Assembly (NCBI RefSeq): GCF_000230735.2
Contig: NC_019962.1
Location: forward strand, 3,162,001-3,226,000
Direction of reading: 5' to 3'
From: Natrinema pellirubrum DSM 15624
GTDB lineage: Archaea; Halobacteriota; Halobacteria; Halobacteriales; Natrialbaceae
DNA length: 64,000 nucleotides
Below, piece by piece: positions 1-64,000 of this stretch (the stretch's first letter is position 1; each line of letters starts with the position of its first letter). The position numbers and the translations under genes are program-made. The notes under the pieces are model-generated. The model had not been told where the DNA came from. It was given only the letters and a program-made list of their open reading frames with translations, and made no database searches.

Positions 1-1
1 G

Positions 2-643
2 ACGGCCGCCAACGCCGGCGCGGACCTCTCGATCCCGATCCTCGATCGGACCGGCCCGAACCTGCTCGATCCGATCTTCACCCTCGGGGTCGCGTCGTTT
101 TTCATGGCGACCGCCATCGCGCTGTTCGCGACCATCCAGCCGCAGGTCAACGCCCGCCTCGAGCAGGGGGCGACCTGGTTCGGCCTGCAGTTCGCGGGGT
201 TTATCATCGCACAGGTCGCGCTCCAGACGCCGATCGGGCGGGCCTGCGATCGGTACGGCCGGCGGCCGTTCATCGTGACTGGGATGGCACTGTTGATCCC
301 GACGACGCTCGTCCAGGGCTTTCTGCTCTCTTCGGCGCTGATGTTCGTCGCCCGCCTGTTTCAGGGGATCGCCGCCGCGATGGTCTTTGCCCCGTCGCTG
401 GCGCTGGCCGGCGACCTCGCCGGCGAGGGGGAGTCAGGCTCGAAGCTGTCGGTGCTGACGATGGCTTTCGGCTACGGGATCGCGGTCGGGCCGCTCTCCT
501 CGGGCGCGCTGGTGCGGTTCGGCTTCGAGACCCCGTTCGTCTTCGGCACCGCGCTCGCCGTCCTCGGGACGATCCTCGTCTACACGCAGGTCGAGGAGAC
601 CCTCGAGACGACGGTCCCGGTTCCGGTCATCGGTGACGATTGA
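2..643 (+). CDS. MFS transporter, C-terminal part (5' end outside window)
   Basis: The reading frame is open from the first bases, so the start lies upstream of the window. The visible 213 residues are mostly hydrophobic helices. A loop motif reading GRACDRYGRRPF fits MFS motif A (G-x3-D-R-x-G-R-R), and a later helix with GYGIAVGPLSSGAL fits the glycine/proline motif C common in drug/proton antiporters. It should be an inner-membrane secondary transporter. The substrate cannot be told from this half. The stop at 641-643 is followed by an epoxide hydrolase gene on the same strand about 90 bases on. Family assignment is good; efflux versus uptake is open. Confidence 0.8.
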   Translation, partial: TAANAGADLSIPILDRTGPNLLDPIFTLGVASFFMATAIALFATIQPQVNARLEQGATWFGLQFAGFIIAQVALQTPIGRACDRYGRRPFIVTGMALLIPTTLVQGFLLSSALMFVARLFQGIAAAMVFAPSLALAGDLAGEGESGSKLSVLTMAFGYGIAVGPLSSGALVRFGFETPFVFGTALAVLGTILVYTQVEETLETTVPVPVIGDD

Positions 644-730
644 CGATACGCCTTTGTGACGTGGCCGAGTCGAATCCGGTATGCGGGTCGGTATCACGAA
701 CGATGGCGGAACTCGAACCGGGGTAGCGAC

Positions 731-1894
731 ATGACGACGGACGCCGACGACTCGATTCGACCGTTCGAGGTGTCGGTCGGCCGGGACGAGATCGACGACC
801 TCCGGACGCGCCTCGAGCGGACCCGCTGGCCGGACCAACTCCCCGAGACGGGCTGGGCGGACGGGACCGAGCGCGAGTTTCTCCGGGACCTCTGTGCGTA
901 CTGGCGCGCGGAGTTCGACTGGGCGGCGTTCGAGGACCGGTGTAACGAGTTCGACCAGTACGTGACGACGATCGACGGGCAGCGGCTGCACTTCTATCAC
1001 GTCCGGTCGCCCGAGTCGGACGCGACGCCGCTCGTTTTGAGCCACGGCTGGCCCGGCTCCGTCACGGAGTTCCTCGACGTTCTCGGGCCGCTGACGGATC
1101 CGGCCGCCCACGGCGGCGATCCGGCCGACGCCTTTCACGTCGTCGCGCCCTCGTTGCCGGGCTTTGGCTTCTCCGGCCCGACCGGCGAGCGGGGGTACGA
1201 CGTGCCCCGCATCGCCGACGTCGTCGCCGACCTGATGGCCCGGCTCGGCTACGACCGCTACGTCGCCCAGGGCGGCGACTGGGGCGCGCTGGTCGCCGCG
1301 CTGCTGGGTGCGAACTACCCCGACCGCGTGGACGCGATCCACACGAACATGCTGTTCCTGAACCCCTCGTCGCTCGAGGCCGATGACCCGACCGACCTGC
1401 TCGACGAACAGGGGCTGGCTGACTACCAGGAGACCGCGGCGTTCCGCGAGACCGAAACCGCCTACCACGAGATCCAGGCGACCAAACCCCGGAGTCTGGC
1501 CTACGGACTCACCGACTCCCCGGCCGGGCTGGCGGGCTGGATCGTCGAGAAGTTCCGGGCCTGGAGCGACTGCGACGGCGACCTCGAGTCGTGGATCGAC
1601 CGTGACCGGCTGCTCGACAACCTGAGCGTCTACTGGCTGACCGGAACGATCGGCTCTTCGATGCGACTCTACGCCGAGACGGACGTGGGCGCGGCGACGC
1701 CGGATTCGGTCGACGTGCCGACGGGCCACGCGCGCTATCCGGCCGAAGTGTATAAGACGCCTCGCGGCTGGGCCGAGGCGGTCTACGACGTCGAGTACTG
1801 GTCCGAACAGCCCGAAGGCGGGCACTTCGCCGCCATGGAGGTGCCGGAACTGTTCGTCGAGGACCTGCGAGCGTTCGCCGGCGAGTTCGGCTGA
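731..1894 (+). CDS. Epoxide hydrolase (EHN domain plus alpha/beta hydrolase)
   Basis: A 387-residue protein of the microsomal epoxide hydrolase type, which opens epoxides to diols through a covalent ester on an aspartate. The N-terminal EHN region has the usual W-P-D-Q...G-W-x-x-G pattern. The oxyanion motif HGWPGS lies near residue 105, the nucleophile elbow GGDWG near 180 (Asp nucleophile) and the catalytic His is in EGGHFAAME near 365. Length matches bacterial relatives of about 380-400. A GTG at 656 would add 25 residues, but the extension is basic and unlike the family, so the ATG at 731 is preferred. Native substrate unknown. Confidence 0.88.
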   Translation: MTTDADDSIRPFEVSVGRDEIDDLRTRLERTRWPDQLPETGWADGTEREFLRDLCAYWRAEFDWAAFEDRCNEFDQYVTTIDGQRLHFYHVRSPESDATPLVLSHGWPGSVTEFLDVLGPLTDPAAHGGDPADAFHVVAPSLPGFGFSGPTGERGYDVPRIADVVADLMARLGYDRYVAQGGDWGALVAALLGANYPDRVDAIHTNMLFLNPSSLEADDPTDLLDEQGLADYQETAAFRETETAYHEIQATKPRSLAYGLTDSPAGLAGWIVEKFRAWSDCDGDLESWIDRDRLLDNLSVYWLTGTIGSSMRLYAETDVGAATPDSVDVPTGHARYPAEVYKTPRGWAEAVYDVEYWSEQPEGGHFAAMEVPELFVEDLRAFAGEFG

Positions 1895-1965
1895 GGGCGG
1901 GACGGAGTCGCTCGAGCCGCGGCGGGACGCAACGCAAAAGTACCGGATCCCCATACGGTTCGACG

Positions 1966-2469
1966 ATGACGCTCTCGGAGGAGGCCCAGGACCGGTTGGC
2001 GGACGTGGTGGAGCTACAGCCGACGAAGAACGGCGAACTGCAGGAGCGGTGGGGGATGGAGAGCGGCAGCGAGGTCCACCAGTACCTCGAGAACGAACTC
2101 GGCGATTACTACTTCCGAGACGACAACAGTCTGATCCGAGCGACCGCCGAAGCCGCCGACCTCGTCGACGTCGAGCCGGGGATCGAGAGCGACCCGGACG
2201 ACGAGGGGGTCCCCTCGAAGGTCCGCGTCCCGGAACTACAGGCGCGGATCGTGGCGGTACTGGCCGGCCCCGACGAACGCTCCGAGAGCGTCGTCTCGGT
2301 ACTGCACAAACTCCGGGACGAGTACGACGTCGACGCCGAGGCCGAGGACGTCCGGTCGGGTCTCCAGAGTCTCCGGCGAAAGGGTGTCGTCGAAGTCGAG
2401 TACCGCACCGTCCCCACGTTCCGGCTGGCCGTCGAGCGTGCGGACCTCGAGGTCGCCGTCTCCGACTGA
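1966..2469 (+). CDS. DUF5797-type haloarchaeal protein, winged-helix-like
   Basis: A 167-residue acidic soluble protein. The pattern corresponds to what I recall as the haloarchaea-specific DUF5797 family. The N-terminal third (LSEEAQDRLADVVELQPTKN) looks like a helix-turn-helix that senses chain-end units, and the C-terminal half repeats a similar helical pattern ending in a beta-wing (GVVEVEYRTVPTFRLAV). This suggests two winged-helix modules and possibly DNA or RNA binding, but no function is known. It is preceded by an AT-poor 71-base gap and faces the next gene tail to tail. Confidence 0.7.
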   Translation: MTLSEEAQDRLADVVELQPTKNGELQERWGMESGSEVHQYLENELGDYYFRDDNSLIRATAEAADLVDVEPGIESDPDDEGVPSKVRVPELQARIVAVLAGPDERSESVVSVLHKLRDEYDVDAEAEDVRSGLQSLRRKGVVEVEYRTVPTFRLAVERADLEVAVSD

Positions 2470-2493
2470 CTCTCCGTTTCGAACGGTCGATGA

Positions 2494-3543
2494 CTACAGC
2501 TCCGGCCGCCGTCGTCGCCGGCGCTCCGCGAGGATTCGCTGGACCCGTTTTCCGGGCCCGCCCTCGATCGGCCAGCCGCGGGTGCGCCAGGCCGGCGGTT
2601 CGGGCTCGAACTCGCTGCAGGAGCCGGCGCATTCGGCGGCCGTCTGGCACCGCCCCTTGGCAGTGCAGTACGGCAGCGCCTGCGGGCCGTCGGGCGCGCG
2701 TAGTTCGAAGCGTCGGCAGTCGGGCCGCATCGTCTCGACGAAGGAGCGCCAGCCACGCTCGTAGGCGCGCTCGGCGATGGCGAGGCGTTTGTCGGCCTTC
2801 CAGTCGGGGCCGGCATACTCGAACCGGGCCGCCGAGCCGTCTCGTTTACCGCCCTCTGGACGCTCGAGGATGCGGGTTCCCGGTTCCGTCACCGGGAGCG
2901 AGCGGGGGTACCACGCGACCTCGGCGGTCAGGTCGTCGGGCTCGAGCGCGAGGACCCCGGCTTCGACCGGCAGGTCCTCGAAGAGGACGGGTTCGACGGG
3001 GTCGTCCGTTCGACGGGTCGCGACCCAAGCCTCGTCGGCCAGCCCGACGGCCACGTCGTACTCGAGTTGTGATCCGAGCGCGCGGGCGGCGCTGGCGTCT
3101 AAGTCGGGCTTGTTCTCGATCGCGACGAGCCGCTCGAGCCAGTCGGGGTAGGCCCATTTTCGCCGGATCTCGATCCGGTTGCCCGACTTGCGGGTCTCGA
3201 GGATCCCGCGGTCGGCGGCCTCGTGGATCGACTCGCGGACGTACCGCCACGGGTAGCCCGGATCCGGGAGCGCGTCGCGGTAGTAGCACCACTCGTCGGG
3301 GGCGTTCCGGACGACGTGCAGGAGATCGCTATCGAGCCGATCGGGGCCGAACCGGGCGCGGCGGCGCAGCCCCTCGGAGTCGCACTCGAGGACGATCGTG
3401 TCCCAGCGGCGGCGGGTCGTCCCGAGTTGGCGGGCGACGAGGACGGCGGTGTCGACGCCGTCGGTTTCGCCGGGCGGCCACTCGCGTTCGGCCCACCGGC
3501 AGGTCCGGAGTTCGAACCCGAACTCGGCGGTGTATGCGTCCAC
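2494..3543 (-). CDS. DUF5787-type haloarchaeal protein with C-terminal cysteine cluster
   Basis: A 349-residue protein of a haloarchaeal family that I recall as DUF5787. The middle part (about 90-130) reads like a small winged helix (RESIHEAADRGILETRK). Near residues 290-310 four cysteines are spaced C-x6-C-x5-C-x3-C (YCTAKGRCQTAAECAGSC), which suggests a zinc or iron-sulfur site. A nuclease-like pattern (AIENKPDL, with acidic and lysine residues, followed by QLEYDVAVGLADEAWVAT) resembles a restriction-endonuclease-like fold core (E-x-K). A nuclease role is inference only. Transcribed convergently to the preceding gene. Confidence 0.65.
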   Translation of the reverse strand: MDAYTAEFGFELRTCRWAEREWPPGETDGVDTAVLVARQLGTTRRRWDTIVLECDSEGLRRRARFGPDRLDSDLLHVVRNAPDEWCYYRDALPDPGYPWRYVRESIHEAADRGILETRKSGNRIEIRRKWAYPDWLERLVAIENKPDLDASAARALGSQLEYDVAVGLADEAWVATRRTDDPVEPVLFEDLPVEAGVLALEPDDLTAEVAWYPRSLPVTEPGTRILERPEGGKRDGSAARFEYAGPDWKADKRLAIAERAYERGWRSFVETMRPDCRRFELRAPDGPQALPYCTAKGRCQTAAECAGSCSEFEPEPPAWRTRGWPIEGGPGKRVQRILAERRRRRRPEL

Positions 3544-3702
3544 GCTCCCCGTTGAATTCGGAGGTGCAAAAACACTGCCCGATCGGCCGACGATCGGGTC
3601 GAGCGAACGATATGGGCGATGCTATCGACCGTATTTCGGGGTCGGTCGCGATGCCCGCGTCGCACGACACGAGAGAAGCGACTTCTCACCGGCCGCGACC
3701 GG

Positions 3703-4143
3703 CTACTCCTCGTCGTCTTCTGCCTCGCGTTCGTCGAGGAACTCGTGGGCGTCCTCGAGGATCTCTCTGGGGCCGTCCTGCGTGACGGTGTTTACCGCCT
3801 GTTCGTAGTCGCGCCACTGGAGGTCGCGATGTTCGTTCGATAGTTCCGCGCTGGCTTCGAACGACTTCGCGATGAAGAGATGAACGGTCTTGTGGATCGT
3901 CTTGCCGTTCGCCTCGAAGACGTAGTCGTAGTCCTTGCGAAAGCCGTCGAGTAGTCGGAACTGTTCGATACCTGCCTCTTCCGTTACTTCGCGGATAGCC
4001 GTCTGCTGAAGTTCTTCGTCTCCTTCGACACCGCCCTTGGGAAACTCCCAATCGCCCGGGCGGCTCTTGAGTAGAAGATACTCGCGCCGGCCCCGCGTGT
4101 CGCGGAAGAGGATCGCGCCTGCGCTCGTAGCTTCGACTGCCAT
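3703..4143 (-). CDS. Nudix hydrolase, diadenosine tetraphosphatase-like
   Basis: A 146-residue Nudix protein. The Nudix box is complete: GGVEGDEELQQTAIREVTEE followed by AGI (G-x5-E-x7-R-E-U-x-E-E-x-G-U), so Mg2+-dependent cleavage of a nucleoside diphosphate-linked compound is expected. The start (AGAILFRDTRGRREYLLLKS, then WEFPKGG) is typical of bis(5'-nucleosyl)-tetraphosphatases of the MutT/Ap4A branch. The C-terminus is very acidic, a haloarchaeal trait. It stands alone between DUF5787 and the divergent S10-like gene. Exact substrate (Ap4A, dinucleotides or other) cannot be fixed. Confidence 0.82.
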   Translation of the reverse strand: MAVEATSAGAILFRDTRGRREYLLLKSRPGDWEFPKGGVEGDEELQQTAIREVTEEAGIEQFRLLDGFRKDYDYVFEANGKTIHKTVHLFIAKSFEASAELSNEHRDLQWRDYEQAVNTVTQDGPREILEDAHEFLDEREAEDDEE

Positions 4144-4323
4144 TAGGTGGGCTAACAGGTGCGACGTTAAGAGAATATCGGACTGTTCGTCCTACGGACA
4201 CGGATCCGACCGGATTGTCACGCACGAAACGGGCGATCGTCTGCAGTCGTTCACTGTCGTGCCAGCGACGCGTCTCAGCAGGTTTTTACGCGCCCGTCGC
4301 AGACGTATGCGACAGCACCAGCC

Positions 4324-4659
4324 ATGACCTTCGTCACCCGTCTCACCCTCCAGAGCGGCGATCGCGCCGCGCTCGATGGCATCGTCGAGGACATCAAAAC
4401 CACCGCCGAACGGAAGGGGGCGGCACTGAAAGGTCCCCACTCCCACCCGCCGGAAAAGCTGTCGGTCCCCCAGCGTTGCCGGCTCCACGCCGACGACGAC
4501 CGTCACTTCGACTCTTGGGAGTACACCGTCTTCACCCGCGAACTCGAGATCCACGGCCACGACGACCTCGCGCGCAACATCGCCTCACAGAACTTCCCCG
4601 ACTCGGTCCACATCGAGGCCGAGGTCGAGCAGATCCACGGGGCCGGCCGCAGCAACTGA
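4324..4659 (+). CDS. uS10-like ribosomal protein paralogue
   Basis: A 111-residue protein with the fold pattern of ribosomal protein S10: two predicted beta-alpha-beta units, the central loop KGPHSHPPEKLSVPQRCRLH replacing the S10 'GP-x-PLPT' loop, then WEYTVFTRELEIHGHDDLA and a closing strand VHIEAEVEQI. It is not the canonical archaeal S10, which normally sits next to the EF-1 alpha gene; neither is present here. Haloarchaea carry a second such copy annotated as uS10/mL48 family. Its role, ribosomal or not, is unknown. The stop codon overlaps a palindromic repeat (4659-4739). Confidence 0.75.
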   Translation: MTFVTRLTLQSGDRAALDGIVEDIKTTAERKGAALKGPHSHPPEKLSVPQRCRLHADDDRHFDSWEYTVFTRELEIHGHDDLARNIASQNFPDSVHIEAEVEQIHGAGRSN

Positions 4660-4739
4660 TACGGTCTGCTGTAACGATTTCCCGGTGAGACCGCAGGACG
4701 ATCGCGGTCCAACTGGTAATGACTTACAGTAGACCGTAT
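4659..4739. repeat. Palindromic intergenic repeat, family B, full copy
   Basis: Terminal inverted arms of 16 bases with one mismatch: ATACGGTCTGCTGTAA at 4659-4674 and TTACAGTAGACCGTAT at 4724-4739. An inner stem GACCGC/GCGGTC lies inside, so the whole element can fold. The arms recur in shortened form at 24066-24096. It lies between the stop of the S10-like gene and the start region of the amidohydrolase gene, where it could act as a transcript end or be a small non-autonomous mobile element. Confidence 0.7.
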
Positions 4740-4827
4740 GAACGAGCGCGGGCCTCGCGTCGTCTCCGGATCGTCGCATGCCGAAATCGTCGGGAGGGCT
4801 TTTGGTCGTTCACGACGAGATGATCGT

Positions 4828-6156
4828 ATGACCGCAGACGACCTCGTTACGCTGCGTCGAGACCTGCACCGAAAACCCGAACCAGCCTGGCGGGAGTTTT
4901 ACACGACTGCACGGATCGTCGACGAACTCGAGTCCCGACTGGGCGACGACCTCGCCGAACTCCACGTCGGCCCCGAGGCGATCGCCGGCGACCACCGGCT
5001 GGCGGTCCCCGAGGAAACCGAATTCACCCACTGGTACGAACAGGCGCGGGACGCCGGCGTCGACGAGGCCACCCTCGAGCGACTGGACGGCGGGTATACG
5101 GGTGCAGTGGCCGTCCTCGAGCGCGGCGAGGGACCGACCGTCGGCCTTCGGGTCGACATCGACGGCCTGCCCCAAACCGAGTCCGACGACCCGAGCCACC
5201 GGCCCGTCGACGAGGGCTTTCGCTCCGAACACGAAGGGGCGATGCACGCCTGTGGCCACGACGCCCACGCGACGATCGGGGTCGGCGTCCTCGAGCGGAT
5301 CGCGGAGAGCGGTGCGGGACTCGACGAGTCGCGATCCTCGTCGGAACAGCGTTCCGACGTAGATTTCGCGGGCACCCTCAAAGTCTTCTTCCAGCCCGCC
5401 GAGGAGGTCGTCGGCGGTGGGAAGGCGATGGCCGAGAGCGACCACCTACAGGACGTCGACTATCTGCTCGCGGCGCACATCGGTCTCGACCACCCGACCG
5501 GCGAGATCGTCGCCGGTATCGACGGCTTCCTGGCGGTCTCGCACCTCGAGGCCGAGTTCACCGGCGCGTCGTCCCACGCGGGGGGACACCCCGAGCAGGG
5601 CCGCAACGCCGTCCAGGCGATGGCGACGGCCGTCCAGAACCTCTACGGGATTCCACGGCACAACGACGGCGCAACGCGGGTCAACGCGGGCGTCGTCGAG
5701 GGCGGCAGCGCGGCCAACGTCATCCCCGCCGACGCGCGGATCGTCGCCGAGGTCCGGGGTGAGACGACCGACCTGATGGAGTACATGAAAGGGCGGACCC
5801 GGCAGGTCCTCCGGAGCGCCGCCGCAATGCACGACTGCGAGGTCGAAATCGAGATCGGTGCGGAGGCCCCCAGCGCGACCAGCGACGAGGAACTGGTCTC
5901 GATCGTCGCCGACGTCGCCGGCGAGACACCCGGCGTCGAGCGCGTCCTCGAGCGCGACGAGTTGGGCGGCAGCGAGGACGCGACCTACCTGATGCGAGCA
6001 GTGCAAGAAAACGGCGGCAGTGCCTGTTACGTCGGCGTCGGCACCGACCATCCCGGCGGCCACCACACCGCAACGTTCGACGTCGACGAGGCAAGTATCC
6101 AACACGGCATCGACACGCTCGCGGGCACGATCGAGCGACTCGGCCACGACCAGTAA
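4828..6156 (+). CDS. M20D amidohydrolase, AbgA-like
   Basis: A 442-residue zinc amidohydrolase/peptidase of the M20D family. Metal and catalytic motifs are in order: GLRVDIDGLP, the MHACGHDAH metal motif, FFQPAEE, AAHIGLDHPTGE, the dimerisation-domain SHAGGHPEQGRNA, and the final GVGTDHPGGHH. The long insert of about 40 residues before the first metal motif (EFTHWYEQARDAG) and overall length resemble aminobenzoyl-glutamate utilization protein A rather than short IAA-amino acid hydrolases. It should cleave an N-acyl amino acid cytosolically. The ATG at 4828 is preferred over 4738, which would place the start inside the repeat element. Confidence 0.82.
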   Translation: MTADDLVTLRRDLHRKPEPAWREFYTTARIVDELESRLGDDLAELHVGPEAIAGDHRLAVPEETEFTHWYEQARDAGVDEATLERLDGGYTGAVAVLERGEGPTVGLRVDIDGLPQTESDDPSHRPVDEGFRSEHEGAMHACGHDAHATIGVGVLERIAESGAGLDESRSSSEQRSDVDFAGTLKVFFQPAEEVVGGGKAMAESDHLQDVDYLLAAHIGLDHPTGEIVAGIDGFLAVSHLEAEFTGASSHAGGHPEQGRNAVQAMATAVQNLYGIPRHNDGATRVNAGVVEGGSAANVIPADARIVAEVRGETTDLMEYMKGRTRQVLRSAAAMHDCEVEIEIGAEAPSATSDEELVSIVADVAGETPGVERVLERDELGGSEDATYLMRAVQENGGSACYVGVGTDHPGGHHTATFDVDEASIQHGIDTLAGTIERLGHDQ

Positions 6157-6285
6157 CCGACCGAGAACGGACCCCGAATGTTCTTGGGTATCCTACCAGT
6201 ACGGATCGGTGACGGTGCAGTTCGCTGATCCAGTCCCCGGTTTGCGATCGACGACCCGAACGGCCGCGCTCGAGGTGGCCGGTCG

Positions 6286-7512
6286 GTGATCCGTCCGACG
6301 CCCCTCCACCTCGGACTCTGGGTGCGGATGGCGGTCGCCGGAACGCTCGTCGGAGCCGCACAGCTCGTGGTCCTCGCACTCGAGTTCGCCGTCGGCGGGT
6401 TCGTCGCGCTGTTTCTCCTCATGGCGCTCGAGGGGGTTCTCTCCGTTTTCTTCGTCCTCTCGCTACTGTTTGCTGGTGCGTTCGTTTGGTGGCTCGGTGT
6501 CGCGATAGTGATCCGACGCTACTATCCCGACCGGACCCTCTCGGATCGCATCGCTCACGACGGGACCGCCGACGCAGTCGAAGCCGTCGGTGAGACGTTG
6601 CTGTCCGCGGAGGCGATCGCGAACTGGCCGAAAATCCTCGGCCTGCTCGGCGGTGTGGCCCTCGGGACGTTCGTCGGATTCGCGTTCACGGAGGCGGTCG
6701 CGTGGCGCTCGATCGTCGATCCGTTGTCCGCCGCCGCTGCGGTCGGCGTCCTCGTCGTCCTCGCACACGTGGCGTGGATCGCCTACTCCGAACGGACCGA
6801 CGACGCCGCTGCGCTCCGCGATATCGAAGGCGTCGTCCGCGTCATCGATCGGCCCGACGAGGACCTCGAGGAACGCCGAACAGCCGTCCAACGCCGTGTC
6901 GACCGGCTCGCCAAGCAGGCCGATCTCCCCGCACCGACGGTCCGTCTTGGCGTTTCATCGACGCCAACGGCGGCGACCGTCGGCTATCGGGCCGGATCGT
7001 CCACGATCGTCGTCTCCAAGGGCCTGCTCGAGGCCGTCGATGACCGCGAACTCGACGCCGTCCTCGCACACGAACTCGCCCACGCCAAAAACAGGGACGC
7101 GGCGGTGCTGACCGCGTTATCGGTGCCCGCAGCGTCCGCGGCCGCGCTCATCGAGCGCTACGATTTCCACCCGTTTGTGGCCGTCCCGTGTGGGATGGTC
7201 ATCGTCCTCGTCCGGTGGTCCGTCGCCGTCGTCACCCGCTATCGGGAGTACGTCGCCGACCGCGGTGCCGTCGCGATCACCGGCGACCCCGCGGCGCTGG
7301 CAAGCGCCCTCGAGAAACTCGATTCCGCCCTCGAGGAACGGCCCTCGAACGATCTCCGCAAACACCGCTCGACGGCTGCGTTCTCGATCGTCCCGCCGCC
7401 GTGGGAGGAACACCGCTTTTTCGACCGTACACGGCGGTTCCTCCACCGGCGGCTGTTCGGCACGCACCCGCCGACGGAGCGCCGGATCGAACGGCTTCGG
7501 TCCCAGCGCTGA
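6286..7512 (+). CDS. M48 family zinc metalloprotease (HtpX-like)
   Basis: A 408-residue membrane protease. Hydrophobic helices lie near residues 13-35, 45-75 (two close segments), 120-140, 145-165 and after the active site. The zinc motif HELAH (in VLAHELAHAKNRDA) is followed by the third ligand glutamate in YREYVADRGAVAITG. A proline/leucine-rich C-terminal part (PPTERRIERL) is typical of HtpX/Ste24-like proteases, which degrade or trim membrane proteins. The GTG at 6286 is the longest start; an ATG at 6328 would remove 14 residues. No operon partner; the next gene is convergent. Confidence 0.85.
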   Translation: MIRPTPLHLGLWVRMAVAGTLVGAAQLVVLALEFAVGGFVALFLLMALEGVLSVFFVLSLLFAGAFVWWLGVAIVIRRYYPDRTLSDRIAHDGTADAVEAVGETLLSAEAIANWPKILGLLGGVALGTFVGFAFTEAVAWRSIVDPLSAAAAVGVLVVLAHVAWIAYSERTDDAAALRDIEGVVRVIDRPDEDLEERRTAVQRRVDRLAKQADLPAPTVRLGVSSTPTAATVGYRAGSSTIVVSKGLLEAVDDRELDAVLAHELAHAKNRDAAVLTALSVPAASAAALIERYDFHPFVAVPCGMVIVLVRWSVAVVTRYREYVADRGAVAITGDPAALASALEKLDSALEERPSNDLRKHRSTAAFSIVPPPWEEHRFFDRTRRFLHRRLFGTHPPTERRIERLRSQR

Positions 7513-7525
7513 CCCGTCTCGTCGA

Positions 7526-8308
7526 TCAGGCGTCCATGACGACCTCGAGGTCGAACGCCTCGTCGGCGGGAGCCGAGCCGGGCTCGAGGTAGCCGACGGC
7601 GAAGGCACTGTAGACGCTGCCGCCCTCCGGAGCGACGTCGAAGGTCGCGACCACGTCGCCGTCGTTGTTCTCGGTCGCGGGTCGGACCTCGAGGGTGTAG
7701 TCGCCGCCCGGCACTTCGGTCGCAGCCGCGTCGCCGAAGGCGGCGTCCTCGAACAGGACCGTCTCGCCGTCGCCGACGGTGACGTCGACCGCGGGGGCGT
7801 CCGGCGAGGCGTGGACCAACCGCACCCGCGCGTCGTCGCCGGGGTCGCTGACGTCGTCTTCCAGAACTGCCGGCTCGAAGGGCTGGTTCTCGTCGGCCAG
7901 TTCGCCCAGCGCCGCGATCGTGAACGACCCCTCGGCGATCTCGAGGTCCTCGTCGTAGACGACGGTGTCGGCGTCGCCGGCCGCGGTGATCATCACCGCG
8001 TAGGTGCCCGACTCGAGTTCGAGGTAGTCGCTGACGGCCCGGTAGGGCACGTCCTCGAGGACGGCGTCGCCGTCGACGTAGACGTCGACGTTGGGGGCGT
8101 CGGGCGAGAGATGCGCGACCCGGACGTTCGACATCGCGGAGTCCATGCCATCGTCTTCCATCCCGTCGTCGTTCATCCCGTTACCCGAATCGTCGTCGCT
8201 CATCTCGTCGTCCTCGTCGCCGCCACCCATACAGCCGGCGAGCGCGATGCCGCCTGCGGTACCGATCAGTGTCAGTGCGCGTCGACGTGTGTGGTTCTGT
8301 ACCATCAT
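7526..8308 (-). CDS. Lipoprotein with two DUF4397 domains
   Basis: A 260-residue exported lipoprotein. The N-terminus has an RR-containing signal (HTRRRALTLIGTAGG) and a lipobox LAGC, so Tat export and lipid anchoring at the outer face of the membrane are expected. An Asp/Met/Gly-rich linker follows (about residues 28-60). Two similar beta-rich modules then start with VRVAHLSPDAPNVDVYVDG and VRLVHASPDAPAVDVTVGD, the hallmark of DUF4397. Each has the 'Y-x-L-E-x-x-x-G-x-Y-x-V' strand pattern. Cell-surface structural or binding role is likely but unknown. Confidence 0.85.
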   Translation of the reverse strand: MMVQNHTRRRALTLIGTAGGIALAGCMGGGDEDDEMSDDDSGNGMNDDGMEDDGMDSAMSNVRVAHLSPDAPNVDVYVDGDAVLEDVPYRAVSDYLELESGTYAVMITAAGDADTVVYDEDLEIAEGSFTIAALGELADENQPFEPAVLEDDVSDPGDDARVRLVHASPDAPAVDVTVGDGETVLFEDAAFGDAAATEVPGGDYTLEVRPATENNDGDVVATFDVAPEGGSVYSAFAVGYLEPGSAPADEAFDLEVVMDA

Positions 8309-8469
8309 ACCCCGTTATTTGACGGATAGGAAAGCCAAGATATCCTAACAGCGTAGGGGAATATTCACGAGAATCGATAGTACGGCTGACCGAACTGTAC
8401 GCCGGCGGCCGAATCGGACGAATCACTCGAGAACGGAACGATGCGACCCGCTCGAGCGATTGGTGGCCG

Positions 8470-8661
8470 GGAGCGGGCTCCGAGCCCCGCGAGGAGCCCG
8501 CGACCCGGGGAAGGGCAGGCTGTCACCCGGTACCGACCGCGAGCGAACGAAGTGAGCGAGCGGGCCGACGACTGATGTGGAGACCCGCGTAGCGGGTCGA
8601 AACGGAAGGAGGAGCGCTTTTCATCGAAGTTTTGCCGAGTGCGGTCGCTTCGCGACCGCAC
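8470..8661. other. Cluster of GC-rich hairpins in intergenic region
   Basis: The 372-base gap 8309-8680 has no convincing gene. It holds several perfect short inverted repeats: GCGGGCTCC / GGAGCCCGC around 8470-8503, GACCCGC-GTA-GCGGGTC at 8582-8598 and GTGCGGTCGC-TTC-GCGACCGCAC at 8639-8661. The last lies directly after the stop of the minus-strand flavoprotein gene ending at 8681 and may help end its transcript. A run GAGCGAACGAAGTGAGCGAG at 8541-8560 is of a type that recurs elsewhere (25199-25226). Confidence 0.45.
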
Positions 8662-8680
8662 GCAGAGCAAAAGTTCGGCT

Positions 8681-10084
8681 CTAGTACTTCGGGTCGGCCC
8701 CGGTCGTCTCGTAGACTTTCTCCATCAGGTCGTCGCGGCGATCCTGCCAGCCCGCCAGCCCCTCGGGACTGGTCGGGTAGTTCTCGTAGTGGGCCAGGAG
8801 TTCGTCGGCGCGGCGCTTGGTCTTGTAGAGGTTCCAGATGGTGCCCCAGTGGCCGCGGCTCTTGACCAGCGCCTCGAGTTTGAGCGTGAGCCCGATGTCG
8901 GTACTGCCGGAGTACAGCGCCTCGGCGAGCTTGTCGCCGGGCATCGCGGCGAGCAGCCCCATCAGGTCGTCGACGTCGACGGCCGTCGAGAGGATGTTGT
9001 AGACGTCGAGGGCGGCGTAGCGCGCGCCGAAGTGGTCCATCACTCGTTGGTTGTACTCCCAGAGGACGTCCTCGCCGAACTCGCCCGTCTCGAGCGCCTC
9101 GATGGCACACTCGGCGGCGTACTTGCCGCCGTAGGCAGCCCCGGCGATGCCGCCGCCGGTGGTGGGGTTGACGTGGCCGGCCGCGTCGCCGATGGCCATG
9201 TAGCCCGGATGCACGGCCGAGTCGTAGGGTCGCCGGGTGGGCAGCGCCGCGCCGAGTTTGTCCTCGACCTCGGCCCCGTCGAACTCGGGGCGGTTCTCGA
9301 GGTCGCGCTTGAGGTCGTCGACCAGCTGCATGGGCTCTTCCGTCATCTGGAAGCCCAGCCCGGCGTTGATCTCGGTGTCGGTCCGCGGGAAGTACCAGAG
9401 GTAGCCCGCCGCGCGCTCGGTCGGCTTGAAGACCAGCGCGTCGTCCCACTCGACCGGCTCCTCGACCTCGACGATCTCGCGGTAGGCCGAACAGAAGTGG
9501 CTGTAATCGACGTTGGTGTCGAACGTCGAATCCGAGAAGTCGACGTGGTCCTGCAGCACCGACAGCGAGCCGGCGGCGTCGATGACGATGTCGGCCTCGT
9601 AGGTGACCGGATCGCCCTTGCGGATCGCCTCGACGCCCGTGACGCGGCCGTCGTCGTTCTGGCGGACGTTTTGAACGACCGTATCGTAGCGAAACTCGAC
9701 CCCCCTGTCCTCGGCCCCGTCGATGATCCGGCGGCCGTACTCCCAGCGGTCGATGACGGCCAGTTCGCCCGGCACCGGGATCTCGAGGACGGTGTCTTCC
9801 TGCGGGATCTCGAAGCGCCCGTGGTCGACGTCGGTGTTCGTAAAGGCCGGCTCGAGTTTGGACTTCGGGATCGCGTCGGGGAAGGCATCGGCACCCTTCA
9901 GCGCGTCGCCACAGGCGATGTGGCCCGCCTCTTCCTCGTCCTTTCGCTCGAGGACGACCACGTCGTAGCCCTCCCGTGCGATGGTCGCTGCCGCGTAGCA
10001 CCCTGACGTTCCGGCACCGACGACGACGGCATCCGGCGACCGGGTCGTCGCCGCACCCGCGGCCGACTGCTCCTGCGTACTCAT
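8681..10084 (-). CDS. Geranylgeranyl reductase family FAD-dependent oxidoreductase
   Basis: A 467-residue flavoprotein. The FAD-binding dinucleotide motif is VVVGAGTSGCYAA near residue 20, followed by VLERKDE. The second FAD motif GDAAGHVNPTTGGGI near 305 is the signature of the geranylgeranyl reductase (ChlP/GGR) family. Archaeal members saturate the double bonds of geranylgeranyl chains in membrane ether lipids or related isoprenoids. The middle (SHFCSAYREIV ... AGYLWYFPRTDTEINAGLG) also fits. The start ATG at 10084 gives MSTQEQ; longer readings extend over the upstream gene. Haloarchaea have several paralogues, so the exact lipid substrate is open. Confidence 0.85.
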   Translation of the reverse strand: MSTQEQSAAGAATTRSPDAVVVGAGTSGCYAAATIAREGYDVVVLERKDEEEAGHIACGDALKGADAFPDAIPKSKLEPAFTNTDVDHGRFEIPQEDTVLEIPVPGELAVIDRWEYGRRIIDGAEDRGVEFRYDTVVQNVRQNDDGRVTGVEAIRKGDPVTYEADIVIDAAGSLSVLQDHVDFSDSTFDTNVDYSHFCSAYREIVEVEEPVEWDDALVFKPTERAAGYLWYFPRTDTEINAGLGFQMTEEPMQLVDDLKRDLENRPEFDGAEVEDKLGAALPTRRPYDSAVHPGYMAIGDAAGHVNPTTGGGIAGAAYGGKYAAECAIEALETGEFGEDVLWEYNQRVMDHFGARYAALDVYNILSTAVDVDDLMGLLAAMPGDKLAEALYSGSTDIGLTLKLEALVKSRGHWGTIWNLYKTKRRADELLAHYENYPTSPEGLAGWQDRRDDLMEKVYETTGADPKY

Positions 10085-10173
10085 ACCAACACTCTGGACA
10101 CCGCGGTAAGAAAACGTTTTATGGTCGATCCGGTCGCGAGACGGAGAAACTCCCGTCCGGGACTCGGCAGTCC

Positions 10174-11925
10174 CTAGAACGGGTAGTGGATCGCCTGCGA
10201 GGCGACGATCAGCCACGTGATCAGAAGCGCGTTGACGAACGCGCCGGCCCAGATCCGGCCGGTCCGGTGGAAGAAGTAGGTCGAGACCACCGCGATGACC
10301 GGCAGCAAGGCGAGGAACTGGAAAGCGATGATCGTCTGCAGCGCCGTGATCGGGACCGCGAGCGCACCGGTTGCAAACAGCGTGCCGTACTGGATCACGA
10401 GCAAGAGTGCGAACCCGCCAGTCAGGATGATCGCGTTCGTCGCCATCGCCCGCGGGAGCGACCGCGTCGTCTCCGGCGTCCGGAGTCGGCCGTGCAACAG
10501 CACCCCGAGCGCGACGAAGAAGGCGAGGAAGGCCGGGAGATAGGTCACGAAGATCCGGGCGTGAAGGGTCGACATGAGCTTCAGTCCGAGGACCCAGGCG
10601 CGGAAGTCGGTCATGAAGACCGTGTCGACGATCCACAGCAGCACGTAGAGGCCCCCAACCACGCCGACCGCGACCGCGAGCGATTTCGCGATGGTCGCCG
10701 CACCGTCACCGATATCGAGCCCGTATCGCTCGTCGCCGAGCGAGCGACCGCTATTGCGGTGCCACAGCCCGAACAGGCCGGCGATGACGACGACGTTCGC
10801 GAGCGCCCAGAGGACGATGCCGTTCGTCTCCCCCTGTGGCGTAATAGCCGTCACCGGCATTGCCTGACTGCCAAAGAGCATCGTCGGGTAGTAGAGAACG
10901 ACCGGAACCACGGCCGCGAGCAGGGCCGCGACGTACCAGCCGCGGTCGCGCTCGGTGACCGCGTCGGGCACCGTCCGCGTCGCGTCGGCCAACGGCTCCC
11001 GACTGGTCAGCACGGCGCCGGCGGGCACCAAGAAGAGGAACCCGCCGAGCAGTGCGATCGCCGTGCCGATCTCCTTCCAGTACCAGACGTGATCGCCCGG
11101 CTCCTCATCGGCTCCCTCGAGGGTTCGTTGTGTCCAGCCGACGGTGTCGGAGACGGCACTCGGCGTGTGGTGTGCGCCGGGGTGTGTCGTCCGCGGCGTG
11201 TACAGTGCCCGCGCCGTGCCGTCGTCGATCGAGCCGTAGACTTCCCCCTCGGCGATCTCGTCGTCGGTGCCGAAGACGGACTGCAGTTTCTCGCTTTGCG
11301 GCGTCGCCGGCCCGGTCGCGGACTCCCACATCAGCCAGTGGAACTCGTCGTAGTCCGCGAAGACGACCCCGAGGTTCCGCGGGAACGTCTCGTTCCCCTC
11401 GGGTGCGCCCGCCGAGCCCGTCGACGAGCCGACGAGGACGACCGATTCGTAGCTGTCGGGATGCTCCGCGGCTGCCGAGACCGCCGCCCAGCCACCCATC
11501 GAGTGGCCTTCGAGGCCGATGTTGTCCTCGTCGACCAGTTCGTGATCGGCGAGGTACTCGAGCGCCGGCGGGCCGCCCCAGCCGTTTGCAAACGCCGGCG
11601 GGTCGGAGTAGCCGTGGCCCGGCTGGTCGATCGCGAGGACGACGTGGCCGCGCCGGGCGTACTCGATCGCGAAGCTCGATTGGGTTTCCTTGGAGTTGAT
11701 ATAGCCATGAATCGCGAGGACGCCGGGCGCGGGGTCGTCCGCACTGACCCCGTCCGGGACGTAGAGATAGCCGTCGATCGTCCCTCCGTCGTCGGTCTCG
11801 ATCTCGACGCGTTCGACGTCGATATCGCCGCCCGCCGTTTGTCCCCACTGTGCCAGCGCGCTCCCGCTGAAGACGAGCAGTAGCGAGAGTGCGAGCAGTC
11901 CCACCTGTTTGCGTGTCAGTGACAT
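10174..11925 (-). CDS. Exported alpha/beta hydrolase fused to a multi-helix membrane domain
   Basis: A 583-residue two-part protein. After an N-terminal signal/anchor helix (residues 8-25), a dienelactone hydrolase/peptidase-like alpha/beta domain spans about 35-260 with oxyanion region LAIHGYINSK and nucleophile elbow GHSMGGW. From about residue 270 there are roughly eight transmembrane helices to the end. The hydrolase domain should face outside. Known archaeal relatives are unannotated; substrate unknown. Two TATA-like AT boxes lie just upstream (11947-11975), and the start ATG at 11925 fits a short or absent leader. Confidence 0.75.
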   Translation of the reverse strand: MSLTRKQVGLLALSLLLVFSGSALAQWGQTAGGDIDVERVEIETDDGGTIDGYLYVPDGVSADDPAPGVLAIHGYINSKETQSSFAIEYARRGHVVLAIDQPGHGYSDPPAFANGWGGPPALEYLADHELVDEDNIGLEGHSMGGWAAVSAAAEHPDSYESVVLVGSSTGSAGAPEGNETFPRNLGVVFADYDEFHWLMWESATGPATPQSEKLQSVFGTDDEIAEGEVYGSIDDGTARALYTPRTTHPGAHHTPSAVSDTVGWTQRTLEGADEEPGDHVWYWKEIGTAIALLGGFLFLVPAGAVLTSREPLADATRTVPDAVTERDRGWYVAALLAAVVPVVLYYPTMLFGSQAMPVTAITPQGETNGIVLWALANVVVIAGLFGLWHRNSGRSLGDERYGLDIGDGAATIAKSLAVAVGVVGGLYVLLWIVDTVFMTDFRAWVLGLKLMSTLHARIFVTYLPAFLAFFVALGVLLHGRLRTPETTRSLPRAMATNAIILTGGFALLLVIQYGTLFATGALAVPITALQTIIAFQFLALLPVIAVVSTYFFHRTGRIWAGAFVNALLITWLIVASQAIHYPF

Positions 11926-11946
11926 CGCAGACGACCATCGTTAATT

Positions 11947-11975
11947 GTTATAAATAAAAACTACGATTATAAATA
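11947..11975 (-). promoter_or_regulatory. AT-rich core promoter with duplicated TTATAAATA
   Basis: Upstream of the alpha/beta hydrolase start (11925) the 9-mer TTATAAATA occurs twice, at 11948-11956 and 11967-11975. In the minus-strand direction the nearer box sits about 23-31 bases before the ATG, the correct place for an archaeal TATA element feeding a leaderless or near-leaderless transcript. The second copy could be an alternative TATA or a TFB-side element. Confidence 0.45.
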
Positions 11976-12120
11976 ACGATAGAATCAGTGTGCTGAGCCG
12001 GCCGTGCGGGGCTGAAAGCACCGAAACGGTTCCGGGAGGATGGGCTCCCCACCGGATCGCACAGAGTGTCACGATAGCTGGGAATAAAGAGTTTTAGTGA
12101 GGTCCGCCGTATCGAGCCGT

Positions 12121-12453
12121 ATGACCGAGTATACCATCGAGTTCGTCGGAACGGGTGAGACGATCACCTGTACCGACAAAGAGACCATCCTGAGCCGGTG
12201 TCTCGAGGAGGGCATCGCCCAGGAGTACTCCTGTCGGGTGGGGATGTGTCTGGCGTGTTCGGCCGAGATCATCGCGGGGGAGGTCACCCAGCCCGCCGCC
12301 CGCGGCCTCACCGAGGAAGAAGCCGAGAACTACGCGCTGACCTGTATGGCCCGGCCGCAGTCGGACCTGAAACTCGACCGCGGGAAGTATCCGCCGAGCA
12401 TCGAGGGCGATCTCGAGGCCGTCTCGAGCGACGGCGCGGTCGCCGACGACTGA
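12121..12453 (+). CDS. 2Fe-2S ferredoxin, plant type
   Basis: A 110-residue soluble electron carrier. The [2Fe-2S] ligands are visible as YSCRVGMCLACSAE (C-x4-C-x2-C) and a final Cys in YALTCMARPQSDL, the plant-type arrangement. It lacks the long N-terminal extension of the main haloarchaeal ferredoxin, so it is one of the shorter paralogues. The ATG at 12121 starts MTEYTIEF; an upstream start at 12097 adds an unrelated eight residues. A TTTTAGTG box about 25-30 bases upstream could be its TATA element. Redox partner unknown. Confidence 0.88.
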   Translation: MTEYTIEFVGTGETITCTDKETILSRCLEEGIAQEYSCRVGMCLACSAEIIAGEVTQPAARGLTEEEAENYALTCMARPQSDLKLDRGKYPPSIEGDLEAVSSDGAVADD

Positions 12454-12457
12454 CCGG

Positions 12458-13639
12458 TTAGTCCGCGACGGCGCAGTTGTTCGGTCCCAACTCGAGTTCG
12501 AACGCCGTTTCGTCGTCGATCGCCTCATGCCCGAGGTTCGCCGCCACGATGCGCTCGTGGTTGGACGGCCGCGGCGGGAGGTCGGTCGTCGCGTGGGCCA
12601 GGAACTCCCGATCGTTCATCGAGAGCGCCTCGAGACGATCGCGAAGGGCCCCGAGCCGGGCGGCGTAGGTCCCATCCGCGCGTGGATCGGCGGCGTCGCC
12701 GTAGTGTCCCGGCGCGATCGTCGTGTCGTCGGGGAACTCGAGGACGTGGTTTTGAAGCGTCTCGTACAACGTCTCGGCAGCGGCGGCTGCGCCGTCGTCG
12801 CCGCGTTCCAGGTCCGGCCGGCCGACTCCTTCGAGGAAGAGCGTATCGCCGGTAAACAGGGTCCCGCCGCCGTCGCCCTCGAGTCGAATCGAAATCGATT
12901 CGCTCGTGTGGCCGGGCGTCGCGACGACGGAAAGCGTCGCGTCGCCGACCCGCAGTACGTCCCCATCGGCGACGGTCGCGGCGTCGAAGGCCAGCCCGCG
13001 GTCGATCGCGCCCGCGGGGAGGACGGCCATCGCGTCGGTCCGGTCTGCGAGCGTCCGGACGCCGCTGACGTGGTCGGCGTGGACGTGCGTATCGATGGCG
13101 TACTCGAGGGTCGCGCTCCGGTCATCGGCGTCGGCCTCGTACCGGTCGGCGAAGGCCCGCAGCGGGTCGATCACCGCGGCTTCGCCGTCGCTATAGATCG
13201 CGTAGGCGAGACAGCCGCTCGAGGGGCGGTCGTACTGGACGACCGTCGCGAGCGCGTCGACCGGCAGTTCGCGAGCGACGTACAGGTCGGCCCAGGCGTC
13301 CATCCCGCCGGCGAGGTTGGCGGCGTCGATCCCCGCGTCCCGGAGGAGGGAAACGGCGTGGGCGCTCGCCTCGCCGTGTCCACAGACCGCCAGAACCGGC
13401 TCCTCGAGGTCGGCCGCGAGGTCGGCCACCCCGCCGGTCGCCTGTGCCTGGATGAACTTCATGTGCGGGATTTGGACGGCCTCGACGCCCTCGCCCCCGA
13501 GGTGCCAGCGCTCGAACTCGTCGCGGTCACGGACGTCGAGGACGGTCAGTTCCGCCCCGGTTCGTAGCCGCTCGGCCAGCGCCACTGGCGTGATCGAGGG
13601 GACGTCGGCCGGTCCGTCGGCGTCGCTCCGGTCGGTCAT
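12458..13639 (-). CDS. Rhodanese / MBL-fold (persulfide dioxygenase-like) fusion protein
   Basis: A 393-residue two-domain sulfur-metabolism protein. Residues about 15-110 form a rhodanese domain (VLDVRDRDEFERWHL) whose active cysteine is in AVCGHGEA. Residues about 125-390 form a metallo-beta-lactamase fold with THVHADHVSG (HxHxDH), VVATPGHTSES and LFTGDTLFLEGVGRPDL, as in ETHE1-type persulfide dioxygenases and glyoxalase II relatives. It probably handles glutathione-like or low-molecular-weight persulfides. The ATG at 13639 is chosen because the 15 residues before it are not domain-like. It is convergent with the ferredoxin, with only 4 bases between the stops. Confidence 0.83.
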   Translation of the reverse strand: MTDRSDADGPADVPSITPVALAERLRTGAELTVLDVRDRDEFERWHLGGEGVEAVQIPHMKFIQAQATGGVADLAADLEEPVLAVCGHGEASAHAVSLLRDAGIDAANLAGGMDAWADLYVARELPVDALATVVQYDRPSSGCLAYAIYSDGEAAVIDPLRAFADRYEADADDRSATLEYAIDTHVHADHVSGVRTLADRTDAMAVLPAGAIDRGLAFDAATVADGDVLRVGDATLSVVATPGHTSESISIRLEGDGGGTLFTGDTLFLEGVGRPDLERGDDGAAAAAETLYETLQNHVLEFPDDTTIAPGHYGDAADPRADGTYAARLGALRDRLEALSMNDREFLAHATTDLPPRPSNHERIVAANLGHEAIDDETAFELELGPNNCAVAD

Positions 13640-13725
13640 GGGTTCGGATACGTCCCCGTCGCTGGTAAACCCGCCGGCGGACACCGCTGGCTAACGTTCA
13701 ACATCCTGGCCGGTGTCGGGCCGGT

Positions 13726-14361
13726 ATGGACGCCGACGAATTCGAGGCCGCGGTCGCGGAGTCGATGGCAACCGAACTCGAGCGGCTCGGCTCGTCGAAG
13801 CGCCTCGTCGCGCTGACCGATGCTGACCTGACCGAGACACAGGTCCTCCGAGCCGCTGCGGACAGCGAGCGCGTCGCCGCGGCCACCCTCGCGGCGTGGG
13901 CCGACGACGAGGACCACGCCGGGGCGACCGATATCTTCGCCGAGTTCCGAACGCAGGAGCGAGACCACTGCGACCGCATTACGGACTTGCTCGAGGACGA
14001 TCACGAGGGCGACGCCGAGAGCGTCGACCCGATGCACGCCGAACTCCGCTCGCTCGAGTCGACGGCGGCCCGGCTGGGCGGGCTCGTCGGGCGGGCGCTG
14101 GTCGGGGATCGGACCCACCTGCAGGTAGTGAGTTTCTTCGTCAACGAAGGCGACGAGTCGCGGGCCGATCTGTTCCGAGAGCTGCGTAGCGAGACGGTCG
14201 CGCAGGGCGAGCGGGCAGCCGCGTTGCTCACCGAGGTCTGTGCGGACGACGCCGACTGGAACGAGGCTCGAGACGCGGCCGAGGCGGTGATCGGGGCCGC
14301 GTACGATGCATACGCGGGCTCGCTGGACGAGTTGGGGATCGACCCGAAACCGATCTGTTGA
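13726..14361 (+). CDS. Rubrerythrin/ferritin-like helical protein
   Basis: A 211-residue all-helical acidic protein. Four long helices carry E/H-rich faces (LRAAADSERVAAATLAAW, FAEFRTQERDHCDRITDLL, LRSLESTAARLGGLVGRAL, FFVNEGDESRADLFRELR), which resembles the ferritin-like/rubrerythrin fold, though the di-iron E-x2-H pairs are not all clear. Some relatives near ftsZ1 have been labelled transcription antitermination proteins; I see no NusG features (no NGN or KOW motif). Convergent with ftsZ1. Function unknown. Confidence 0.5.
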   Translation: MDADEFEAAVAESMATELERLGSSKRLVALTDADLTETQVLRAAADSERVAAATLAAWADDEDHAGATDIFAEFRTQERDHCDRITDLLEDDHEGDAESVDPMHAELRSLESTAARLGGLVGRALVGDRTHLQVVSFFVNEGDESRADLFRELRSETVAQGERAAALLTEVCADDADWNEARDAAEAVIGAAYDAYAGSLDELGIDPKPIC

Positions 14362-14467
14362 GCCGGCGGGAACCGACCGGTCCGGAGCCGGGGCTATCGG
14401 CGGACTCGAGACGCGAACAGAAACCGAAAGTGGGACTCGAATCGGCGACGCAACGGCGACGGGCCGA

Positions 14468-15634
14468 TCACTCGACGAAGTCGATGTCGTCGCCCTGTGC
14501 GGGCTCGGGCTGGACGGGCTCCTCGCCGTCCGGCCGGCCGTAGATCTGGGGCGACTGGACGCCCGTGACGACGATCATGGTGCGCATGCTGCCCTCGAGG
14601 CTCTCGTCGATCGAGGTTCCCCAGATGATGCGGGCGTCGGGGTCGATCCGGTCGTAGATCTCCTCAACGACTCCTTCGGCTTCCTCGATGGCCATGTCGT
14701 TGCCACCGGTGACGTTGACCAGCGCGGAACTCGCGCCGGAGATGTCGACGTCGAGCAAGGGAGAGCGCAAGGCGGTCTTGACCGAGTCCTCGGCCTTGGC
14801 CTCGGAGTCGGCCTCGCCGAGGCCGATCATGGCGACGCCGCCCCGTTCCATGACGGTGCGAACGTCGGCGAAGTCCAGGTTGACGAGGCCGGGTTTCGTG
14901 ATGAGTTCCGTGATGCCCTTGACCGAGCGCATCAACACCTCGTCGGAAACTTTGAACGCCTGTCGGACGGGGAGCTTACCGACGGAATCGAGCAAGCGAT
15001 CGTTGGGGACGACGATCACCGTGTCCGAGACGTCGCGCAGGCGCTCGAGGCCGGCCTCGGCGTTGGTTCGCCGGACCTCGCCCTCCGCGGTAAAGGGCGT
15101 CGTGACGATCGAGATCGTCAGCGCGCCGGCCTCGCGGGCGGCCTTGGCGACGACGGGTGCGGAACCGGTCCCGGTACCGCCGCCCAGTCCAGCCGTGACG
15201 AAGACCATGTCCGAACCGTCGATGGCCTCGTAGATGTCCTCTTGACTCTCGAGGGCGGCCTCCTCGCCGACCTGGGGCAGGGAGCCGGCACCGCGGCCGC
15301 CGGTCTTGTCCTCGCCCATGAGGATCTTGGTGTCGGCCTCGATCTCGACGAGGTGTTGGACGTCGGTGTTGGCCGCGACGAGTTTCGCGCCGTGGATCCC
15401 CTCCTCGTGCATGCGGTTGATGGTGTTCCCGCCGGCACCGCCACAGCCGACGACGGTGATGTCGGTCTGGAGATCCTGGAGAACGTCCTCGAGTTCGTCG
15501 TCGGTCATCGTCCCGGTCTGTCGGCCGTCCGATCCAGTGTTGTCGGCCGACTGTCCGCCCTGTGGCGTCTCGTCGGGGACCGCGGCCTCCCCGTCTTCGG
15601 CCTCGTCGATTGCGTCGTCGATGAGAGAGTCCAT
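14468..15634 (-). CDS. ftsZ1: Cell division protein FtsZ, type 1
   Basis: A 388-residue tubulin-superfamily GTPase that forms the division ring. The N-terminal acidic tail (about 60 residues) precedes [13 protein letters not shown], then AANTDVQHL, the tubulin signature [12 protein letters not shown] and the catalytic T7 loop [11 protein letters not shown] with the aspartate. The C-terminal tail ends in DDIDFVE, a conserved haloarchaeal FtsZ tail motif. Haloarchaea have FtsZ1 and FtsZ2; the sequence and neighbourhood favour FtsZ1. The start ATG at 15634 is preceded by AT-rich promoter-like sequence at about 15650-15680. Confidence 0.93.
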
Positions 15635-15792
15635 TCTTGGCCCTGTCTAAAAGATGGAGCATAATTACCTTTCCCCTACACGTCAGCCGCCTGTCTGACA
15701 TGGTAATAGATTCTTACGTATCGAACACAGGACACTACGAAAGCCGCTACGGGAGGCGTATATGGTTCTATTACTGTCGGGCTCCGTTTCAG

Positions 15793-17175
15793 TCAGATCG
15801 GGAACCGTCGCGTACGCTCAGTCAGAACCCTCTCGGGACTGACCGTTTCGCCGTCGACGGTCACCGGCTCGCCGTCGGCGAGCGCGCCGAACTTCGGCCC
15901 TTCGGGAACACCGGCTTCGCGTGCTAACTTCGGATCGAAGGCCGTCTCCTCGGCGACGACGGCCTCGGCCTCGAGCCGGACGGCGTCGAACTTCGCCTCG
16001 AGGACCACGGTCAGCCCCTCAACGATCGCCCGCCGCGGACCGCTCGTGTCGGCATCGCGTTCGTCCCCGACAGCGCCGTCACGGTCGTCCGCGGCATCGC
16101 CCGCGCTCGCGGGAATCGCCGCCCGCGAGCCGACACGCGTTCCGCCGTTGTCCGTCGTGAAGGCGACGGTGTGGTTCTCGACGATCGTCCGGACCCTGTT
16201 AGGGTCGATTCCCTGTGCGGTCTCGAGGAGGTCGGTCGGGAGATCGACGACGTGAATCGCGTCCGCGCGACAGTCGCCGAAGCGAACGCCGTCGGCGATC
16301 GGACCGAGGTCGGCTTCGATCCGATCGACCAGTTCGAGCGGCCGGTCGTCGACCTCCCGCAGCCACGTCTCGCCGACGAGCCGGCAATCGAGGTCGGCGA
16401 GCGTCTCTTCGAGGACCGGCCACTCGCCGTCCAGCAGCGCGATCTCGGCGTCGCTGGCGTCGAACGCGCGCTCGAGGACGTCGCGGTGGGCCGTCGGGTG
16501 GTCCATCGCCTTGAGCGCCCAGTCGGGGGCGACGTGGCCGACCGCCCAGTCGGTCTCGCGGACGATCCGTTCGAACCGGGGGGCGTAGTGGTTGCCGCCG
16601 AAGCCGACGACCTGTCTGGAGCGATGCGGGTCGACATCCCGAAGCGTGAGGATGGCGCGGGCGACGGCCTCGGCACCGGCGGGGTCGTCCCACTGCTCGT
16701 CGCCGCTGCCGAGTTCGGCAAAGAGCGACGGACAGCCAACGTCGGTGGGGCCGTGGTGGGTCCCCTCCATGCCGACTTCGTACTCCGCCGGCGCGTACTC
16801 GTCGAAGGCCTCGAGCAGGCGGGCCAGCGCGTTCGGGGCGGCATCGGCCAGCGCGTCGGGCTCGCCGCCGAACTCGGCGGGGCCGAAGTTACCCGTGAAA
16901 TGGCCCGTCAGCAGCGGGCCGGTGTCCCCGGAGTGTCTCGAGGCGAACACGAGCAGGTCGGGGTCGCAGTCGAAGGCCTCGGCGGGGGCCTCGAGTTCGA
17001 TGTGAAGGTCGTCGAACGAGCGGAGTTCGGCCCCTTCGGTCCGGTAGTACGTACCGCCGCCGTCGGCCGACGGCCGGGCGTCGTCGGTCCGTTCCGTCCA
17101 GTCGGCGCGCTCGCGGAGGCGGTCACAGATGTGTACCGAGGCGCGGTCGGCGCGGCTCTCGACGATGGCGATCAC
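15793..17175 (-). CDS. dtdA: D-aminoacyl-tRNA deacylase (archaeal DTD2 type)
   Basis: A 460-residue protein that removes wrongly attached D-amino acids from tRNA, as GEK1/DTD2 does in archaea and plants. Diagnostic motifs are VFASRHSGDTGPLLTGHFTG, MEGTHHGPTD and VVGFGGNHYAPRFE, followed by the C-terminal region typical of haloarchaeal versions. Haloarchaeal members carry an acidic insert, here around residues 355-380. It sits divergently to nothing; the next 5' element is the AT-rich island. Single-gene unit with its stop close to the ftsZ1 promoter region. Confidence 0.9.
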   Translation of the reverse strand: MIAIVESRADRASVHICDRLRERADWTERTDDARPSADGGGTYYRTEGAELRSFDDLHIELEAPAEAFDCDPDLLVFASRHSGDTGPLLTGHFTGNFGPAEFGGEPDALADAAPNALARLLEAFDEYAPAEYEVGMEGTHHGPTDVGCPSLFAELGSGDEQWDDPAGAEAVARAILTLRDVDPHRSRQVVGFGGNHYAPRFERIVRETDWAVGHVAPDWALKAMDHPTAHRDVLERAFDASDAEIALLDGEWPVLEETLADLDCRLVGETWLREVDDRPLELVDRIEADLGPIADGVRFGDCRADAIHVVDLPTDLLETAQGIDPNRVRTIVENHTVAFTTDNGGTRVGSRAAIPASAGDAADDRDGAVGDERDADTSGPRRAIVEGLTVVLEAKFDAVRLEAEAVVAEETAFDPKLAREAGVPEGPKFGALADGEPVTVDGETVSPERVLTERTRRFPI

Positions 17176-18190
17176 GAGGTGGCGTCGGTGACGGGGCGAC
17201 GAATAGGCTACGCTTTCGACGCGCTCGGATTTGCTTCGAACCCTAACTTTACAAGTTTTCTAGCTAATATATTATTTTGATAAGAATAGGATTTATATTC
17301 AGATTACGGCTGAACTGGCTCGTCTAAACACGCCAACTTACCATCAATGGTTATACTACCCGTTGTTTCCAACGTGGTGGATCCCGTCCCACCAACATCA
17401 GGAATCGGATTGTGATATTCAAACTTCGCCTTCATTTCAGCCTCGAGTAGTGTCGGACCATCCTGATCTGGGTAACCTGGAGGCGCGGTACAGAGACCAT
17501 AACTGTCTGGCTCCTTGGAGACAACACCATGTCCGAGAGAGTAGAACGTCACTGGATCATCTGTAGAATCATCATTAAATGTCTTTTCAGCATATTGGTA
17601 TCCCTGTTCAATAGTATTTCCAATATCAGACTTTTCTTCTCGGCTGATGTCAGGGACTTCCATGTCCACGCTTAATCCAGCATTTCCCGTCTTGTCACTA
17701 GATATGCCGATATTCAGCGTTGTATCGATACTGCCAGACTTGTCACCCTTCGGGGCCCTATCTTTTACCGCGACACTACCGAGATCGGTTTTGTTCCAGT
17801 ATTGACGTAGCCACGTATAGTCATTTCTCGCCGAGGACTCTCCATCTTGCTGTGAATAGCTAGCAGGTATCTGTTTTCCGCGTAGAGCAGTTAGGTAAGT
17901 ACGTTCTGCACCATCAACCTCCCAAGCGTCTAACCAAAGTTCTATACGGCCTACCTTTGTTGGGCTTGTAACTTCTTCGAGATCGTAGGCAGGCAATTCT
18001 GAATGTATTGTTCCAATTTTCGTGGTACTTCCTCTAGGTGACGCTGGCGAGTCATCTGCTTGTGCTGTAGATAATTGTGACTGATTTTGTGCCGAAGTTT
18101 GTTTTTGACGCTGAACGAACTCATCTATACTAGAGTTCAACCTATCTGATTCTATACCGGATGTGCTTGCTGTTTTATTTAGCTTCGTCT

Positions 18191-19260
18191 GAGCGTGTCA
18201 TAGAAACGTTCTCAACGAAGGCAGCAGGGTGTGGAAACTATGTCCAGCAGCGCCACAACCCTGCAAGGCGTAGCTTCGGTTGACGACTTCTTGAATGTCG
18301 CGGCTACGGAGACAGCACCGCTATTCGAGTACTTAGAGTTCGAGTTTCTGCTGGAGTACGACGTGTTCGCCCCCGCTTCGAGGGGGCGAACACGAGTCCA
18401 CAAGCCCCCAGAACTCTTCAAAGGCTTCCTGCACTGCTACTACAAAGGCATCTACGGCCCACGACCAGTCACACGAGAACTCCACAATACACTCACTTGG
18501 CTCTCCTGCGGTTTCGAGAAGCCGCCCTCACGAGACACTGTTGATCGGTTTCTCACCGATCTTGAATTGGTGGTGGATGATGTCTTCGACCGCCTCGTCG
18601 AGCAGGCCGCCTGCCGGGGCCTGCTCGACTCCACATACCGCATCGATTCGACTCACGTCACTGCAATCCAGTACAACGATGAAGCGACGTGGAACTACGA
18701 CTCAACGGCTGAGGAACACTACTACGGATTCGGCTGTGTGATTGTGTCGGCCGGGCCAAAGATTCCGATTGCTGCAGAGTTCACACAGCGAAAGCAGATC
18801 GATGCTGAGACGGCGATGCGCGTCACGAAGGACGCGCTCGCCGTCGATACACCGATCTGGATGCTCGGAGACAGCGCTTACGACGTGCTGGAGTGGCACG
18901 ACTTCCTGCTGTCGCAGGGAGTCGTGCCGATTGCGCCGTACAACCCACGCAATACGGACGATCCGCTTGACATCGAATACAGGGTCGAGGACCGCATTGA
19001 CGAACACGCCGAAGACATCAGTCTCAAACAATCAGTACTCGCCGAGACGTATGATCATCGGACGCAAGTGGAACGAACAAACGAAGCCTGCAAGGACTGC
19101 GGCCTCGGGCACGTCCGCGCCCGAGGCCGCGTACATGCACGAACACAGGTGTTCCTTGCACTGAGTCTCCGCGTGATCGTCGCAGTTACCAACTACGAAA
19201 GAGGACACAATCCCGGACGAACGAAGCTCAAAACCCTGTGATCGATTCTATGACACGCTC
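18191..19260 (+). mobile_element. IS5-family insertion sequence, about 1.07 kb
   Basis: Perfect 15-base terminal inverted repeats: GAGCGTGTCATAGAA at 18191-18205 and TTCTATGACACGCTC at 19246-19260. The sequence TTCGTCT flanks it on both sides (18184-18190 and 19261-19267), a 7-base target duplication; if the last base of the repeat is not part of the element this becomes 8 bases (CTTCGTCT), the size known for ISH1-like IS5 elements. It contains a single intact transposase gene, so it may still be mobile. Inserted in the gene at 17304-19640. Confidence 0.9.
18240..19241 (+). CDS. IS5-family transposase
   Basis: A 333-residue DDE transposase that fills the insertion sequence. The N-terminal region (LFKGFLHCYYKGIYGPRPVT) is the DUF4096-like DNA-binding part. 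DDE residues are likely in YRIDSTHVTA, LGDSAYDVLEW and the C-terminal RTQVERTNEACKD. The ORF is complete and undamaged. A GTG at 18231 would add three residues, but the ATG at 18240 is preferred. Close relatives are common in haloarchaea. Confidence 0.9.
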   Translation: MSSSATTLQGVASVDDFLNVAATETAPLFEYLEFEFLLEYDVFAPASRGRTRVHKPPELFKGFLHCYYKGIYGPRPVTRELHNTLTWLSCGFEKPPSRDTVDRFLTDLELVVDDVFDRLVEQAACRGLLDSTYRIDSTHVTAIQYNDEATWNYDSTAEEHYYGFGCVIVSAGPKIPIAAEFTQRKQIDAETAMRVTKDALAVDTPIWMLGDSAYDVLEWHDFLLSQGVVPIAPYNPRNTDDPLDIEYRVEDRIDEHAEDISLKQSVLAETYDHRTQVERTNEACKDCGLGHVRARGRVHARTQVFLALSLRVIVAVTNYERGHNPGRTKLKTL

Positions 19261-19788
19261 TTCGTCTTGTTTCTGATCCCTTCTGGAGCAGTTACTATTT
19301 TCTCAATAGGGTGCCCTTGTTGCAGCGAGAAGGCATATCCGGTAATAATCCTCTCTGAACTTGAGGGGATCTTACTGAGAAGAATTTTATTTGGACTATC
19401 TGTACTGGTAGTGCTTACTCTGCTCAAGCTACCCCCTTGTTTTGTTACTCTTTGGCGAATCTCTTTGACTTCAGACTGAGTTATTGGATCAGTTGGGTTT
19501 TTCTTTAAGTATCCGATATTGGGACCACTGTCATCAGCTATTGAGTCGTCTTGAGCCGTCACCGATCCGATAAGCGGAATCGTAGTTGCTGCCGGAATTG
19601 TTTTAAGTATTTTTCTTCTTTTAATATAGTCTTTAGCCATAAAACGATATTACTCACAAGACATAATATAAACCAAGCAGTGATTACTGGGCCTGAAAAT
19701 CCTACTACTATATTAATACCTGATGAATAGAAAGGGAAGGATATTATCATTCACATGGTTTGTATTTGAGGCACCCATTAAGAATGGT

Positions 19789-20010
19789 TCATTTTACGAA
19801 CTTCACAACTAGGGATATTGTGCAGATAAGAAATCCAAGTAGGCCAAGTGACTCTCCCCAACTCTGAAACAGGATATCGAATCTAAGGGAGAATATAGAA
19901 AAAACTATGATTGAAATTCCATACATCATCAAGCTATCTATCTCGTCCATAGATAATTCTCCTGTCCGATATACTAAAACATTCCTCTTTTGCATCATAT
20001 AGTAGAACAT
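19789..20010 (-). CDS. Possible small two-helix membrane protein
   Basis: A 73-residue ORF in the AT-rich stretch 19641-20175. It has two hydrophobic segments (MYGISIIVFSIFSLRFDILF and SLGLLGFLICTISLVVKFV). Nothing similar comes to mind. An internal ATG (MDEIDSL) would give a 54-residue version. Low base-composition constraint makes chance ORFs likely here. An additional 63-residue minus-strand ORF at 19559-19750 overlaps the signal-peptide region of the split gene and is not called. The rest of 19641-20175 holds no clear gene. Confidence 0.3.
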   Translation of the reverse strand: MFYYMMQKRNVLVYRTGELSMDEIDSLMMYGISIIVFSIFSLRFDILFQSWGESLGLLGFLICTISLVVKFVK

Positions 20011-20190
20011 TATTAATATATTTTATGCATACATGAAACTCTCATAATTCGAATATAGGAGACAAACTTCCAAGAGGGGCTGAATCGATCACCGGTTCGG
20101 AAACGGTGCGATGATTTCTGCCGATTCTCATCTCTGCTCAAAAACCCGCGGCGAGAGCGGCCTATAGTTTTTCCAGTGTGGGGTGATAAC

Positions 20191-22659
20191 ATGCATTACT
20201 ATGGGCTGGTGGCTAGTATGAAGGAGAACCCCTGCAAGCGAACCGACTCATCGCACGAGGCAGATCGATCCGACGGATATAGTGATAACTCGCTTGACTG
20301 CCAGTTCGACATTTGCGATCTCAGCGACTTCGTCGGTGACTACGCCATCACGCTGCTGGACGCCGATGGACGCGTCACCGCGTGGAACGACGGTGCGCGT
20401 CAGCTCATAGGATACGACGAAGCGACGATCGTGGGTTCGCACTACCGGACGTGCTTTCCGCGGGAGGCCCGCGACTCCGGTCGGCCGGAGCGGATACTCG
20501 AGCGAGCGCGCGCGGACGGGAGAGCCGAAGACGAGGGCTGGCGAGTCCGGAGCGACGGTAGCTGGTTCTGGGCCCATGAGGAACTCGCGCCGATCCGCGA
20601 GGACGGCGCGGTCGGACGCGACGCGCCCGACAAAGCCGACCTGCGGGGGTACGTCTGGGTCGTCCACGACCGCACCGACGACCACGAGCGCGAACGGCGG
20701 CTTCGCGAGGAGAAGCACGTCGTTGAACGGGTTGTCGAGGCTCAGCCGGACATCGTCTACGCGTTCGACACCGAGAGGGAGTTCATCGAGTGGAGCGATC
20801 GCGTGCCGGACGTGACCGGCTACACCGAGTCGGAACTGCTCGAAATGGAACCCCTCGAGTTCGTCGCGCCGGCGGATCGAGACCGAATCGAGGCAGCGAT
20901 CGATCGGGTCCTCGAACACGAGACGTCCGTCACCGTCGAAGCCGCTCTCCTCACCGCGGACGGCGAGCGGATCCCCTACGAGTTCAACAGCGCCCGTGTC
21001 ACCGACGACGAGGGTACCGTCTTGGGCTTTACCGGCATCGGTCGCGACATCAGCGATCGCAAGGCCCGCGAGCGCGAACTCCGCGAGGAGAAGGCCTTCA
21101 CCGAGAGCGTCCTCGAGGCCCAGCCGGACATCCTCTATGCCTTCGACACCGAGGGGAACCTGATCGATTGGAACGACCAGTTCCAGCACGTGACCGGCTA
21201 CGAGTCGGCCGATCTCGTCGGCATGCATCCGCTCCGATTCATCGCGCCGAAAGACCGGGACCACATCGGGGCGGCGATCGATCGCATCCTCGAGGCCGGC
21301 GAGCGCGTGACCGCCGAGGGGCGGCTCCTCACCCGGGACGGCGAGCGGATCCCCTACGAGTTCAACAGCGCCCGCATCACCGACGACGACGGCACCGTCC
21401 TGGGCTTTACCGGCGTCGGCCGCGACATCAGCGACCGCAAGGCCCGCGAGCGCGAACTCGAGCGCCTCGAGCGGCTCAACGCGATCGTCCGGACGATCGA
21501 CGAGACGATGGTCGCCGCCGATACACGCGACGAGATCGAGCGGGCGATCGTCGAGGCGTTCGCGGCCGCCGACGCCTACCGGTTCGCCGTCATCGGTCGG
21601 GCGGACCCCGGTGGGATGGACGGCTACGCCTGGACGCCCGAGACGGGTGCGGGGATCGACCCGCCGGCCAACGCAGACCTCCTCTCGTCGTTCGTCGATC
21701 CCCCGGCCGAGGCCGACGGCTCGCCGGCACTCGAGAGTCGGAGCGTCCAGCGCTACCGGGCCCTCCCCGAGAGCGATATCGAGGCGTGGCGAACCCACGC
21801 GGCGGCCCACGAGTACGCGTCGGTCGCGGTCGTCCCCATCGTCGCGAGCGATCGCCCCCTCGGCGCGCTCGTGATCGCCGCCCGCGAACCGTCGGCGTTC
21901 GCCGACCGCGAGCGGGAGGTGTTACAGGAGTTCGGCGGCACCATCGGGCACGCGATCAACGCGATGGCGGTCCGCCGACTCCTCTATCTCGACACCGTCG
22001 TCGAACTCGAACTCGAGTCGACCGACCGCGGGGACGTCTGTATCGATCTCTCGTGGGCGGCGGGCTGCGATCTCTCGATCGACCACGTGTTGCCGCTGAC
22101 CGACGAGGTGTTCGTCTACTATCTCACCGTGTCAGGCATCGATCCCGACACGCTCCGATCGGCGGCGACCGAGGCGGCCGCGATCACGGAACTGCGTCTC
22201 ATCGACGCCGACGACGACGAGAGCTACTGGGAGATCGTCGTCCGAGGCTCGACGATCACCGAGCTACTCGGGGAGTACGGGGCCCGTCTCGAGTCAAAGG
22301 TCGTCCGGGAGGGCACGGCCGAGTTAACCGTCCAGACCAGCCCCGACTCGGATCTCCGGGAACTCGTCGGGGCGATCACCTCGGCCTACCCCGACACCCG
22401 GCTCGTCTCGAAGCGGACCGTCGATCGGCCGGTCCGGACCCGCGGGGACTTCCGGCGGACCGTCGAGTCGGCACTGACCGAAAAACAGCGCCTCGCCCTC
22501 GAGGCGGCCTATCACGGCGGCTACTTCGAGTGGCCGACGCGAAACAGCGACGCCTCGGAGATCGCCGACCGGCTCGACATCGCCCGCCAGACCTTCCACC
22601 AGCACCTCCGGGTCGCACAGGCGAAACTGCTGTCGGCGTACTTCGGCGACGACGAGTGA
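20191..22659 (+). CDS. PAS-PAS-PAS-GAF bacterio-opsin-activator-type regulator (HTH_10)
   Basis: About 822 residues. PAS 1 starts near residue 45 (VGDYAITLLDADGRVTAWNDG). PAS 2 (VVEAQPDIVYAFDTEREF) and PAS 3 (VLEAQPDILYAFDTEGNL) are tandem repeats 126 codons apart, both ending in GRDISDRKARERE. A GAF-like domain spans about 430-595. A BAT-type domain (VVELELESTDRG ...) follows, and the end is an HTH_10 DNA-binding domain (LTEKQRLALEAAYHGGYFEWP ... RQTFHQHLRVAQAKLL). It should be a one-component redox/light/ligand-sensing transcription factor. CTATAGTTTT at 20162-20171, about 25 bases upstream, supports a leaderless start at ATG 20191; an ATG at 20218 or GTG at 20176 are alternatives. Confidence 0.83.
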   Translation: MHYYGLVASMKENPCKRTDSSHEADRSDGYSDNSLDCQFDICDLSDFVGDYAITLLDADGRVTAWNDGARQLIGYDEATIVGSHYRTCFPREARDSGRPERILERARADGRAEDEGWRVRSDGSWFWAHEELAPIREDGAVGRDAPDKADLRGYVWVVHDRTDDHERERRLREEKHVVERVVEAQPDIVYAFDTEREFIEWSDRVPDVTGYTESELLEMEPLEFVAPADRDRIEAAIDRVLEHETSVTVEAALLTADGERIPYEFNSARVTDDEGTVLGFTGIGRDISDRKARERELREEKAFTESVLEAQPDILYAFDTEGNLIDWNDQFQHVTGYESADLVGMHPLRFIAPKDRDHIGAAIDRILEAGERVTAEGRLLTRDGERIPYEFNSARITDDDGTVLGFTGVGRDISDRKARERELERLERLNAIVRTIDETMVAADTRDEIERAIVEAFAAADAYRFAVIGRADPGGMDGYAWTPETGAGIDPPANADLLSSFVDPPAEADGSPALESRSVQRYRALPESDIEAWRTHAAAHEYASVAVVPIVASDRPLGALVIAAREPSAFADREREVLQEFGGTIGHAINAMAVRRLLYLDTVVELELESTDRGDVCIDLSWAAGCDLSIDHVLPLTDEVFVYYLTVSGIDPDTLRSAATEAAAITELRLIDADDDESYWEIVVRGSTITELLGEYGARLESKVVREGTAELTVQTSPDSDLRELVGAITSAYPDTRLVSKRTVDRPVRTRGDFRRTVESALTEKQRLALEAAYHGGYFEWPTRNSDASEIADRLDIARQTFHQHLRVAQAKLLSAYFGDDE

Positions 22660-22733
22660 GCCGATGGCACCACCGAGCGATACCAGAGTATGCTGGTACA
22701 GTTCTTTCCACCGCTCGCTGTCTCTATCCGCCA

Positions 22734-24059
22734 ATGAGTCTCCCCCCGTTCCTCGAGCTGACGACGACCGCGGCGGACGTCCTCGCGGACCCACACCGGC
22801 GGACACTCCTCGCCGTGTTGCGCGACCGTGAAGGGCAAACCCCGACGGCCACCACAGCGGCGGGACCCGCCATGCCGATCGCCGACCTCGCGACCGAGGT
22901 CGCGGCCGTGGAACGGGGCACCCCGATCGTTCCCGATGCCCACTGCGAGCGCCTCCAGATCGAACTGATTCACCGGCACGTCCCGCGGCTGGTCGACCGC
23001 GGTGTTCTGTCGCGTGACGCCGACGGCGACGACCCGGCGGTCTCGCTCACTGCCCACCCGATCCTCGATCTCGAGTGGGTCGAGAGCCTCCTCACGGATC
23101 CGACCGGGGACGACGTTCCTGTCGCCGCGGAGACGCTGACCCGGACCCTCGAGGCGCTCCGGGAGCCGCGGCGTCTGACCGTCTGTACCGAACTCGCGAG
23201 TCGGGACGGATCGATCGCCGTCGACGACCTCGCCGCCGGCGTCCTCGTCCGGGAGGGCGAGGCGGACCGCCCCGCCGACGTGGCCGGCTCGCAGCGGACG
23301 GCCGTGGCGACGGAACTGGCCCACAAACAGCTCCCCGCGCTCGCGGCTGCGGGGCTCGTGGCCCACGACGACGAGTCGGGACGGGCCGCGCTCGAGACCG
23401 ACGCGCCACACTGGGACGTCGACTGGCTCGCCGACGGCCCGCTCGCCGAAGCCGCCGCGCTCGTTCGGTCCGACTCGACGCGACGAGCGCGACCCGAGCG
23501 CGAGCCGTCGGTCCCGGCGCGGACGATCGCTCGGGACTCGGACGAGAACCGGCGGACGGGGACGGACGTCGAGAGCTGCTGGACGCTCGAGGGCGAGGCG
23601 AACGTCGCCGAGCGGGGCAACGAGATCGCCGCCGGGGCCGACGAGGAACTGTTCGTTATGGCGCCCAGCGCCGTGTTACTCGGGTCGACCTGCCTCGAGA
23701 ACCTGCGGGATGCCGCCGACCGTGGGGTCGACGTCTACGTGGCGTCGCGGTCGCCCCGCGTTCGCGACACGGTCCGGTCGGCGGTACCGACCGCGACGGT
23801 CTGTGAACCGCGGTTCGACTGGTTCAGTTTCCCGGTGGACGCGCCACAGTGCGGATACGTCCTCCTCGCGGACCGCGAGGCGGCCATGCTTGTGACGGCC
23901 GAGTGCGAAGTGGGCGACGAGTCGGTACGAGCGGGCGCGATCACCGGCGAGGGCCGCGAGAATGCGCTCGTGTCGGTCGTCCGCACCCAGCTCGGACCAC
24001 GGTTGGACCGGCTGCCGACCGCCGGCGACGAAACCGACGGGACGCCCCTGCCGATGTGA
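22734..24059 (+). CDS. DUF7344-type winged-helix regulator with C-terminal sensor-like domain
   Basis: A 441-residue protein. Two winged-helix modules recur: residues about 12-110 (LADPHRRTLLAVLRDREG ... LIHRHVPRLVDRGVLSRD) and about 130-230 (LREPRRLTVCTELASRDG ... LAHKQLPALAAAGLVAHDD). This H/P-L-x-x-x-G-L/V-L pattern is what haloarchaeal DUF7344 repressors show. The last 190 residues resemble the phospholipase-D-like sensor domain found with TrmB-like regulators (ELFVMAPSAVLLGSTCLENLRDAADRGVDVYV). Its ligand is unknown. It follows the PAS regulator on the same strand after 74 bases and may be functionally linked. Confidence 0.6.
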   Translation: MSLPPFLELTTTAADVLADPHRRTLLAVLRDREGQTPTATTAAGPAMPIADLATEVAAVERGTPIVPDAHCERLQIELIHRHVPRLVDRGVLSRDADGDDPAVSLTAHPILDLEWVESLLTDPTGDDVPVAAETLTRTLEALREPRRLTVCTELASRDGSIAVDDLAAGVLVREGEADRPADVAGSQRTAVATELAHKQLPALAAAGLVAHDDESGRAALETDAPHWDVDWLADGPLAEAAALVRSDSTRRARPEREPSVPARTIARDSDENRRTGTDVESCWTLEGEANVAERGNEIAAGADEELFVMAPSAVLLGSTCLENLRDAADRGVDVYVASRSPRVRDTVRSAVPTATVCEPRFDWFSFPVDAPQCGYVLLADREAAMLVTAECEVGDESVRAGAITGEGRENALVSVVRTQLGPRLDRLPTAGDETDGTPLPM

Positions 24060-24065
24060 CGGCTC

Positions 24066-24096
24066 AGACGGTTTGCTTGACGACAGTAGACCGTAT
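24066..24096. repeat. Palindromic intergenic repeat, family B, shortened copy
   Basis: The right arm ACAGTAGACCGTAT (24083-24096) equals the right arm of the repeat at 4659-4739, and a degenerate left arm (AGACGGTTTGCTTGA at 24066-24080) faces it with almost no spacer. It lies between the convergent stops of the DUF7344 regulator and the antiporter, where it could work as a two-way transcript end. It looks like a deletion derivative of the longer copy. Confidence 0.55.
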
Positions 24097-25040
24097 CAAA
24101 GGACCAGCAAGGCCATGAAGCCGGCGTAGCCGACGACGAGGGCCGCGCCGTCGAGTCGCGTGAGCCGCCGACCGTAGCTCATCATGCCGACCAGCACGAG
24201 CGTAAAGGCGACCATGGCCGGGAGTTCGAACCGAAGCGTCGCCGGCTGGATCTCGATCGGCGTGATCAGCGCCACGACCCCGAGTACCGCGAGGACGTTG
24301 TAGATGTTCGAGCCGACGACGTTCCCGACCGCGAACTCCGTCTCGCCGCGGACGGCACCCACGACCGAGGCCGCCAGTTCGGGTAACGACGTCCCCAGCG
24401 CCAGCACCGTCAGCCCGATGATGAGGTCCGGGACGCCGAGGGCCGACAACAGCCCCGTCCCGCCGGCGACGAGCCACCGCGAGCCGACCACCAGCGCGAT
24501 CAGGCCGGCGACGACGAGCCCGATATCGCGGATCGAGACGCCCGCGCCGGCGTCCGGATCGTCGGCCACCGACGGCGGATCCGCGTTCACGTAGTACAGC
24601 AGAAAGGCCGTGAATCCGGCCAACACCAGCAGGAAGATCGCGCCCTCGAGGCGGCCGATCCGCCCGTTCGCTCCCAGGCCGACCAGGAGCAGGGCCGCGA
24701 GTACCATCGTCGGGACGTGCCGGCGGAGGACCCGCTCGCCGATCGGGAGCGGTTTGATCAACGCCGATACCCCCAGGACGAGCCCGATGTTCGCGATGTT
24801 CGAGCCGACGACCGTTCCCAGTCCCACGTCGCTCGAGACGTTCAGCGCGCCGATAGTCGAGACGAACAGTTCGGGCGCGGTCGTCGCGAAGGCGATGACG
24901 GTCACGCCGACGGTCGTCGCCCGCAGTCCGATCCCGAGCGCCAGCCGCCCCGCCCCCGAGACCAGTAGCTCGGCACCGCCATACAGCGCGACGATACCGG
25001 CCGCCAACAGGAGGAGATACAACGGCGTTCCCGAAAGCAT
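24096..25040 (-). CDS. Na+/Ca2+ antiporter of the CaCA superfamily (YrbG-like)
   Basis: A 314-residue membrane protein with about ten helices in two inverted halves. Each half has an alpha-repeat: VIAFATTAPELFVST in the first, LALGTSLPELAASVVG in the second. Both contain the glutamate that binds the cation. Conserved VGSNIAN and VGSNIYN follow them. An acidic loop (PDAGAG) separates the halves. It exchanges sodium for calcium or another cation across the cell membrane. ATG at 25040; the stop overlaps the family B repeat. Confidence 0.9.
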   Translation of the reverse strand: MLSGTPLYLLLLAAGIVALYGGAELLVSGAGRLALGIGLRATTVGVTVIAFATTAPELFVSTIGALNVSSDVGLGTVVGSNIANIGLVLGVSALIKPLPIGERVLRRHVPTMVLAALLLVGLGANGRIGRLEGAIFLLVLAGFTAFLLYYVNADPPSVADDPDAGAGVSIRDIGLVVAGLIALVVGSRWLVAGGTGLLSALGVPDLIIGLTVLALGTSLPELAASVVGAVRGETEFAVGNVVGSNIYNVLAVLGVVALITPIEIQPATLRFELPAMVAFTLVLVGMMSYGRRLTRLDGAALVVGYAGFMALLVL

Positions 25041-25350
25041 GCCGGCGGCTACTCACGAGGGGCCTAAAAGCGACGCGAAACGAGCTATCCCCGTGTCGAC
25101 ATCGATCGCGAACGATCGATCTCGTATCACTGCGGTGGCGCGCGCTGTCGGCCGGCCGAACGACGAGTGAGGACGGCCAATAACGTTGCGCGAGGGATGA
25201 GCGAACGAACCTCGTGAGTGAGCGAATCGGCTGGGGAGGACGTGGTTACTCACAGCAGCCACGATAGCAGGACGCTCGTTTCGCGACGGAAAACGACTGT
25301 GACGGATACCGCGACGGCAGAATCCGACCGTTCCAGTCGATCGAACCATA

Positions 25351-25436
25351 CTATAGTAGCCGCTGAAAGTCATTGCACACCTGATCGCACGACAGCGTTG
25401 CGATCAGTGTGTGAATCGTTTCAACGGCTACTATAG
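25351..25436. repeat. Palindromic intergenic repeat, family A, full copy
   Basis: An 86-base imperfect hairpin. The outer arms CTATAGTAGCCGCTGAAA (25351-25368) and TTTCAACGGCTACTATAG (25419-25436) pair, and inner arms CACACCTGATCGCA and TGCGATCAGTGTGTG pair around the loop CGACAGCGT. A decayed copy is at 56340-56424. The gap 25041-25504 has no gene apart from this; it also shows GAGCGAACGAACCTCGTGAGTGAG near 25200. The element fits a small non-autonomous transposable element or a processed RNA hairpin. Confidence 0.7.
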
Positions 25437-25504
25437 CTGAGCGTTCTAGTTCCCTGCCGGAGCCGGTCCCATTATAGGCCCGCCGCGCCGACTACCGGGA
25501 AACG

Positions 25505-26314
25505 ATGGCAATGGACGTGTACGGGCTCCTCGGCAACCCGGTGGGACACTCCCTGTCCCCGCCGATGCACGAGGCGGCCTACGACGAACTCGGCCTCGAG
25601 GCCCGCTACGTGACCTTCGAACCGGATCAGGACGATCTCGCGGCTGCGATCGAGGGGGCCGACGCCCTCGGGATTGCGGGGCTGAACGTGACGATCCCGT
25701 TCAAACAGGAGGCGCTCGAGATCGTCGCGCCGGAGGACTTGGCGACCCGGATCGGCGCGGTCAACACGATCGACTTCTCCGGCTCCGGGCCGCCGACGGG
25801 CTACAACACCGACGCCGTCGGCGCGTTACGCGCGCTCCGGGACCACGACGTGGACCTCGAGGACGCGCGGGCGGTCGTCGTCGGGGCCGGCGGGGCCGGG
25901 CGAGCGGTCGCGTTCGGGTTGGCCGACGCCGGCGCGACGGTCGCGATCGCCAACCGAACCGAGCCGAAGGCCCGTCAGCTGGCCGAGGCGGTTCCCCGGG
26001 CGAGCGGCCACGGGCTGGCAGCCCTCGAGCGGCTGCTGGCCGAGGCCGACGTGCTGGTCAACGCCACCAGCGTCGGGATGGAGGAGGACTCGACGCCGGT
26101 ACCGGCCGACGCGCTCCACGGCGATCTGGCCGTCCTCGACGCGGTGTATCAGCCCCTCGAGACCCGACTCCTGCGTGACGCCGCCGAAGCGGGAGCCACG
26201 ACGGTCGACGGCGCGTGGATGCTGCTGTATCAGGGCGTCGAGGCGTTCGAGATCTGGACCGGCCGGGACGCGCCGGTCGAAGCGATGAACGAGGCGCTGC
26301 GCTCGCGGCTGTAA
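25505..26314 (+). CDS. aroE: Shikimate dehydrogenase
   Basis: A 269-residue enzyme that reduces 3-dehydroshikimate to shikimate with NADPH in aromatic amino-acid synthesis. The substrate-binding start is [19 protein letters not shown], the catalytic Lys is in [13 protein letters not shown], and Asn/Asp follow in NTIDF and [13 protein letters not shown]. The NADPH loop is [13 protein letters not shown] with downstream [10 protein letters not shown]-terminal [14 protein letters not shown] is also typical. Either ATG at 25505 or two codons later could start. ATTATAGG at about 25472-25480 is a good TATA element. It stands alone, not next to aroK or aroA. Confidence 0.95.
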
Positions 26315-26384
26315 CGCGGCGCCAGCACCGTCGGAGCCACAGTATCAGGCGAATTTAAGTGTTGGAACCCACTACGACCAGATA

Positions 26385-27101
26385 ATGGCAATCCTCCAAA
26401 AGCTGAAGTCCCTGTTGGGGTTCGACGAGTCGGACTCGGAGCGCGGGGGCGCTCGAGAGGTCGGGGTAACGGTCGAGCGGGAACGATCGAACGACGACGC
26501 CGGGAGCGACGCCGACGCGGGCGCGGCGGACGAAGGGGCCGCCGAGCCGCCCCAGTCGGCCGCGACCGGCTCGACGGCGGCGGCGTCGACGGAGTCGCTG
26601 ACGGACGAGCCCGATCGCCCGGAGGAGGCCGCCGAACCGGCGGAGGCGACCGGGCCGGCAACCGAGGACGCGGCACCGACGACCGAGAAAACGGCCGAAC
26701 CCGAGTCGCCCGTCGAGGAGGCCGAACCCGACGCCGACACGGCGGCCGGGTCCGAGTCGACGGAACCCGAGCCCGAAACCGCAGCCGAGACCGACGACGC
26801 CGAAGACGAGGAGGACACGGCGGTCGAAGCCGACGCCGCGGACGAAAGCGCCGCCGAACCCGCGCTCGAGGAGTCGGACGACGAGGCGACTGAACCGGAC
26901 GCCGACGAACCCGACCCGGAGAACCAGGAATCGGTCGACGTGATCAAGGGGATCGGCCCGGCCTACGCCGACCGGCTGGCCGGCGCGGGCGTCGAGACCG
27001 TCGGCGAACTCGCCGTCGCCGACGCCGCCGACCTGGCCGAGCAAACCGATATCTCCGAAAAGCGCATTCAGGGCTGGATCGACCGCGCCGAAGTTAGATA
27101 G
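26385..27101 (+). CDS. Acidic-linker protein with C-terminal helix-hairpin-helix domain
   Basis: A 238-residue protein made of a short N-terminal basic/hydrophobic segment (MAILQKLKSLLGF), a long low-complexity Glu/Asp/Ala/Thr-rich linker (about residues 30-185) and a C-terminal helix-hairpin-helix unit (VIKGIGPAYADRLAGAGVET ... ISEKRIQGWIDRA). HhH units of this type are in proteins that bind DNA or RNA and in ribosomal-protein L21e-like extensions; here it stands alone with no enzyme domain. Placed directly before the pab-like pair, but with 166 bases between. Function unknown. Confidence 0.65.
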   Translation: MAILQKLKSLLGFDESDSERGGAREVGVTVERERSNDDAGSDADAGAADEGAAEPPQSAATGSTAAASTESLTDEPDRPEEAAEPAEATGPATEDAAPTTEKTAEPESPVEEAEPDADTAAGSESTEPEPETAAETDDAEDEEDTAVEADAADESAAEPALEESDDEATEPDADEPDPENQESVDVIKGIGPAYADRLAGAGVETVGELAVADAADLAEQTDISEKRIQGWIDRAEVR

Positions 27102-27267
27102 CCACCCGACCCCACCTCGCGCCGTTTCCCGAGTCCCTTCTTCTTGCTCCGGCGAGTGACGGCCGCCGGCCGTAAGCGCCGATTCGGCTACGGCCACGGC
27201 CACGATCGCCCTCGAGCCGGGGTCCCGAATCGCAAGCGAATTATCCGCTCGGTCCGTCCCGGGCCAC

Positions 27268-28872
27268 ATGAGCGATCCGCGCGTCGTCACGACGCTCGAC
27301 TCGTTTCGCGCCGCCGCTTGCGATCCCGAGCCCGGCGCGTCGACCCCCCGTGACGCCCCGGCGACGCGCACCGGACGCCGCGTTCCCGTCGAGGTGCGAC
27401 TCACCGTCGACGATCCCTTCGCTGCCTACCGCCGCGCCCGCGACGGCGAGGGCGATGCCTTCCTCGAGACGACCGGCGGCCAGCCCGGCTGGGGCTACTT
27501 CGGCGTCGATCCGGTCGACCGGCTCACCGTCGGCCCCGACGCGGTGCCACGAGCCGAGGGAGATTCGCCGACGCTGGCCGCCCTCGAGGGCCTGCTCGCC
27601 ACCGAGCGGCTGGCGCGGGGCGACTGCGACGTCCCCTACCCCTGCGGGGCCGTCGGCTGGCTCTCCTACGACGTCGCCCGCGAACTCGAGGCGCTCCCCG
27701 AGTCGGCCGTCGACGACCGGGGGCTACCGCGGCTCGAGGCTGCGGTCTACGACCGGCTGGCGGCGTGGGAGGCACCGGTCGACGGCGAGACGACGCTGCG
27801 GATCACGGCCTGCCCGCGAGTCGGGACCGACGACGCGGACGAAGCGCCGGCCGACGACGCCATCGAGTCCGCCTACGAACGCGGCCGCGAGCGGGCGCTC
27901 GACCTCGCCGAGCGGATTCGCGAGGGCGATCCGGCAGTCGGCGACCCGCCGGTCTCGAGCCCCGAAGCGACCTTCGAAAGTGACTGCGGTCGCGAGGCCT
28001 TCGCCGACCGCGTGCGCCGGGTCAAGGCGTCCGTCCGCGAGGGCGACACGTTTCAGGCGAATATCTCCCAGCGGCTGGTCGCGCCCGCGGCGGTCCACCC
28101 CGTCGCCGCCTACGACGCCCTGCGGCGGGTCAACCCCGCGCCCTATTCCTGTCTGCTCGAGTTCCGAGCGGCCGAACTGGTCAGTGCGAGTCCCGAGTTA
28201 CTGTTAGCGCGCGATAGCGAGTTCGTCCGGACGGAGCCGATCGCGGGCACCCGACCCCGCGGCGAGACGCCGGCCGAGGACGACGCGCTCGAGGCCGACC
28301 TGCTGGCCGACGAGAAAGAGCGGGCCGAACACGCGATGCTGGTCGATTTAGAGCGCAACGACCTCGGAAAGGTCTGTGCGTACGGCTCGGTCGACGTATC
28401 GGAGTATCGCCGGATCGACCGCTACTCGGAGGTGATGCACCTCGTCTCGAACGTCACGGGCAGACTCCGGCCCGACGCCACGCTCTCGGACGCCATCGGG
28501 GCGGTCTTCCCCGGCGGGACGATCACCGGCGCACCGAAACCCCGGACCATGGCCATCATCGACGAACTCGAGGCGACCCGGCGGGGTCCCTACACCGGCA
28601 GCGTCGGGATCTTCGGGTTCGACGGCCGTGCGACGCTGAACATCGTCATCCGGACGCTGGTCCGGCAGGCCGACGAGTACCACCTCCGGGTGGGCGCGGG
28701 GATCGTCCACGACTCCGACCCCCAGCGCGAGTACGACGAGACGCTGGACAAAGCACGGGCGCTGATCACGGCCGTCGACGAAGCGCTGGGCGAGCGGGCC
28801 GCACTGGGGCTCGAGGCCGAAAGCGACGAGGCGAACCCGGAGACGGCCGGCGGGGGTGAGCGGGGTGACTGA
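27268..28872 (+). CDS. pabB: Chorismate-utilising synthase component I, probably aminodeoxychorismate synthase PabB (annotation as TrpE possible)
   Basis: A 534-residue anthranilate synthase/ADC synthase component I. Chorismate-binding motifs are visible: [52 protein letters not shown], and [19 protein letters not shown]. The N-terminus has FLETTGG in place of the LLES Trp-binding motif of feedback-sensitive TrpE. The PIAGT motif is TrpE-like, not the PIKGT of E. coli PabB. The neighbouring amidotransferase and, past an insertion, a class IV lyase argue for p-aminobenzoate synthesis, and trpCBA lies 32 kb away. No TGTACA box lies upstream. PabB is preferred at moderate confidence. Confidence 0.7.
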
Positions 28873-29566
28873 CTCGCGGACCCGCGTCCTCGTGGTGGAC
28901 AACTACGATTCGTTCGCGTACAATCTGGTCCAATACGTTGCCGAAGCGATCGCTTCGACAGGCCCTGCGGCGTCGCCGCAGGACGTCGGCGAGATCGCGG
29001 ACGAGGTGGTCGTCCGCCGGAACGACGAGATCGATCTCGCGGGCGTTCGGGCCCTCGAGCCGACGGGGATCGTCGTCTCGCCGGGGCCGGGGACCCCGCA
29101 GGAGGCGGGGATCTCGATGTCGCTGTTTTCCGAGACCGAGTACCCGATTCTGGGGGTCTGTCTGGGCCATCAAGCGCTGTGTGCGGCCAACGGCGCACCG
29201 GTGGGCCACGCGCCCGAGGTCGTCCACGGGAAGCCGTCGACGATCACCCACGACGGGACGGGACTCTTCGACGGGCTGCCGTCGGAGTTTCGGGTCGGCC
29301 GCTATCACTCGCTGTCGGTCGAGCGCGCTGGCCTGCCGGACACGCTCGAGGAGACCGCCCGGACGACCGACGAGCGCGGCGTTTTGATGGCGGTCCGCCA
29401 CCGCGAGAAGCCCCAGTTCGGGGTGCAGTTCCACCCGGAGAGCATCCTCACGCGGGCGGATCCGGGCACGGCCGGCGAGGACGGGAGCGGCGAGGAGATC
29501 TCGCTCGAGGTGGGCAAACAGCTGATCGCGAACTTCTGTCGGCTCGCCGCCCGCGCCGACGCGTGA
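28865..29566 (+). CDS. pabA: Glutamine amidotransferase component II (PabA/TrpG)
   Basis: A 233-residue class I glutamine amidotransferase that supplies ammonia to the synthase before it. It has [14 protein letters not shown], the oxyanion region [15 protein letters not shown], the nucleophile Cys in [10 protein letters not shown], and the His-Glu pair in VQFHPESIL. Its start overlaps the stop of the synthase (8 bases if GTG 28865, 17 if GTG 28856), so the two are co-translated. A 30-residue insert near the N-terminus ([13 protein letters not shown]) is a haloarchaeal feature. Assignment to PabA rests on context. Confidence 0.8.
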
Positions 29567-29585
29567 GCGGGCCGCTCGAGCGGCC

Positions 29586-29804
29586 TCAGCGATCCCGTTC
29601 GATCACCGTGACCGCGTCGGGGTCGGGACCTACCACGACGCGATAGCCCGCGTACTCGAAGCGGACGGTGACGGTCGGGTTCGACTCGAGGACGGCGGCA
29701 AGCGCCTCGGTGTCGACCGCCTCGGAGAGGGGCGGCAGGCCCGTCACCGCACGGTCCTCACGGTCCGCGATACGCGTGAGTGCCGTGGCGAGCGCTGGGT
29801 GCAT
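29586..29804 (-). CDS. Small HalOD1 output-domain protein
   Basis: A 72-residue protein that consists almost only of a HalOD1 unit: LPPLSEAVDTEALAAVL, then VTVRFEYAGYRVVVGPD. HalOD1 domains are known as output modules in haloarchaeal signalling proteins and as free-standing small proteins. Its 5' end overlaps the 3' end of the zinc-ribbon ORF (29758-29937) by 47 bases in another frame on the same strand. It is convergent with pabA and marks the edge of the insertion that splits the pab-like cluster. Confidence 0.65.
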   Translation of the reverse strand: MHPALATALTRIADREDRAVTGLPPLSEAVDTEALAAVLESNPTVTVRFEYAGYRVVVGPDPDAVTVIERDR

Positions 29805-29937
29805 GGTGATCGGTGGGGTGTTCGAAGATCATCGTCGCGAACGTCGTCTCGCAGCCCGGGCAGATGACCGGACCGTCGGTCGGTTCGATACGGCTGTCCG
29901 TGCCACAGTCGCAGTGGATGGTGAGTCTCGAGACCAT
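29758..29937 (-). CDS. Small zinc-ribbon protein
   Basis: A 59-residue ORF starting at ATG 29937 (MVSRLTIHCDCGTDSRIE). The spacing CDCG ... VICPGCETTF fits a small zinc ribbon (C-x-C plus C-x2-C), a type abundant in haloarchaea. A longer reading to 30021 adds 28 residues of non-domain sequence. It overlaps the HalOD1 gene by 47 bases, so one of the two could be mis-started; both show coherent family patterns. Confidence 0.5.
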   Translation of the reverse strand: MVSRLTIHCDCGTDSRIEPTDGPVICPGCETTFATMIFEHPTDHHAPSARHGTHAYRGP

Positions 29938-30021
29938 AGGTTGGGTGGAGCCCCGACGCGGCGGTACGCAACCCAGCGAGGGCGTCGGCGACGGGAGCGA
30001 CTGATCGGCGGACGTCGGCAC

Positions 30022-30407
30022 TTCTTTATTTCGCCACCGTCAATGGTGGATTGCTCCCGCGACGCGGGGGCCGCGTGTGAGCCGGAGTGCTAGTTGGACC
30101 TGGCTGCTCCGGCTCTTGCGCACTTTCGTGCGCGTCTGTGCGTTACGGAATCTATCCTAAAGAACGTTAGGATATTGACTGGTTGAGTGATGGCGGCTCG
30201 AGAGGCGGGACGACTGCCACGGTTCGTCCTTACTATCTGCAAAATGAGGTGCCCCTAAGGGGGCAGGGCAATTACGCGGCGCGCAGAGCGCGCGCCGCGC
30301 TGGCGGTGAGTCGAACTGGCGGATACCGAACGATACAGAGACCCTACAGCGGTGATAGGCGAGGGTGGGACCGTGCTAACCAGAACTAGCGAAAGCGCTT
30401 AGGCGGG
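30022..30407. other. Hairpin-rich stretch without gene, possible structured RNA
   Basis: No ORF here is convincing; the 68-codon plus-strand ORF at 30183-30389 has a random-looking composition. Several strong stems are packed together: GCCGGAG/CTCCGGC near 30080-30114, GCGCAC-TTTC-GTGCGC at about 30118-30133, TATCCTAA-AGAACG-TTAGGATA at 30153-30174, TGCCCC/GGGGCA at 30250-30265 and GCGGCGCGC-AGA-GCGCGCGCCGC at 30276-30298. I could not match RNase P RNA or SRP RNA core motifs. It may be an unrecognised RNA or the remains of a mobile element. Confidence 0.35.
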
Positions 30408-30533
30408 TCAGAAAACCGAGTCGATCGAGATCCTCACCTGTTCGGCGTCGTGGTGATCCCTGCCGCTGTCCCAGTGGAGCAGCGCGAAGTCGCTTGAGTA
30501 GCCCTCCTGTCCCAGCAGGTCGTGTGAGTACGG
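30408..30533 (-). pseudogene. C-terminal remnant of a lost gene
   Basis: A minus-strand frame of 41 codons plus stop reads as a natural protein end (SHDLLGQEGYSSDFALLHWD, then SGRDHH and a final ISIDSVF). It has no start and is closed upstream by a stop at 30534-30536, right where the sequence changes to the AT-rich island. This fits the tail of a gene whose front was removed by the insertion. The parent family is not recognised. Confidence 0.3.
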
Positions 30534-30674
30534 TCACTTCACCAAAATATACCGTACCGCTCTGCAGCGTTGCAGCAGAAACACTACCCCGTCGCCTTGG
30601 CGATAGCATCAAAATCACAGCGCCTCAGCTTGCTTCCTTATTTTTCTGTGGGTTAACTGTCTCATCTCTGTTAC

Positions 30675-31421
30675 TCACCGTAAGATTGGGATCCAGTATG
30701 CCCAACTCCGCATCTTTTTCATTTGTGATTCAATCTCTGGATGGATTTCCATGGCCTCTTTTTGAATAGTGTCGAACAATTCGAATCGGCTACTGAAATC
30801 ATTATTATTCGCCCATTCCTTTTCTGCCTCTTCGATACAATCCCATACCTCAAGATAGTACTCTGATGGCCACATTCGAAAACTCTTCTTATTAGCGTGG
30901 TTACTCTCGATAGAATACTCTATAAGTTCTTTCTCTAAACTTTCTGCAGATCTCGATCTTAGCAAAACAGACGCATATGTTTTCACGAAATTATCGGCAT
31001 AAAGTTCTGATGTCCTTTGGGGAGAAGAAGGGAGTATAACCATAGAGCCTCCTTGTGTGGCTACAAACAGGTTTGATCCGTCATTTGCCCTCTGATATAT
31101 TTCACTCCTAATACTAGCGACCAAATCATTACACTGGTCTATATGATTAGAATAGGTGTTAAGTTCGCTTCTTGTGTTCTCTCCAATACTATATTTCTTG
31201 TGTGGATCTATATCTTTCCACTCTGACCGGAATTCACCAGAATCATATGGCAGCTCTCCGTCTTTAGCAAGCATTAATTCATCATATATTGGGTCATAGA
31301 CTTCATTCTTTAATTCATCTTGTCTATCTCTTATCAGGTCAATGTAACTACTCAGAATCGCTGTTAGAATTCCCCCTCCTAGAAAAGCGAGACCAAACCT
31401 GAGAATCTCGATATAGTCCAT
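30675..31421 (-). CDS. Hypothetical protein with N-terminal membrane anchor, AT-rich island
   Basis: A 248-residue protein. An N-terminal helix (ILRFGLAFLGGGILTAILSS) is followed by a charged soluble part with predicted helices and many Glu/Lys/Asn residues, so a membrane-anchored cytoplasmic protein is likely. Lower acidity and A/T-rich codons differ strongly from flanking genes, which suggests transfer from outside. The ATG at 31421 is chosen; TTG at 31433 would add four residues. No known domain. Flanking stretches 30534-30674 and 31422-31794 contain no other gene I can support. Confidence 0.6.
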   Translation of the reverse strand: MDYIEILRFGLAFLGGGILTAILSSYIDLIRDRQDELKNEVYDPIYDELMLAKDGELPYDSGEFRSEWKDIDPHKKYSIGENTRSELNTYSNHIDQCNDLVASIRSEIYQRANDGSNLFVATQGGSMVILPSSPQRTSELYADNFVKTYASVLLRSRSAESLEKELIEYSIESNHANKKSFRMWPSEYYLEVWDCIEEAEKEWANNNDFSSRFELFDTIQKEAMEIHPEIESQMKKMRSWAYWIPILR

Positions 31422-31517
31422 AGGCAGTAACAAATTTGCAAATTTTTACACTTTTCCATATCATTGATCTATTCTCTCTATCCCTGGGGTTGCACATCGA
31501 CAGAAACTGATCCCCGA

Positions 31518-31552
31518 ATATGCACACGAGTCGCGACTCGTCGTGTGCATAT
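31518..31552. repeat. 35-base palindrome upstream of pabC
   Basis: Outer arms ATATGCACACGA (31518-31529) and TCGTGTGCATAT (31541-31552) are exact inverted repeats, and a 14-base palindrome CGAGTCGCGACTCG lies at the centre. It lies between the AT-rich island and the aminotransferase gene, about 240 bases before the latter. It could be a recombination or integration site, a mobile-element end, an operator or a transcript terminator for the minus strand gene side. Confidence 0.55.
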
Positions 31553-31794
31553 CAACCGATGATCGCCCCGAGAGAACAGTCGGTACTCAGATTGGGTGAC
31601 GAAAAGTCCCTGCACAGGACTCCATGGACTACTCAAGAACGTAAAAAACGACGACGTGGTGGTTCGTGTGTACGAACACAAGAATTCGAACGACAGGCGG
31701 ATCGAGGGCGTATCGACGGACGAAGCCGGCGCCCTCGAGCCACAGACAGCACCTTCATACACCTCCGAGTGCCACGACGAGACGATTCACCGCC

Positions 31795-32667
31795 ATGACT
31801 GACGACCCGATCTACCACGTCGACGGCGACCTCGCCCCCGCCAGCGAGGCGACCGTCAGCGTCGACGACCGGGGCTTTCGCTACGGCGACGCCGCCTTCG
31901 AGACCCTGCGGGCCTACGGCGGGACCGTCTTCGCGTGGGACGCCCACCGCGAACGCCTCGAGCGGACCTGCGAAGCGCTCTCGCTCGAGCATGGGCTCGC
32001 CGCCGCCGACCTCCGAGAACGGATCGACGAGACGCTGGCGGCCAACGACCTCGCGGACGCCTACGTCCGGCTGTCGATCACCCGCGGCGTCCAACCGGGG
32101 AAGCTCACGCCCGCTCCCGAGGTCGACCCGACCGTCGTCGTCTACGCCAAACCGCTCCCGCGGGGCGGAGTAGAGGGCGAGCCCGTCTGGGACGGGCCGG
32201 CGACCGTCGAAACCGTCGACACCCGCCGGGTCCCCAACGAGTCGATCCCCACCGCCGCCAAGACCCACAACTACCTGAACGGGATCCTCGCGCGCACGGA
32301 ACTCGAGCCCGGAAGCGACGAGGCGCTCATGTGCGATCTCGAGGGCCGGATCGCCGAGGGCGCGACGAGCAACCTGTGTTTCGTCCGGAACGGCACGCTC
32401 CACACGCCGACGACCGACGGCCCGGTGTTGCCGGGGATCACCCGCGGGATCGTCCTCGAACTCGCCCGCGAGGCCGGGATTCCGGTCCGCGAGGGGCGAT
32501 ACGAGCCGGCGGCTGTCCGCGCGGCCGACGAGGCGTTGCTGACCAACCGAACGTGGGAACTCCGGCCGATCGAGACGGTGGACGGCCATGCGATCGGCGG
32601 CGGGCCGATCACGGACCGGCTCGCGCGGCTGTACGACGAGCGGGTCGAGCGGATCTGTTACGAATAG
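31795..32667 (+). CDS. pabC: Class IV PLP aminotransferase, probably aminodeoxychorismate lyase
   Basis: A 290-residue fold-type IV PLP enzyme (family of branched-chain aminotransferase, D-alanine aminotransferase and ADC lyase). It has YHVDGDLAPASEATVSVDDR, GFRYGDAAFETLRAY, the PLP lysine in TAAKTHNYLN, and GRIAEGATSNLCFVRNG. The short length and the location near pabB/pabA, which in other haloarchaea are adjacent to it, favour 4-amino-4-deoxychorismate lyase, which releases p-aminobenzoate and pyruvate. Branched-chain aminotransferase is less likely. Separated from pabA by 2.2 kb of accessory DNA. Confidence 0.78.
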   Translation: MTDDPIYHVDGDLAPASEATVSVDDRGFRYGDAAFETLRAYGGTVFAWDAHRERLERTCEALSLEHGLAAADLRERIDETLAANDLADAYVRLSITRGVQPGKLTPAPEVDPTVVVYAKPLPRGGVEGEPVWDGPATVETVDTRRVPNESIPTAAKTHNYLNGILARTELEPGSDEALMCDLEGRIAEGATSNLCFVRNGTLHTPTTDGPVLPGITRGIVLELAREAGIPVREGRYEPAAVRAADEALLTNRTWELRPIETVDGHAIGGGPITDRLARLYDERVERICYE

Positions 32668-32671
32668 CGGC

Positions 32672-33064
32672 TCACTCCCGTCGAATCGCCCACGACAGCG
32701 ACCAGCCGCCGAGACTTGTCACGGCGAAGGCGATCGCCGCGCGGTGAGTCGGGTCGTCGATTGGGAACCCGGCGAGCAGATACGTGACGGCGAACAGCCC
32801 GAGCGCGACGGCGGACGCGGCGATGGTCCACAAGACATCGGTCGACCAGGGCCACTCCTGTGGCCAGTGTGCTTCGTGAACGGACGGCACGATCACGCCG
32901 AGCAGCATGAGTACCATGAACCCACCGGCGAACTCGTCCCAGTACCACGTACTCCCGAGCCCGACCGCCATCGCGATCGGCACCGCGGTCAGCAAAACCG
33001 GCAGCGAGCCGGTCCGGAGATCGTTCCTGAACCGCTCACGGAGGGTGGGTCGATCGGAGGACAT
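32672..33064 (-). CDS. Small multi-helix membrane protein, unknown
   Basis: A 130-residue protein with about four hydrophobic helices (GSLPVLLTAVPIAMAVGLGS, GGFMVLMLLGVIVPSV, TIAASAVALGLFAVTYLLAG, AAIAFAVTSLGGWSLSW). A charged N-terminal tail (RPTLRERFRNDLRT) faces the cytoplasm. I do not recognise a family. It is convergent with pabC with 4 bases between the stops. Confidence 0.7.
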   Translation of the reverse strand: MSSDRPTLRERFRNDLRTGSLPVLLTAVPIAMAVGLGSTWYWDEFAGGFMVLMLLGVIVPSVHEAHWPQEWPWSTDVLWTIAASAVALGLFAVTYLLAGFPIDDPTHRAAIAFAVTSLGGWSLSWAIRRE

Positions 33065-33204
33065 CGATAGCTACCGACTCGAGCCGGACGCACAAAAGTG
33101 ATTGGTTATCCAAGAGGTCTGCAGTCCTCGGGACCGCCTCGCCGGGGCTCGCCACTCGAGTGCCATGGGAAAACGTGGTTCCACTCCCGCCGAACGGAGC
33201 GAGT

Positions 33205-34332
33205 TCACCGCGGCTCGACCGGCGACGGCCGCTCGGACTCGCCGATCGCCGCCGCTTGCCCGCCGGACTCGGCCGGTGCCTCGACCAGTTCCCGCTCGGT
33301 CGCCGACAGCTCGAGGACGAACTCGCTGCCGAAGGCCGATGCGGGCGTCTGGAAGCCGGCCGGGACCCGGCCCCCCTCGAGGATCCGCTGAGCGGCCGCG
33401 ACCGCCGACTCGGCCGTCAGAGCGTAGGGATTGGGGGTACGAAGGCGGGCTCGCGCCCGTCGGCCGGTCGCCTCGTCGGTCACCTCGCCCCAGACGACGG
33501 CGCTGCCGGTCGCCAGTTGGCGGTCGTCCGGCCCCTCGAGTCGGGCGTCGATCAGTCGCTTCAGGACTCGCTCGGCGGGACCGCGCTCGAGGAGCCAGCC
33601 CAGCGAGTCGACCGCCGAGAGGGCCCGGTCCGCCCACGACGGCGCGGCGGCGTAGACCTCGATCGACTCGATCCCGGTGCTGTGGGCGGCGGTGACGACG
33701 TCGCCCCACGGGATCGTGACGGCGTGTTCGGGGCCGTCGCCGAAGTCGATCTCGCGGGACCGGAACGCGGTCGGCACCTGAATGAGTCGGCCGTTGCGGC
33801 GCACGACGCCGCCGTCTCCGAGGTGTTCGAGCATCGTCCGGGCGGTGCCCCGTGAGAGGCCGCCCCCGCCCTTGATCCCGAGTCGCAACTGGTCGGCGGC
33901 CGGGAGCTGCTCGTTGAGAAATGCCGCCAGACAGTCCGAGGGGACGACGTCGAAGCCGACGCCGGGCAATAGCGTGATCCCCGCCTCGCGGGCCTGCTCG
34001 TCGCGCTGGCGGAGCCGCTCGAAGACCGGGAACTCGCCGGTGATGTCGAGGTAGTCCGTCCCCGTCTCGAGGCAGGCGTCGACCAGCGGGCCGGCCGTCT
34101 CGACGAACGGGCCGGCGCAGTTGAGGACGGCGTCGAAGGGGCGGAGTCGGCGCTCGAGGTCGTCGGCCGCGAGGTCGACGGTCCGGCCCTCGACCCGGAG
34201 CGCGTCGGCTTGTTCGGCGACCGCGCGGCCGTCGCGGCCGGCGACGACGGGGGAACCGCCGCGAGCGACCGCCTCGCGAGCGATCAGCCGCCCGGTGTAG
34301 CCGTAGGAGCCGTAGACGAGAAGGGAATCCAT
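33205..34332 (-). CDS. Saccharopine dehydrogenase-like / trans-acting enoyl reductase family oxidoreductase
   Basis: A 375-residue NAD(P)-binding protein. The Rossmann start is LVYGSYGYTGRLIAREAVAR, then VVAGRDGRAVAEQA, VLNCAGPFVETAGPLVDACL, and YLDITGEFPVFERL. These are the motifs of the saccharopine dehydrogenase-like family that includes mycobacterial trans-acting enoyl reductase and the mammalian SCCPDH protein. The rest (GVGFDVVPSDCLAAFLNEQL) also matches. No evidence for lysine metabolism in the neighbourhood, so lipid-related reduction is more plausible. ATG at 34332. Confidence 0.8.
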   Translation of the reverse strand: MDSLLVYGSYGYTGRLIAREAVARGGSPVVAGRDGRAVAEQADALRVEGRTVDLAADDLERRLRPFDAVLNCAGPFVETAGPLVDACLETGTDYLDITGEFPVFERLRQRDEQAREAGITLLPGVGFDVVPSDCLAAFLNEQLPAADQLRLGIKGGGGLSRGTARTMLEHLGDGGVVRRNGRLIQVPTAFRSREIDFGDGPEHAVTIPWGDVVTAAHSTGIESIEVYAAAPSWADRALSAVDSLGWLLERGPAERVLKRLIDARLEGPDDRQLATGSAVVWGEVTDEATGRRARARLRTPNPYALTAESAVAAAQRILEGGRVPAGFQTPASAFGSEFVLELSATERELVEAPAESGGQAAAIGESERPSPVEPR

Positions 34333-34428
34333 AGGCGGCGTTTGGCGGAGAGGCGGTTAAAACTCCGTCAGACATATGCACGCTCGTTGTCGAAACGTTC
34401 AGGGCAAACGACCGGTAATCGGGGTCCC

Positions 34429-34863
34429 ATGGACGCAGGACGGATCACGGCGCTTGCGGACGTGCCCGCCGACTCGACGGTGCTGTTTCGTGTCGCCGAC
34501 GGCGCGGGCGACGAGCAGGAAGCGATACTCGTTCGGACCGAAGCCGAGGGCGACGGTCCTGCCGACGAGGTCGCCTGCTGGCTCAACTACTGTCAGCATC
34601 TCACCCACATCAAACTGGACAAGGGGTCGGGCGCACCGATCCGAGACGGCGAACTCGTCTGTGCGAACCACGGCGCGTACTTCGAACCCGACTCGGGCCG
34701 CTGTACCTTCGGCCCTTGCGAGGGAGCCTATCTCACCGACCTCGAGATCACCGTCTCGGACGGCGACGTCTACCTGACCGACGACGAGTACGAGTTCGTC
34801 GGTCCCGGCCCGCTCGAGACGGACGATCTCGATCGGACGTCGACCTCGAACGTCGAGTTCTAG
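34429..34863 (+). CDS. Rieske-type 2Fe-2S protein
   Basis: A 144-residue protein with a Rieske fold: the first ligand pair in NYCQHLTH (C-x-H) and the second in ELVCANHGAYFEPDSGRC (C-x2-H). A further CTFGPCEGAYL follows, as in NirD/assimilatory-type Rieske ferredoxins. The ATG at 34429 starts MDAGRITALADVP; longer frames start inside the divergent gene. It likely transfers electrons to an oxygenase or is a stand-alone redox protein; no oxygenase gene is adjacent. The stop overlaps the stop of the next gene by 2 bases. Confidence 0.83.
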   Translation: MDAGRITALADVPADSTVLFRVADGAGDEQEAILVRTEAEGDGPADEVACWLNYCQHLTHIKLDKGSGAPIRDGELVCANHGAYFEPDSGRCTFGPCEGAYLTDLEITVSDGDVYLTDDEYEFVGPGPLETDDLDRTSTSNVEF

Positions 34864-35219
34864 ATCCCATCGGGAGCGACGAGGTCGCGTTCCTGATCGT
34901 ACACGAGCAGGCCGGCATCGACCAGCCGCGGCAGGTGATCGTGATAGAGGGAGAGATAGACCTCGGTGACCCGCTCGGCCGGGATGTCCGTTACGCCGTG
35001 GCCTGTCTCCCGGATGGCGACCTCCTCCGCGGCGTCGGGCAGCGTCAGCTCCTCGTCGTAGGTGCGCATGACCCGCAACAGCAGCCGGCGGCGCTGGTCG
35101 GACAGCAACGCGAACGCGTCGTCGATCGTCTCTGCCGATGCGGTGGGCTCGTCGAGCCAGTCGAGGACGGCCTGGACGAACTCGGCGCGATCGGGTTCCG
35201 AGTGTGGTGCGGGACTCAT
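34860..35219 (-). CDS. DUF7344-type winged-helix protein
   Basis: A 119-residue protein. The core LDWLDEPTASAETIDDAFAL, then SDQRRRLLLRVMRTYDEELT and LYHDHLPRLVDAGLLVYDQ shows the 'H-x-x-L-P-x-L-x-x-x-G-L-x' signature of haloarchaeal DUF7344 regulators. The ATG at 35219 is preferred; an upstream start would add 24 basic residues. It may bind DNA as a dimer. Convergent to the Rieske gene with overlapping stops. Confidence 0.7.
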   Translation of the reverse strand: MSPAPHSEPDRAEFVQAVLDWLDEPTASAETIDDAFALLSDQRRRLLLRVMRTYDEELTLPDAAEEVAIRETGHGVTDIPAERVTEVYLSLYHDHLPRLVDAGLLVYDQERDLVAPDGI

Positions 35220-35404
35220 ATCTGTTCGATGGGCTCGAGTCGAACGGCCGAGACGGTGCCCGGACACGCGGGGGTTCGTCGACCGGGACACGACCGCTCG
35301 CTCGAGGGGACTACCGGGTTTGCTCTTGCGCGCTAAATATTAGTGTCGAATCGAAGACGAAATTAGACACCGGTGATGACAGTCTCCGAGGGTGGACTGT
35401 CGGG

Positions 35405-35695
35405 TCACTCGATCGTAAACGTCGGTTCGTCGATAGACTCGCTCTTGCAGTCGGGACACCGCGAGGGGAGGTTCAGCAGGTCGTCGTAGTCGTCGAACCC
35501 GCAGTCCCGACACGTCGGCGGGGCGACGAGGAACTGCTCGTCGCCGTCGGCTACCGACTGGGAGACGTGTTCGACGTGGCCCACCACCGCGTGGGGCGTG
35601 AGATCGAACTGCGTCGCGAGTTCGCTCGGCGTCGCCGGCTCGGCCCGGAGGGCGTCGGCGAGTTTCTGTCGGGTGGTTTCGTCGGCCTCGCGCAT
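35405..35695 (-). CDS. Small HTH plus zinc-ribbon transcriptional regulator
   Basis: A 96-residue protein. Residues 8-55 form a winged-helix DNA-binding unit (TRQKLADALRAEPATPSELA, QFDLTPHAVVGHVEHVSQSV). Residues about 60-85 form a zinc ribbon with CRDCGFDDY and CPDCKSESI. This architecture fits the archaeal predicted-regulator group COG3357. The 3' side borders a short gap with no other gene. Target genes are unknown. Confidence 0.78.
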   Translation of the reverse strand: MREADETTRQKLADALRAEPATPSELATQFDLTPHAVVGHVEHVSQSVADGDEQFLVAPPTCRDCGFDDYDDLLNLPSRCPDCKSESIDEPTFTIE

Positions 35696-35825
35696 ACCGG
35701 GGGTACGGCGAGTGTGCTTTTACCGTTTGCTCTCCGCTCACCGCCGCGAGTCCGTCCGTGGCCGCCGCTCGCCCGAACCCAGTGAAAGGACAACTGACTT
35801 AGACCCCGCAGGAGAACACCGCCCT

Positions 35826-36797
35826 ATGAAGGCCGTCGTCCTTGCAGGCGGGTACGCGACTCGGATGTGGCCGATTACCAAACATCGGCCCAAGATGTTC
35901 CTCCCGATCGGCGAGTCGACCGTCGTCGATCGCATCTTCGCGGAACTCGAGGCCGACGAGCGAATCGACGAGGTCTACGTCAGCACCAACGAACGGTTCG
36001 CCCCCGACTTCGAGGCCCACTTGGCCGATAGCGAGTTCGACAAGCCTCGGCTCTCGGTCGAGGAGACGACCGAGGAAGACGACAAGTTCGGCGTCGTCGG
36101 CGCGCTTTCCCAGCTGATCGACCGCGAGGACGTCGACGACGACCTGCTGATCATCGCCGGCGACAACCTGATCAGCTTCGACGTCGCCGACTTTCTGGAC
36201 GCGTTCGAAGCGCGGGACGCGCCGACGCTGGCCGCCTACGACGTCGGCACCCGCGAGAAGGCCAAATCCTACGGGCTGGTCGAGCTCGAGGGCGACCGCG
36301 TCGTCGACTTCCAGGAGAAGCCCGACGACCCCAAGAGTACGCTCGTCTCGATCGCCTGCTACGCGTTCCCGAAGGAATCGCTCGATCTCCTGCCGACCTA
36401 CCTCGAGGACGGCAACAACCCCGACGAACCCGGCTGGTTCGTCCAGTGGCTCCAGAACCGCGAGGCTACCTACGCCTACACCTTCGAGGGCGCGTGGTTC
36501 GACATCGGCACCCCCGAGAGCTATCTCGACGCCGTCGCCTGGCACTTAGATGGCGACTCGCTGGTCGCCGACTCCGCGACGCTGGAAGACGCCACGATCG
36601 GCGAGAACGTCCACGTCATGGCCGACGTGACCCTCGAGGGGACCGACCTCGACCACACCGTCGTCTTCCCCGAGGCGACGGTTCGCAACGGCGACATTCG
36701 CCGTTCGATCATCGATCGGGGAACCACGCTCGAAGACCTCGATCTCGCGGGGGCGCTCATCGGTGCCCACACGACGATCACGAACGGCGGCGCGTAG
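35826..36797 (+). CDS. Sugar-1-phosphate nucleotidyltransferase (RmlA/AglF-like)
   Basis: A 323-residue nucleotidyltransferase that activates a sugar-1-phosphate with UTP or dTTP. The pyrophosphorylase signature LAGGYATRMWPITKHRPKMF is at the N-terminus, then DDLLIIAGDNLISFD (metal aspartate) and VDFQEKPDDPKS. The catalytic core ends near residue 235 (WFDIGTPESYLDAV). The C-terminal third has left-handed beta-helix-like hexads (ATIGENVHVMADVTLEGTDL). Haloarchaeal relatives make glucose-1-phosphate derivatives for surface-glycan synthesis. Stand-alone gene. The true sugar is not determinable. Confidence 0.85.
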   Translation: MKAVVLAGGYATRMWPITKHRPKMFLPIGESTVVDRIFAELEADERIDEVYVSTNERFAPDFEAHLADSEFDKPRLSVEETTEEDDKFGVVGALSQLIDREDVDDDLLIIAGDNLISFDVADFLDAFEARDAPTLAAYDVGTREKAKSYGLVELEGDRVVDFQEKPDDPKSTLVSIACYAFPKESLDLLPTYLEDGNNPDEPGWFVQWLQNREATYAYTFEGAWFDIGTPESYLDAVAWHLDGDSLVADSATLEDATIGENVHVMADVTLEGTDLDHTVVFPEATVRNGDIRRSIIDRGTTLEDLDLAGALIGAHTTITNGGA

Positions 36798-36873
36798 CGA
36801 CGGCCGGCCGTCGATCGCGGGAATCGGGCGATACACCTATGGGCATGCCGTGTGTCACCCGTGACCAACGGAC

Positions 36874-37596
36874 ATGAGTGTTGACGAGACGGCCCGGGCG
36901 GCACTCGAGTCCCGCGCCGACGGCGTCCCGGCCGCGGAACTCACGGCCCAGTTCCGCGAGTTCCGGCGCTGGACCGGCTCGAACCCGTTACTGCTCGTCG
37001 CCGAGGCCGCCGCGGCCGCGACCGGACAGGGCTTTCTCGATGGGATCAAACCGGCCGTCAAGCGGTTTCGCGACGCGTTCGTCGCGACCGGGCGGATCGC
37101 GTCGTTTTCGGACCTCGCCGCCCTCGAACGCGAGGACGACGACCTCGTGGCGGCGCTGGGTGCCCGGCGCAAGCGCGATGTCTGTTGTGAGATCGCGGCC
37201 GTCCTCGCTGACTCCCCGACCGACGACGACCTTGAGGCGCTGGTCGACTGGGCCGAAACCGCGGATCACTACCGGCACGAGTCGGATCCGATCGGATCGA
37301 TCGCCGGCGTTGGCCTCGGGACCGTTCAGTACCTGCGACAGTTGGCCGGCGTCGATACCCCGCGGCCGGATCCGCCCCTCGAAAACCTGCTGTCGGCCAT
37401 CGACGACGATCTCGAGCGCTCGCCGATCGACACCGCGACGCCCCAGCGGACGATCGCCTCCTGTGAGTGGCTCGCCGTCGTCTCGGGGTATCGCCGACTC
37501 GAGATCGATCGGATCGCGTGGTGGCGGGCGACGGAGCCGGCCGACCGGGAGCGAATCGCCGACGTTCACGGCGCTCGAGTCGATCGGGACCGCTGA
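36874..37596 (+). CDS. Hypothetical haloarchaeal protein with HhH-like segment
   Basis: A 240-residue helical protein. Around residues 135-160 it has IAGVGLGTVQYLRQLAGVD, which resembles the helix-hairpin-helix of DNA glycosylases (G-V-G-x-x-T-x-x-x-L). No catalytic glycosylase Lys/Asp pattern follows. Two Cys (CCEIAAVL) may bind metal or stabilise. I do not recognise a named family. It follows the nucleotidyltransferase on the same strand after 76 bases. Confidence 0.6.
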   Translation: MSVDETARAALESRADGVPAAELTAQFREFRRWTGSNPLLLVAEAAAAATGQGFLDGIKPAVKRFRDAFVATGRIASFSDLAALEREDDDLVAALGARRKRDVCCEIAAVLADSPTDDDLEALVDWAETADHYRHESDPIGSIAGVGLGTVQYLRQLAGVDTPRPDPPLENLLSAIDDDLERSPIDTATPQRTIASCEWLAVVSGYRRLEIDRIAWWRATEPADRERIADVHGARVDRDR

Positions 37597-37643
37597 ACCG
37601 ACCGGCACGGGGCCGCAGTGGCCGCCGACGCGGCGCGATCGGA

Positions 37644-38507
37644 CTAGAACTCTTCGGTCGGGACGGTGAATTCGGCGGTCACGAGACGGCCGTCCTGCGA
37701 GACGTCCCCCAGCGTCGCCTCCTCCGAGAGGTCGCTCTCGACGTCGGATTCGGCCTGCTCGAGATCGACGCCGTCCTCGCTCGCGTACAACAGGAGGTAT
37801 GTCCCGTTCGTCTCAGCGCCGTCGATCTCCGCGGTGATCGCGGTCGTGACGACGGTATCGTCGGCGGCGTCTTCGGTCGCCGACTCGGTCTGTCCGCTGA
37901 CGTAGACGTAGTGGTCCGTGTCCACTTCGCTCTGTACCTGATCGAAGTCGTCGTTCACGTCGACGAACCGGTCGACGTCGCCGCTGGCGGTATCGATCAG
38001 GTGTTCGATCTCCTCGCGGGCGTCGACGTCTGAGAACCCGTTTCCGGACGTCTTGACGAGGACGTCCCCGTCGGTTCCGATCACCGCGTTCTCCTCCTCG
38101 TCGTCCGTGTAGAGGTCGAAGTCACCGTGGCTGCCCTCCGCGGCGAACCCCATCCCGTCGACGACCTCCTCCCCGTCGAAGGAACCGGTCAGTATCTCCG
38201 ACCGGCCGACGTTGAGGACGTACTCGATGTCGTCGGCGACGAGTTCGCCGCTGTAGTTGTTCGTGGCCTCTTCGCGCAGGTCGCCTTTGTTCTCCACCTC
38301 GTCCGTCTCGAGGATCGCCTCCACGTTCATCAGGAAGGCCGTCACCGAGTCCGAATCCAGCCCGTCGGGATCGTAGACCCACTCGGTGTAGTCGAAGCCG
38401 AAGTAACTCCCGACGACCGGAATCTCGCTACAGCCGGCAAGCGCCGTCAGTAGTCCGGTCCCCGCAACGCCTGCCCCAGTTCGAATAACGTCACGTCTCG
38501 ATTGCAT
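37644..38507 (-). CDS. Tat-dependent lipoprotein of unknown function
   Basis: A 287-residue exported lipoprotein. The signal peptide starts SRRDVIRTGAGVAGTGLL, with lipobox ALAGC near residue 26. The mature part is extremely acidic (Asp/Glu-rich) and beta-rich, with repeats of the type 'D-x-x-x-Y-V-L-N-V-G-R'. It resembles haloarchaeal secreted lipoproteins annotated only as hypothetical. ATG at 38507; an AT-rich TATATAAAAT box near 38532-38541 is a good promoter about 25-35 bases upstream. Confidence 0.8.
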   Translation of the reverse strand: MQSRRDVIRTGAGVAGTGLLTALAGCSEIPVVGSYFGFDYTEWVYDPDGLDSDSVTAFLMNVEAILETDEVENKGDLREEATNNYSGELVADDIEYVLNVGRSEILTGSFDGEEVVDGMGFAAEGSHGDFDLYTDDEEENAVIGTDGDVLVKTSGNGFSDVDAREEIEHLIDTASGDVDRFVDVNDDFDQVQSEVDTDHYVYVSGQTESATEDAADDTVVTTAITAEIDGAETNGTYLLLYASEDGVDLEQAESDVESDLSEEATLGDVSQDGRLVTAEFTVPTEEF

Positions 38508-38526
38508 CCGCTCGGTCTGTAATCAG

Positions 38527-38541
38527 GTATTATATAAAATC
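38527..38541 (-). promoter_or_regulatory. TATA element for the lipoprotein gene
   Basis: On the minus strand, ATTTTATATAATACC lies 20-34 bases before the ATG at 38507. This is a near-consensus archaeal TATA box with suitable spacing for a transcript with a very short leader. Confidence 0.5.
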
Positions 38542-38705
38542 GTTGTGACCGATACGACCATCGAAATAAAATTCGAATCGTCGCCCAGTTGTACTATCTG
38601 TGGGCGTTCACGACCATGAATCTCGAGAGACAGAGCAATCGACGGTCGGCTCGAACCGATCTCTTGCTGCCCCCTCGAGCCGGTCCGCATCGATCGCGAA
38701 CCACG

Positions 38706-38820
38706 TCACTCGAGTCGGGCGTCGGTGATCCGCAAGCGCCCCCGCGTCCCTTCCCACTCCCGCTCGTACTCGAGGTCGATCCGTCGATCCATATGTGGCC
38801 CATCCACGACGAAGGTCTCA
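38706..38820 (-). pseudogene. Duplicated 3' remnant of a diphthine-ammonia ligase gene
   Basis: This stretch translates on the minus strand to the last 35 or so residues of diphthine-ammonia ligase (ETFVVDGPHMDRRIDLEY, then EREWEGTRGRLRITDA) and ends in RLE-stop. The intact gene at 38952-39677 ends in the same residues. The DNA differs mainly at third codon positions, so the remnant is not a fresh copy but the tail of a diverged allele or paralogue. It has no start. Rest of the 38508-38951 gap contains hairpins and poly-A/T tracts. Confidence 0.75.
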
Positions 38821-38867
38821 GAACCACTTTTTTCCTCTCGGGTCAGCCAACGGCTGACCACTCGAGC

Positions 38868-38887
38868 AAAAAATCTGGACCAAAAAA
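38868..38887 (-). terminator. Oligo-T terminator for diphthine-ammonia ligase transcript
   Basis: On the minus strand, downstream of the dph6 stop (38952), two T6 tracts (38887-38882 and 38873-38868) follow a hairpin GCGGCGC-GTA-GCGCCGC (38908-38924). A further hairpin GGTCAGCC-GTT-GGCTGACC lies at 38841-38859. Archaeal polymerase terminates at such oligo-T runs. Confidence 0.45.
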
Positions 38888-38951
38888 GCCCGCTCGCTCA
38901 CTGACCCGCGGCGCTACGCGCCGCATTTCCGTTCGCTCGCGGTACACTGCC

Positions 38952-39677
38952 CTATGTTACCGTCGCGTCCGTGATCCGCAACCGGCCGCGTGTCCCCTCC
39001 CACTCGCGCTCGTACTCGAGGTCGATTCGCCGATCCATATGTGGCCCATCCACGACAAAGGTCTCGAACTCGCCGCCCTCACCCAAAATGTGGACGCCGT
39101 ACTCCTCGTGTAGCGCCTCGAGTTCGGCGATCGCTTCCCGGTCGAGCGTGCGCCCGAGCCACGACTCGTCCAAGCCGTGGGCCGCGACCTGGATGATCGC
39201 GATCTCGAAGCCGGCCTCGAGCATCGCGTCGGCGAGGTCGCGGGGATCCTCCTGCCAGAGCGGGGCGAACAGCTCACAGCCGAGGCGGTCGCACATGCCC
39301 TGAATGCGGCTCGTTTGGTACTCGCTCTCGACGGCACCGGCGGTGACGCCCGCGATCCCGCCCGGCAGGTCGGCGTCGAGTTCCTCGAGGGCGGCCTCGA
39401 GGGGCTCGAGTTCGGCGTCGCCTTGCACCCCGGAGTCGGCGGCCGTGTCGGCCGCGAAGTCGTCGGGCTCGACGTCGATCAGTTCGATGCCGATGCTCTT
39501 GGCCGCCAGCGTCGCCAGTTCCGTCGCGGGGACGTGATACATATACGAGTCGCCCGCGGGGTGGACGGTCACGAGCCGGTCGACGGGCAGTCCCGCCTCG
39601 AGGGCCCGGTACAGCGCCCACGAGGAGTCCTTCCCGCCCGAGAAGAGGCTTACCCACGTCCCGTCTGCGTCGCTCAT
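38952..39677 (-). CDS. dph6: Diphthine--ammonia ligase
   Basis: A 241-residue PP-loop ATPase that performs the last amidation in diphthamide synthesis on elongation factor 2. The P-loop LFSGGKDSSWALYRA is near the N-terminus, followed by LVTVHPAGDSYMYHVPATE. Later GVTAGAVESEYQTSRIQGMC and ELFAPLWQEDPRDLADAML are typical of the MJ0570/Dph6 family. Length is as expected for archaeal members. ATG at 39677. A duplicated 3' remnant lies downstream at 38706-38820. Confidence 0.88.
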   Translation of the reverse strand: MSDADGTWVSLFSGGKDSSWALYRALEAGLPVDRLVTVHPAGDSYMYHVPATELATLAAKSIGIELIDVEPDDFAADTAADSGVQGDAELEPLEAALEELDADLPGGIAGVTAGAVESEYQTSRIQGMCDRLGCELFAPLWQEDPRDLADAMLEAGFEIAIIQVAAHGLDESWLGRTLDREAIAELEALHEEYGVHILGEGGEFETFVVDGPHMDRRIDLEYEREWEGTRGRLRITDATVT

Positions 39678-39724
39678 GGTCGGTCGTCGGCCGGCGCGGG
39701 TAAATGGATACCGAGTCGAAACGG

Positions 39725-41020
39725 TCAGCGGTCGCGATCGGCGGGCGAGTCGGCGCCGGTGGCCGCACCGCCGTCGGTGAGTTCGGGATCGCTCCGATCC
39801 GGGACCGCGCCGGAATCGGGGGTTGGGGCCGCGGACTCGCCGTCGGCCGTCGCGCCGTCCTGTGGACCCGCATCGGAGCCGCCGTCGCTCCGTTCGTCCT
39901 CGCCGCTCGAGCCACTGAGCGAAGCCGCGATCTGTGCGCCGACGAGGCTAATGACGATCGCGGTGACGACGTAGAGCGCGAGGCGTTCGCCGGCCCCCAT
40001 CACGAACCGCTCGTTCGAGAAGATGAGGAACTCGTTGGCCGGGACGACAAACGACTCCATCTGGCCCTGTTGCTCGAGGAAGTACGCGGAGAACCCGCGG
40101 ACGACCAGCCCCACCGCGACGACGATAAAGGGGAGGTTGAGAAAGGAGGTGCGGATGGGGTCGTCGCCGATCGCCTCGTCGAGCAGGCGGCCGGCGCTGG
40201 CAGTCAGGGCGGCCATCGCCAGCCACGGGACGCTGTCGAACGCGAACCGGGTCGCCGGGATCACGACGCCGGACGTATCCTCGAGCCCCGAGACGCCGAG
40301 CGCGCCGACGAACAGGCCGACGAAGGTCAGCCCGGCCGCGACGACGTAGGTGACGACCGATACCTGCCCGGAGTACAGCGACTCGCGGGTCCCGCGGGCG
40401 AGTCGGGTCAGGCGTTCGTCGATGTTGAAGCCCTTGTAGAGCAGGAAGAGACCGATGACGGTCGTGATCGCGGCCGCTCCCTCAGCCGGGCCGACGGTCG
40501 TCGCGAGCAGCGGAAAGACCAGCAGCGTCAGCCCGATCGGGACGAGGATCGTCTGGCGCAGCTCCTCGTCGGCGAGGAACTGCTTGAGCAGGTAGTACGT
40601 CGATTCGATGTCCCGTGCTTGGCGGACGACGACCCGGTCGACCGAATCGACCTGGACGCGGCTCTCGACGATCGGAATCAGCCGTTCGTCCTCCGCGCTG
40701 TCGGTCACGACGACCGCCGAGTCCGGATCGTAGTCCGCAATGAGGTCGTCGAGCTGCTCGGCGACCGCCCGGTCGGCCGACACCATCGACTCGTGGTCCC
40801 CCGAGACGACCGCGACGACGACCTCCTCGTTCTCGTCGCGCAAGTCCTGGGCGACCCGCAGCGACTCGAGCAAGGTGTTGACTCCCGAGTCCTCCGGATC
40901 CGCGAGGCCGACATCGGTCACGAGCGCGCGGACTGCCTCCCAGCCGACGACCGGCGAGCGCAGGCCGGTCTTGCGGCCCACGTCGTCGGTCCGGTCGAGA
41001 CAGACGACCAGCGTTGTCAC
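39725..41020 (-). CDS. DUF373 family membrane protein
   Basis: A 431-residue archaeal protein. The first 160 residues are soluble and nucleotide-like (LVVCLDRTDDVGRKTGL, VVVAVVSGDHESMVSADRAV, VVVTDSAEDERLIPIVESR), the DUF373 hallmark. About six helices follow between residues 165 and 370, then a disordered Asp/Gly/Ala/Ser tail of about 60 residues. Function is unknown; a conserved role in membrane-linked regulation is only a guess. The start codon is GTG at 41020. Confidence 0.85.
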   Translation of the reverse strand: MTTLVVCLDRTDDVGRKTGLRSPVVGWEAVRALVTDVGLADPEDSGVNTLLESLRVAQDLRDENEEVVVAVVSGDHESMVSADRAVAEQLDDLIADYDPDSAVVVTDSAEDERLIPIVESRVQVDSVDRVVVRQARDIESTYYLLKQFLADEELRQTILVPIGLTLLVFPLLATTVGPAEGAAAITTVIGLFLLYKGFNIDERLTRLARGTRESLYSGQVSVVTYVVAAGLTFVGLFVGALGVSGLEDTSGVVIPATRFAFDSVPWLAMAALTASAGRLLDEAIGDDPIRTSFLNLPFIVVAVGLVVRGFSAYFLEQQGQMESFVVPANEFLIFSNERFVMGAGERLALYVVTAIVISLVGAQIAASLSGSSGEDERSDGGSDAGPQDGATADGESAAPTPDSGAVPDRSDPELTDGGAATGADSPADRDR

Positions 41021-41125
41021 GGTAGCCGATGCATTCTGTGCAACGATAAAACCACTTACTCGTTCGATCGCTCCCGTGGCGGTCTCGACCGGGGGACGGG
41101 GACTCGAGCGGGCGACCCCGCGCAG

Positions 41126-42118
41126 TTAGCTCCGGAGTCGGAACCCGCGGCCGTCGCCGAGGCCGGCGATGCCGGCCCCGAAGGCGTAGGCGACCTTCTG
41201 GGCGCCCGCGCCGACGCGGGCCATCAGCGGACGCTCGGGTTCGAATTCCTCGACGACGACCTCGTCGGTCTCGAGCCGGTCGGCCAGTTCGGCCTCGATC
41301 TCGCGGCGGGTACCGAGGTGGTCGACCAACTCCAGCTCGTGGGCCTGCTCCCCGAGGTAGATCCGGGCCTCCGTGTCGCGGATGAACTCCGGCTCTAAGT
41401 CGCGGCCGTCGCTGACCCGTTCGACGAAGGTGTCGTAGTAGTCGTCGATGATCCCCTGCAGGTACTCGCGTTCGTCCTCGTCCATCTCTTTGAGCGCCGT
41501 GCCGGCGTCTTTGTACTCGCCGGCGGCAAAGCGCTCGTAGGAGAGGCCGACCTTCTCGGCTAAGTCGCTGGCGTTGACCCGGGAGCCGATGACGCCGATC
41601 GAGCCGACGATCGACCCCTCGCGGGCCCAGAGTTCGTCGCAGCCGCTGGCGATCCAGTAGCCGCCGCTGGCACAGACGTCGGTCGCGTAGGCGACGGTCG
41701 GCCCGTCGAATCGCTCGGCGGCCAGGCGAATGTCGTCACTGGGGACGACCTCACCGCCGGGCGTGTTTAGCTTCAACAGGAGCGCGTCGACGTTGTCGTC
41801 CTCGTCGGCACGATCGATCTGGTCGACGACGTCGTCGGCCGGCGTCGCACCCGGGCTCGTCGGCAGGGGCCCACCGCCGCCGTCGCGGCTGATCGGTCCT
41901 TCGACGGCGACCTCGGCGACGTCATAGCTCGGGTACAGCGACCCGGCGATGTTGCTCGTGAATCGCAGCCCCACGAGGACGGCGGCGATCGCGACCAACA
42001 CGCCGAACAGATCCGTCAGCGTCTGCGGATAGACGACGAACAGCGCGACCGCGACCGCAGCGGACGCGAGCCCGCCGAGAGCGACCGTCAGGAGTCGCTC
42101 GGTCTCGTTACTAACCAT
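41126..42118 (-). CDS. sppA: Signal peptide peptidase SppA-type serine protease (S49)
   Basis: A 330-residue membrane protease. Two N-terminal helices (LTVALGGLASAAVAVALFVV and LFGVLVAIAAVLVGLRF) precede the crotonase-like S49 domain: LLLKLNTPGGEVVPSDDI, the catalytic Ser in CASGGYWIASG, and the catalytic Lys in GEYKDAGTALKEM. It should cleave remnant signal peptides in the membrane. The ATG at 42118 is preferred; a GTG at 42127 adds three residues. Upstream lies the AT-rich island at 42150-43400. Confidence 0.87.
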   Translation of the reverse strand: MVSNETERLLTVALGGLASAAVAVALFVVYPQTLTDLFGVLVAIAAVLVGLRFTSNIAGSLYPSYDVAEVAVEGPISRDGGGGPLPTSPGATPADDVVDQIDRADEDDNVDALLLKLNTPGGEVVPSDDIRLAAERFDGPTVAYATDVCASGGYWIASGCDELWAREGSIVGSIGVIGSRVNASDLAEKVGLSYERFAAGEYKDAGTALKEMDEDEREYLQGIIDDYYDTFVERVSDGRDLEPEFIRDTEARIYLGEQAHELELVDHLGTRREIEAELADRLETDEVVVEEFEPERPLMARVGAGAQKVAYAFGAGIAGLGDGRGFRLRS

Positions 42119-42336
42119 CGGTGACACCTCGAGTCATATTGATAGCTGCGTGTGCGCTCCGTTAAGCGTTGGTGGTCCAAACTGAAGTTCAGTCAGTAAC
42201 TATAGTAAGGACCGGTACCGTCCAATTCCCATATATTTGGGTCAGGAAAGTAGTTTATAATAGCTACGATAAGTTAACAGAATAGAAAGTAGTACTCAAC
42301 AGATTACTTTCCATCCATGGTATTTCAGGTCGCAAT

Positions 42337-42996
42337 ATGAGAAAAAGAAGAACGGTATTGCGCACGTGTGCATCGGGACTCACTTTGGGCATCGCCGCAG
42401 TCGGAAGCGGCGCAGCTCAATCAAACGACGAATGCGATGAGTGTAGTGTTGAAGTGGTCTCGGAAACAGAACAACAGAAGATAGTGGACGTAAGTATTGA
42501 TGAAACATACAGATACCGAATTGACAAGAAGAGTACTTCGGTTCATCTCATAGAAGCGAACCCTCGTACCAATGTTGGTACTCAACAAGTCGACACTGAT
42601 CTCGAAATCCTCCAAGAAACCGACCCTTGGGGGGATACTCTCGGTGAATACTCGTTTCCTAATGTCACAAAATACGAAGTCGGGGTTGCAGCAGTAGCAG
42701 GGGAAGATATTGGACAGGCAGCTGGGGGTGCAATTGGGGGTGTAATCTGTGCGGCTCTCCCCGGTGCGGGGTGGGGTGCAGCAGGGGTCTGTGGGGCCAT
42801 TGGGAGCGTTATCATAGACTTCGATACGGCCGGGGACGAATTCACCGTGGGCCTTTGGGACGAAGCCAGCGACGGTCCAGTTGGTACCCCCCAAATTCGT
42901 ATTGGTACTGCAGCAGGTCATGAATATTCGCATGAAGATCTCGAGGAAGCAGAGAGCGTTCCAGGATATCTCGCACTCGCCGACCCTAGTCCATAA
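42337..42996 (+). CDS. Tat-exported protein with Gly/Cys-rich hydrophobic core, halocin-like candidate
   Basis: A 219-residue protein in an AT-rich island. The Tat signal is KRRTVLRTCASGLTLGIAAV with cleavage expected after GSGAAQ. Two cysteines (DECDECS) follow. Around residues 125-160 there is a hydrophobic, glycine-rich stretch with two spaced Cys (GGAIGGVICAALPGAGWG and AAGVCGAIGSVI), the sort of segment seen in secreted antimicrobial peptides such as halocin C8. I see no known enzyme domain. The next gene encodes a small membrane protein, an arrangement used for immunity. The function is inference only; other secreted roles are possible. Confidence 0.5.
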   Translation: MRKRRTVLRTCASGLTLGIAAVGSGAAQSNDECDECSVEVVSETEQQKIVDVSIDETYRYRIDKKSTSVHLIEANPRTNVGTQQVDTDLEILQETDPWGDTLGEYSFPNVTKYEVGVAAVAGEDIGQAAGGAIGGVICAALPGAGWGAAGVCGAIGSVIIDFDTAGDEFTVGLWDEASDGPVGTPQIRIGTAAGHEYSHEDLEEAESVPGYLALADPSP

Positions 42997-43013
42997 GTCA
43001 GGGCTGAAACTAG

Positions 43014-43376
43014 ATGACTAATCACACATCACAGACAAGAACTACGTTCACCATGATTTTATCCGGGGTGGTGGCAACGGGGCTATATACGATCGCTACG
43101 GGGCAGGTAGTCGAAGTCGTGACGCCACTGCCTTACTTACTCGTCGCGGCCGCGCTCGGAACCCTCGGCGCTCTTATCGAGTATACACGGGAGAGTACGA
43201 TCCTGAAAGCGACATGGGCAGTCGTAGCCGGCGGGACGATAGGGACACTCATTTCCGATGAAACATGGTCCGAACTCCTTTTTGCGTTCTTCTTCGGCGG
43301 TTTGCTCGTCATGACTGTGCTATACGTACTCGGAACACGGCGCTCGAACTCGCCTCCGAGTACGACTGACACCTGA
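43014..43376 (+). CDS. Small four-helix membrane protein, possible immunity partner
   Basis: A 120-residue protein with four hydrophobic helices (FTMILSGVVATGLYTIAT, PYLLVAAALGTLGALIEY, LKATWAVVAGGTIGTLI, LLFAFFFGGLLVMTVLYVLG) and a short charged tail. It starts 17 bases after the stop of the Tat-exported protein gene and is on the same strand, so the two are probably co-transcribed. No recognised family. The pairing suggests a membrane protector or exporter component, unproven. Confidence 0.55.
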   Translation: MTNHTSQTRTTFTMILSGVVATGLYTIATGQVVEVVTPLPYLLVAAALGTLGALIEYTRESTILKATWAVVAGGTIGTLISDETWSELLFAFFFGGLLVMTVLYVLGTRRSNSPPSTTDT

Positions 43377-44077
43377 TCTCCCGCTTTGCGATCTATTTTG
43401 GTACTGTGAACACGAGTCAGTTACGAATTCCGTAATTCCGATTGTGCTGTGTTGCTGGTCTTGGACGGTTACATCGACGTTTCGCGCTGGCAACGTGTCG
43501 GTCACCGCGTCCCGTCGTCCGCATCGCCGGACTGCAGTCCGGTCGGGCCGCCGTCGGTCTGGGCCGGTCCCGTCGACTCCGTCGCCGGGCGATCGATCGT
43601 CGGCGTCGCGCCGGTCGGCTCCGTCCCGTCGTCCCCCGTCTCGGCCGCCGCCTCGTCCGTCCCCGATCGGCTCCCGAGCCACGTCCGAACGAGGTTGACG
43701 CCGTCCTGCACGAACGGCACCGGGTCGTCGGCGACGGCGTAATCGAACCGTGGGTGAGCGATGAGCGACGTCGCAACCTCGCGGACGGCGGACCCGAGCG
43801 ACGGTCGCTCGACCAGCGGATACTCCTCGGTGGCGACGCTGTGTACGTAGCTGAGTTCGCCCCGCAGCAGATGGCCGCCCACGCCGACCTCGTAGGTCGG
43901 CTCCGACGTGATCGGCTCGCCGGTCGCCAACTGCCAGTAGTAGGCGGGAAAGTCCGCGCCCGCCCGGACCGAGAACGGCAACGAGGACCAGAATCGCGGG
44001 TTGATCTCCATCAGCTTGAACTCGCCGTCGGACGGATCCCGCAGGAACTCCACCATCGCGAGCCCGTGCCACTCGAG

Positions 44078-45210
44078 TTGCTCTGTTGCAGCGTCGAATA
44101 GCACCAGTTTCAGCCTTGTTCTCGGCTGATTTCCGTGAGGCTTGTGGGGAATTGGACGCCGTCTTGCGATATGAGGTCGAAACGGCCGATCATACGGCAG
44201 TGTAAGAATCTTGCCAAACAGCACGTGGATAACCCTGACGAACCCGCTGCGCCGGACGGCGCCAGCGGGTTCGCCGAGTGGACTCAGATCGCGTTTATCC
44301 TCTTGCATGCGGAACTCGACAAAGATTTCCGAGAGACTGAAGCATGGTTCAATGACTCCAGAGCCATCCGTGAAGAGCTTAACATCGACAAATCGCCGGA
44401 TCACACCACGCTCTGTCGATGGGAGCAACAGGTCGACATGCGTGAACTCCGCAGCCTGCTCCGCCGCAGTGCGGAGCAGGCTGGCTGGTCGGGAACAGCA
44501 GCAATCGACGCCAGTGGCTTCCAGCGAGATCAAACCAGCTATCATTACCGGAATCGTGCTGGCTTCTCGTTTCACAAGCTGAAGACAACGATTTTGGTCG
44601 ATACAGAGTCACTGGCGATCAAAGACGTTCATTTCACGACGAAGCGCAAGTGGGACGGACACATCGGCTTGCAGGTCTATCGGCGCAACGCCGAAGACCT
44701 GCAAGAGTTCCTTGCAGATGCGAACTATTCGTGGTCAGATCTCAGAGAGGAGTGTCGCGCTGGCGCGACACGACCGCTAATCAAACACAGGGAGCACAAT
44801 GCGCTGAAGAAAGCGCATAACGCTCGGATGGACGAAGATCTGTACCATCAGCGGACACTGAGTGAGACTGCGTTCTCACTGCTGAAGGATGACGGTGAGA
44901 AGTTACGCTCTCGGAGCTGGCACGGCCAGTTCCGAGAGCTCACGCGCAAGTGTATCGTGCATAACCTATCGCAGGCGGCGAGTTAGGGCTCGCCGCCTGC
45001 TCTCTTTCTCTGGACGTATCCGCCAGAGACATCGCCGTCATCCACGTACGGGTTCTCACAAAGTGACCTAATTCTGATGGTTGCAGAATCAACGAACTGT
45101 ACTCCTCCCACATCATCCAGATCTCAAAACCATCAGTACAGGAGTTCTAACGCCACCTGCCTGAATGTCAAAGTTTCAATACTGCCGCCGTCTTGCGTTC
45201 AACAGAGCAA
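44078..45210 (+). mobile_element. IS5-type insertion sequence, about 1.13 kb
   Basis: Terminal inverted repeats TTGCTCTGTTG at 44078-44088 and CAACAGAGCAA at 45200-45210, flanked by CTCGAG on both sides (44072-44077 and 45211-45216) as a 6-base target duplication; because CTCGAG is its own reverse complement the exact boundary is less certain. It contains one intact transposase and a 220-base tail without a gene. GCCGTCTTGCG occurs near both ends (44155-44168 and 45187-45197), a subterminal repeat. Different from the element at 18191-19260. Confidence 0.85.
44171..44986 (+). CDS. IS5-family transposase (second element)
   Basis: A 271-residue DDE transposase. The start (ATG 44171) reads MRSKRPIIRQCKNLAKQHVD. 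The N-terminal DNA-binding part has FAEWTQIAFILLHAELDKDF. Catalytic residues are expected in AAIDASGFQRD, FLADANYSWSD and RTLSETAFSLLKDD. ORF intact. It shows little similarity to the transposase at 18240-19241 beyond family-level features. Confidence 0.88.
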   Translation: MRSKRPIIRQCKNLAKQHVDNPDEPAAPDGASGFAEWTQIAFILLHAELDKDFRETEAWFNDSRAIREELNIDKSPDHTTLCRWEQQVDMRELRSLLRRSAEQAGWSGTAAIDASGFQRDQTSYHYRNRAGFSFHKLKTTILVDTESLAIKDVHFTTKRKWDGHIGLQVYRRNAEDLQEFLADANYSWSDLREECRAGATRPLIKHREHNALKKAHNARMDEDLYHQRTLSETAFSLLKDDGEKLRSRSWHGQFRELTRKCIVHNLSQAAS

Positions 45211-46028
45211 CTCGAGTTCGTCGAGCAGCGCCCGCCCCGCGTCCTCGAGTTCCGGGATGAAGACCGATTCCCGGTAGGCGCTGGGTCCGCCACAGTACTT
45301 CCAGCCCCGTCGCTGGCAGTGCTGGAAGGTCGCGACCGGGTCCCCGTGATCGTACAGCGCGAAGAAGCCGTACTCCGGCGAGTCCGGGATCCGTTCTTGG
45401 ACCAGCGGCACGTGGCCTCGCGTGTCGATCTCGGCCTGCCGGTCCGGTTCCGTTCCCGGAGGCTGGTACTCGGTCGAGCCGATCGTCGCGTGTGCCGCGC
45501 TCGAGCCGAGATAGGCCGGTGCCGCGACGGTGTAGCGCGGTTTGACGATCGTCTCGCGATCCCAGTCGTCCCACTCGTCGAGAAGGGCGGTCTCGGGGGC
45601 CGCGACGCCGGCCGCGTCGGCGGCGGCGAAGAGTTCGACCCGGTCCTGGACACGGCGAAGGGTCTCGAACGACGGCCACGGGGTCGCGACGTCCGTCGCG
45701 AACTCGTCCCTGCGGTTCGCGAGGACGTAGACGTCTTCCTCGCGGACCGGGACGATCGTCTCGATATCGGTCCGTTCGGCGAGCGAGCGGAGGGCGTCGC
45801 CGTACGCGGCGAGATCGGTCTCGGGGTCGGGCAGCCCCACGAACTCGTCGCGATAGGCCGACGTCGCCGCCGGCGTCGATCGCGACTCGGAGCCGACGAC
45901 GGTTCGAACGCCGCGCGGTCGAAGCGAGCGGCAACAGGCGACCGTACTCGGGGCGGCGATTCCCGGCACGAGAACGCTCGCGTCCTCCCTGTGACGTTGC
46001 ATGAGCAGCGACTGAGGACGGCCGGTTC

Positions 46029-46042
46029 CATTGTTATAGATC
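46029..46042 (-). promoter_or_regulatory. TATA element for the interrupted ATP-grasp gene
   Basis: On the minus strand, ATCTATAACAATGG lies about 27-40 bases before the ATG at 46002. It supports this start over the longer open frame to 46149. The remaining gap 46043-46456 holds no gene that I can support. Confidence 0.45.
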
Positions 46043-46456
46043 GGGTACAGCGGCGGGACGACGACACCACCGGCCCGGCTTCCGACCGGTGGCTGTAGGC
46101 GCGGGCTACCCACGGCCGGCACCGAGACGCCAGTACGACCGGCTGCCACGAGTCGAACCCGTCGATTCCGGCGGCCGACAACCGATAGCAGGCGCTAGGA
46201 CGGCGCTACAGGACTCGTATGTCGCTCCTATCGATCGGACACCGGACCGGCCGGTGTGGGTGCGACGAGCCGCCGGCCGACGAGGCGGGAGCTGACGGGG
46301 ACGAGTCGGCCGGCTGAGACACGGTCACGGTCCCGCCGCGCTCGAGAGACGGGAGCCGATCCCGGAGCTACCGTCGGCCCGCCAGCGCCGTCGCTGGACG
46401 GACTCGAGAACCCCGAAGACTCGGGGAAGAAAAACCGCGGGGTAGACGGAATCGAC

Positions 46457-47338
46457 TTAGAGCAGTCCCGTCTTCTGGAGCTTCATCAGGTCCTCGGTGT
46501 CGAGGGTTTCGCCTTCCTTGAACTTCTGGTAGATCTCCTCGGCCTCTTCCTTGGCCTCTTCTTTCTTCTTGTCGCGCTCGGACTTGCGCTCTTCTTCCTC
46601 TTTCTTGTCCAGTTCGCGCAGGCGCTTCTGGACGCGGACGAAGTCCTCGTGGTGGCGGTCGGCGGCCTCCTGGGCCTCGACGAACTTCTCGTGCATCTCG
46701 TCGGCCTCGTCACGGATGTCGTCGGCCTCCCGATAGGCCTCGATCATCTGGTTGTGATGTTCCTGGGCCTTGTCGGCGAGTTCCGTGACCTTCTGGTGGT
46801 GCTGGGAGGCTTCCGATCGTACTTCCTCGGCCTCCTCGACGAGTTCCTCGAGGTCCTCGTTCTGATCGAGTTTCTGCTTGCGCTCCTCGTACTCCTCGCG
46901 CTTGCTCTCGATCTTCTCGATGAGTTCCTGCTCTTCCTCGCTCGAGAGGACCTCGGTCTGCTGTTTGAACTCGAGGTCTTCGATCTCCTCTTCGAGGTCC
47001 TCGAGGTCCTTGCCCTCGTCGAGCTCCATGTCCGATTTGAGCTGTTCGACCTTGTCGAACAGTTCGTTGGCCTCGGCGTTGAGCTCGTTGCGGCTCTCCT
47101 TGTGTTCCTGGACCTGCTCGTTGAGTTCGTCGCGTTTCTCGCGGTGCTCCTGGGCTTCGTCGACCTTCTCGCGAGTCTTCGCGTTAAGGTCGTCGCGTTT
47201 GGAAGCCCGGTCAGAAGCCATCTGGTTCAGCTCGTTGCGCCGGTCTCGCAGTTGACCGGCCATCTTGATGAGCTGTCCTTTCGATTTGTTTTCTAGGTCG
47301 TCCTCTGTCAGTTCGATGTTCTTCGATTCGTCTACCAT
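46457..47338 (-). CDS. Archaeal coiled-coil protein (COG1340-like)
   Basis: A 293-residue protein that is almost all coiled coil with strong Glu/Lys/Arg/Gln heptads (LRDRRNELNQMASDR, REKVDEAQEHREKRDELNEQ, EERKQKLDQNEDLEELVEEA). No enzyme motif. This matches the archaeal uncharacterised coiled-coil group COG1340, which is conserved in haloarchaea. ATG at 47338 (MVDESKNIEL) is preferred over a longer frame. The upstream gap 47339-47651 shows AT-rich promoter-like tracts near 47560-47660 but no gene. Confidence 0.8.
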   Translation of the reverse strand: MVDESKNIELTEDDLENKSKGQLIKMAGQLRDRRNELNQMASDRASKRDDLNAKTREKVDEAQEHREKRDELNEQVQEHKESRNELNAEANELFDKVEQLKSDMELDEGKDLEDLEEEIEDLEFKQQTEVLSSEEEQELIEKIESKREEYEERKQKLDQNEDLEELVEEAEEVRSEASQHHQKVTELADKAQEHHNQMIEAYREADDIRDEADEMHEKFVEAQEAADRHHEDFVRVQKRLRELDKKEEEERKSERDKKKEEAKEEAEEIYQKFKEGETLDTEDLMKLQKTGLL

Positions 47339-47651
47339 GTTAGTCAAACCTCTGTGCCATACCCGCACCGGGAAACCGACCGGCCGGCCGTCCGAGCCGA
47401 TCGCCGGCGATTCGGCGATCGGTTCGGCGGTAGCCAACCAGTCGTTCGAAGCGACTGCTCACGATCTGCGAAACCTCGGTGAATAAGATTTCCTGTCATC
47501 GATCGTCGAGCGATACGCGCCCCGGTGGCGTTCTGGTGACTGGTACTATTGTCGCCTCTAATTTAAAACTACCGGTACCCCAACCCCTGAAAACGGTTCG
47601 CAGGGGCCTCGTCTCGCCCCGTTAGCCCGTGACATGGTGGGCCGAACGTAG

Positions 47652-49568
47652 TTATAAATAGTACCGGTTACGGACCGTTCGATCACCGACGGCGACCTCG
47701 AGATCGACCCGCTCCGCGTCGGGCGGAATCCGGGCGGTTCCGGCGGAGGCCGTCTCGAGGGGGTCGACGTCTACCGTCGTCGCGGCCGTCTCCTCGCCCG
47801 CACGCCAGCCGACGGTCGTCTCGACGGCCTCGTGGCTGTCGTTACAGAGCGTGATCCCGACGGCCCCCGGCGTCGGCGGCCCGTCAAGGACGGCCTGAAT
47901 CGGCTCGTAGGACTGCGCGATCGCCTCGGCGGCCCGCTTTGGCTCGCCGTCGGCGGTGTGAGCGCCCATGCCGCCGCCCGGTGCGGGGTCGCGGAGCGTC
48001 GACGCCGCGAGGACGCCACATTCCCGCCGGCGGAGCGTCTCGGCGACCGTTTTCAGGATTTGTGCCTGCTCGCGCTGTGAGTCCTCGGCGTCGGCCCCGT
48101 CGGCGAGCAGGGACGGCTCGAGTCCCGGTATCGTCGCCGGGTCGGCCTCATCGGTTGCGAGCGATCCGGCGCCGAATCGGCCGACCACCTCACCGAGCGA
48201 CGGGTACGTCTCGAGCAGCCAGTCGATATCGGCGGCCTCGAGGTATCGCCAGCCCGGGAAGAGATGCGCCGCGTCGGGGTCGGTTCCCGGGGGGCCGGCC
48301 ACCGACACGACCGGCAGCTCGTCGGGGAGGTTCTCGGCGATCTCGTCCGCCGGTTCCCGGTCGACCGACGCTCGCCACGCCCGATACCGGACGGCGAGTT
48401 TCGCGAGCAAGCCCTCTCCAAGCGGCTCCGCGTACGGATCGGCCGGCCGGTCCTGAACGCCGTACATCGCGAGGCTCGGATGGCCGCCGTACGCCTCGGC
48501 CAGCGCCGTCGCCAGTTCGATCCCCCGCTCGACCGGGAGATCGGCCCCGCAGGCCGGCAGGTCCTGCCAGACCAGCAGTCCAGCCTCGTCACAGGCCTCG
48601 TAGAACGACGGGGACGGGACGTGACCGCGCGCCCGGAGCAACGTTGCGTTCGCGTCGACGGCCCGGTCGACGTCCGCGCGGGGATCGCCGCCGGGAAGCC
48701 GCGTGAACCCGCGGGCCCGCACCCGGCGGCCGTTGACCAGCAGTCCGTCGCCGTCGCGCTCGACGCGGCGCAGCCCGACCGTCCGCTCGCGGGTATCGCC
48801 CTCGAGTTTCGCCCGGACGGTGTAGCGGTCCTGCGGGCCGTACTCGCGGGGCCACCACAGCGACGGCTCCCTGATCGTGAGCGTCCGCGAGACGGTGGTC
48901 CGTTCCCCCGCCTCGGCCCGCACGGGCACCCGCTCCATGGCCGCGCCGCCGCGAAAGCCCTCGGGCCGCAGCGACAGCGTTACGGCGTCGTCGACGGCCG
49001 CCCCCGCGTCGACCTCGAGGGTCACGTCGATCGCGGCGCCCGCGCCGTCGAGAGCCGCGTTCGCGGCCGACGCGGCCCCCTCGCTCGCATCGCCCGCCGA
49101 CACCGGTCCCAATCGCGGACGGGCCTCGAACGCTCGCAGGAATGTCCGGGGACGGGACTCGACCGCGACGCCCCAGCGGATCCCAGGCGTGTCGAACCGG
49201 TCGGGGACCGCGTCGGTCCCGCGGATTCCGGCGAAGGAGTCCGGCCGTTCACAGACGACCAGTAATTCGTTCTCCAGGCGGGGATCGAACTCGAGACGGG
49301 CCGGGACGAACCCCACGTCGCTCGCGCCCAGCCGCGACCCGTTCAGCCAGGCCTCGGCCGGACCGTCCGTGCCGCCGATCTCGAGCAGCGCCCGTTCGGA
49401 CGCCTCGTCCCGCGGATCCGGAACCGTCGTTCGATAGGTGATCGGGCCGTCCGCGTCGGCGAACGCCGCAGGGCGGCCGGGCACCGATACCGGTCGCCAC
49501 CCTTCGACGGTCGGCGGGTCGTCACCGCCGGCGTCGGTGACGACGCCGGCAGTCCACTCGTCGGTCAT
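47652..49568 (-). CDS. GH2-fold protein, catalytic glutamates apparently lost
   Basis: A 638-residue protein with the layout of glycoside hydrolase family 2: an N-terminal galactose-binding-like sandwich (YRTTVPDPRDEASERALLEI, AEAWLNGSRLG), an immunoglobulin-like domain, a TIM-barrel region (GRRVRARGFTRLPGGDPRAD ... VPSPSFYEACDEAGLLVWQD) and a C-terminal beta-domain. At the acid/base site the sequence reads HPSLAMYGVQDRPADP where active enzymes have N-E, and at the nucleophile site EVVGRFGAGSL where beta-mannosidases have S-E-F-G. Both catalytic Glu seem to be missing, so it may only bind sugars. Confidence 0.75.
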   Translation of the reverse strand: MTDEWTAGVVTDAGGDDPPTVEGWRPVSVPGRPAAFADADGPITYRTTVPDPRDEASERALLEIGGTDGPAEAWLNGSRLGASDVGFVPARLEFDPRLENELLVVCERPDSFAGIRGTDAVPDRFDTPGIRWGVAVESRPRTFLRAFEARPRLGPVSAGDASEGAASAANAALDGAGAAIDVTLEVDAGAAVDDAVTLSLRPEGFRGGAAMERVPVRAEAGERTTVSRTLTIREPSLWWPREYGPQDRYTVRAKLEGDTRERTVGLRRVERDGDGLLVNGRRVRARGFTRLPGGDPRADVDRAVDANATLLRARGHVPSPSFYEACDEAGLLVWQDLPACGADLPVERGIELATALAEAYGGHPSLAMYGVQDRPADPYAEPLGEGLLAKLAVRYRAWRASVDREPADEIAENLPDELPVVSVAGPPGTDPDAAHLFPGWRYLEAADIDWLLETYPSLGEVVGRFGAGSLATDEADPATIPGLEPSLLADGADAEDSQREQAQILKTVAETLRRRECGVLAASTLRDPAPGGGMGAHTADGEPKRAAEAIAQSYEPIQAVLDGPPTPGAVGITLCNDSHEAVETTVGWRAGEETAATTVDVDPLETASAGTARIPPDAERVDLEVAVGDRTVRNRYYL

Positions 49569-49691
49569 TACCCCCGAGAGTGAACCCGAGATAAAAATCC
49601 CTTCCGACGGTTCAGAGGGTTCGCTGTCGGTCGGTTCCGGCCCGACCCCGACCGCTCGGGGATCGCGCCGGAAACCGTACAGGGATCCGTC

Positions 49692-50774
49692 TCAGAACAG
49701 GTTCTCGAGGCGGTCGTCGGCGAACTCTTCGGCGTGGTCTGTCGATTCTTCCTCCTGAGCCTCCTTGGCCTCGCGGGCCCGTTCCATGAACGCCTGGACC
49801 CGGTCGGAGCGCTCGGCACCGCCGAGCAACACCAGCGCACCCAGCCGATCGCTGTCCAGCGGGAAGTCCCCGCCCCGGACCTGCATGCTGCCGGTTTCGT
49901 CCTCGAGCCAGCGCCGGGCGCGCTCGACGCCCTTGCGCGGGATGGCGTCGGGCTGGCCGGCGATGACCAACAGCGCGGAGTCGGCCGTGGTCGCGTCGGG
50001 CAGGCTCGTCCCCGTCAACAGCGCCTGCCGCGAGACGGTCATCGCGGTGTTGATGTTCTCGGCGCTGTCGTCGCTTGCCACCTCGGTCGCGTAGCCAAGC
50101 GCCGCGACCCCGCCCGCTCGGAGGGTGTTGATGACCTCGCTCGAGTCGACAACGCTCTCGCCGACGCCCTCGACGGCTTCCCCGGAGGCAAAGAGCAGGC
50201 CGACCCGTTTCGCGATCCGGTCGTTGATCGTCTCGAAGGCACCTTCGACGCTCTCGCCCTGTTCGTGCCAGGCGTCGTTGTCGATCAACAGCGTCGAGTC
50301 GGCCTCCCGCAGCAGCGTCTTCAGCGAACGGCCGGCGTTTGCCTGATACAGCGCCCCCTCGTTGCGCCCGGGCAACACGCCCAGCGCGTAGACGGGGACG
50401 TCGTAGACCTGCTGAAGGTTGTGGACCAACACGGGCGCGCCGCCGCTGCCGGTGCCGCCGCCCAGTCCGGCGACGACGACGATCGCTTCGGCGCTCGAGG
50501 TTACTCGGCCGTCGAGCGCGCCGAGTACTTGCTGGATGTCGGCCTGCATCACTTCCGTGCCGAGTTCGTTGTCGCCGCCGACGCCGTGGCCGTTGACGCG
50601 GTCGGCACCGATCAGCTTCGTATCGACAACGTCGAGGGACTGGAGGTCGGGCCTCGCGGAGTTGACGGCCAGGGCTCCCTGGACGGCTCCGAAGTCCATG
50701 TTCGCGTCGAACCTCGCGAGCCGTTCGGTGATCTTCCCACCGGCCTGACCGACCCCGATCAGGGCTACTTTCAT
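49692..50774 (-). CDS. cetZ: Tubulin-like cytoskeletal protein CetZ
   Basis: A 360-residue tubulin-superfamily GTPase, a member of the archaeal CetZ group that controls cell shape and motility. The N-terminal nucleotide motif is KVALIGVGQAGGKITERL, then AVNSARPDLQSLD, the tubulin signature GLGGGTGSGGAPV and NAGRSLKTLLREAD. It differs from the FtsZ1 at 14468-15634 by the CetZ-type GVGQAGG start and the C-terminal helix rich in Glu/Arg. The ATG at 50774 is chosen; the longer reading adds 28 non-domain residues. GTTAAAC about 33 bases upstream may be its TATA box. Confidence 0.9.
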   Translation of the reverse strand: MKVALIGVGQAGGKITERLARFDANMDFGAVQGALAVNSARPDLQSLDVVDTKLIGADRVNGHGVGGDNELGTEVMQADIQQVLGALDGRVTSSAEAIVVVAGLGGGTGSGGAPVLVHNLQQVYDVPVYALGVLPGRNEGALYQANAGRSLKTLLREADSTLLIDNDAWHEQGESVEGAFETINDRIAKRVGLLFASGEAVEGVGESVVDSSEVINTLRAGGVAALGYATEVASDDSAENINTAMTVSRQALLTGTSLPDATTADSALLVIAGQPDAIPRKGVERARRWLEDETGSMQVRGGDFPLDSDRLGALVLLGGAERSDRVQAFMERAREAKEAQEEESTDHAEEFADDRLENLF

Positions 50775-50933
50775 ACCACTTGCATATGGGAGGGGGCTGT
50801 TTAACGTTCCGGTGATCTGAGACGTGGGTTCGAACGCGGCGAACGCACGATAGGCCACTCGGAACGGGAGACACCGGCGTCCCAGTCACCGCAGTTCACA
50901 ACACACTTGTGGAGTATCCCCGTCGGGTTCGGT

Positions 50934-51359
50934 ATGTTCCACGAACAGCGGATGACCGTCCCGGACTCGCCCGCCGACCTCTGGGCCGAGTACGCGGACG
51001 ACCTCGCGGCGATCGTTACGGAACGTGGCCCCGCCAAAGCGGCCGCCGAAACCGACCTCGAGCGGGAGCGCCTCGAGGCGGTCGCCGCGGGCGAGCTGCC
51101 GGAGCTGACCCTCGAGGAGGCCGCGGCGATCCAGTCGCTGGCCGAGGGCGCGCCCGATCCCGAGACGACGAAGACGATGGCGCTGGAACACCTACTGCTG
51201 GGAATGTCGACGGCGGTACTCGACGTCGACGCCGTCGAGAGCGAACTCGAGATCGACCTCGATGCCAAGGAGATCCAACAGAAGATCGAGAGCCGCGCGC
51301 CGATGTCGTTCGACGAGTTCGTCCACGTCCAGTACGTGATCGCGGACGGCGCGCCGTAG
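50934..51359 (+). CDS. DUF5791-type haloarchaeal protein
   Basis: A 141-residue acidic, helical protein, which I recall as the DUF5791 family. The start (MFHEQRMTVPDSPADLWAEY) leads into LAAIVTERGPAKAAAETDL and later LEHLLLGMSTAVLDVDAVES. No metal or catalytic motif visible. Divergent from cetZ with a 159-base shared upstream region; in haloarchaea this gene often lies near cetZ, but a link is not shown here. Function unknown. Confidence 0.65.
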   Translation: MFHEQRMTVPDSPADLWAEYADDLAAIVTERGPAKAAAETDLERERLEAVAAGELPELTLEEAAAIQSLAEGAPDPETTKTMALEHLLLGMSTAVLDVDAVESELEIDLDAKEIQQKIESRAPMSFDEFVHVQYVIADGAP

Positions 51360-51426
51360 CGCTGCCCGGTAACGGTCATTGATACCGCGCCCCGTGATTT
51401 ATCGCCCTCGACGGCGTCGACCCACC

Positions 51427-52668
51427 ATGTCGAACACGGAGCGCAGCGAGAACCGGCGTCGGGAGATCGACGACATTCTGGCACGGAAACCCGGCACCAA
51501 GGGAGTCACCGATCTCGCGGACCGGTATCGAGTGGTCGGTGCCGCGGACCGGGAGACGTACGCGAACTGGCTGACGCCGGTCGCGGAACACTACGTCTGT
51601 CACCGCAACGAGACGCTGGATCCCGTGGCCGAGGAGTGGACCGTCGAACTCGGCGGCGCGGTCGAGCGCGACGCCGAACTCGAGATGGCCGCGATCCGAG
51701 AGGAGTATCCGACGGTCGCCGTCGCCCACACGATGGAGTGTGCGGGCAACGGGCGGGGCTACTTCGAGCCCGAGACGGGGAGCGTCCAGTGGGAGTACGG
51801 AGCGGTCAGCACCGCGTTCTGGACGGGAACCCCATTGCGGTCGGTCCTCGTCGATCACGGCGCGGCGACCGACGACATGTGGCTCACCGCGGTCGGCGGC
51901 GATCGCCCGGAAGTCGACGGCGAGAACGACCGGTTCGCCCGCTCGATTTCGATGGAGAAGGTACTGGCCGACTGCGTCCTCGCCTACGAGGTGAACGGGC
52001 AGCCGCTGCCCCCGGAACACGGCCACCCGGTTCGACTGCTCGTCCCCGGCTGGTACGGCGTCAACAGCGTCAAGTGGGTCACCGAACTCCACGTGACCGA
52101 GACGATGGTCCACGGCGAGGAGTGGACGGACCGCGACGGGGAAGATTACACCCGTTGGCAGCAGTCGTCCTACCGGATCCACCCTGAGGGCGTCGAACCC
52201 GAGTCGAACGCGACGATCCCGACGTTCGACACGTGGGACCAGCTCGAGTCGGCCGAGATCGACCACCCCTACACCTTCGACCAGAACGTCAAGTCGACGA
52301 TCGGTGCGCCCGACGACGGCGCGACCGTCTCGAGCGAGGACGGGCCGATCGCGGTCGTCGGCGTCGCCTGGGCCGGCGACGACGCGGTGACGAGCGTCGA
52401 GGTCTCGACCGACGGCGGTGAGGAGTGGACCGAGGCCGAGTGTGTCGGCCCGGACTACGACTGCGCCTGGCGGCTGTTTCGCTACGACTGGGAGCCCGCG
52501 CCGGGCAGCCACATGCTCGTCTCGCGGGCGACCGACGAGCGCGGTCGCCGCCAGCCCATGCGGATCGCAGCACCCGAGGACGAGGCAGACGACGAGTACC
52601 CGTGGAACGAGGGCGGCTACGCCGAAAACGCCTGTCTCCCCCACGCGGTCGAGGTCACCGTCGAGTGA
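51427..52668 (+). CDS. Sulfite oxidase family molybdopterin enzyme
   Basis: A 413-residue molybdenum-cofactor enzyme of the sulfite oxidase fold. The Mo-ligating cysteine is in HTMECAGNGRGYFEP, preceded by a substrate/cofactor region (WTVELGGAVERDAELEM) and followed by PLRSVLVDHGAATDD and HPVRLLVPGWYGVNSVKWV, all family hallmarks. The C-terminal 120 residues form the Mo-co dimerisation domain (GVAWAGDDAVTSVEVSTDGG). No signal peptide, so it is cytoplasmic. The native substrate (sulfite or another compound) is not fixed by sequence. ATG at 51427. Confidence 0.88.
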   Translation: MSNTERSENRRREIDDILARKPGTKGVTDLADRYRVVGAADRETYANWLTPVAEHYVCHRNETLDPVAEEWTVELGGAVERDAELEMAAIREEYPTVAVAHTMECAGNGRGYFEPETGSVQWEYGAVSTAFWTGTPLRSVLVDHGAATDDMWLTAVGGDRPEVDGENDRFARSISMEKVLADCVLAYEVNGQPLPPEHGHPVRLLVPGWYGVNSVKWVTELHVTETMVHGEEWTDRDGEDYTRWQQSSYRIHPEGVEPESNATIPTFDTWDQLESAEIDHPYTFDQNVKSTIGAPDDGATVSSEDGPIAVVGVAWAGDDAVTSVEVSTDGGEEWTEAECVGPDYDCAWRLFRYDWEPAPGSHMLVSRATDERGRRQPMRIAAPEDEADDEYPWNEGGYAENACLPHAVEVTVE

Positions 52669-52780
52669 TGCCGATCGCGGCTCGAGTCCCCCGATTGAAT
52701 ATTCACGGGAATCGGCGCGGAGACAGGAGAAAACCGATCTCGAGCGGTGTAATTATGTACGGGCGACCACGACTCGACGT

Positions 52781-53677
52781 ATGAAGGTTGCAATTCTGGG
52801 CTGTGGGCACGTCGGTCTCGAACTGGGCCGCCAGCTCGCGGCGCGGGGCCACGAGCCGATCGGCGTTCGCCGGTCGGCCGATGGGGTCGAGCGGATCGAA
52901 GACGCCGGCTTCGAGGGGATTCGAGCCGACGTCACCGACCGCGAGGCGCTTTCGGCGGTTCCCGACGTCGACGCCGTCGTCTTTGCCGCCAGCAGCGGCG
53001 GCCGCGGTGCCGAGGCCGCCCGCGAGGTCTACGTCGAAGGGCTACAGACTGCCATCGAGGCCTTCGGCGAGCGCGAGGCCCCCCCGGACCGACTGGTCTA
53101 CACCTCCTCGACGGGGGTCCACGGCGACCACGACGGCGACTGGGTCGACGAGGAAACGCCCCTCGAGCCGACGACGGAGAAGACCGAGGTGCTGGCCGAG
53201 GCCGAACGGATCGCCCTCGAACTGCCCCCGGAGTACGGCGTCGAGGGGACCGTCGCCCGCTACGCCGGCCTCTACGGTCCCGGCCGGTATCGCCTCGAGC
53301 GCTACCTCGAGGGGCCGGTCACGGAGGGGTATCTCAATATGGTCCACCGCGACGACGCCGCCGGCGCGGTCCGGTACCTGCTTACGGACGACCTCGCGCG
53401 CGGGGAGGTCGTCCAGATCGTCGACGACGAGCCGGCCTCGAAGTGGACGTTCGCGGACTGGCTGGCCGACGAGTGCGGCGTCGACCGGCCGCCCAAGCGG
53501 ACGAAAGCCGAGCGGCTCGAAGACGACGACCTCTCCGAGGCGAGCCGGCGGCGGATCCTGACGAGCAAACGCTGTTCGAACGGGAAACTGCGCGACCTCG
53601 GCTACGAGTTCGCGTATCCGACTTTCCGTGAGGGGTATCGCGACGCGATCGATCGCTATCGCGGGACCGAGAAGTAA
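52781..53677 (+). CDS. NAD(P)-dependent epimerase/SDR family protein (YeeZ-like)
   Basis: A 298-residue extended SDR enzyme. The Rossmann motif is LGCGHVGLELGRQLAARG, then AVVFAASSGGRGAEAA, and the catalytic Ser/Tyr region is VYTSSTGVHGDHDGDWVDEE with GVEGTVARYAGLYGPGRYRL, in which the usual YxxxK is not clear. Related proteins include ladderlike oxidoreductases (YeeZ type). Substrate unknown. The ATG at 52781 follows a TAATTATG box about 30 bases upstream. Confidence 0.75.
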   Translation: MKVAILGCGHVGLELGRQLAARGHEPIGVRRSADGVERIEDAGFEGIRADVTDREALSAVPDVDAVVFAASSGGRGAEAAREVYVEGLQTAIEAFGEREAPPDRLVYTSSTGVHGDHDGDWVDEETPLEPTTEKTEVLAEAERIALELPPEYGVEGTVARYAGLYGPGRYRLERYLEGPVTEGYLNMVHRDDAAGAVRYLLTDDLARGEVVQIVDDEPASKWTFADWLADECGVDRPPKRTKAERLEDDDLSEASRRRILTSKRCSNGKLRDLGYEFAYPTFREGYRDAIDRYRGTEK

Positions 53678-53730
53678 CAGCGGGCCGGAATCGGGGGAAA
53701 ATTCTTGAGGGTTCGATCTGATTTCCGGGT

Positions 53731-54918
53731 ATGAGCTATCGGAGCGCCCCGATCGACGGTGGGGTCGTCGGGGCGACACCGCTCGCGACCGAGTCGATCG
53801 GCGACTCGGTGCGCTCCCTCGAGCCGCTCGTTCTCTCCCTGCTGGTGCTTGCCGTCGTCGGGCTCGCCGTCGGCGGCTGGTGGGTCGTGCGGTGGTTCCG
53901 GCGGCCGCCAGGCGCGCAGTTACAGCGGCTGCTGGCGACCCACGACGAGGTGACGGTGTTGATGCACCCGAACCCGGATCCCGACGCCATGTCGTGTGCG
54001 ATGGGCGTCGCGGCGATCGCCGACGCAGTCGACACCGACGCCGAGTTGCAGTACGCCGGCGAGATCCGCCATCAGGAGAACCGGGCGTTCCGGACCGTTC
54101 TCGAGTTGGAGATGGACGCGATCGACGCCAGCTCCCAGCTCGCCGCGGACCCGGTCGTCCTGGTCGATCACAACACGCCGCGTGGCTTCACCGGGGCCCA
54201 GACCGTCGAGCCGATCGCGGTCGTCGACCACCACCCCGGCAACGGTGCCGGCACGAAGTTCACCGACGTCCGGACCGACTACGGCGCGGCCTCGACGATC
54301 ATCGTCGAGTACTTAGAGGAGATCGGGGCGACGCTGGACGACGGGGAGGGCAGCGGCCCCGAAGTATCGCCGGAACTCGCGACCGGGCTGCTCTATGGCA
54401 TCCAGTCGGATACGAACCACCTGACCAACGGCTGCTCGCGGGCCGAGTTCGACGCCTGTGCGACGCTGTTTTCCGGGATCGACGAGGACCTGCTCGATCG
54501 GATCGCGAACCCGCAGGTCAGCGACGACGTCCTCCGGGTTAAGGCGACGGCGATCACCGAAAAGCGGATCGAGGGCCCCTTCGCCGTCTGTGACGTCGGC
54601 GAGATCGGCAACGTCGATGCGATCCCCCAGGCCGCCGACGAACTCATGCACCTCGAGGGGGTGACGGCCGTCGTCGTCTACGGCGAACACGACGGGACGA
54701 TCCACCTCTCGGGGCGGTCCCGGGACGATCGGGTCCACATGGGTGAGGCGCTTCGCCACGCCATCAGCGACATTCCGATGGCGAGTGCGGGCGGCCACGC
54801 GCGGATGGGCGGCGGCCAGCTCTCGATCGATCACATGAACGGGATCGGTCCTTCCGACGGCATCAGCCGCGATGAGTTCGAAGAGCGCCTCTTCTCTGCG
54901 ATGGCCGGCGAGCGCTAG
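53731..54918 (+). CDS. DHH-family phosphoesterase with N-terminal membrane helix
   Basis: A 395-residue protein. A membrane helix (LVLSLLVLAVVGLAVGGWWV) is near residue 30. The DHH phosphoesterase motifs follow: MHPNPDPDAMSCAMG, VVLVDHNTPRG, AVVDHHPGNG and the C-terminal DHHA1 element GGHARMGGGQLS. This layout resembles GdpP/DhhP-type or nano-RNase-like enzymes that cleave cyclic dinucleotides or short RNA. Anchoring to the membrane suggests a signalling phosphodiesterase role, which is inference. Its stop overlaps the stop of the convergent PfkB gene by 4 bases. Confidence 0.83.
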   Translation: MSYRSAPIDGGVVGATPLATESIGDSVRSLEPLVLSLLVLAVVGLAVGGWWVVRWFRRPPGAQLQRLLATHDEVTVLMHPNPDPDAMSCAMGVAAIADAVDTDAELQYAGEIRHQENRAFRTVLELEMDAIDASSQLAADPVVLVDHNTPRGFTGAQTVEPIAVVDHHPGNGAGTKFTDVRTDYGAASTIIVEYLEEIGATLDDGEGSGPEVSPELATGLLYGIQSDTNHLTNGCSRAEFDACATLFSGIDEDLLDRIANPQVSDDVLRVKATAITEKRIEGPFAVCDVGEIGNVDAIPQAADELMHLEGVTAVVVYGEHDGTIHLSGRSRDDRVHMGEALRHAISDIPMASAGGHARMGGGQLSIDHMNGIGPSDGISRDEFEERLFSAMAGER

Positions 54919-55934
54919 TCCTCGCGCAGCGCCCGGACGGCCGCCGGATCGGCCGTGTCACCCGTTTCGACGAAGTGTGCCGCACAGGCGTTTCCAAGCG
55001 ACAGCGCCGGCTCGAGGGCCCACCCGCGGGCCAGCGCACAGGTCAGTCCGGCCGAGAACCGGTCGCCGGCACCGGTCGTCCGCCGCGGGTCGCCGACGTC
55101 GTACATCTCCGCGACGGCGGTCTCTGCCCGCGTCGCGCCGATGGCCGCGTCCGCGCCGTGGAAGACGACGCCGGTGAGGCCGAGCGCAGCGCGAAGTGCG
55201 GCCAGCGAGTCGGCGGTGGGCTCGGCGTCGACGTCGACGACGCGCGCGGCGGCCCGAAACTCCGTCGGGTTCACGCTCAGGACCACCGTGATCGAGCCGT
55301 CGGCCCGGTCGGCCCGCGAGAGCGCGTCGAACAGCCCCTCGAGCGCGGCCGGGTCGACGGTCTCGATCGGTCCCGGATCGACGACGATCGGAAGCGGATC
55401 CGCGGGTGGGGTCGCCGCCAGCCGGTCGAAGACGGTGGTGAGGCCCCGGACCGAAACCCAGTTCGTACAACACAGCGCGTCCGCGGCGACGAGCCGATCC
55501 CAGTCGACGACCGCGAGCAGCTCCGCGAGTCCCCAGTCCTCGGTCGGCCCCGGTTCGGCGAGCTGGAGTTCCTCTCCGCCGACGTCGACGACGCGGACCG
55601 TCGCCGGCGGCCCCATCGAGCGCGTCTCGAACGGAAAGTCGGGAAACACCGGATGATCGAGGTGGCCGATAAGCGTCGGCCGATCGCCGAGGGCGTGGAC
55701 CTGTCGCGCCGCGTTGACCGCCTGTCCGCCCGGCCGAACGGCCGTCGGCTCGAGCGAGAACGTGCGGTCGCCGGCCGCGAGCCGGTCGGCGAACGCGTCG
55801 GCCGATTCGAAGCGGTCGCCGCCCGAGCCACCCAGCGTGTACCAGCGATCGACGCTACCGTCGGGAAGCGTGACGATCTGTCTGGGGTCGTCGTGTTCGA
55901 GGGATGCCGGACGGTCGCGATGGTCGTCGCTCAC
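54915..55934 (-). CDS. PfkB-family sugar kinase
   Basis: A 339-residue ribokinase/PfkB-type kinase. The first signature region appears as TAVRPGGQAVNAARQVHAL, and the catalytic signature 2 is TTGAGDRFSAGLTCALA, with the proton-accepting Asp in GAGDRF. The substrate is an unknown sugar or nucleoside. The best start is GTG at 55934 (VSDDHRDRPASLEHDD); longer reading is basic and unlike the family. Convergent with the DHH phosphoesterase. Confidence 0.82.
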   Translation of the reverse strand: MSDDHRDRPASLEHDDPRQIVTLPDGSVDRWYTLGGSGGDRFESADAFADRLAAGDRTFSLEPTAVRPGGQAVNAARQVHALGDRPTLIGHLDHPVFPDFPFETRSMGPPATVRVVDVGGEELQLAEPGPTEDWGLAELLAVVDWDRLVAADALCCTNWVSVRGLTTVFDRLAATPPADPLPIVVDPGPIETVDPAALEGLFDALSRADRADGSITVVLSVNPTEFRAAARVVDVDAEPTADSLAALRAALGLTGVVFHGADAAIGATRAETAVAEMYDVGDPRRTTGAGDRFSAGLTCALARGWALEPALSLGNACAAHFVETGDTADPAAVRALRED

Positions 55935-56048
55935 GGTCGGAACTCGTCGCCCGTGGCCAAAAGACACCGGCCAGCGCGGCGAAGGTCGGTTCGAGCGGCG
56001 GCCCGTCCGGTCCTCGCGGACCGGCCACAGCGGCACGCGTGACGGCCG

Positions 56049-56219
56049 TTACCGGATCTCTTTCCACTCATCCGCACAGTCGGGACAGATACGGACCGTC
56101 TTGATCTCGTCCGGGTCGTTTTCGGTCTTCAGGGGCTTTTCACACTCGCCACAGACGAGTCGATCGTAGGTGTCTTTCTCGAGTTCGCCGTCGCGGAGTG
56201 CCTTCCGGACTGATTTCAT
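56049..56219 (-). CDS. HVO_0758-type small zinc-finger protein
   Basis: A 56-residue protein with two CxxC pairs: LVCGECEKPL and RICPDCADEW. This is the HVO_0758 family of small haloarchaeal zinc fingers. The basic N-terminus (MKSVRKALRDGELEKDTYDR) suggests nucleic-acid contact. The ATG at 56219 is chosen; the longer frame has no family pattern. Located between the PfkB kinase and a family A repeat. Confidence 0.75.
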   Translation of the reverse strand: MKSVRKALRDGELEKDTYDRLVCGECEKPLKTENDPDEIKTVRICPDCADEWKEIR

Positions 56220-56339
56220 ATTCGCCCTGTAAGAAGGTGGGGGACAAAAAGACCGGTGCTTTTTCGAGTGTCGACTCGACGACCGAACTGGGGAGTCGCG
56301 ATGGCGACGGCGTTCGTCGTTGTCCACTCCGAACTCACC

Positions 56340-56424
56340 AATAGTAGCCACTGAAAGGCACTGCACGCCTGATCCCACGACAGCGTTGCGATCGGAGTAG
56401 CAATCGTTTCAGCGGCTGCGATAT
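56340..56424. repeat. Palindromic intergenic repeat, family A, degenerate copy
   Basis: It matches the element at 25351-25436 base by base with several changes: AATAGTAGCCACTGAAAG at the left, the shared core CACGACAGCGTTGCGATC, and AATCGTTTCAGCGGCTGCG at the right. The outer pairing is partly lost at the right end. It lies between the divergent zinc-finger and glycosyltransferase genes, close to their promoters. Confidence 0.6.
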
Positions 56425-56472
56425 CTGGCCGGATCCGTGGCCGTTTTACCGGTCGGGCCGAAGACCCCACCG

Positions 56473-57615
56473 ATGGAGTACGTCCAGGAGCGGATCGCGA
56501 CGCTCCACGAGTTCGGCGAGGCGAGTTCGGCCGGCGGGGCCCGCTCGAGCGCGGTCGATGCGGTCGCCGAGACGGCCGTCGTCGTCCCCATGGCCGGCCG
56601 CGAACTGGAGAGCCCCGCCGCCGCGCGCGTCCTCGGCGAACTCGAGCGCCTCGAGCCCTCGCCGGCCGCGGTCTTCGTGCCGATCCGTGCCGAGCCCGAC
56701 CGGGTCGAGCCGTTCCGGGAGTGGCTGGCCTCGTTTGCCCTGCCGATCAGGCTCCTCTGGTGTAACGCACCCGGCGTCGAGACGCTGTTCGCCGAGGCGG
56801 GGCTCGACGGCGGGTTCGGCAAGGGCCGCGACGTCTGGCTCGCGCTCGGCCCCGCCGCCGCGGTCGGCGACGCGGTCGTCGTCCACGACGCCGACGCCCG
56901 CAGCTACGAGGCCGAACACGTCCACCGCCTGCTCGCACCGCTGCAACTGGAGTTCGACTTCGCGAAGGGCTACTACGCCCGCGTCGAGGACGAGCGGCTC
57001 TACGGGCGGCTCTTCCGGCTGTTTTACGCGCCGCTCGTGCGGGCGCTGGCCGACGCCCACGACGCCCCGATCCTCGACTACCTCGGGGCGTTTCGCTACG
57101 CGCTGGCCGGCGAGTTCGCCGCGACGGCCTCGCTGGCCCGTCGACTGCGCACCCCGCGGGCGTGGGGTCTCGAGGTCGGGACGCTGGGCGACGCCTTCGA
57201 CGTCGCCGGGTTCGACGGCTCCGCGCAAGTGGATCTAGGCCGGCACGTCCACGACCACCGCGCCGTCGCCGGCGACGCCGGCCTCGAGGGGATGAGCCGG
57301 GAAGTGGCCGCGACGCTGTTTGGCGTCCTCGAGGACCACGGCGTCGAGCCCGCCTACGGAAGTCTGCCGGAACGCTACCGGGCCGCCGGCGAGGAGCTGA
57401 TCGCCCAGTATCGAGCCGACGCCGCGTTCAACGCCCTCGACTACGAGCCCACGGCCGAGCGGGACCAGCTCGCCCGCTACGCCGAGTCGATCGCACCACC
57501 GGAAGCCGACACGCGGCTGCCACGCTGGACCGAGGCCCCGTTCGCGCCGGCCGACGTGCTGGCGGCGGCCCGCCCCTGGCGGGACCGCCGCGCCGGCTCG
57601 CGCTCGCAAGACTAA
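56473..57615 (+). CDS. Family 2-type glycosyltransferase (GpgS-like)
   Basis: A 380-residue GT-A glycosyltransferase. ETAVVVPMAGRELESPA is a donor-binding strand, GGFGKGRDVWLALGPAAAVG precedes the metal-binding VVVHDADARSYEAEH (D-x-D), and GYYARVEDERLYGRLFRL follows. These resemble glucosyl/mannosyl-3-phosphoglycerate synthases used in compatible solute synthesis. ATG at 56473 (MEYVQERIATL). Downstream genes (unknown protein, CoA-type Nudix) overlap or follow closely, which may form an operon. Confidence 0.78.
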   Translation: MEYVQERIATLHEFGEASSAGGARSSAVDAVAETAVVVPMAGRELESPAAARVLGELERLEPSPAAVFVPIRAEPDRVEPFREWLASFALPIRLLWCNAPGVETLFAEAGLDGGFGKGRDVWLALGPAAAVGDAVVVHDADARSYEAEHVHRLLAPLQLEFDFAKGYYARVEDERLYGRLFRLFYAPLVRALADAHDAPILDYLGAFRYALAGEFAATASLARRLRTPRAWGLEVGTLGDAFDVAGFDGSAQVDLGRHVHDHRAVAGDAGLEGMSREVAATLFGVLEDHGVEPAYGSLPERYRAAGEELIAQYRADAAFNALDYEPTAERDQLARYAESIAPPEADTRLPRWTEAPFAPADVLAAARPWRDRRAGSRSQD

Positions 57616-57641
57616 TCCTCTCACCGCTCCTTGCACACCGT

Positions 57642-58133
57642 ATGGACGCGACCGCCGACGAACTGGCCGGCGTGGTCGATCTCTTCGGCGGGCTGACCCG
57701 CACGGAACTCGAGCGGGCGCTCGCCGAGGCCGCCTACCGCGCCGACGGGGGGTCGATCGAGGCGGCGGCCCTCGAGACGGCGATCGAGGACGCCCTCGAG
57801 TCGTTCGCGCTCGTGCGGTACGAGCCCGATGGGGACAACGGTGGACCCGACGGCGAGGCGCTGTTGGTCGCCGGCCCGACCGCCTTTCCGACGGTTCCGG
57901 AGGACGCCGAGGACGTTCCGCACATCCTCGAGATCGACCGCCGACGACTCGACCGCGAGGCGCTGGGTGAGGCCGCCAGCGAACGGCTGCATGCAGCCGT
58001 CGACTCGGCCGTCGCCGCGGACGATACGGACCGGATGCGGACCCTGATCGACGTCACCTACGACCTCGAGGCGTGGGCTCCGATCGATTGCACCGACGAA
58101 CGCCGACGACTGGAGGAACGGCTCGAAGAATGA
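57642..58133 (+). CDS. DUF7109-type haloarchaeal protein
   Basis: A 163-residue acidic protein. The start (TADELAGVVDLFGGLTRTEL) resembles a small helical domain, followed by a region ending LEIDRRRLDREALGEAASER and a C-terminal TYDLEAWAPIDCTDERRRLE. I recall this as DUF7109, function unknown. Its stop overlaps the start of the CoA-type Nudix gene (ATGA), so the two are co-translated. Confidence 0.6.
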   Translation: MDATADELAGVVDLFGGLTRTELERALAEAAYRADGGSIEAAALETAIEDALESFALVRYEPDGDNGGPDGEALLVAGPTAFPTVPEDAEDVPHILEIDRRRLDREALGEAASERLHAAVDSAVAADDTDRMRTLIDVTYDLEAWAPIDCTDERRRLEERLEE

Positions 58134-58720
58134 CGGCCCGACTGACGCTCGAGCCGGTCGCAAGCTACGAGCCGACGGAGATCACCGATCAGGAGTTCGA
58201 CGCGGCCGTTCTCGCGCCGATCGTCGACCGCGACGGCGAGGACCACCTCCTCTTTACCCGGCGGGCCGACCACCTCGGCGAACACCCCGGCCAGATGAGT
58301 TTCCCCGGCGGCGGAGCCGAACCCAAAGACGGGACGATCCTCGACACCGCGCTCCGGGAGGCCAACGAGGAGATCGGCCTCGAGCGGAGCGAGGCCGAGG
58401 TCGTCGGCCAACTCGACGACATCCGAACCGTCACCGAATACGCCGTCACCCCCTTCGTCGCACACGTCCCCGACCGGGAGTACGTCCGCGATGAGAGCGA
58501 GGTCGCCGAGATCGTCGTCCTCCCGCTGTCGGGGCTGCTCGACCGCTCGAACTACGAGTACGAGCGCCGTTCTCACCCCTACTACGGCGAGATCGTGATC
58601 CACTACTTCCACGTCGACGGCTACACCGTCTGGGGCGCGACCGGCCGGATCCTGGTGCAACTGCTCGAGTTGGCGACGGATTTCGAAGCACCAGAGAAGG
58701 TCGACCGGTCCGAATTCTGA
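58130..58720 (+). CDS. CoA-pyrophosphatase-type Nudix hydrolase (YeaB/NudL-like)
   Basis: A 196-residue Nudix enzyme. The CoA-pyrophosphatase pattern is HLLFTRRADHLGEHPGQMSF, then PGGGAEPKDGTILDTALREA followed by NEEIGL, which contains the Nudix box with REANEEIGL. Downstream VTEYAVTPFVAHV also fits. It should hydrolyse CoA or its derivatives to phosphopantetheine and 3',5'-ADP. Translational coupling with the DUF7109 gene (overlap ATGA at 58130-58133). Confidence 0.85.
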   Translation: MTARLTLEPVASYEPTEITDQEFDAAVLAPIVDRDGEDHLLFTRRADHLGEHPGQMSFPGGGAEPKDGTILDTALREANEEIGLERSEAEVVGQLDDIRTVTEYAVTPFVAHVPDREYVRDESEVAEIVVLPLSGLLDRSNYEYERRSHPYYGEIVIHYFHVDGYTVWGATGRILVQLLELATDFEAPEKVDRSEF

Positions 58721-58735
58721 GACGGCGGCCGGCGC

Positions 58736-59206
58736 TTAGAGCCCCTCGAGCGACCGGAGCTTCTGTTCGACGTCCGGCGGCGCGGCGCTGGGCCCGTCGC
58801 GCACGCGGTGGTCCGGAATCAACAACGGGGCGGGGTTCTCGTCGAGGGCGGTCCGGACGAGAATCAGGTCGTCGTCGTCCTCGTGGGACAGTCCCGAGGT
58901 CATCCGGGCGAGCGTCTCGACGGAGACCTGCTCGCCGTAGGGGATCGACTGGACGCTCTCGAGGACTGCCCGCCGGTCGGTCGGCATCGTCATCGCGACT
59001 TGGACGTCCTCGAAGGTGATCTCCTCGACGGTGTCGAGGTATTCGAAGATCCGGTCGAGGACGGGGTGGTCGTCCTCGGCGTCGTCGTCCGGAATCTCCG
59101 GGAACGAGACGCTCAGGACGCGTCCGCTCGCGGCACCGAGCTGGACGTATCGATCGAGGTACGGCGATTCCCGCGCGTAGATTCCGGCCTCCGTAACGTC
59201 GTCCAT
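58736..59206 (-). CDS. MGMT-like protein lacking the catalytic cysteine (alkyltransferase-like)
   Basis: A 156-residue protein with the DNA-binding domain of O6-methylguanine-DNA methyltransferase: VQSIPYGEQVSVETLARMTS (helix-turn-helix) and LLIPDHRVRDG. In active enzymes this last motif is PCHRV with the alkyl-accepting Cys; here it is PDHRV. It is therefore like the alkyltransferase-like (ATL) proteins, which bind alkylated bases and recruit nucleotide excision repair. The N-terminal half is short and lacks other catalytic features. ATG at 59206 is preferred. Confidence 0.75.
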   Translation of the reverse strand: MDDVTEAGIYARESPYLDRYVQLGAASGRVLSVSFPEIPDDDAEDDHPVLDRIFEYLDTVEEITFEDVQVAMTMPTDRRAVLESVQSIPYGEQVSVETLARMTSGLSHEDDDDLILVRTALDENPAPLLIPDHRVRDGPSAAPPDVEQKLRSLEGL

Positions 59207-59284
59207 ACCCGCCCGTAGGCGAGCCGGGCTTGAATAGCCGCCGGTCCCGGACGTTCGGTGCCGGGACCGCGACACCGTGGTCGG

Positions 59285-59494
59285 TCAGACGCCGGTACGC
59301 GTCCAGTCCTCGTCGTCGCCGCTCCGTTCGAACCGAGCCCCCTGACCGCACTCGGGACAGCCGAACTGGCGGTACTCAATTTCGCTGCCGAGCAGCGGGA
59401 CCGTGGTTTCGGTCCCCTCGGCACGGAGTTCCATCTCGCGGCCACAGCGCGAGCAGGTCGGCGGATCCAATGTGGGTTCGTTCTCGGCGGACAT
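59285..59494 (-). CDS. HVO_0649-type zinc-finger protein
   Basis: A 69-residue protein with two CxxC pairs, TCSRCGREMEL and FGCPECGQGARF, plus an intervening beta-hairpin (TTVPLLGSEIEYRQ). I recall it as the HVO_0649 zinc-finger family. It is divergent from trpC with a 113-base gap that carries the TGTACA boxes. Confidence 0.7.
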   Translation of the reverse strand: MSAENEPTLDPPTCSRCGREMELRAEGTETTVPLLGSEIEYRQFGCPECGQGARFERSGDDEDWTRTGV

Positions 59495-59578
59495 ACTGAA
59501 CCCCGTCTAGTGTTACCACGAGGCGCACTTTAGCCGTTCGCTGCGACCGCCGGCCCCGTGAGGATGACGCAAGCCTTA

Positions 59579-59604
59579 TGTACATATGAGTACGTCGATG
59601 TACA
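59579..59604 (+). promoter_or_regulatory. Two TGTACA boxes over the trpC promoter
   Basis: TGTACA occurs at 59579-59584 and 59599-59604, one 20 bases after the other, just before the trpC ATG at 59608. The longer inverted repeat is TGTACAT...ATGTACA. The TTATGTACATA stretch (59576-59586) is also the likely TATA element, so protein bound here would block initiation. TGTACA is the TRP-box sequence bound by the archaeal TrpY repressor in Methanothermobacter; transfer to this organism is inference. Confidence 0.6.
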
Positions 59605-59607
59605 ATA

Positions 59608-60450
59608 ATGGACTCCGATACCGAACTCGCCCCGGCAGTCCGATCGATCCTCGAGGCCGCTCGGGGCCGGTCGGGCGGGGAGGGCGTCGTCGACGTCGAT
59701 GCGCGCTCGCTGCCCGACGCGCTGGCGGCGGCCGAGGCCGACGGGCGGGTCCCAGTGATCGCGGAGGTGAAACCGACGAGTCCGACCGCCGAGGGGACCC
59801 GCGCCGACGACCCGGTCGAACTCGCGCAGGCGATGGTCGCGGGCGGCGCGGCGGCGATCTCGGTCCTCACGGAGCCGACCCACTTCGACGGCTCGCCCGA
59901 GGCGCTGACCCGGGTCCGCGAGGCCGTCGACGTCCCCGTGTTGCGCAAGGACTTCGTCCTCGAGGAAGACGGGATGGACGTCGTCGAAGCCGACCTGCTC
60001 TTGCTGATCGCGCGGTTCGTCGACGACCTCGAGGGTCTGGTCGCTGCGGCCCGCGAGCGGGGGTTCCAGCCGCTCGTGGAAGTCCACGACCGGGCGGAAC
60101 TCGAGCGGGCCATCGATGCGGGCGCGGAGATCGTCGGCGTGAACAACCGGGATCTGGCGCGGCTCGAGGTGGAACTGGAAACCTTCGAGTCGGTCGCACC
60201 CCATGCGAGACGCGTGACGGGTCTCGAGAACGCGAACGGCGACGGCGTGAGCGACGTACCGGACGACGTGACGCTGATCGCCGAGAGCGGGATTTCGTCG
60301 CCGGCCGACGTGCGGCGGATGCGCGAGGCAGGTGCCGACGCCCTGTTGGTCGGCAGCGCGATCATGGACCACGGGACGGGCGACAGCGACGTGACCGAGA
60401 ACACGCGGCGGCTCACGCGGGCGGAATCGACAGCGGGAGACTCCACATGA
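59608..60450 (+). CDS. trpC: Indole-3-glycerol-phosphate synthase
   Basis: A 280-residue TIM-barrel enzyme that closes the indole ring in tryptophan synthesis. Catalytic motifs are [14 protein letters not shown] (Lys), [34 protein letters not shown] (Lys), [14 protein letters not shown] (Glu), [14 protein letters not shown] and [13 protein letters not shown]. First gene of trpC-trpB-trpA. ATG at 59608, leaderless by the position of the TATA element. Confidence 0.95.
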
Positions 60451-60475
60451 GCGACCACGACGACACTATTCAGAC

Positions 60476-61741
60476 ATGAGTACAGAACACGACCACGACG
60501 ACGGCGACGCCGGACGGACGGGCACCTTCGGCGACTACGGCGGCCAGTACGTCCCCGAAGCGTTGATGCCGGCCTTACAGGAACTCGAGGACGCCTACGA
60601 GCGGTACGTCCTGGAAAACGAGGACGGCTTCATGGACGAGTTCCGCGAGCGGATGCACGATTTCGGCGGGCGGCCGACGCCGCTCCAGCGCGCGGACCGG
60701 CTGAGCGACCGCTACGACCGCGAGGTCTATCTCAAGCGCGAGGACCTGCTCCACGGCGGGGCCCACAAGCTCAACAACGCGCTCGGGCAGGTCCTGCTCG
60801 CGAAGTACATGGGCAAAGAGCGGATCATCGCCGAAACCGGCGCGGGCCAACACGGCACCGCGACGGCGATGGCCGCGGCCCACCTGGACATGCCCTGCGA
60901 GATCTACATGGGCCGAACCGACGTCAACCGCCAGCGTCCGAACGTCTACCGGATGCGGATGAACGGGGCCGAGGTCAACCCCGTCGAGGCCGGCAGCGCC
61001 ACGCTGAAGGAGGCGATCAACGAGACGATGCGCGACTGGGCGACGACCGTCGAGCGGACCCACTACGTCATCGGCTCCGTCGTCGGCCCGCATCCGTTCC
61101 CGCAGATGGTTCGTGACTTCCAGGCGGTCATCGGCGACGAGATCCGCGAGCAGATCCGGGAGAAAGCGGGGCGACTGCCGGACAGCGTCGTCGCCTGCGC
61201 CGGCGGCGGCTCGAACACGATGGGCACCTTCCACGCGTTCGTCCCTGCTGACGAGGTCGACTTATACGCCGTCGAGGCCGGTGGCTCGAGCCTCGAGATC
61301 GACGAGGAAGAGGGGATGGCCCCCAACTCCGCGACGCTCTCGACGGGCACCGACGGCGTCCTCCACGGCGCGATGACGAAGCTCCTGCAGGCCGGCGACG
61401 GCCAGATCGTCGAATCCCACAGCGTCAGCGCGGGGCTTGACTACGCCGGCGTCGGGCCCGAACTCTCACATCTCGTCGAGACCGGTCGCGTGACGCCCGC
61501 GAACGTCGACGACGAGGCCGCGCTCAACGGCTTCCACCGACTCTCGCGGCTCGAGGGGATCATCCCCGCGCTCGAGTCGAGTCACGCGCTGGGGTATCTA
61601 GAGGAGTCCGCCGACGAACTCGGCGACCTCGTCGTCGTCAACGTCTCGGGACGTGGCGACAAGGACCTCGAGACCGTGTTAGAGGAGACCGAGAAACGGG
61701 ATCTCGAGGCCGCACCGGACGTGGAGGTGTTCGACGGATGA
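60476..61741 (+). CDS. trpB: Tryptophan synthase beta subunit
   Basis: A 421-residue PLP enzyme that joins indole with serine. [16 protein letters not shown] starts the fold, the PLP lysine is in [13 protein letters not shown], the phosphate loop is [10 protein letters not shown], and [12 protein letters not shown] is the typical N-terminal motif. The TrpB1-type length shows it pairs with TrpA. ATG at 60476 lies 25 bases after trpC; its stop overlaps the start of trpA (ATGA). Confidence 0.95.
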
Positions 61742-62676
61742 GCGACGAGGATCGACGACCGGAGGGAGGAGAGCCTCGGAACGGCGAGCGGGGAGGGAAG
61801 CGACCCGCGAGCGACGAGTCGACCGAGTACGACAGCGAAGTCGAGGCCGCGATCCGGGAGAACCACCCCGCGCTGATCACCTACATCACCGCCGGTGACC
61901 CCTCGCTGGCCGACACCAAAGACTACGTCGAGGCGCTCGATCGGGGCGGCTCGGACCTGATCGAACTCGGGCTGCCGTTCTCGGAGCCGATCGCGGAGGG
62001 TCGGACGATTCAGGACGCCATCAACCGCGCGCTGGCGGCCGGGACGACCCCCGAGGGCTTTTTCGAACTGGTCGACGACCTCGAGACCGAGGCGCCGCTG
62101 CTGGTGATGACGTATTACAACATGATCCTCCAATACGGTTCGGAGCCCGACGTTCGGCCCTTCGTCGAGCGGGCGGCCGAAGCCGGCCTCGCGGGGATCA
62201 TCGTTCCCGACCTCCCGGCGGAAGAGGCCGAGCCGCTGCGCGAGGCCTGCGACGACAACGGGCTCGATCTCGTCTTCATCATCGCGCCGACGACCGAGGG
62301 CGAGCGTCTGGATCGGATCATGTCCCATGTGTCGGGCTTTGCCTATGTCCAGGCCCGACTCGGGACGACGGGTGCGCGCGAGAACGTCTCGGGCGCGACC
62401 CACGAGAGCCTCGAGCGTCTCTCGGAGTACGACGTCCCCAAAGCCGTCGGCTTCGGGGTCAGTAAGGGCGACCACGCCGCGGAGATCGTCGAAGCCGGTG
62501 CCGACGGCGTCATCGTCGGCAGCGCGCTGGTCGACATCATCGCTGAGGCCGACACGCCCGCGGACGCGGTGGATCGACTCGAGGCGAAGGCCCGCGAACT
62601 CAAGGAAGGCGCGCGCAGCGGCGCGGAAACCGTCACGATCGATCCGGAAGATGCACCGGAACCAGAACAGCCATAA
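61738..62676 (+). CDS. trpA: Tryptophan synthase alpha subunit
   Basis: A 312-residue TIM-barrel protein that splits indole-3-glycerol phosphate. The catalytic Glu is in [20 protein letters not shown]; the position of the second classical acid (Asp in PLADGPT of enteric TrpA) is Glu here. [30 protein letters not shown] and [20 protein letters not shown] are further motifs. N-terminal 35 residues are an acidic extension. The ATG at 61738 overlaps the trpB stop. Last gene of trpCBA. Confidence 0.94.
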
Positions 62677-62700
62677 CCGCTAGCTTGCTACACTCCCGCA

Positions 62701-63495
62701 ATGACTACAGGAATCGACGCACGACTCGATCGAATCGGGACGGACGACTCGTACGTGATCGTCCCAATGGACCACGGCATCACAATGGGTGCCGTCCAGG
62801 GACTGAAAGACATCGAATCGACGATCGACGGGGTAACCAGCGGCGGTGCCGACGCCGTCCTCACGCAGAAAGGGATCGCGCCCCGCGTTCACGAGAACAA
62901 GAACGGAAAGGGCTACATCGTCCATCTCAACGGCTCGACGACGATCGGCCCCGACGAGCAGGACAAGCGACTGACCGGCACCGTCGACGAAGCGGTTCGG
63001 GTCGGTGCCGACGCCGTCTCCTTCCACATCAACGTCGGCTCGAATCACGAGCCCGATCAGATCAGCCAGCTCTCGGAGGTTACCGAGCGGGCCCGTCAGC
63101 TCGGGATGCCGGTCCTGGCGATGGCCTACGCCCGCGGCCCCGGCGTCGACTCGACGGACCCCGAAGCGCTGGGACACGCGGTTCGGCTCGCCGAGGAACT
63201 CGGTGCTGATATCGTCAAGACGGGATACAGCGGCGACGCCGAGAGCTTCCAGCACGTCGTCGAATCGACGCGACTGCCGGTCATCATCGCCGGCGGCTCG
63301 AAGGGAAGCGACCGCGAGACGATCGAGATGGTCCGCGGCACGATGGACGCCGGCGGCGCTGGCATCTCCATGGGTCGCTCGATTTTCCAGCACGAGGACC
63401 CCGAAGCCATCGCCCGGGCCGTCGCGGGCGTCGTCCACGACGATCTCTCGGTCGACGACGCGCTGGCCGAAGCAGGGCTGGCGCTCGAGGCCTGA
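62701..63495 (+). CDS. 2-amino-3,7-dideoxy-D-threo-hept-6-ulosonate synthase
   Basis: A 264-residue class I aldolase-type enzyme that makes the precursor of 3-dehydroquinate in the archaeal route to aromatic amino acids, in place of DAHP synthase. VPMDHGITMGAVQGL, AVLTQKGIAPRV, the Schiff-base lysine in DIVKTGYSGDAESF, and VIIAGGSKGSDRET identify the ADH synthase / archaeal fructose-bisphosphate aldolase family; aldolase activity alone cannot be excluded. Its position 24 bases after trpA ties it to aromatic synthesis. The usual partner, 3-dehydroquinate synthase II, is not next to it in this window. Confidence 0.85.
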   Translation: MTTGIDARLDRIGTDDSYVIVPMDHGITMGAVQGLKDIESTIDGVTSGGADAVLTQKGIAPRVHENKNGKGYIVHLNGSTTIGPDEQDKRLTGTVDEAVRVGADAVSFHINVGSNHEPDQISQLSEVTERARQLGMPVLAMAYARGPGVDSTDPEALGHAVRLAEELGADIVKTGYSGDAESFQHVVESTRLPVIIAGGSKGSDRETIEMVRGTMDAGGAGISMGRSIFQHEDPEAIARAVAGVVHDDLSVDDALAEAGLALEA

Positions 63496-63543
63496 TTCTC
63501 GACTCCCGTTCGCTCCGTTGGTCGACGCCGTCCGGTTGCCGGC

Positions 63544-64000
63544 TCAGTGACAGTGCGTGTTCAGATGCACGTCCCGGTCGGCATAGCGCGGACTCAGTTC
63601 GACGGTGGCGTGATCGACGCCGTGGCCGGCGAGTTCGTCGTGGGCCCGCCCGACGACGGCCTCCGCCTCGGCCATCGTCTCGACGCCGGTTTCGACGTGG
63701 ACCGTCGCGACCGTAATTTGACTGCAGATCTGCCACGCGTGGACGTCGTCGACGCGGTCGACGCCGTCGATCGCCTCGAGGTGGGCTCGAATCTCACCGA
63801 TATCCAGCGGCGTCTCGAGGAAGAAGATCGCGCCGCTACCTCGCAGGACCCGGACCGCTGACCACGCGACCACGGCCGCGATCAACCCCGCGGTAATGGG
63901 GTCGACGACGCGGATCCCGGTGACTTCGATCACGAGGACCGAGACGATGACGGCGATCGAGCCGCCGGCGTCGCCGAGCAAGTGATAGAACGCCCCCCTT
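63544..64000 (-). CDS. Cation diffusion facilitator transporter, C-terminal part (5' end outside window)
   Basis: The minus-strand frame stays open to the window edge. The visible part reads AFYHLLGDAGGSIAVIVSVL (helix with the H-x3-D metal site of CDF transporters), then VVDPITAGLIAAVVAWSAVRV, then the cytoplasmic metallochaperone-like domain (FFLETPLDIGEIRAHLEAID, DVHAWQICSQITVATVHVE) and an ending HLNTHCH. It should export zinc or other divalent metals. The specificity cannot be told. Confidence 0.88.
   Translation of the reverse strand, partial: RGAFYHLLGDAGGSIAVIVSVLVIEVTGIRVVDPITAGLIAAVVAWSAVRVLRGSGAIFFLETPLDIGEIRAHLEAIDGVDRVDDVHAWQICSQITVATVHVETGVETMAEAEAVVGRAHDELAGHGVDHATVELSPRYADRDVHLNTHCH

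Follow-up and report, generated by a model that had tools for sequence, protein, structure and literature searches.

A GH2-fold protein without either catalytic glutamate in Natrinema pellirubrum: a probable pseudoenzyme from a haloarchaeal family with variously eroded active sites

The window analysed here, a stretch of 64 000 nucleotides from Natrinema pellirubrum DSM 15624, encodes a 638-residue protein (minus-strand ORF 47652–49568, stop included) that is predicted to have the fold of a GH2 glycosidase and that carries arginine at the positions of both the acid/base and the nucleophile glutamate. We put the probability at roughly two-thirds that this is a GH2-fold pseudoenzyme which has lost the chemistry of a retaining glycosidase and now has a non-hydrolytic role, in binding or as a scaffold. 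The loss of catalysis in the window's own group is well supported; the non-catalytic function is what we infer from it. The features of the locus are as follows, with the domain boundaries placed by eye.

46457–47338, minus strand: DUF7121 coiled-coil protein, the downstream neighbour (PF23435, E = 1.8e-145; start taken at the ATG)
47348–47651, minus strand: spacer before DUF7121, containing a TATA-like box and a noncoding block that is conserved (alignments of the locus)
47652–49568, minus strand: gene of the putative GH2-like pseudoenzyme (PF00703, E = 1e-6; AlphaFold2 pLDDT 89.5, pTM 0.91)
47655–47900, minus strand: C-terminal beta domain, residues 557–638 (AlphaFold2 model)
47901–48773, minus strand: TIM-barrel region, diverged, residues 266–556 (AlphaFold2 model and structural alignments)
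48774–49043, minus strand: Ig-like GH2 domain, residues 176–265 (PF00703 at 174–267 and the model)
49110–49568, minus strand: N-terminal beta-sandwich (sugar-binding-like) domain, residues 1–153 (secondary structure of the model; PF22666 at 43–106, below cut-off)
48177–48179, minus strand: codon of Arg464, predicted nucleophile Glu position (profile alignments and family alignment)
48447–48449, minus strand: codon of Arg374, predicted acid/base Glu position (profile alignments and family alignment)
48450–48452, minus strand: codon of Asp373, predicted position of the Asn before the acid/base (profile and family alignments)
48633–48635, minus strand: codon of Arg312 (kept in 107/107 haloarchaeal and 17/17 bacterial rows of the alignment)
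49692–50774, minus strand: CetZ tubulin-like protein, the upstream neighbour (PF21011, E = 3e-63)

The GH2 signature in the sequence of the protein is modest. PF00703 scores 29.9 bits against a cut-off of 23 and is matched at 0.001 by 17 of the 19 haloarchaeal orthologues that make up our profile A1; these 19 members match four Pfam families at that threshold, and the catalytic barrel, PF02836, is not among them. The NCBIfam models for the GalA and GalB beta-galactosidases give weak matches to the protein, far under cut-off. The N. pellirubrum genome holds neither a second match to the protein nor any match to the PF02836 barrel, so an active partner paralogue is not evident. A simple hydropathy scan of the 107 haloarchaeal rows of the family alignment (see below) found no transmembrane-like segment or hydrophobic N-terminus, and the protein is probably cytoplasmic on this basis, although a twin arginine within the first 35 residues of three of these rows leaves room for export. 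A single scan of viral contigs (query P0001) returned no relative.

The AlphaFold2 model, built from the 19 haloarchaeal orthologues, has a pLDDT of 89.5 and a pTM of 0.91. Foldseek and VIA-align place the whole predicted chain (aligned range 1–638) on GH2 enzymes, and the beta-sandwich, Ig-like and TIM-barrel arrangement of GH2 is present in the model. The first-pass annotation had supposed that the fold was preserved along all 638 residues, and for the predicted structure this holds: the full GH2 fold is retained. The highest structural Z is to the redox-regulated GH2 enzyme CapGH2b (PDB entries 9npf and 9nfe; Z = 31.8 to 9npf); the titles of its entries mention E465A and E553Q mutants as well as an active conformation, and we read E465 and E553 as its catalytic pair. 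The same multi-domain architecture is seen in the GH2 exo-beta-mannosidase of Xanthomonas axonopodis pv. citri (PDB entry 6byc; Z = 27.9, r.m.s.d. 4.3 over 566 aligned residues) and in the Bacteroides beta-mannosidase (PDB entry 2je8). The Xanthomonas enzyme is also the best sequence-profile match to the haloarchaeal family. Unlike these two enzymes, to which it has 19–22% identity, the window protein lacks both catalytic glutamates and the asparagine that precedes the acid/base. The tryptophan of WQLND aligns with Ser523. We weighed this tryptophan as a possible marker of inactivation and rejected it, as the residue is not tryptophan in bacterial relatives (intact ones included) or in one control.

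The two segments in which the glutamates had been reported missing are MYGVQDRP (residues 368–375) at the acid/base and VVGRFGAGS (residues 461–469) at the nucleophile, and two profile routes lead to the same assignment. When profile A1 was aligned with PDB sequences, its consensus 'vhde' fell on NNE of the Xanthomonas exo-beta-mannosidase and SNE of PDB entry 7kgz, and 'gefga' fell on SEYGA of 7kgz. Aligning A1 with A3, a profile of intact bacterial relatives, using hhalign (E = 1.2e-63) paired GVQDRP with GHNEP and VVGRFGAGS with FVSEFGAQA; A3 in turn aligns its NE and SEFG with CGNNE and MSEYG of PDB entry 6bye. PDB titles give E477 as the acid/base (6byi) and E575 as the nucleophile (6byg), and with a numbering offset of 28 the aligned residues would be these two. 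At the level of sequence profiles, it is thus confirmed that Arg374 and Arg464 occupy the acid/base and nucleophile positions.

The double displacement of a retaining GH2 enzyme cannot run without a nucleophile and an acid/base. A protein with neither should therefore act by binding or scaffolding. Proteins of the window's branch would no longer be able to form the covalent glycosyl-enzyme intermediate; a ligand might be bound without hydrolysis, either on the beta-sandwich domains or in what remains of the pocket; alternatively, the protein might serve as a rigid scaffold. The Klotho-type pseudoenzymes of GH1 offer a precedent for a glycosidase fold that has lost its catalytic glutamate and is used for binding, but they belong to another GH family and are extracellular and eukaryotic. 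The suggestion that the protein is a pseudoenzyme is supported by the replacement of both glutamates and the preceding asparagine, by the absence of a conserved barrel glutamate, by the retained fold and by purifying selection on the gene. The sugar-binding or regulatory role suggested with it is conjectural; among the aligned pocket-side residues compared, Arg312 is kept in all 107 haloarchaeal rows, Trp334 in 96 and His316 in 84.

The first-pass annotation treated the protein as a single oddity; it is in fact one branch of a haloarchaeal family with variously eroded catalytic positions. Orthologues at an E value of 1.7e-46 or better are present in 60 of the 146 genomes searched of the order (67 with any match, seven of them weak), and a class-wide profile search gave a match of any kind in 172 of 391 genomes, a count that includes GH2 paralogues. 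The 141 proteins collected were reduced to 129 when identical ones were collapsed, and 127 were used for the tree: 107 from haloarchaea, 17 from bacteria and three controls, which are haloarchaeal GH2 paralogues. Rows were dropped because they were a fragment (L064), split over frames (L040 and L049) or badly aligned (L159 and L050). The 107 haloarchaeal rows are sequences rather than species, as species were resampled across overlapping genome sets.

Among these 107 rows, both glutamates are found in seven, only the nucleophile in 32, only the acid/base in 22 and neither in 36, and the remaining ten have a gap at the nucleophile; the nucleophile glutamate is thus kept in 39 rows and the acid/base glutamate in 29. 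The full set of Asn-Glu plus Glu occurs in none of them, compared with eight of the 17 bacterial relatives and all three controls. With seven haloarchaeal rows that keep both glutamates as DE + E and a further 29 that read DD + E, activity may survive in parts of this family, possibly with a changed chemistry. A carboxylate is missing at both positions in 15 rows. In the window's own group (seven rows) position 374 is Arg, Trp or Gln and position 464 is Arg, Trp or Gly. It had been proposed that conservation of the changes in relatives be examined; the loss is indeed widespread, but the changes are not uniform, with one or both glutamates still present in some relatives. A loss that is common to the clade and takes varied forms is neither one isolated error nor a product of chance.

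On a quick tree (LG+G4, with the catalytic columns left out of the build and several long branches flagged), parsimony has the nucleophile position change 12 times or more and the acid/base position 15 times or more. The tree alone gives no direction; loss is the more economical interpretation given that there are intact outgroups. In a genus-level clade of ten rows (g16; L051–L060) the proteins are 534–561 residues long and the barrel segment carrying the nucleophile is missing. A model of this clade, from a shallow alignment, has a mean pLDDT of 59.7, with most of the barrel below 50 and a best Z of about 15.7.

The closest bacterial relatives that we found are GH2-like proteins of Acidimicrobiales and Actinobacteria (L155–L158 and L160–L172), which have 26–31% identity and share a WQDLP motif. 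Eight of the 17 keep NE + E and eight have lost the nucleophile glutamate; these rows are a biased sample, having been picked by the WQDLP pattern among the best 80 of 199 relatives. Ten of the bacterial genes (L155–L157, L160, L162, L166 and L169–L172) appear beside AAA/VWA-like genes, several also beside succinate-dehydrogenase-like genes, as judged by eye with a codon-position filter, and no sugar-utilization cluster was recognized by eye around these ten loci. A first clustering of the ORFs in the bacterial gene context was discarded, as it was swamped by the antisense ORFs of GC-rich DNA.

The most constant companion of the haloarchaeal gene is DUF7121. In one genome set together with the window, 58 of 60 loci have it downstream in the same orientation, no more than 2.5 kb away. 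Of the two misses, L056 sits at the end of a contig, and at L050 about 4 kb of sequence was to spare. It is present at 58 of 63 haloarchaeal loci in a second set, where L151 and L159 are at a contig edge and L152, L153 and L154 have 2.4–6 kb to spare; the two sets overlap in species and the counts are not additive. A functional tie between the GH2-like protein and this coiled-coil neighbour may be suspected, as a lead rather than a result. DUF7121 is, however, found in all 382 haloarchaeal genomes searched and the GH2-like gene is not, so the adjacency may be an old placement without function. The gap between the two genes is 90–845 bp and contains a TATA-like box of its own, and co-transcription is therefore not implied. 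CetZ is the immediate upstream neighbour at loci of Natrinema, Halobiforma and Natronoglomus, and in Natribaculum it stands some 3 kb away on the upstream side; it was not found at the remaining GH2-like loci tested.

The spacer itself (47348–47651, minus strand) has the TATA-like sequence TTTAAAT and a conserved noncoding block that ends in GGGTATGGCACAGAGGT. Nine genomes without the GH2-like gene retain pieces of it, at 78–88% identity over 124–290 bp, and the block is kept in part in Haloarcula and Halorussus. It may form a long leader to DUF7121. A search of Rfam over the locus gave two matches only, both far below the gathering scores, and the RNAalifold signal on the spacer is weak (−3.9 kcal/mol).

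These neighbours raise the possibility that the GH2-like protein is a structural partner in a real complex with the DUF7121 coiled coil or with the cytoskeleton. The adjacency to DUF7121 holds across families while other neighbours change, and cetZ regions are reported, in the part of PMC9856176 available, to hold sugar epimerase genes. We nevertheless regard such a complex as unlikely, although it is compatible with the pseudoenzyme reading. CetZ and DUF7121 occur together without the GH2-like gene, separated by a gap of 296–596 bp, in nine of ten genomes examined that have no listed match to it (five of the same genus and five of the same family); CetZ was not found in the tenth (L178). The adjacency to CetZ is limited to a few genera, the spacer places a separate TATA-like box before DUF7121, and the four loci noted above that have sequence to spare (L050 and L152–L154) have no DUF7121 downstream.

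That the gene has simply lost an ordinary GH2 function and is drifting towards loss with no new role is improbable in our judgement, although several observations point that way. Nine of 21 genomes of the window's genus have no match (11 have a strong and one a weak match), and with close relatives lacking it the gene is accessory or dispensable. Among the empty sites, that of L182 holds an 83 bp piece with 81% identity to the 3′ end of the GH2-like gene and a weaker 35 bp piece, and this remnant points to gene loss in that lineage. The two genes split over frames and the low-confidence barrel of the truncated g16 clade would also fit decay. The pairwise dN/dS of the gene (NG86, nine Natrinema/Halobiforma pairs) is 0.22–0.34, compared with 0.01–0.17 for CetZ and 0.03–0.10 for DUF7121 in the same pairs: in the window's own group, for which alone these values were measured, the gene is under purifying selection, with weaker constraint than its two neighbours. 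Against decay, in addition to this selection, stand 48 columns kept at 97% or more among the 97 full-length rows and the unbroken reading frame of the gene in most of the 60 genomes with an orthologue.

There is only a slim chance that the window protein is still an enzyme with different chemistry, using other groups or catalysing a different reaction, such as one on an activated sugar: although Arg312 is kept in every haloarchaeal row, D336 and D527 are kept in nearly all full-length rows, a GPPGTDPDAA-like stretch recurs near residues 425–434 and the DD + E rows combine a nucleophile glutamate with an acid/base aspartate, no barrel glutamate reaches 97% conservation among the 97 full-length rows, the catalytic columns of the window's group vary as described, and the segment bearing the nucleophile is missing in ten members. 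D336 and D527 are the only acidic barrel residues conserved at 97% or more, and they look structural, since they are conserved in the intact bacterial relatives as well (Asp in 17/17 bacterial rows and 2/3 controls for D336, and in 16/17 and 3/3 for D527). A substitute catalytic glutamate common to the whole family is therefore unlikely, as far as sequence conservation can tell.

The pseudoenzyme reading concerns the window's branch. A bolder version, which we hold to be rather doubtful, would extend it to the whole haloarchaeal orthologue family: hydrolysis would have been given up throughout, in favour of a cytoplasmic scaffold that senses sugars or nucleotide sugars together with DUF7121 (and in some Natrialbaceae sits beside CetZ), linking the sugar state of the cell to its architecture, with different branches keeping different leftovers of the active site.

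In the published literature that we searched, which leaves out most subscription journals, we found no report of the GH2-like family or of DUF7121. The available part of PMC9856176 describes cetZ neighbourhoods with epimerase genes and contains no occurrence of 'hydrolase' or 'coiled-coil'; that of PMC10963439 concerns a different gene, an 844-residue GH2 beta-mannosidase, and lists GH2 among the arabinogalactan families. We expect that similarity-based annotation may count genes such as this one as sugar-degrading capacity. The graded series seen here (intact in some bacteria, then one glutamate, none, and a missing segment) lends itself naturally to testing how a glycosidase turns into a pseudoenzyme, and the near-constant neighbour provides a first lead to DUF7121, a haloarchaeal family with no assigned function that is present in every genome searched.

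Two further observations were made in the window. The region at 49692–54918, with its genes for CetZ, DUF5791, an epimerase and a DHH-family protein, is similar in gene content to the surroundings of cetZ2 as given in the available part of PMC9856176. On the other side of the locus, a DDE_Tnp_1 transposase ORF (44135–44986) lies between two opposite-strand pieces that resemble ATP-grasp/PylC proteins (window positions 43502–46149); when searched separately both pieces fall below the Pfam cut-off, and the arrangement suggests that the transposase was inserted into an ATP-grasp/PylC-like gene.
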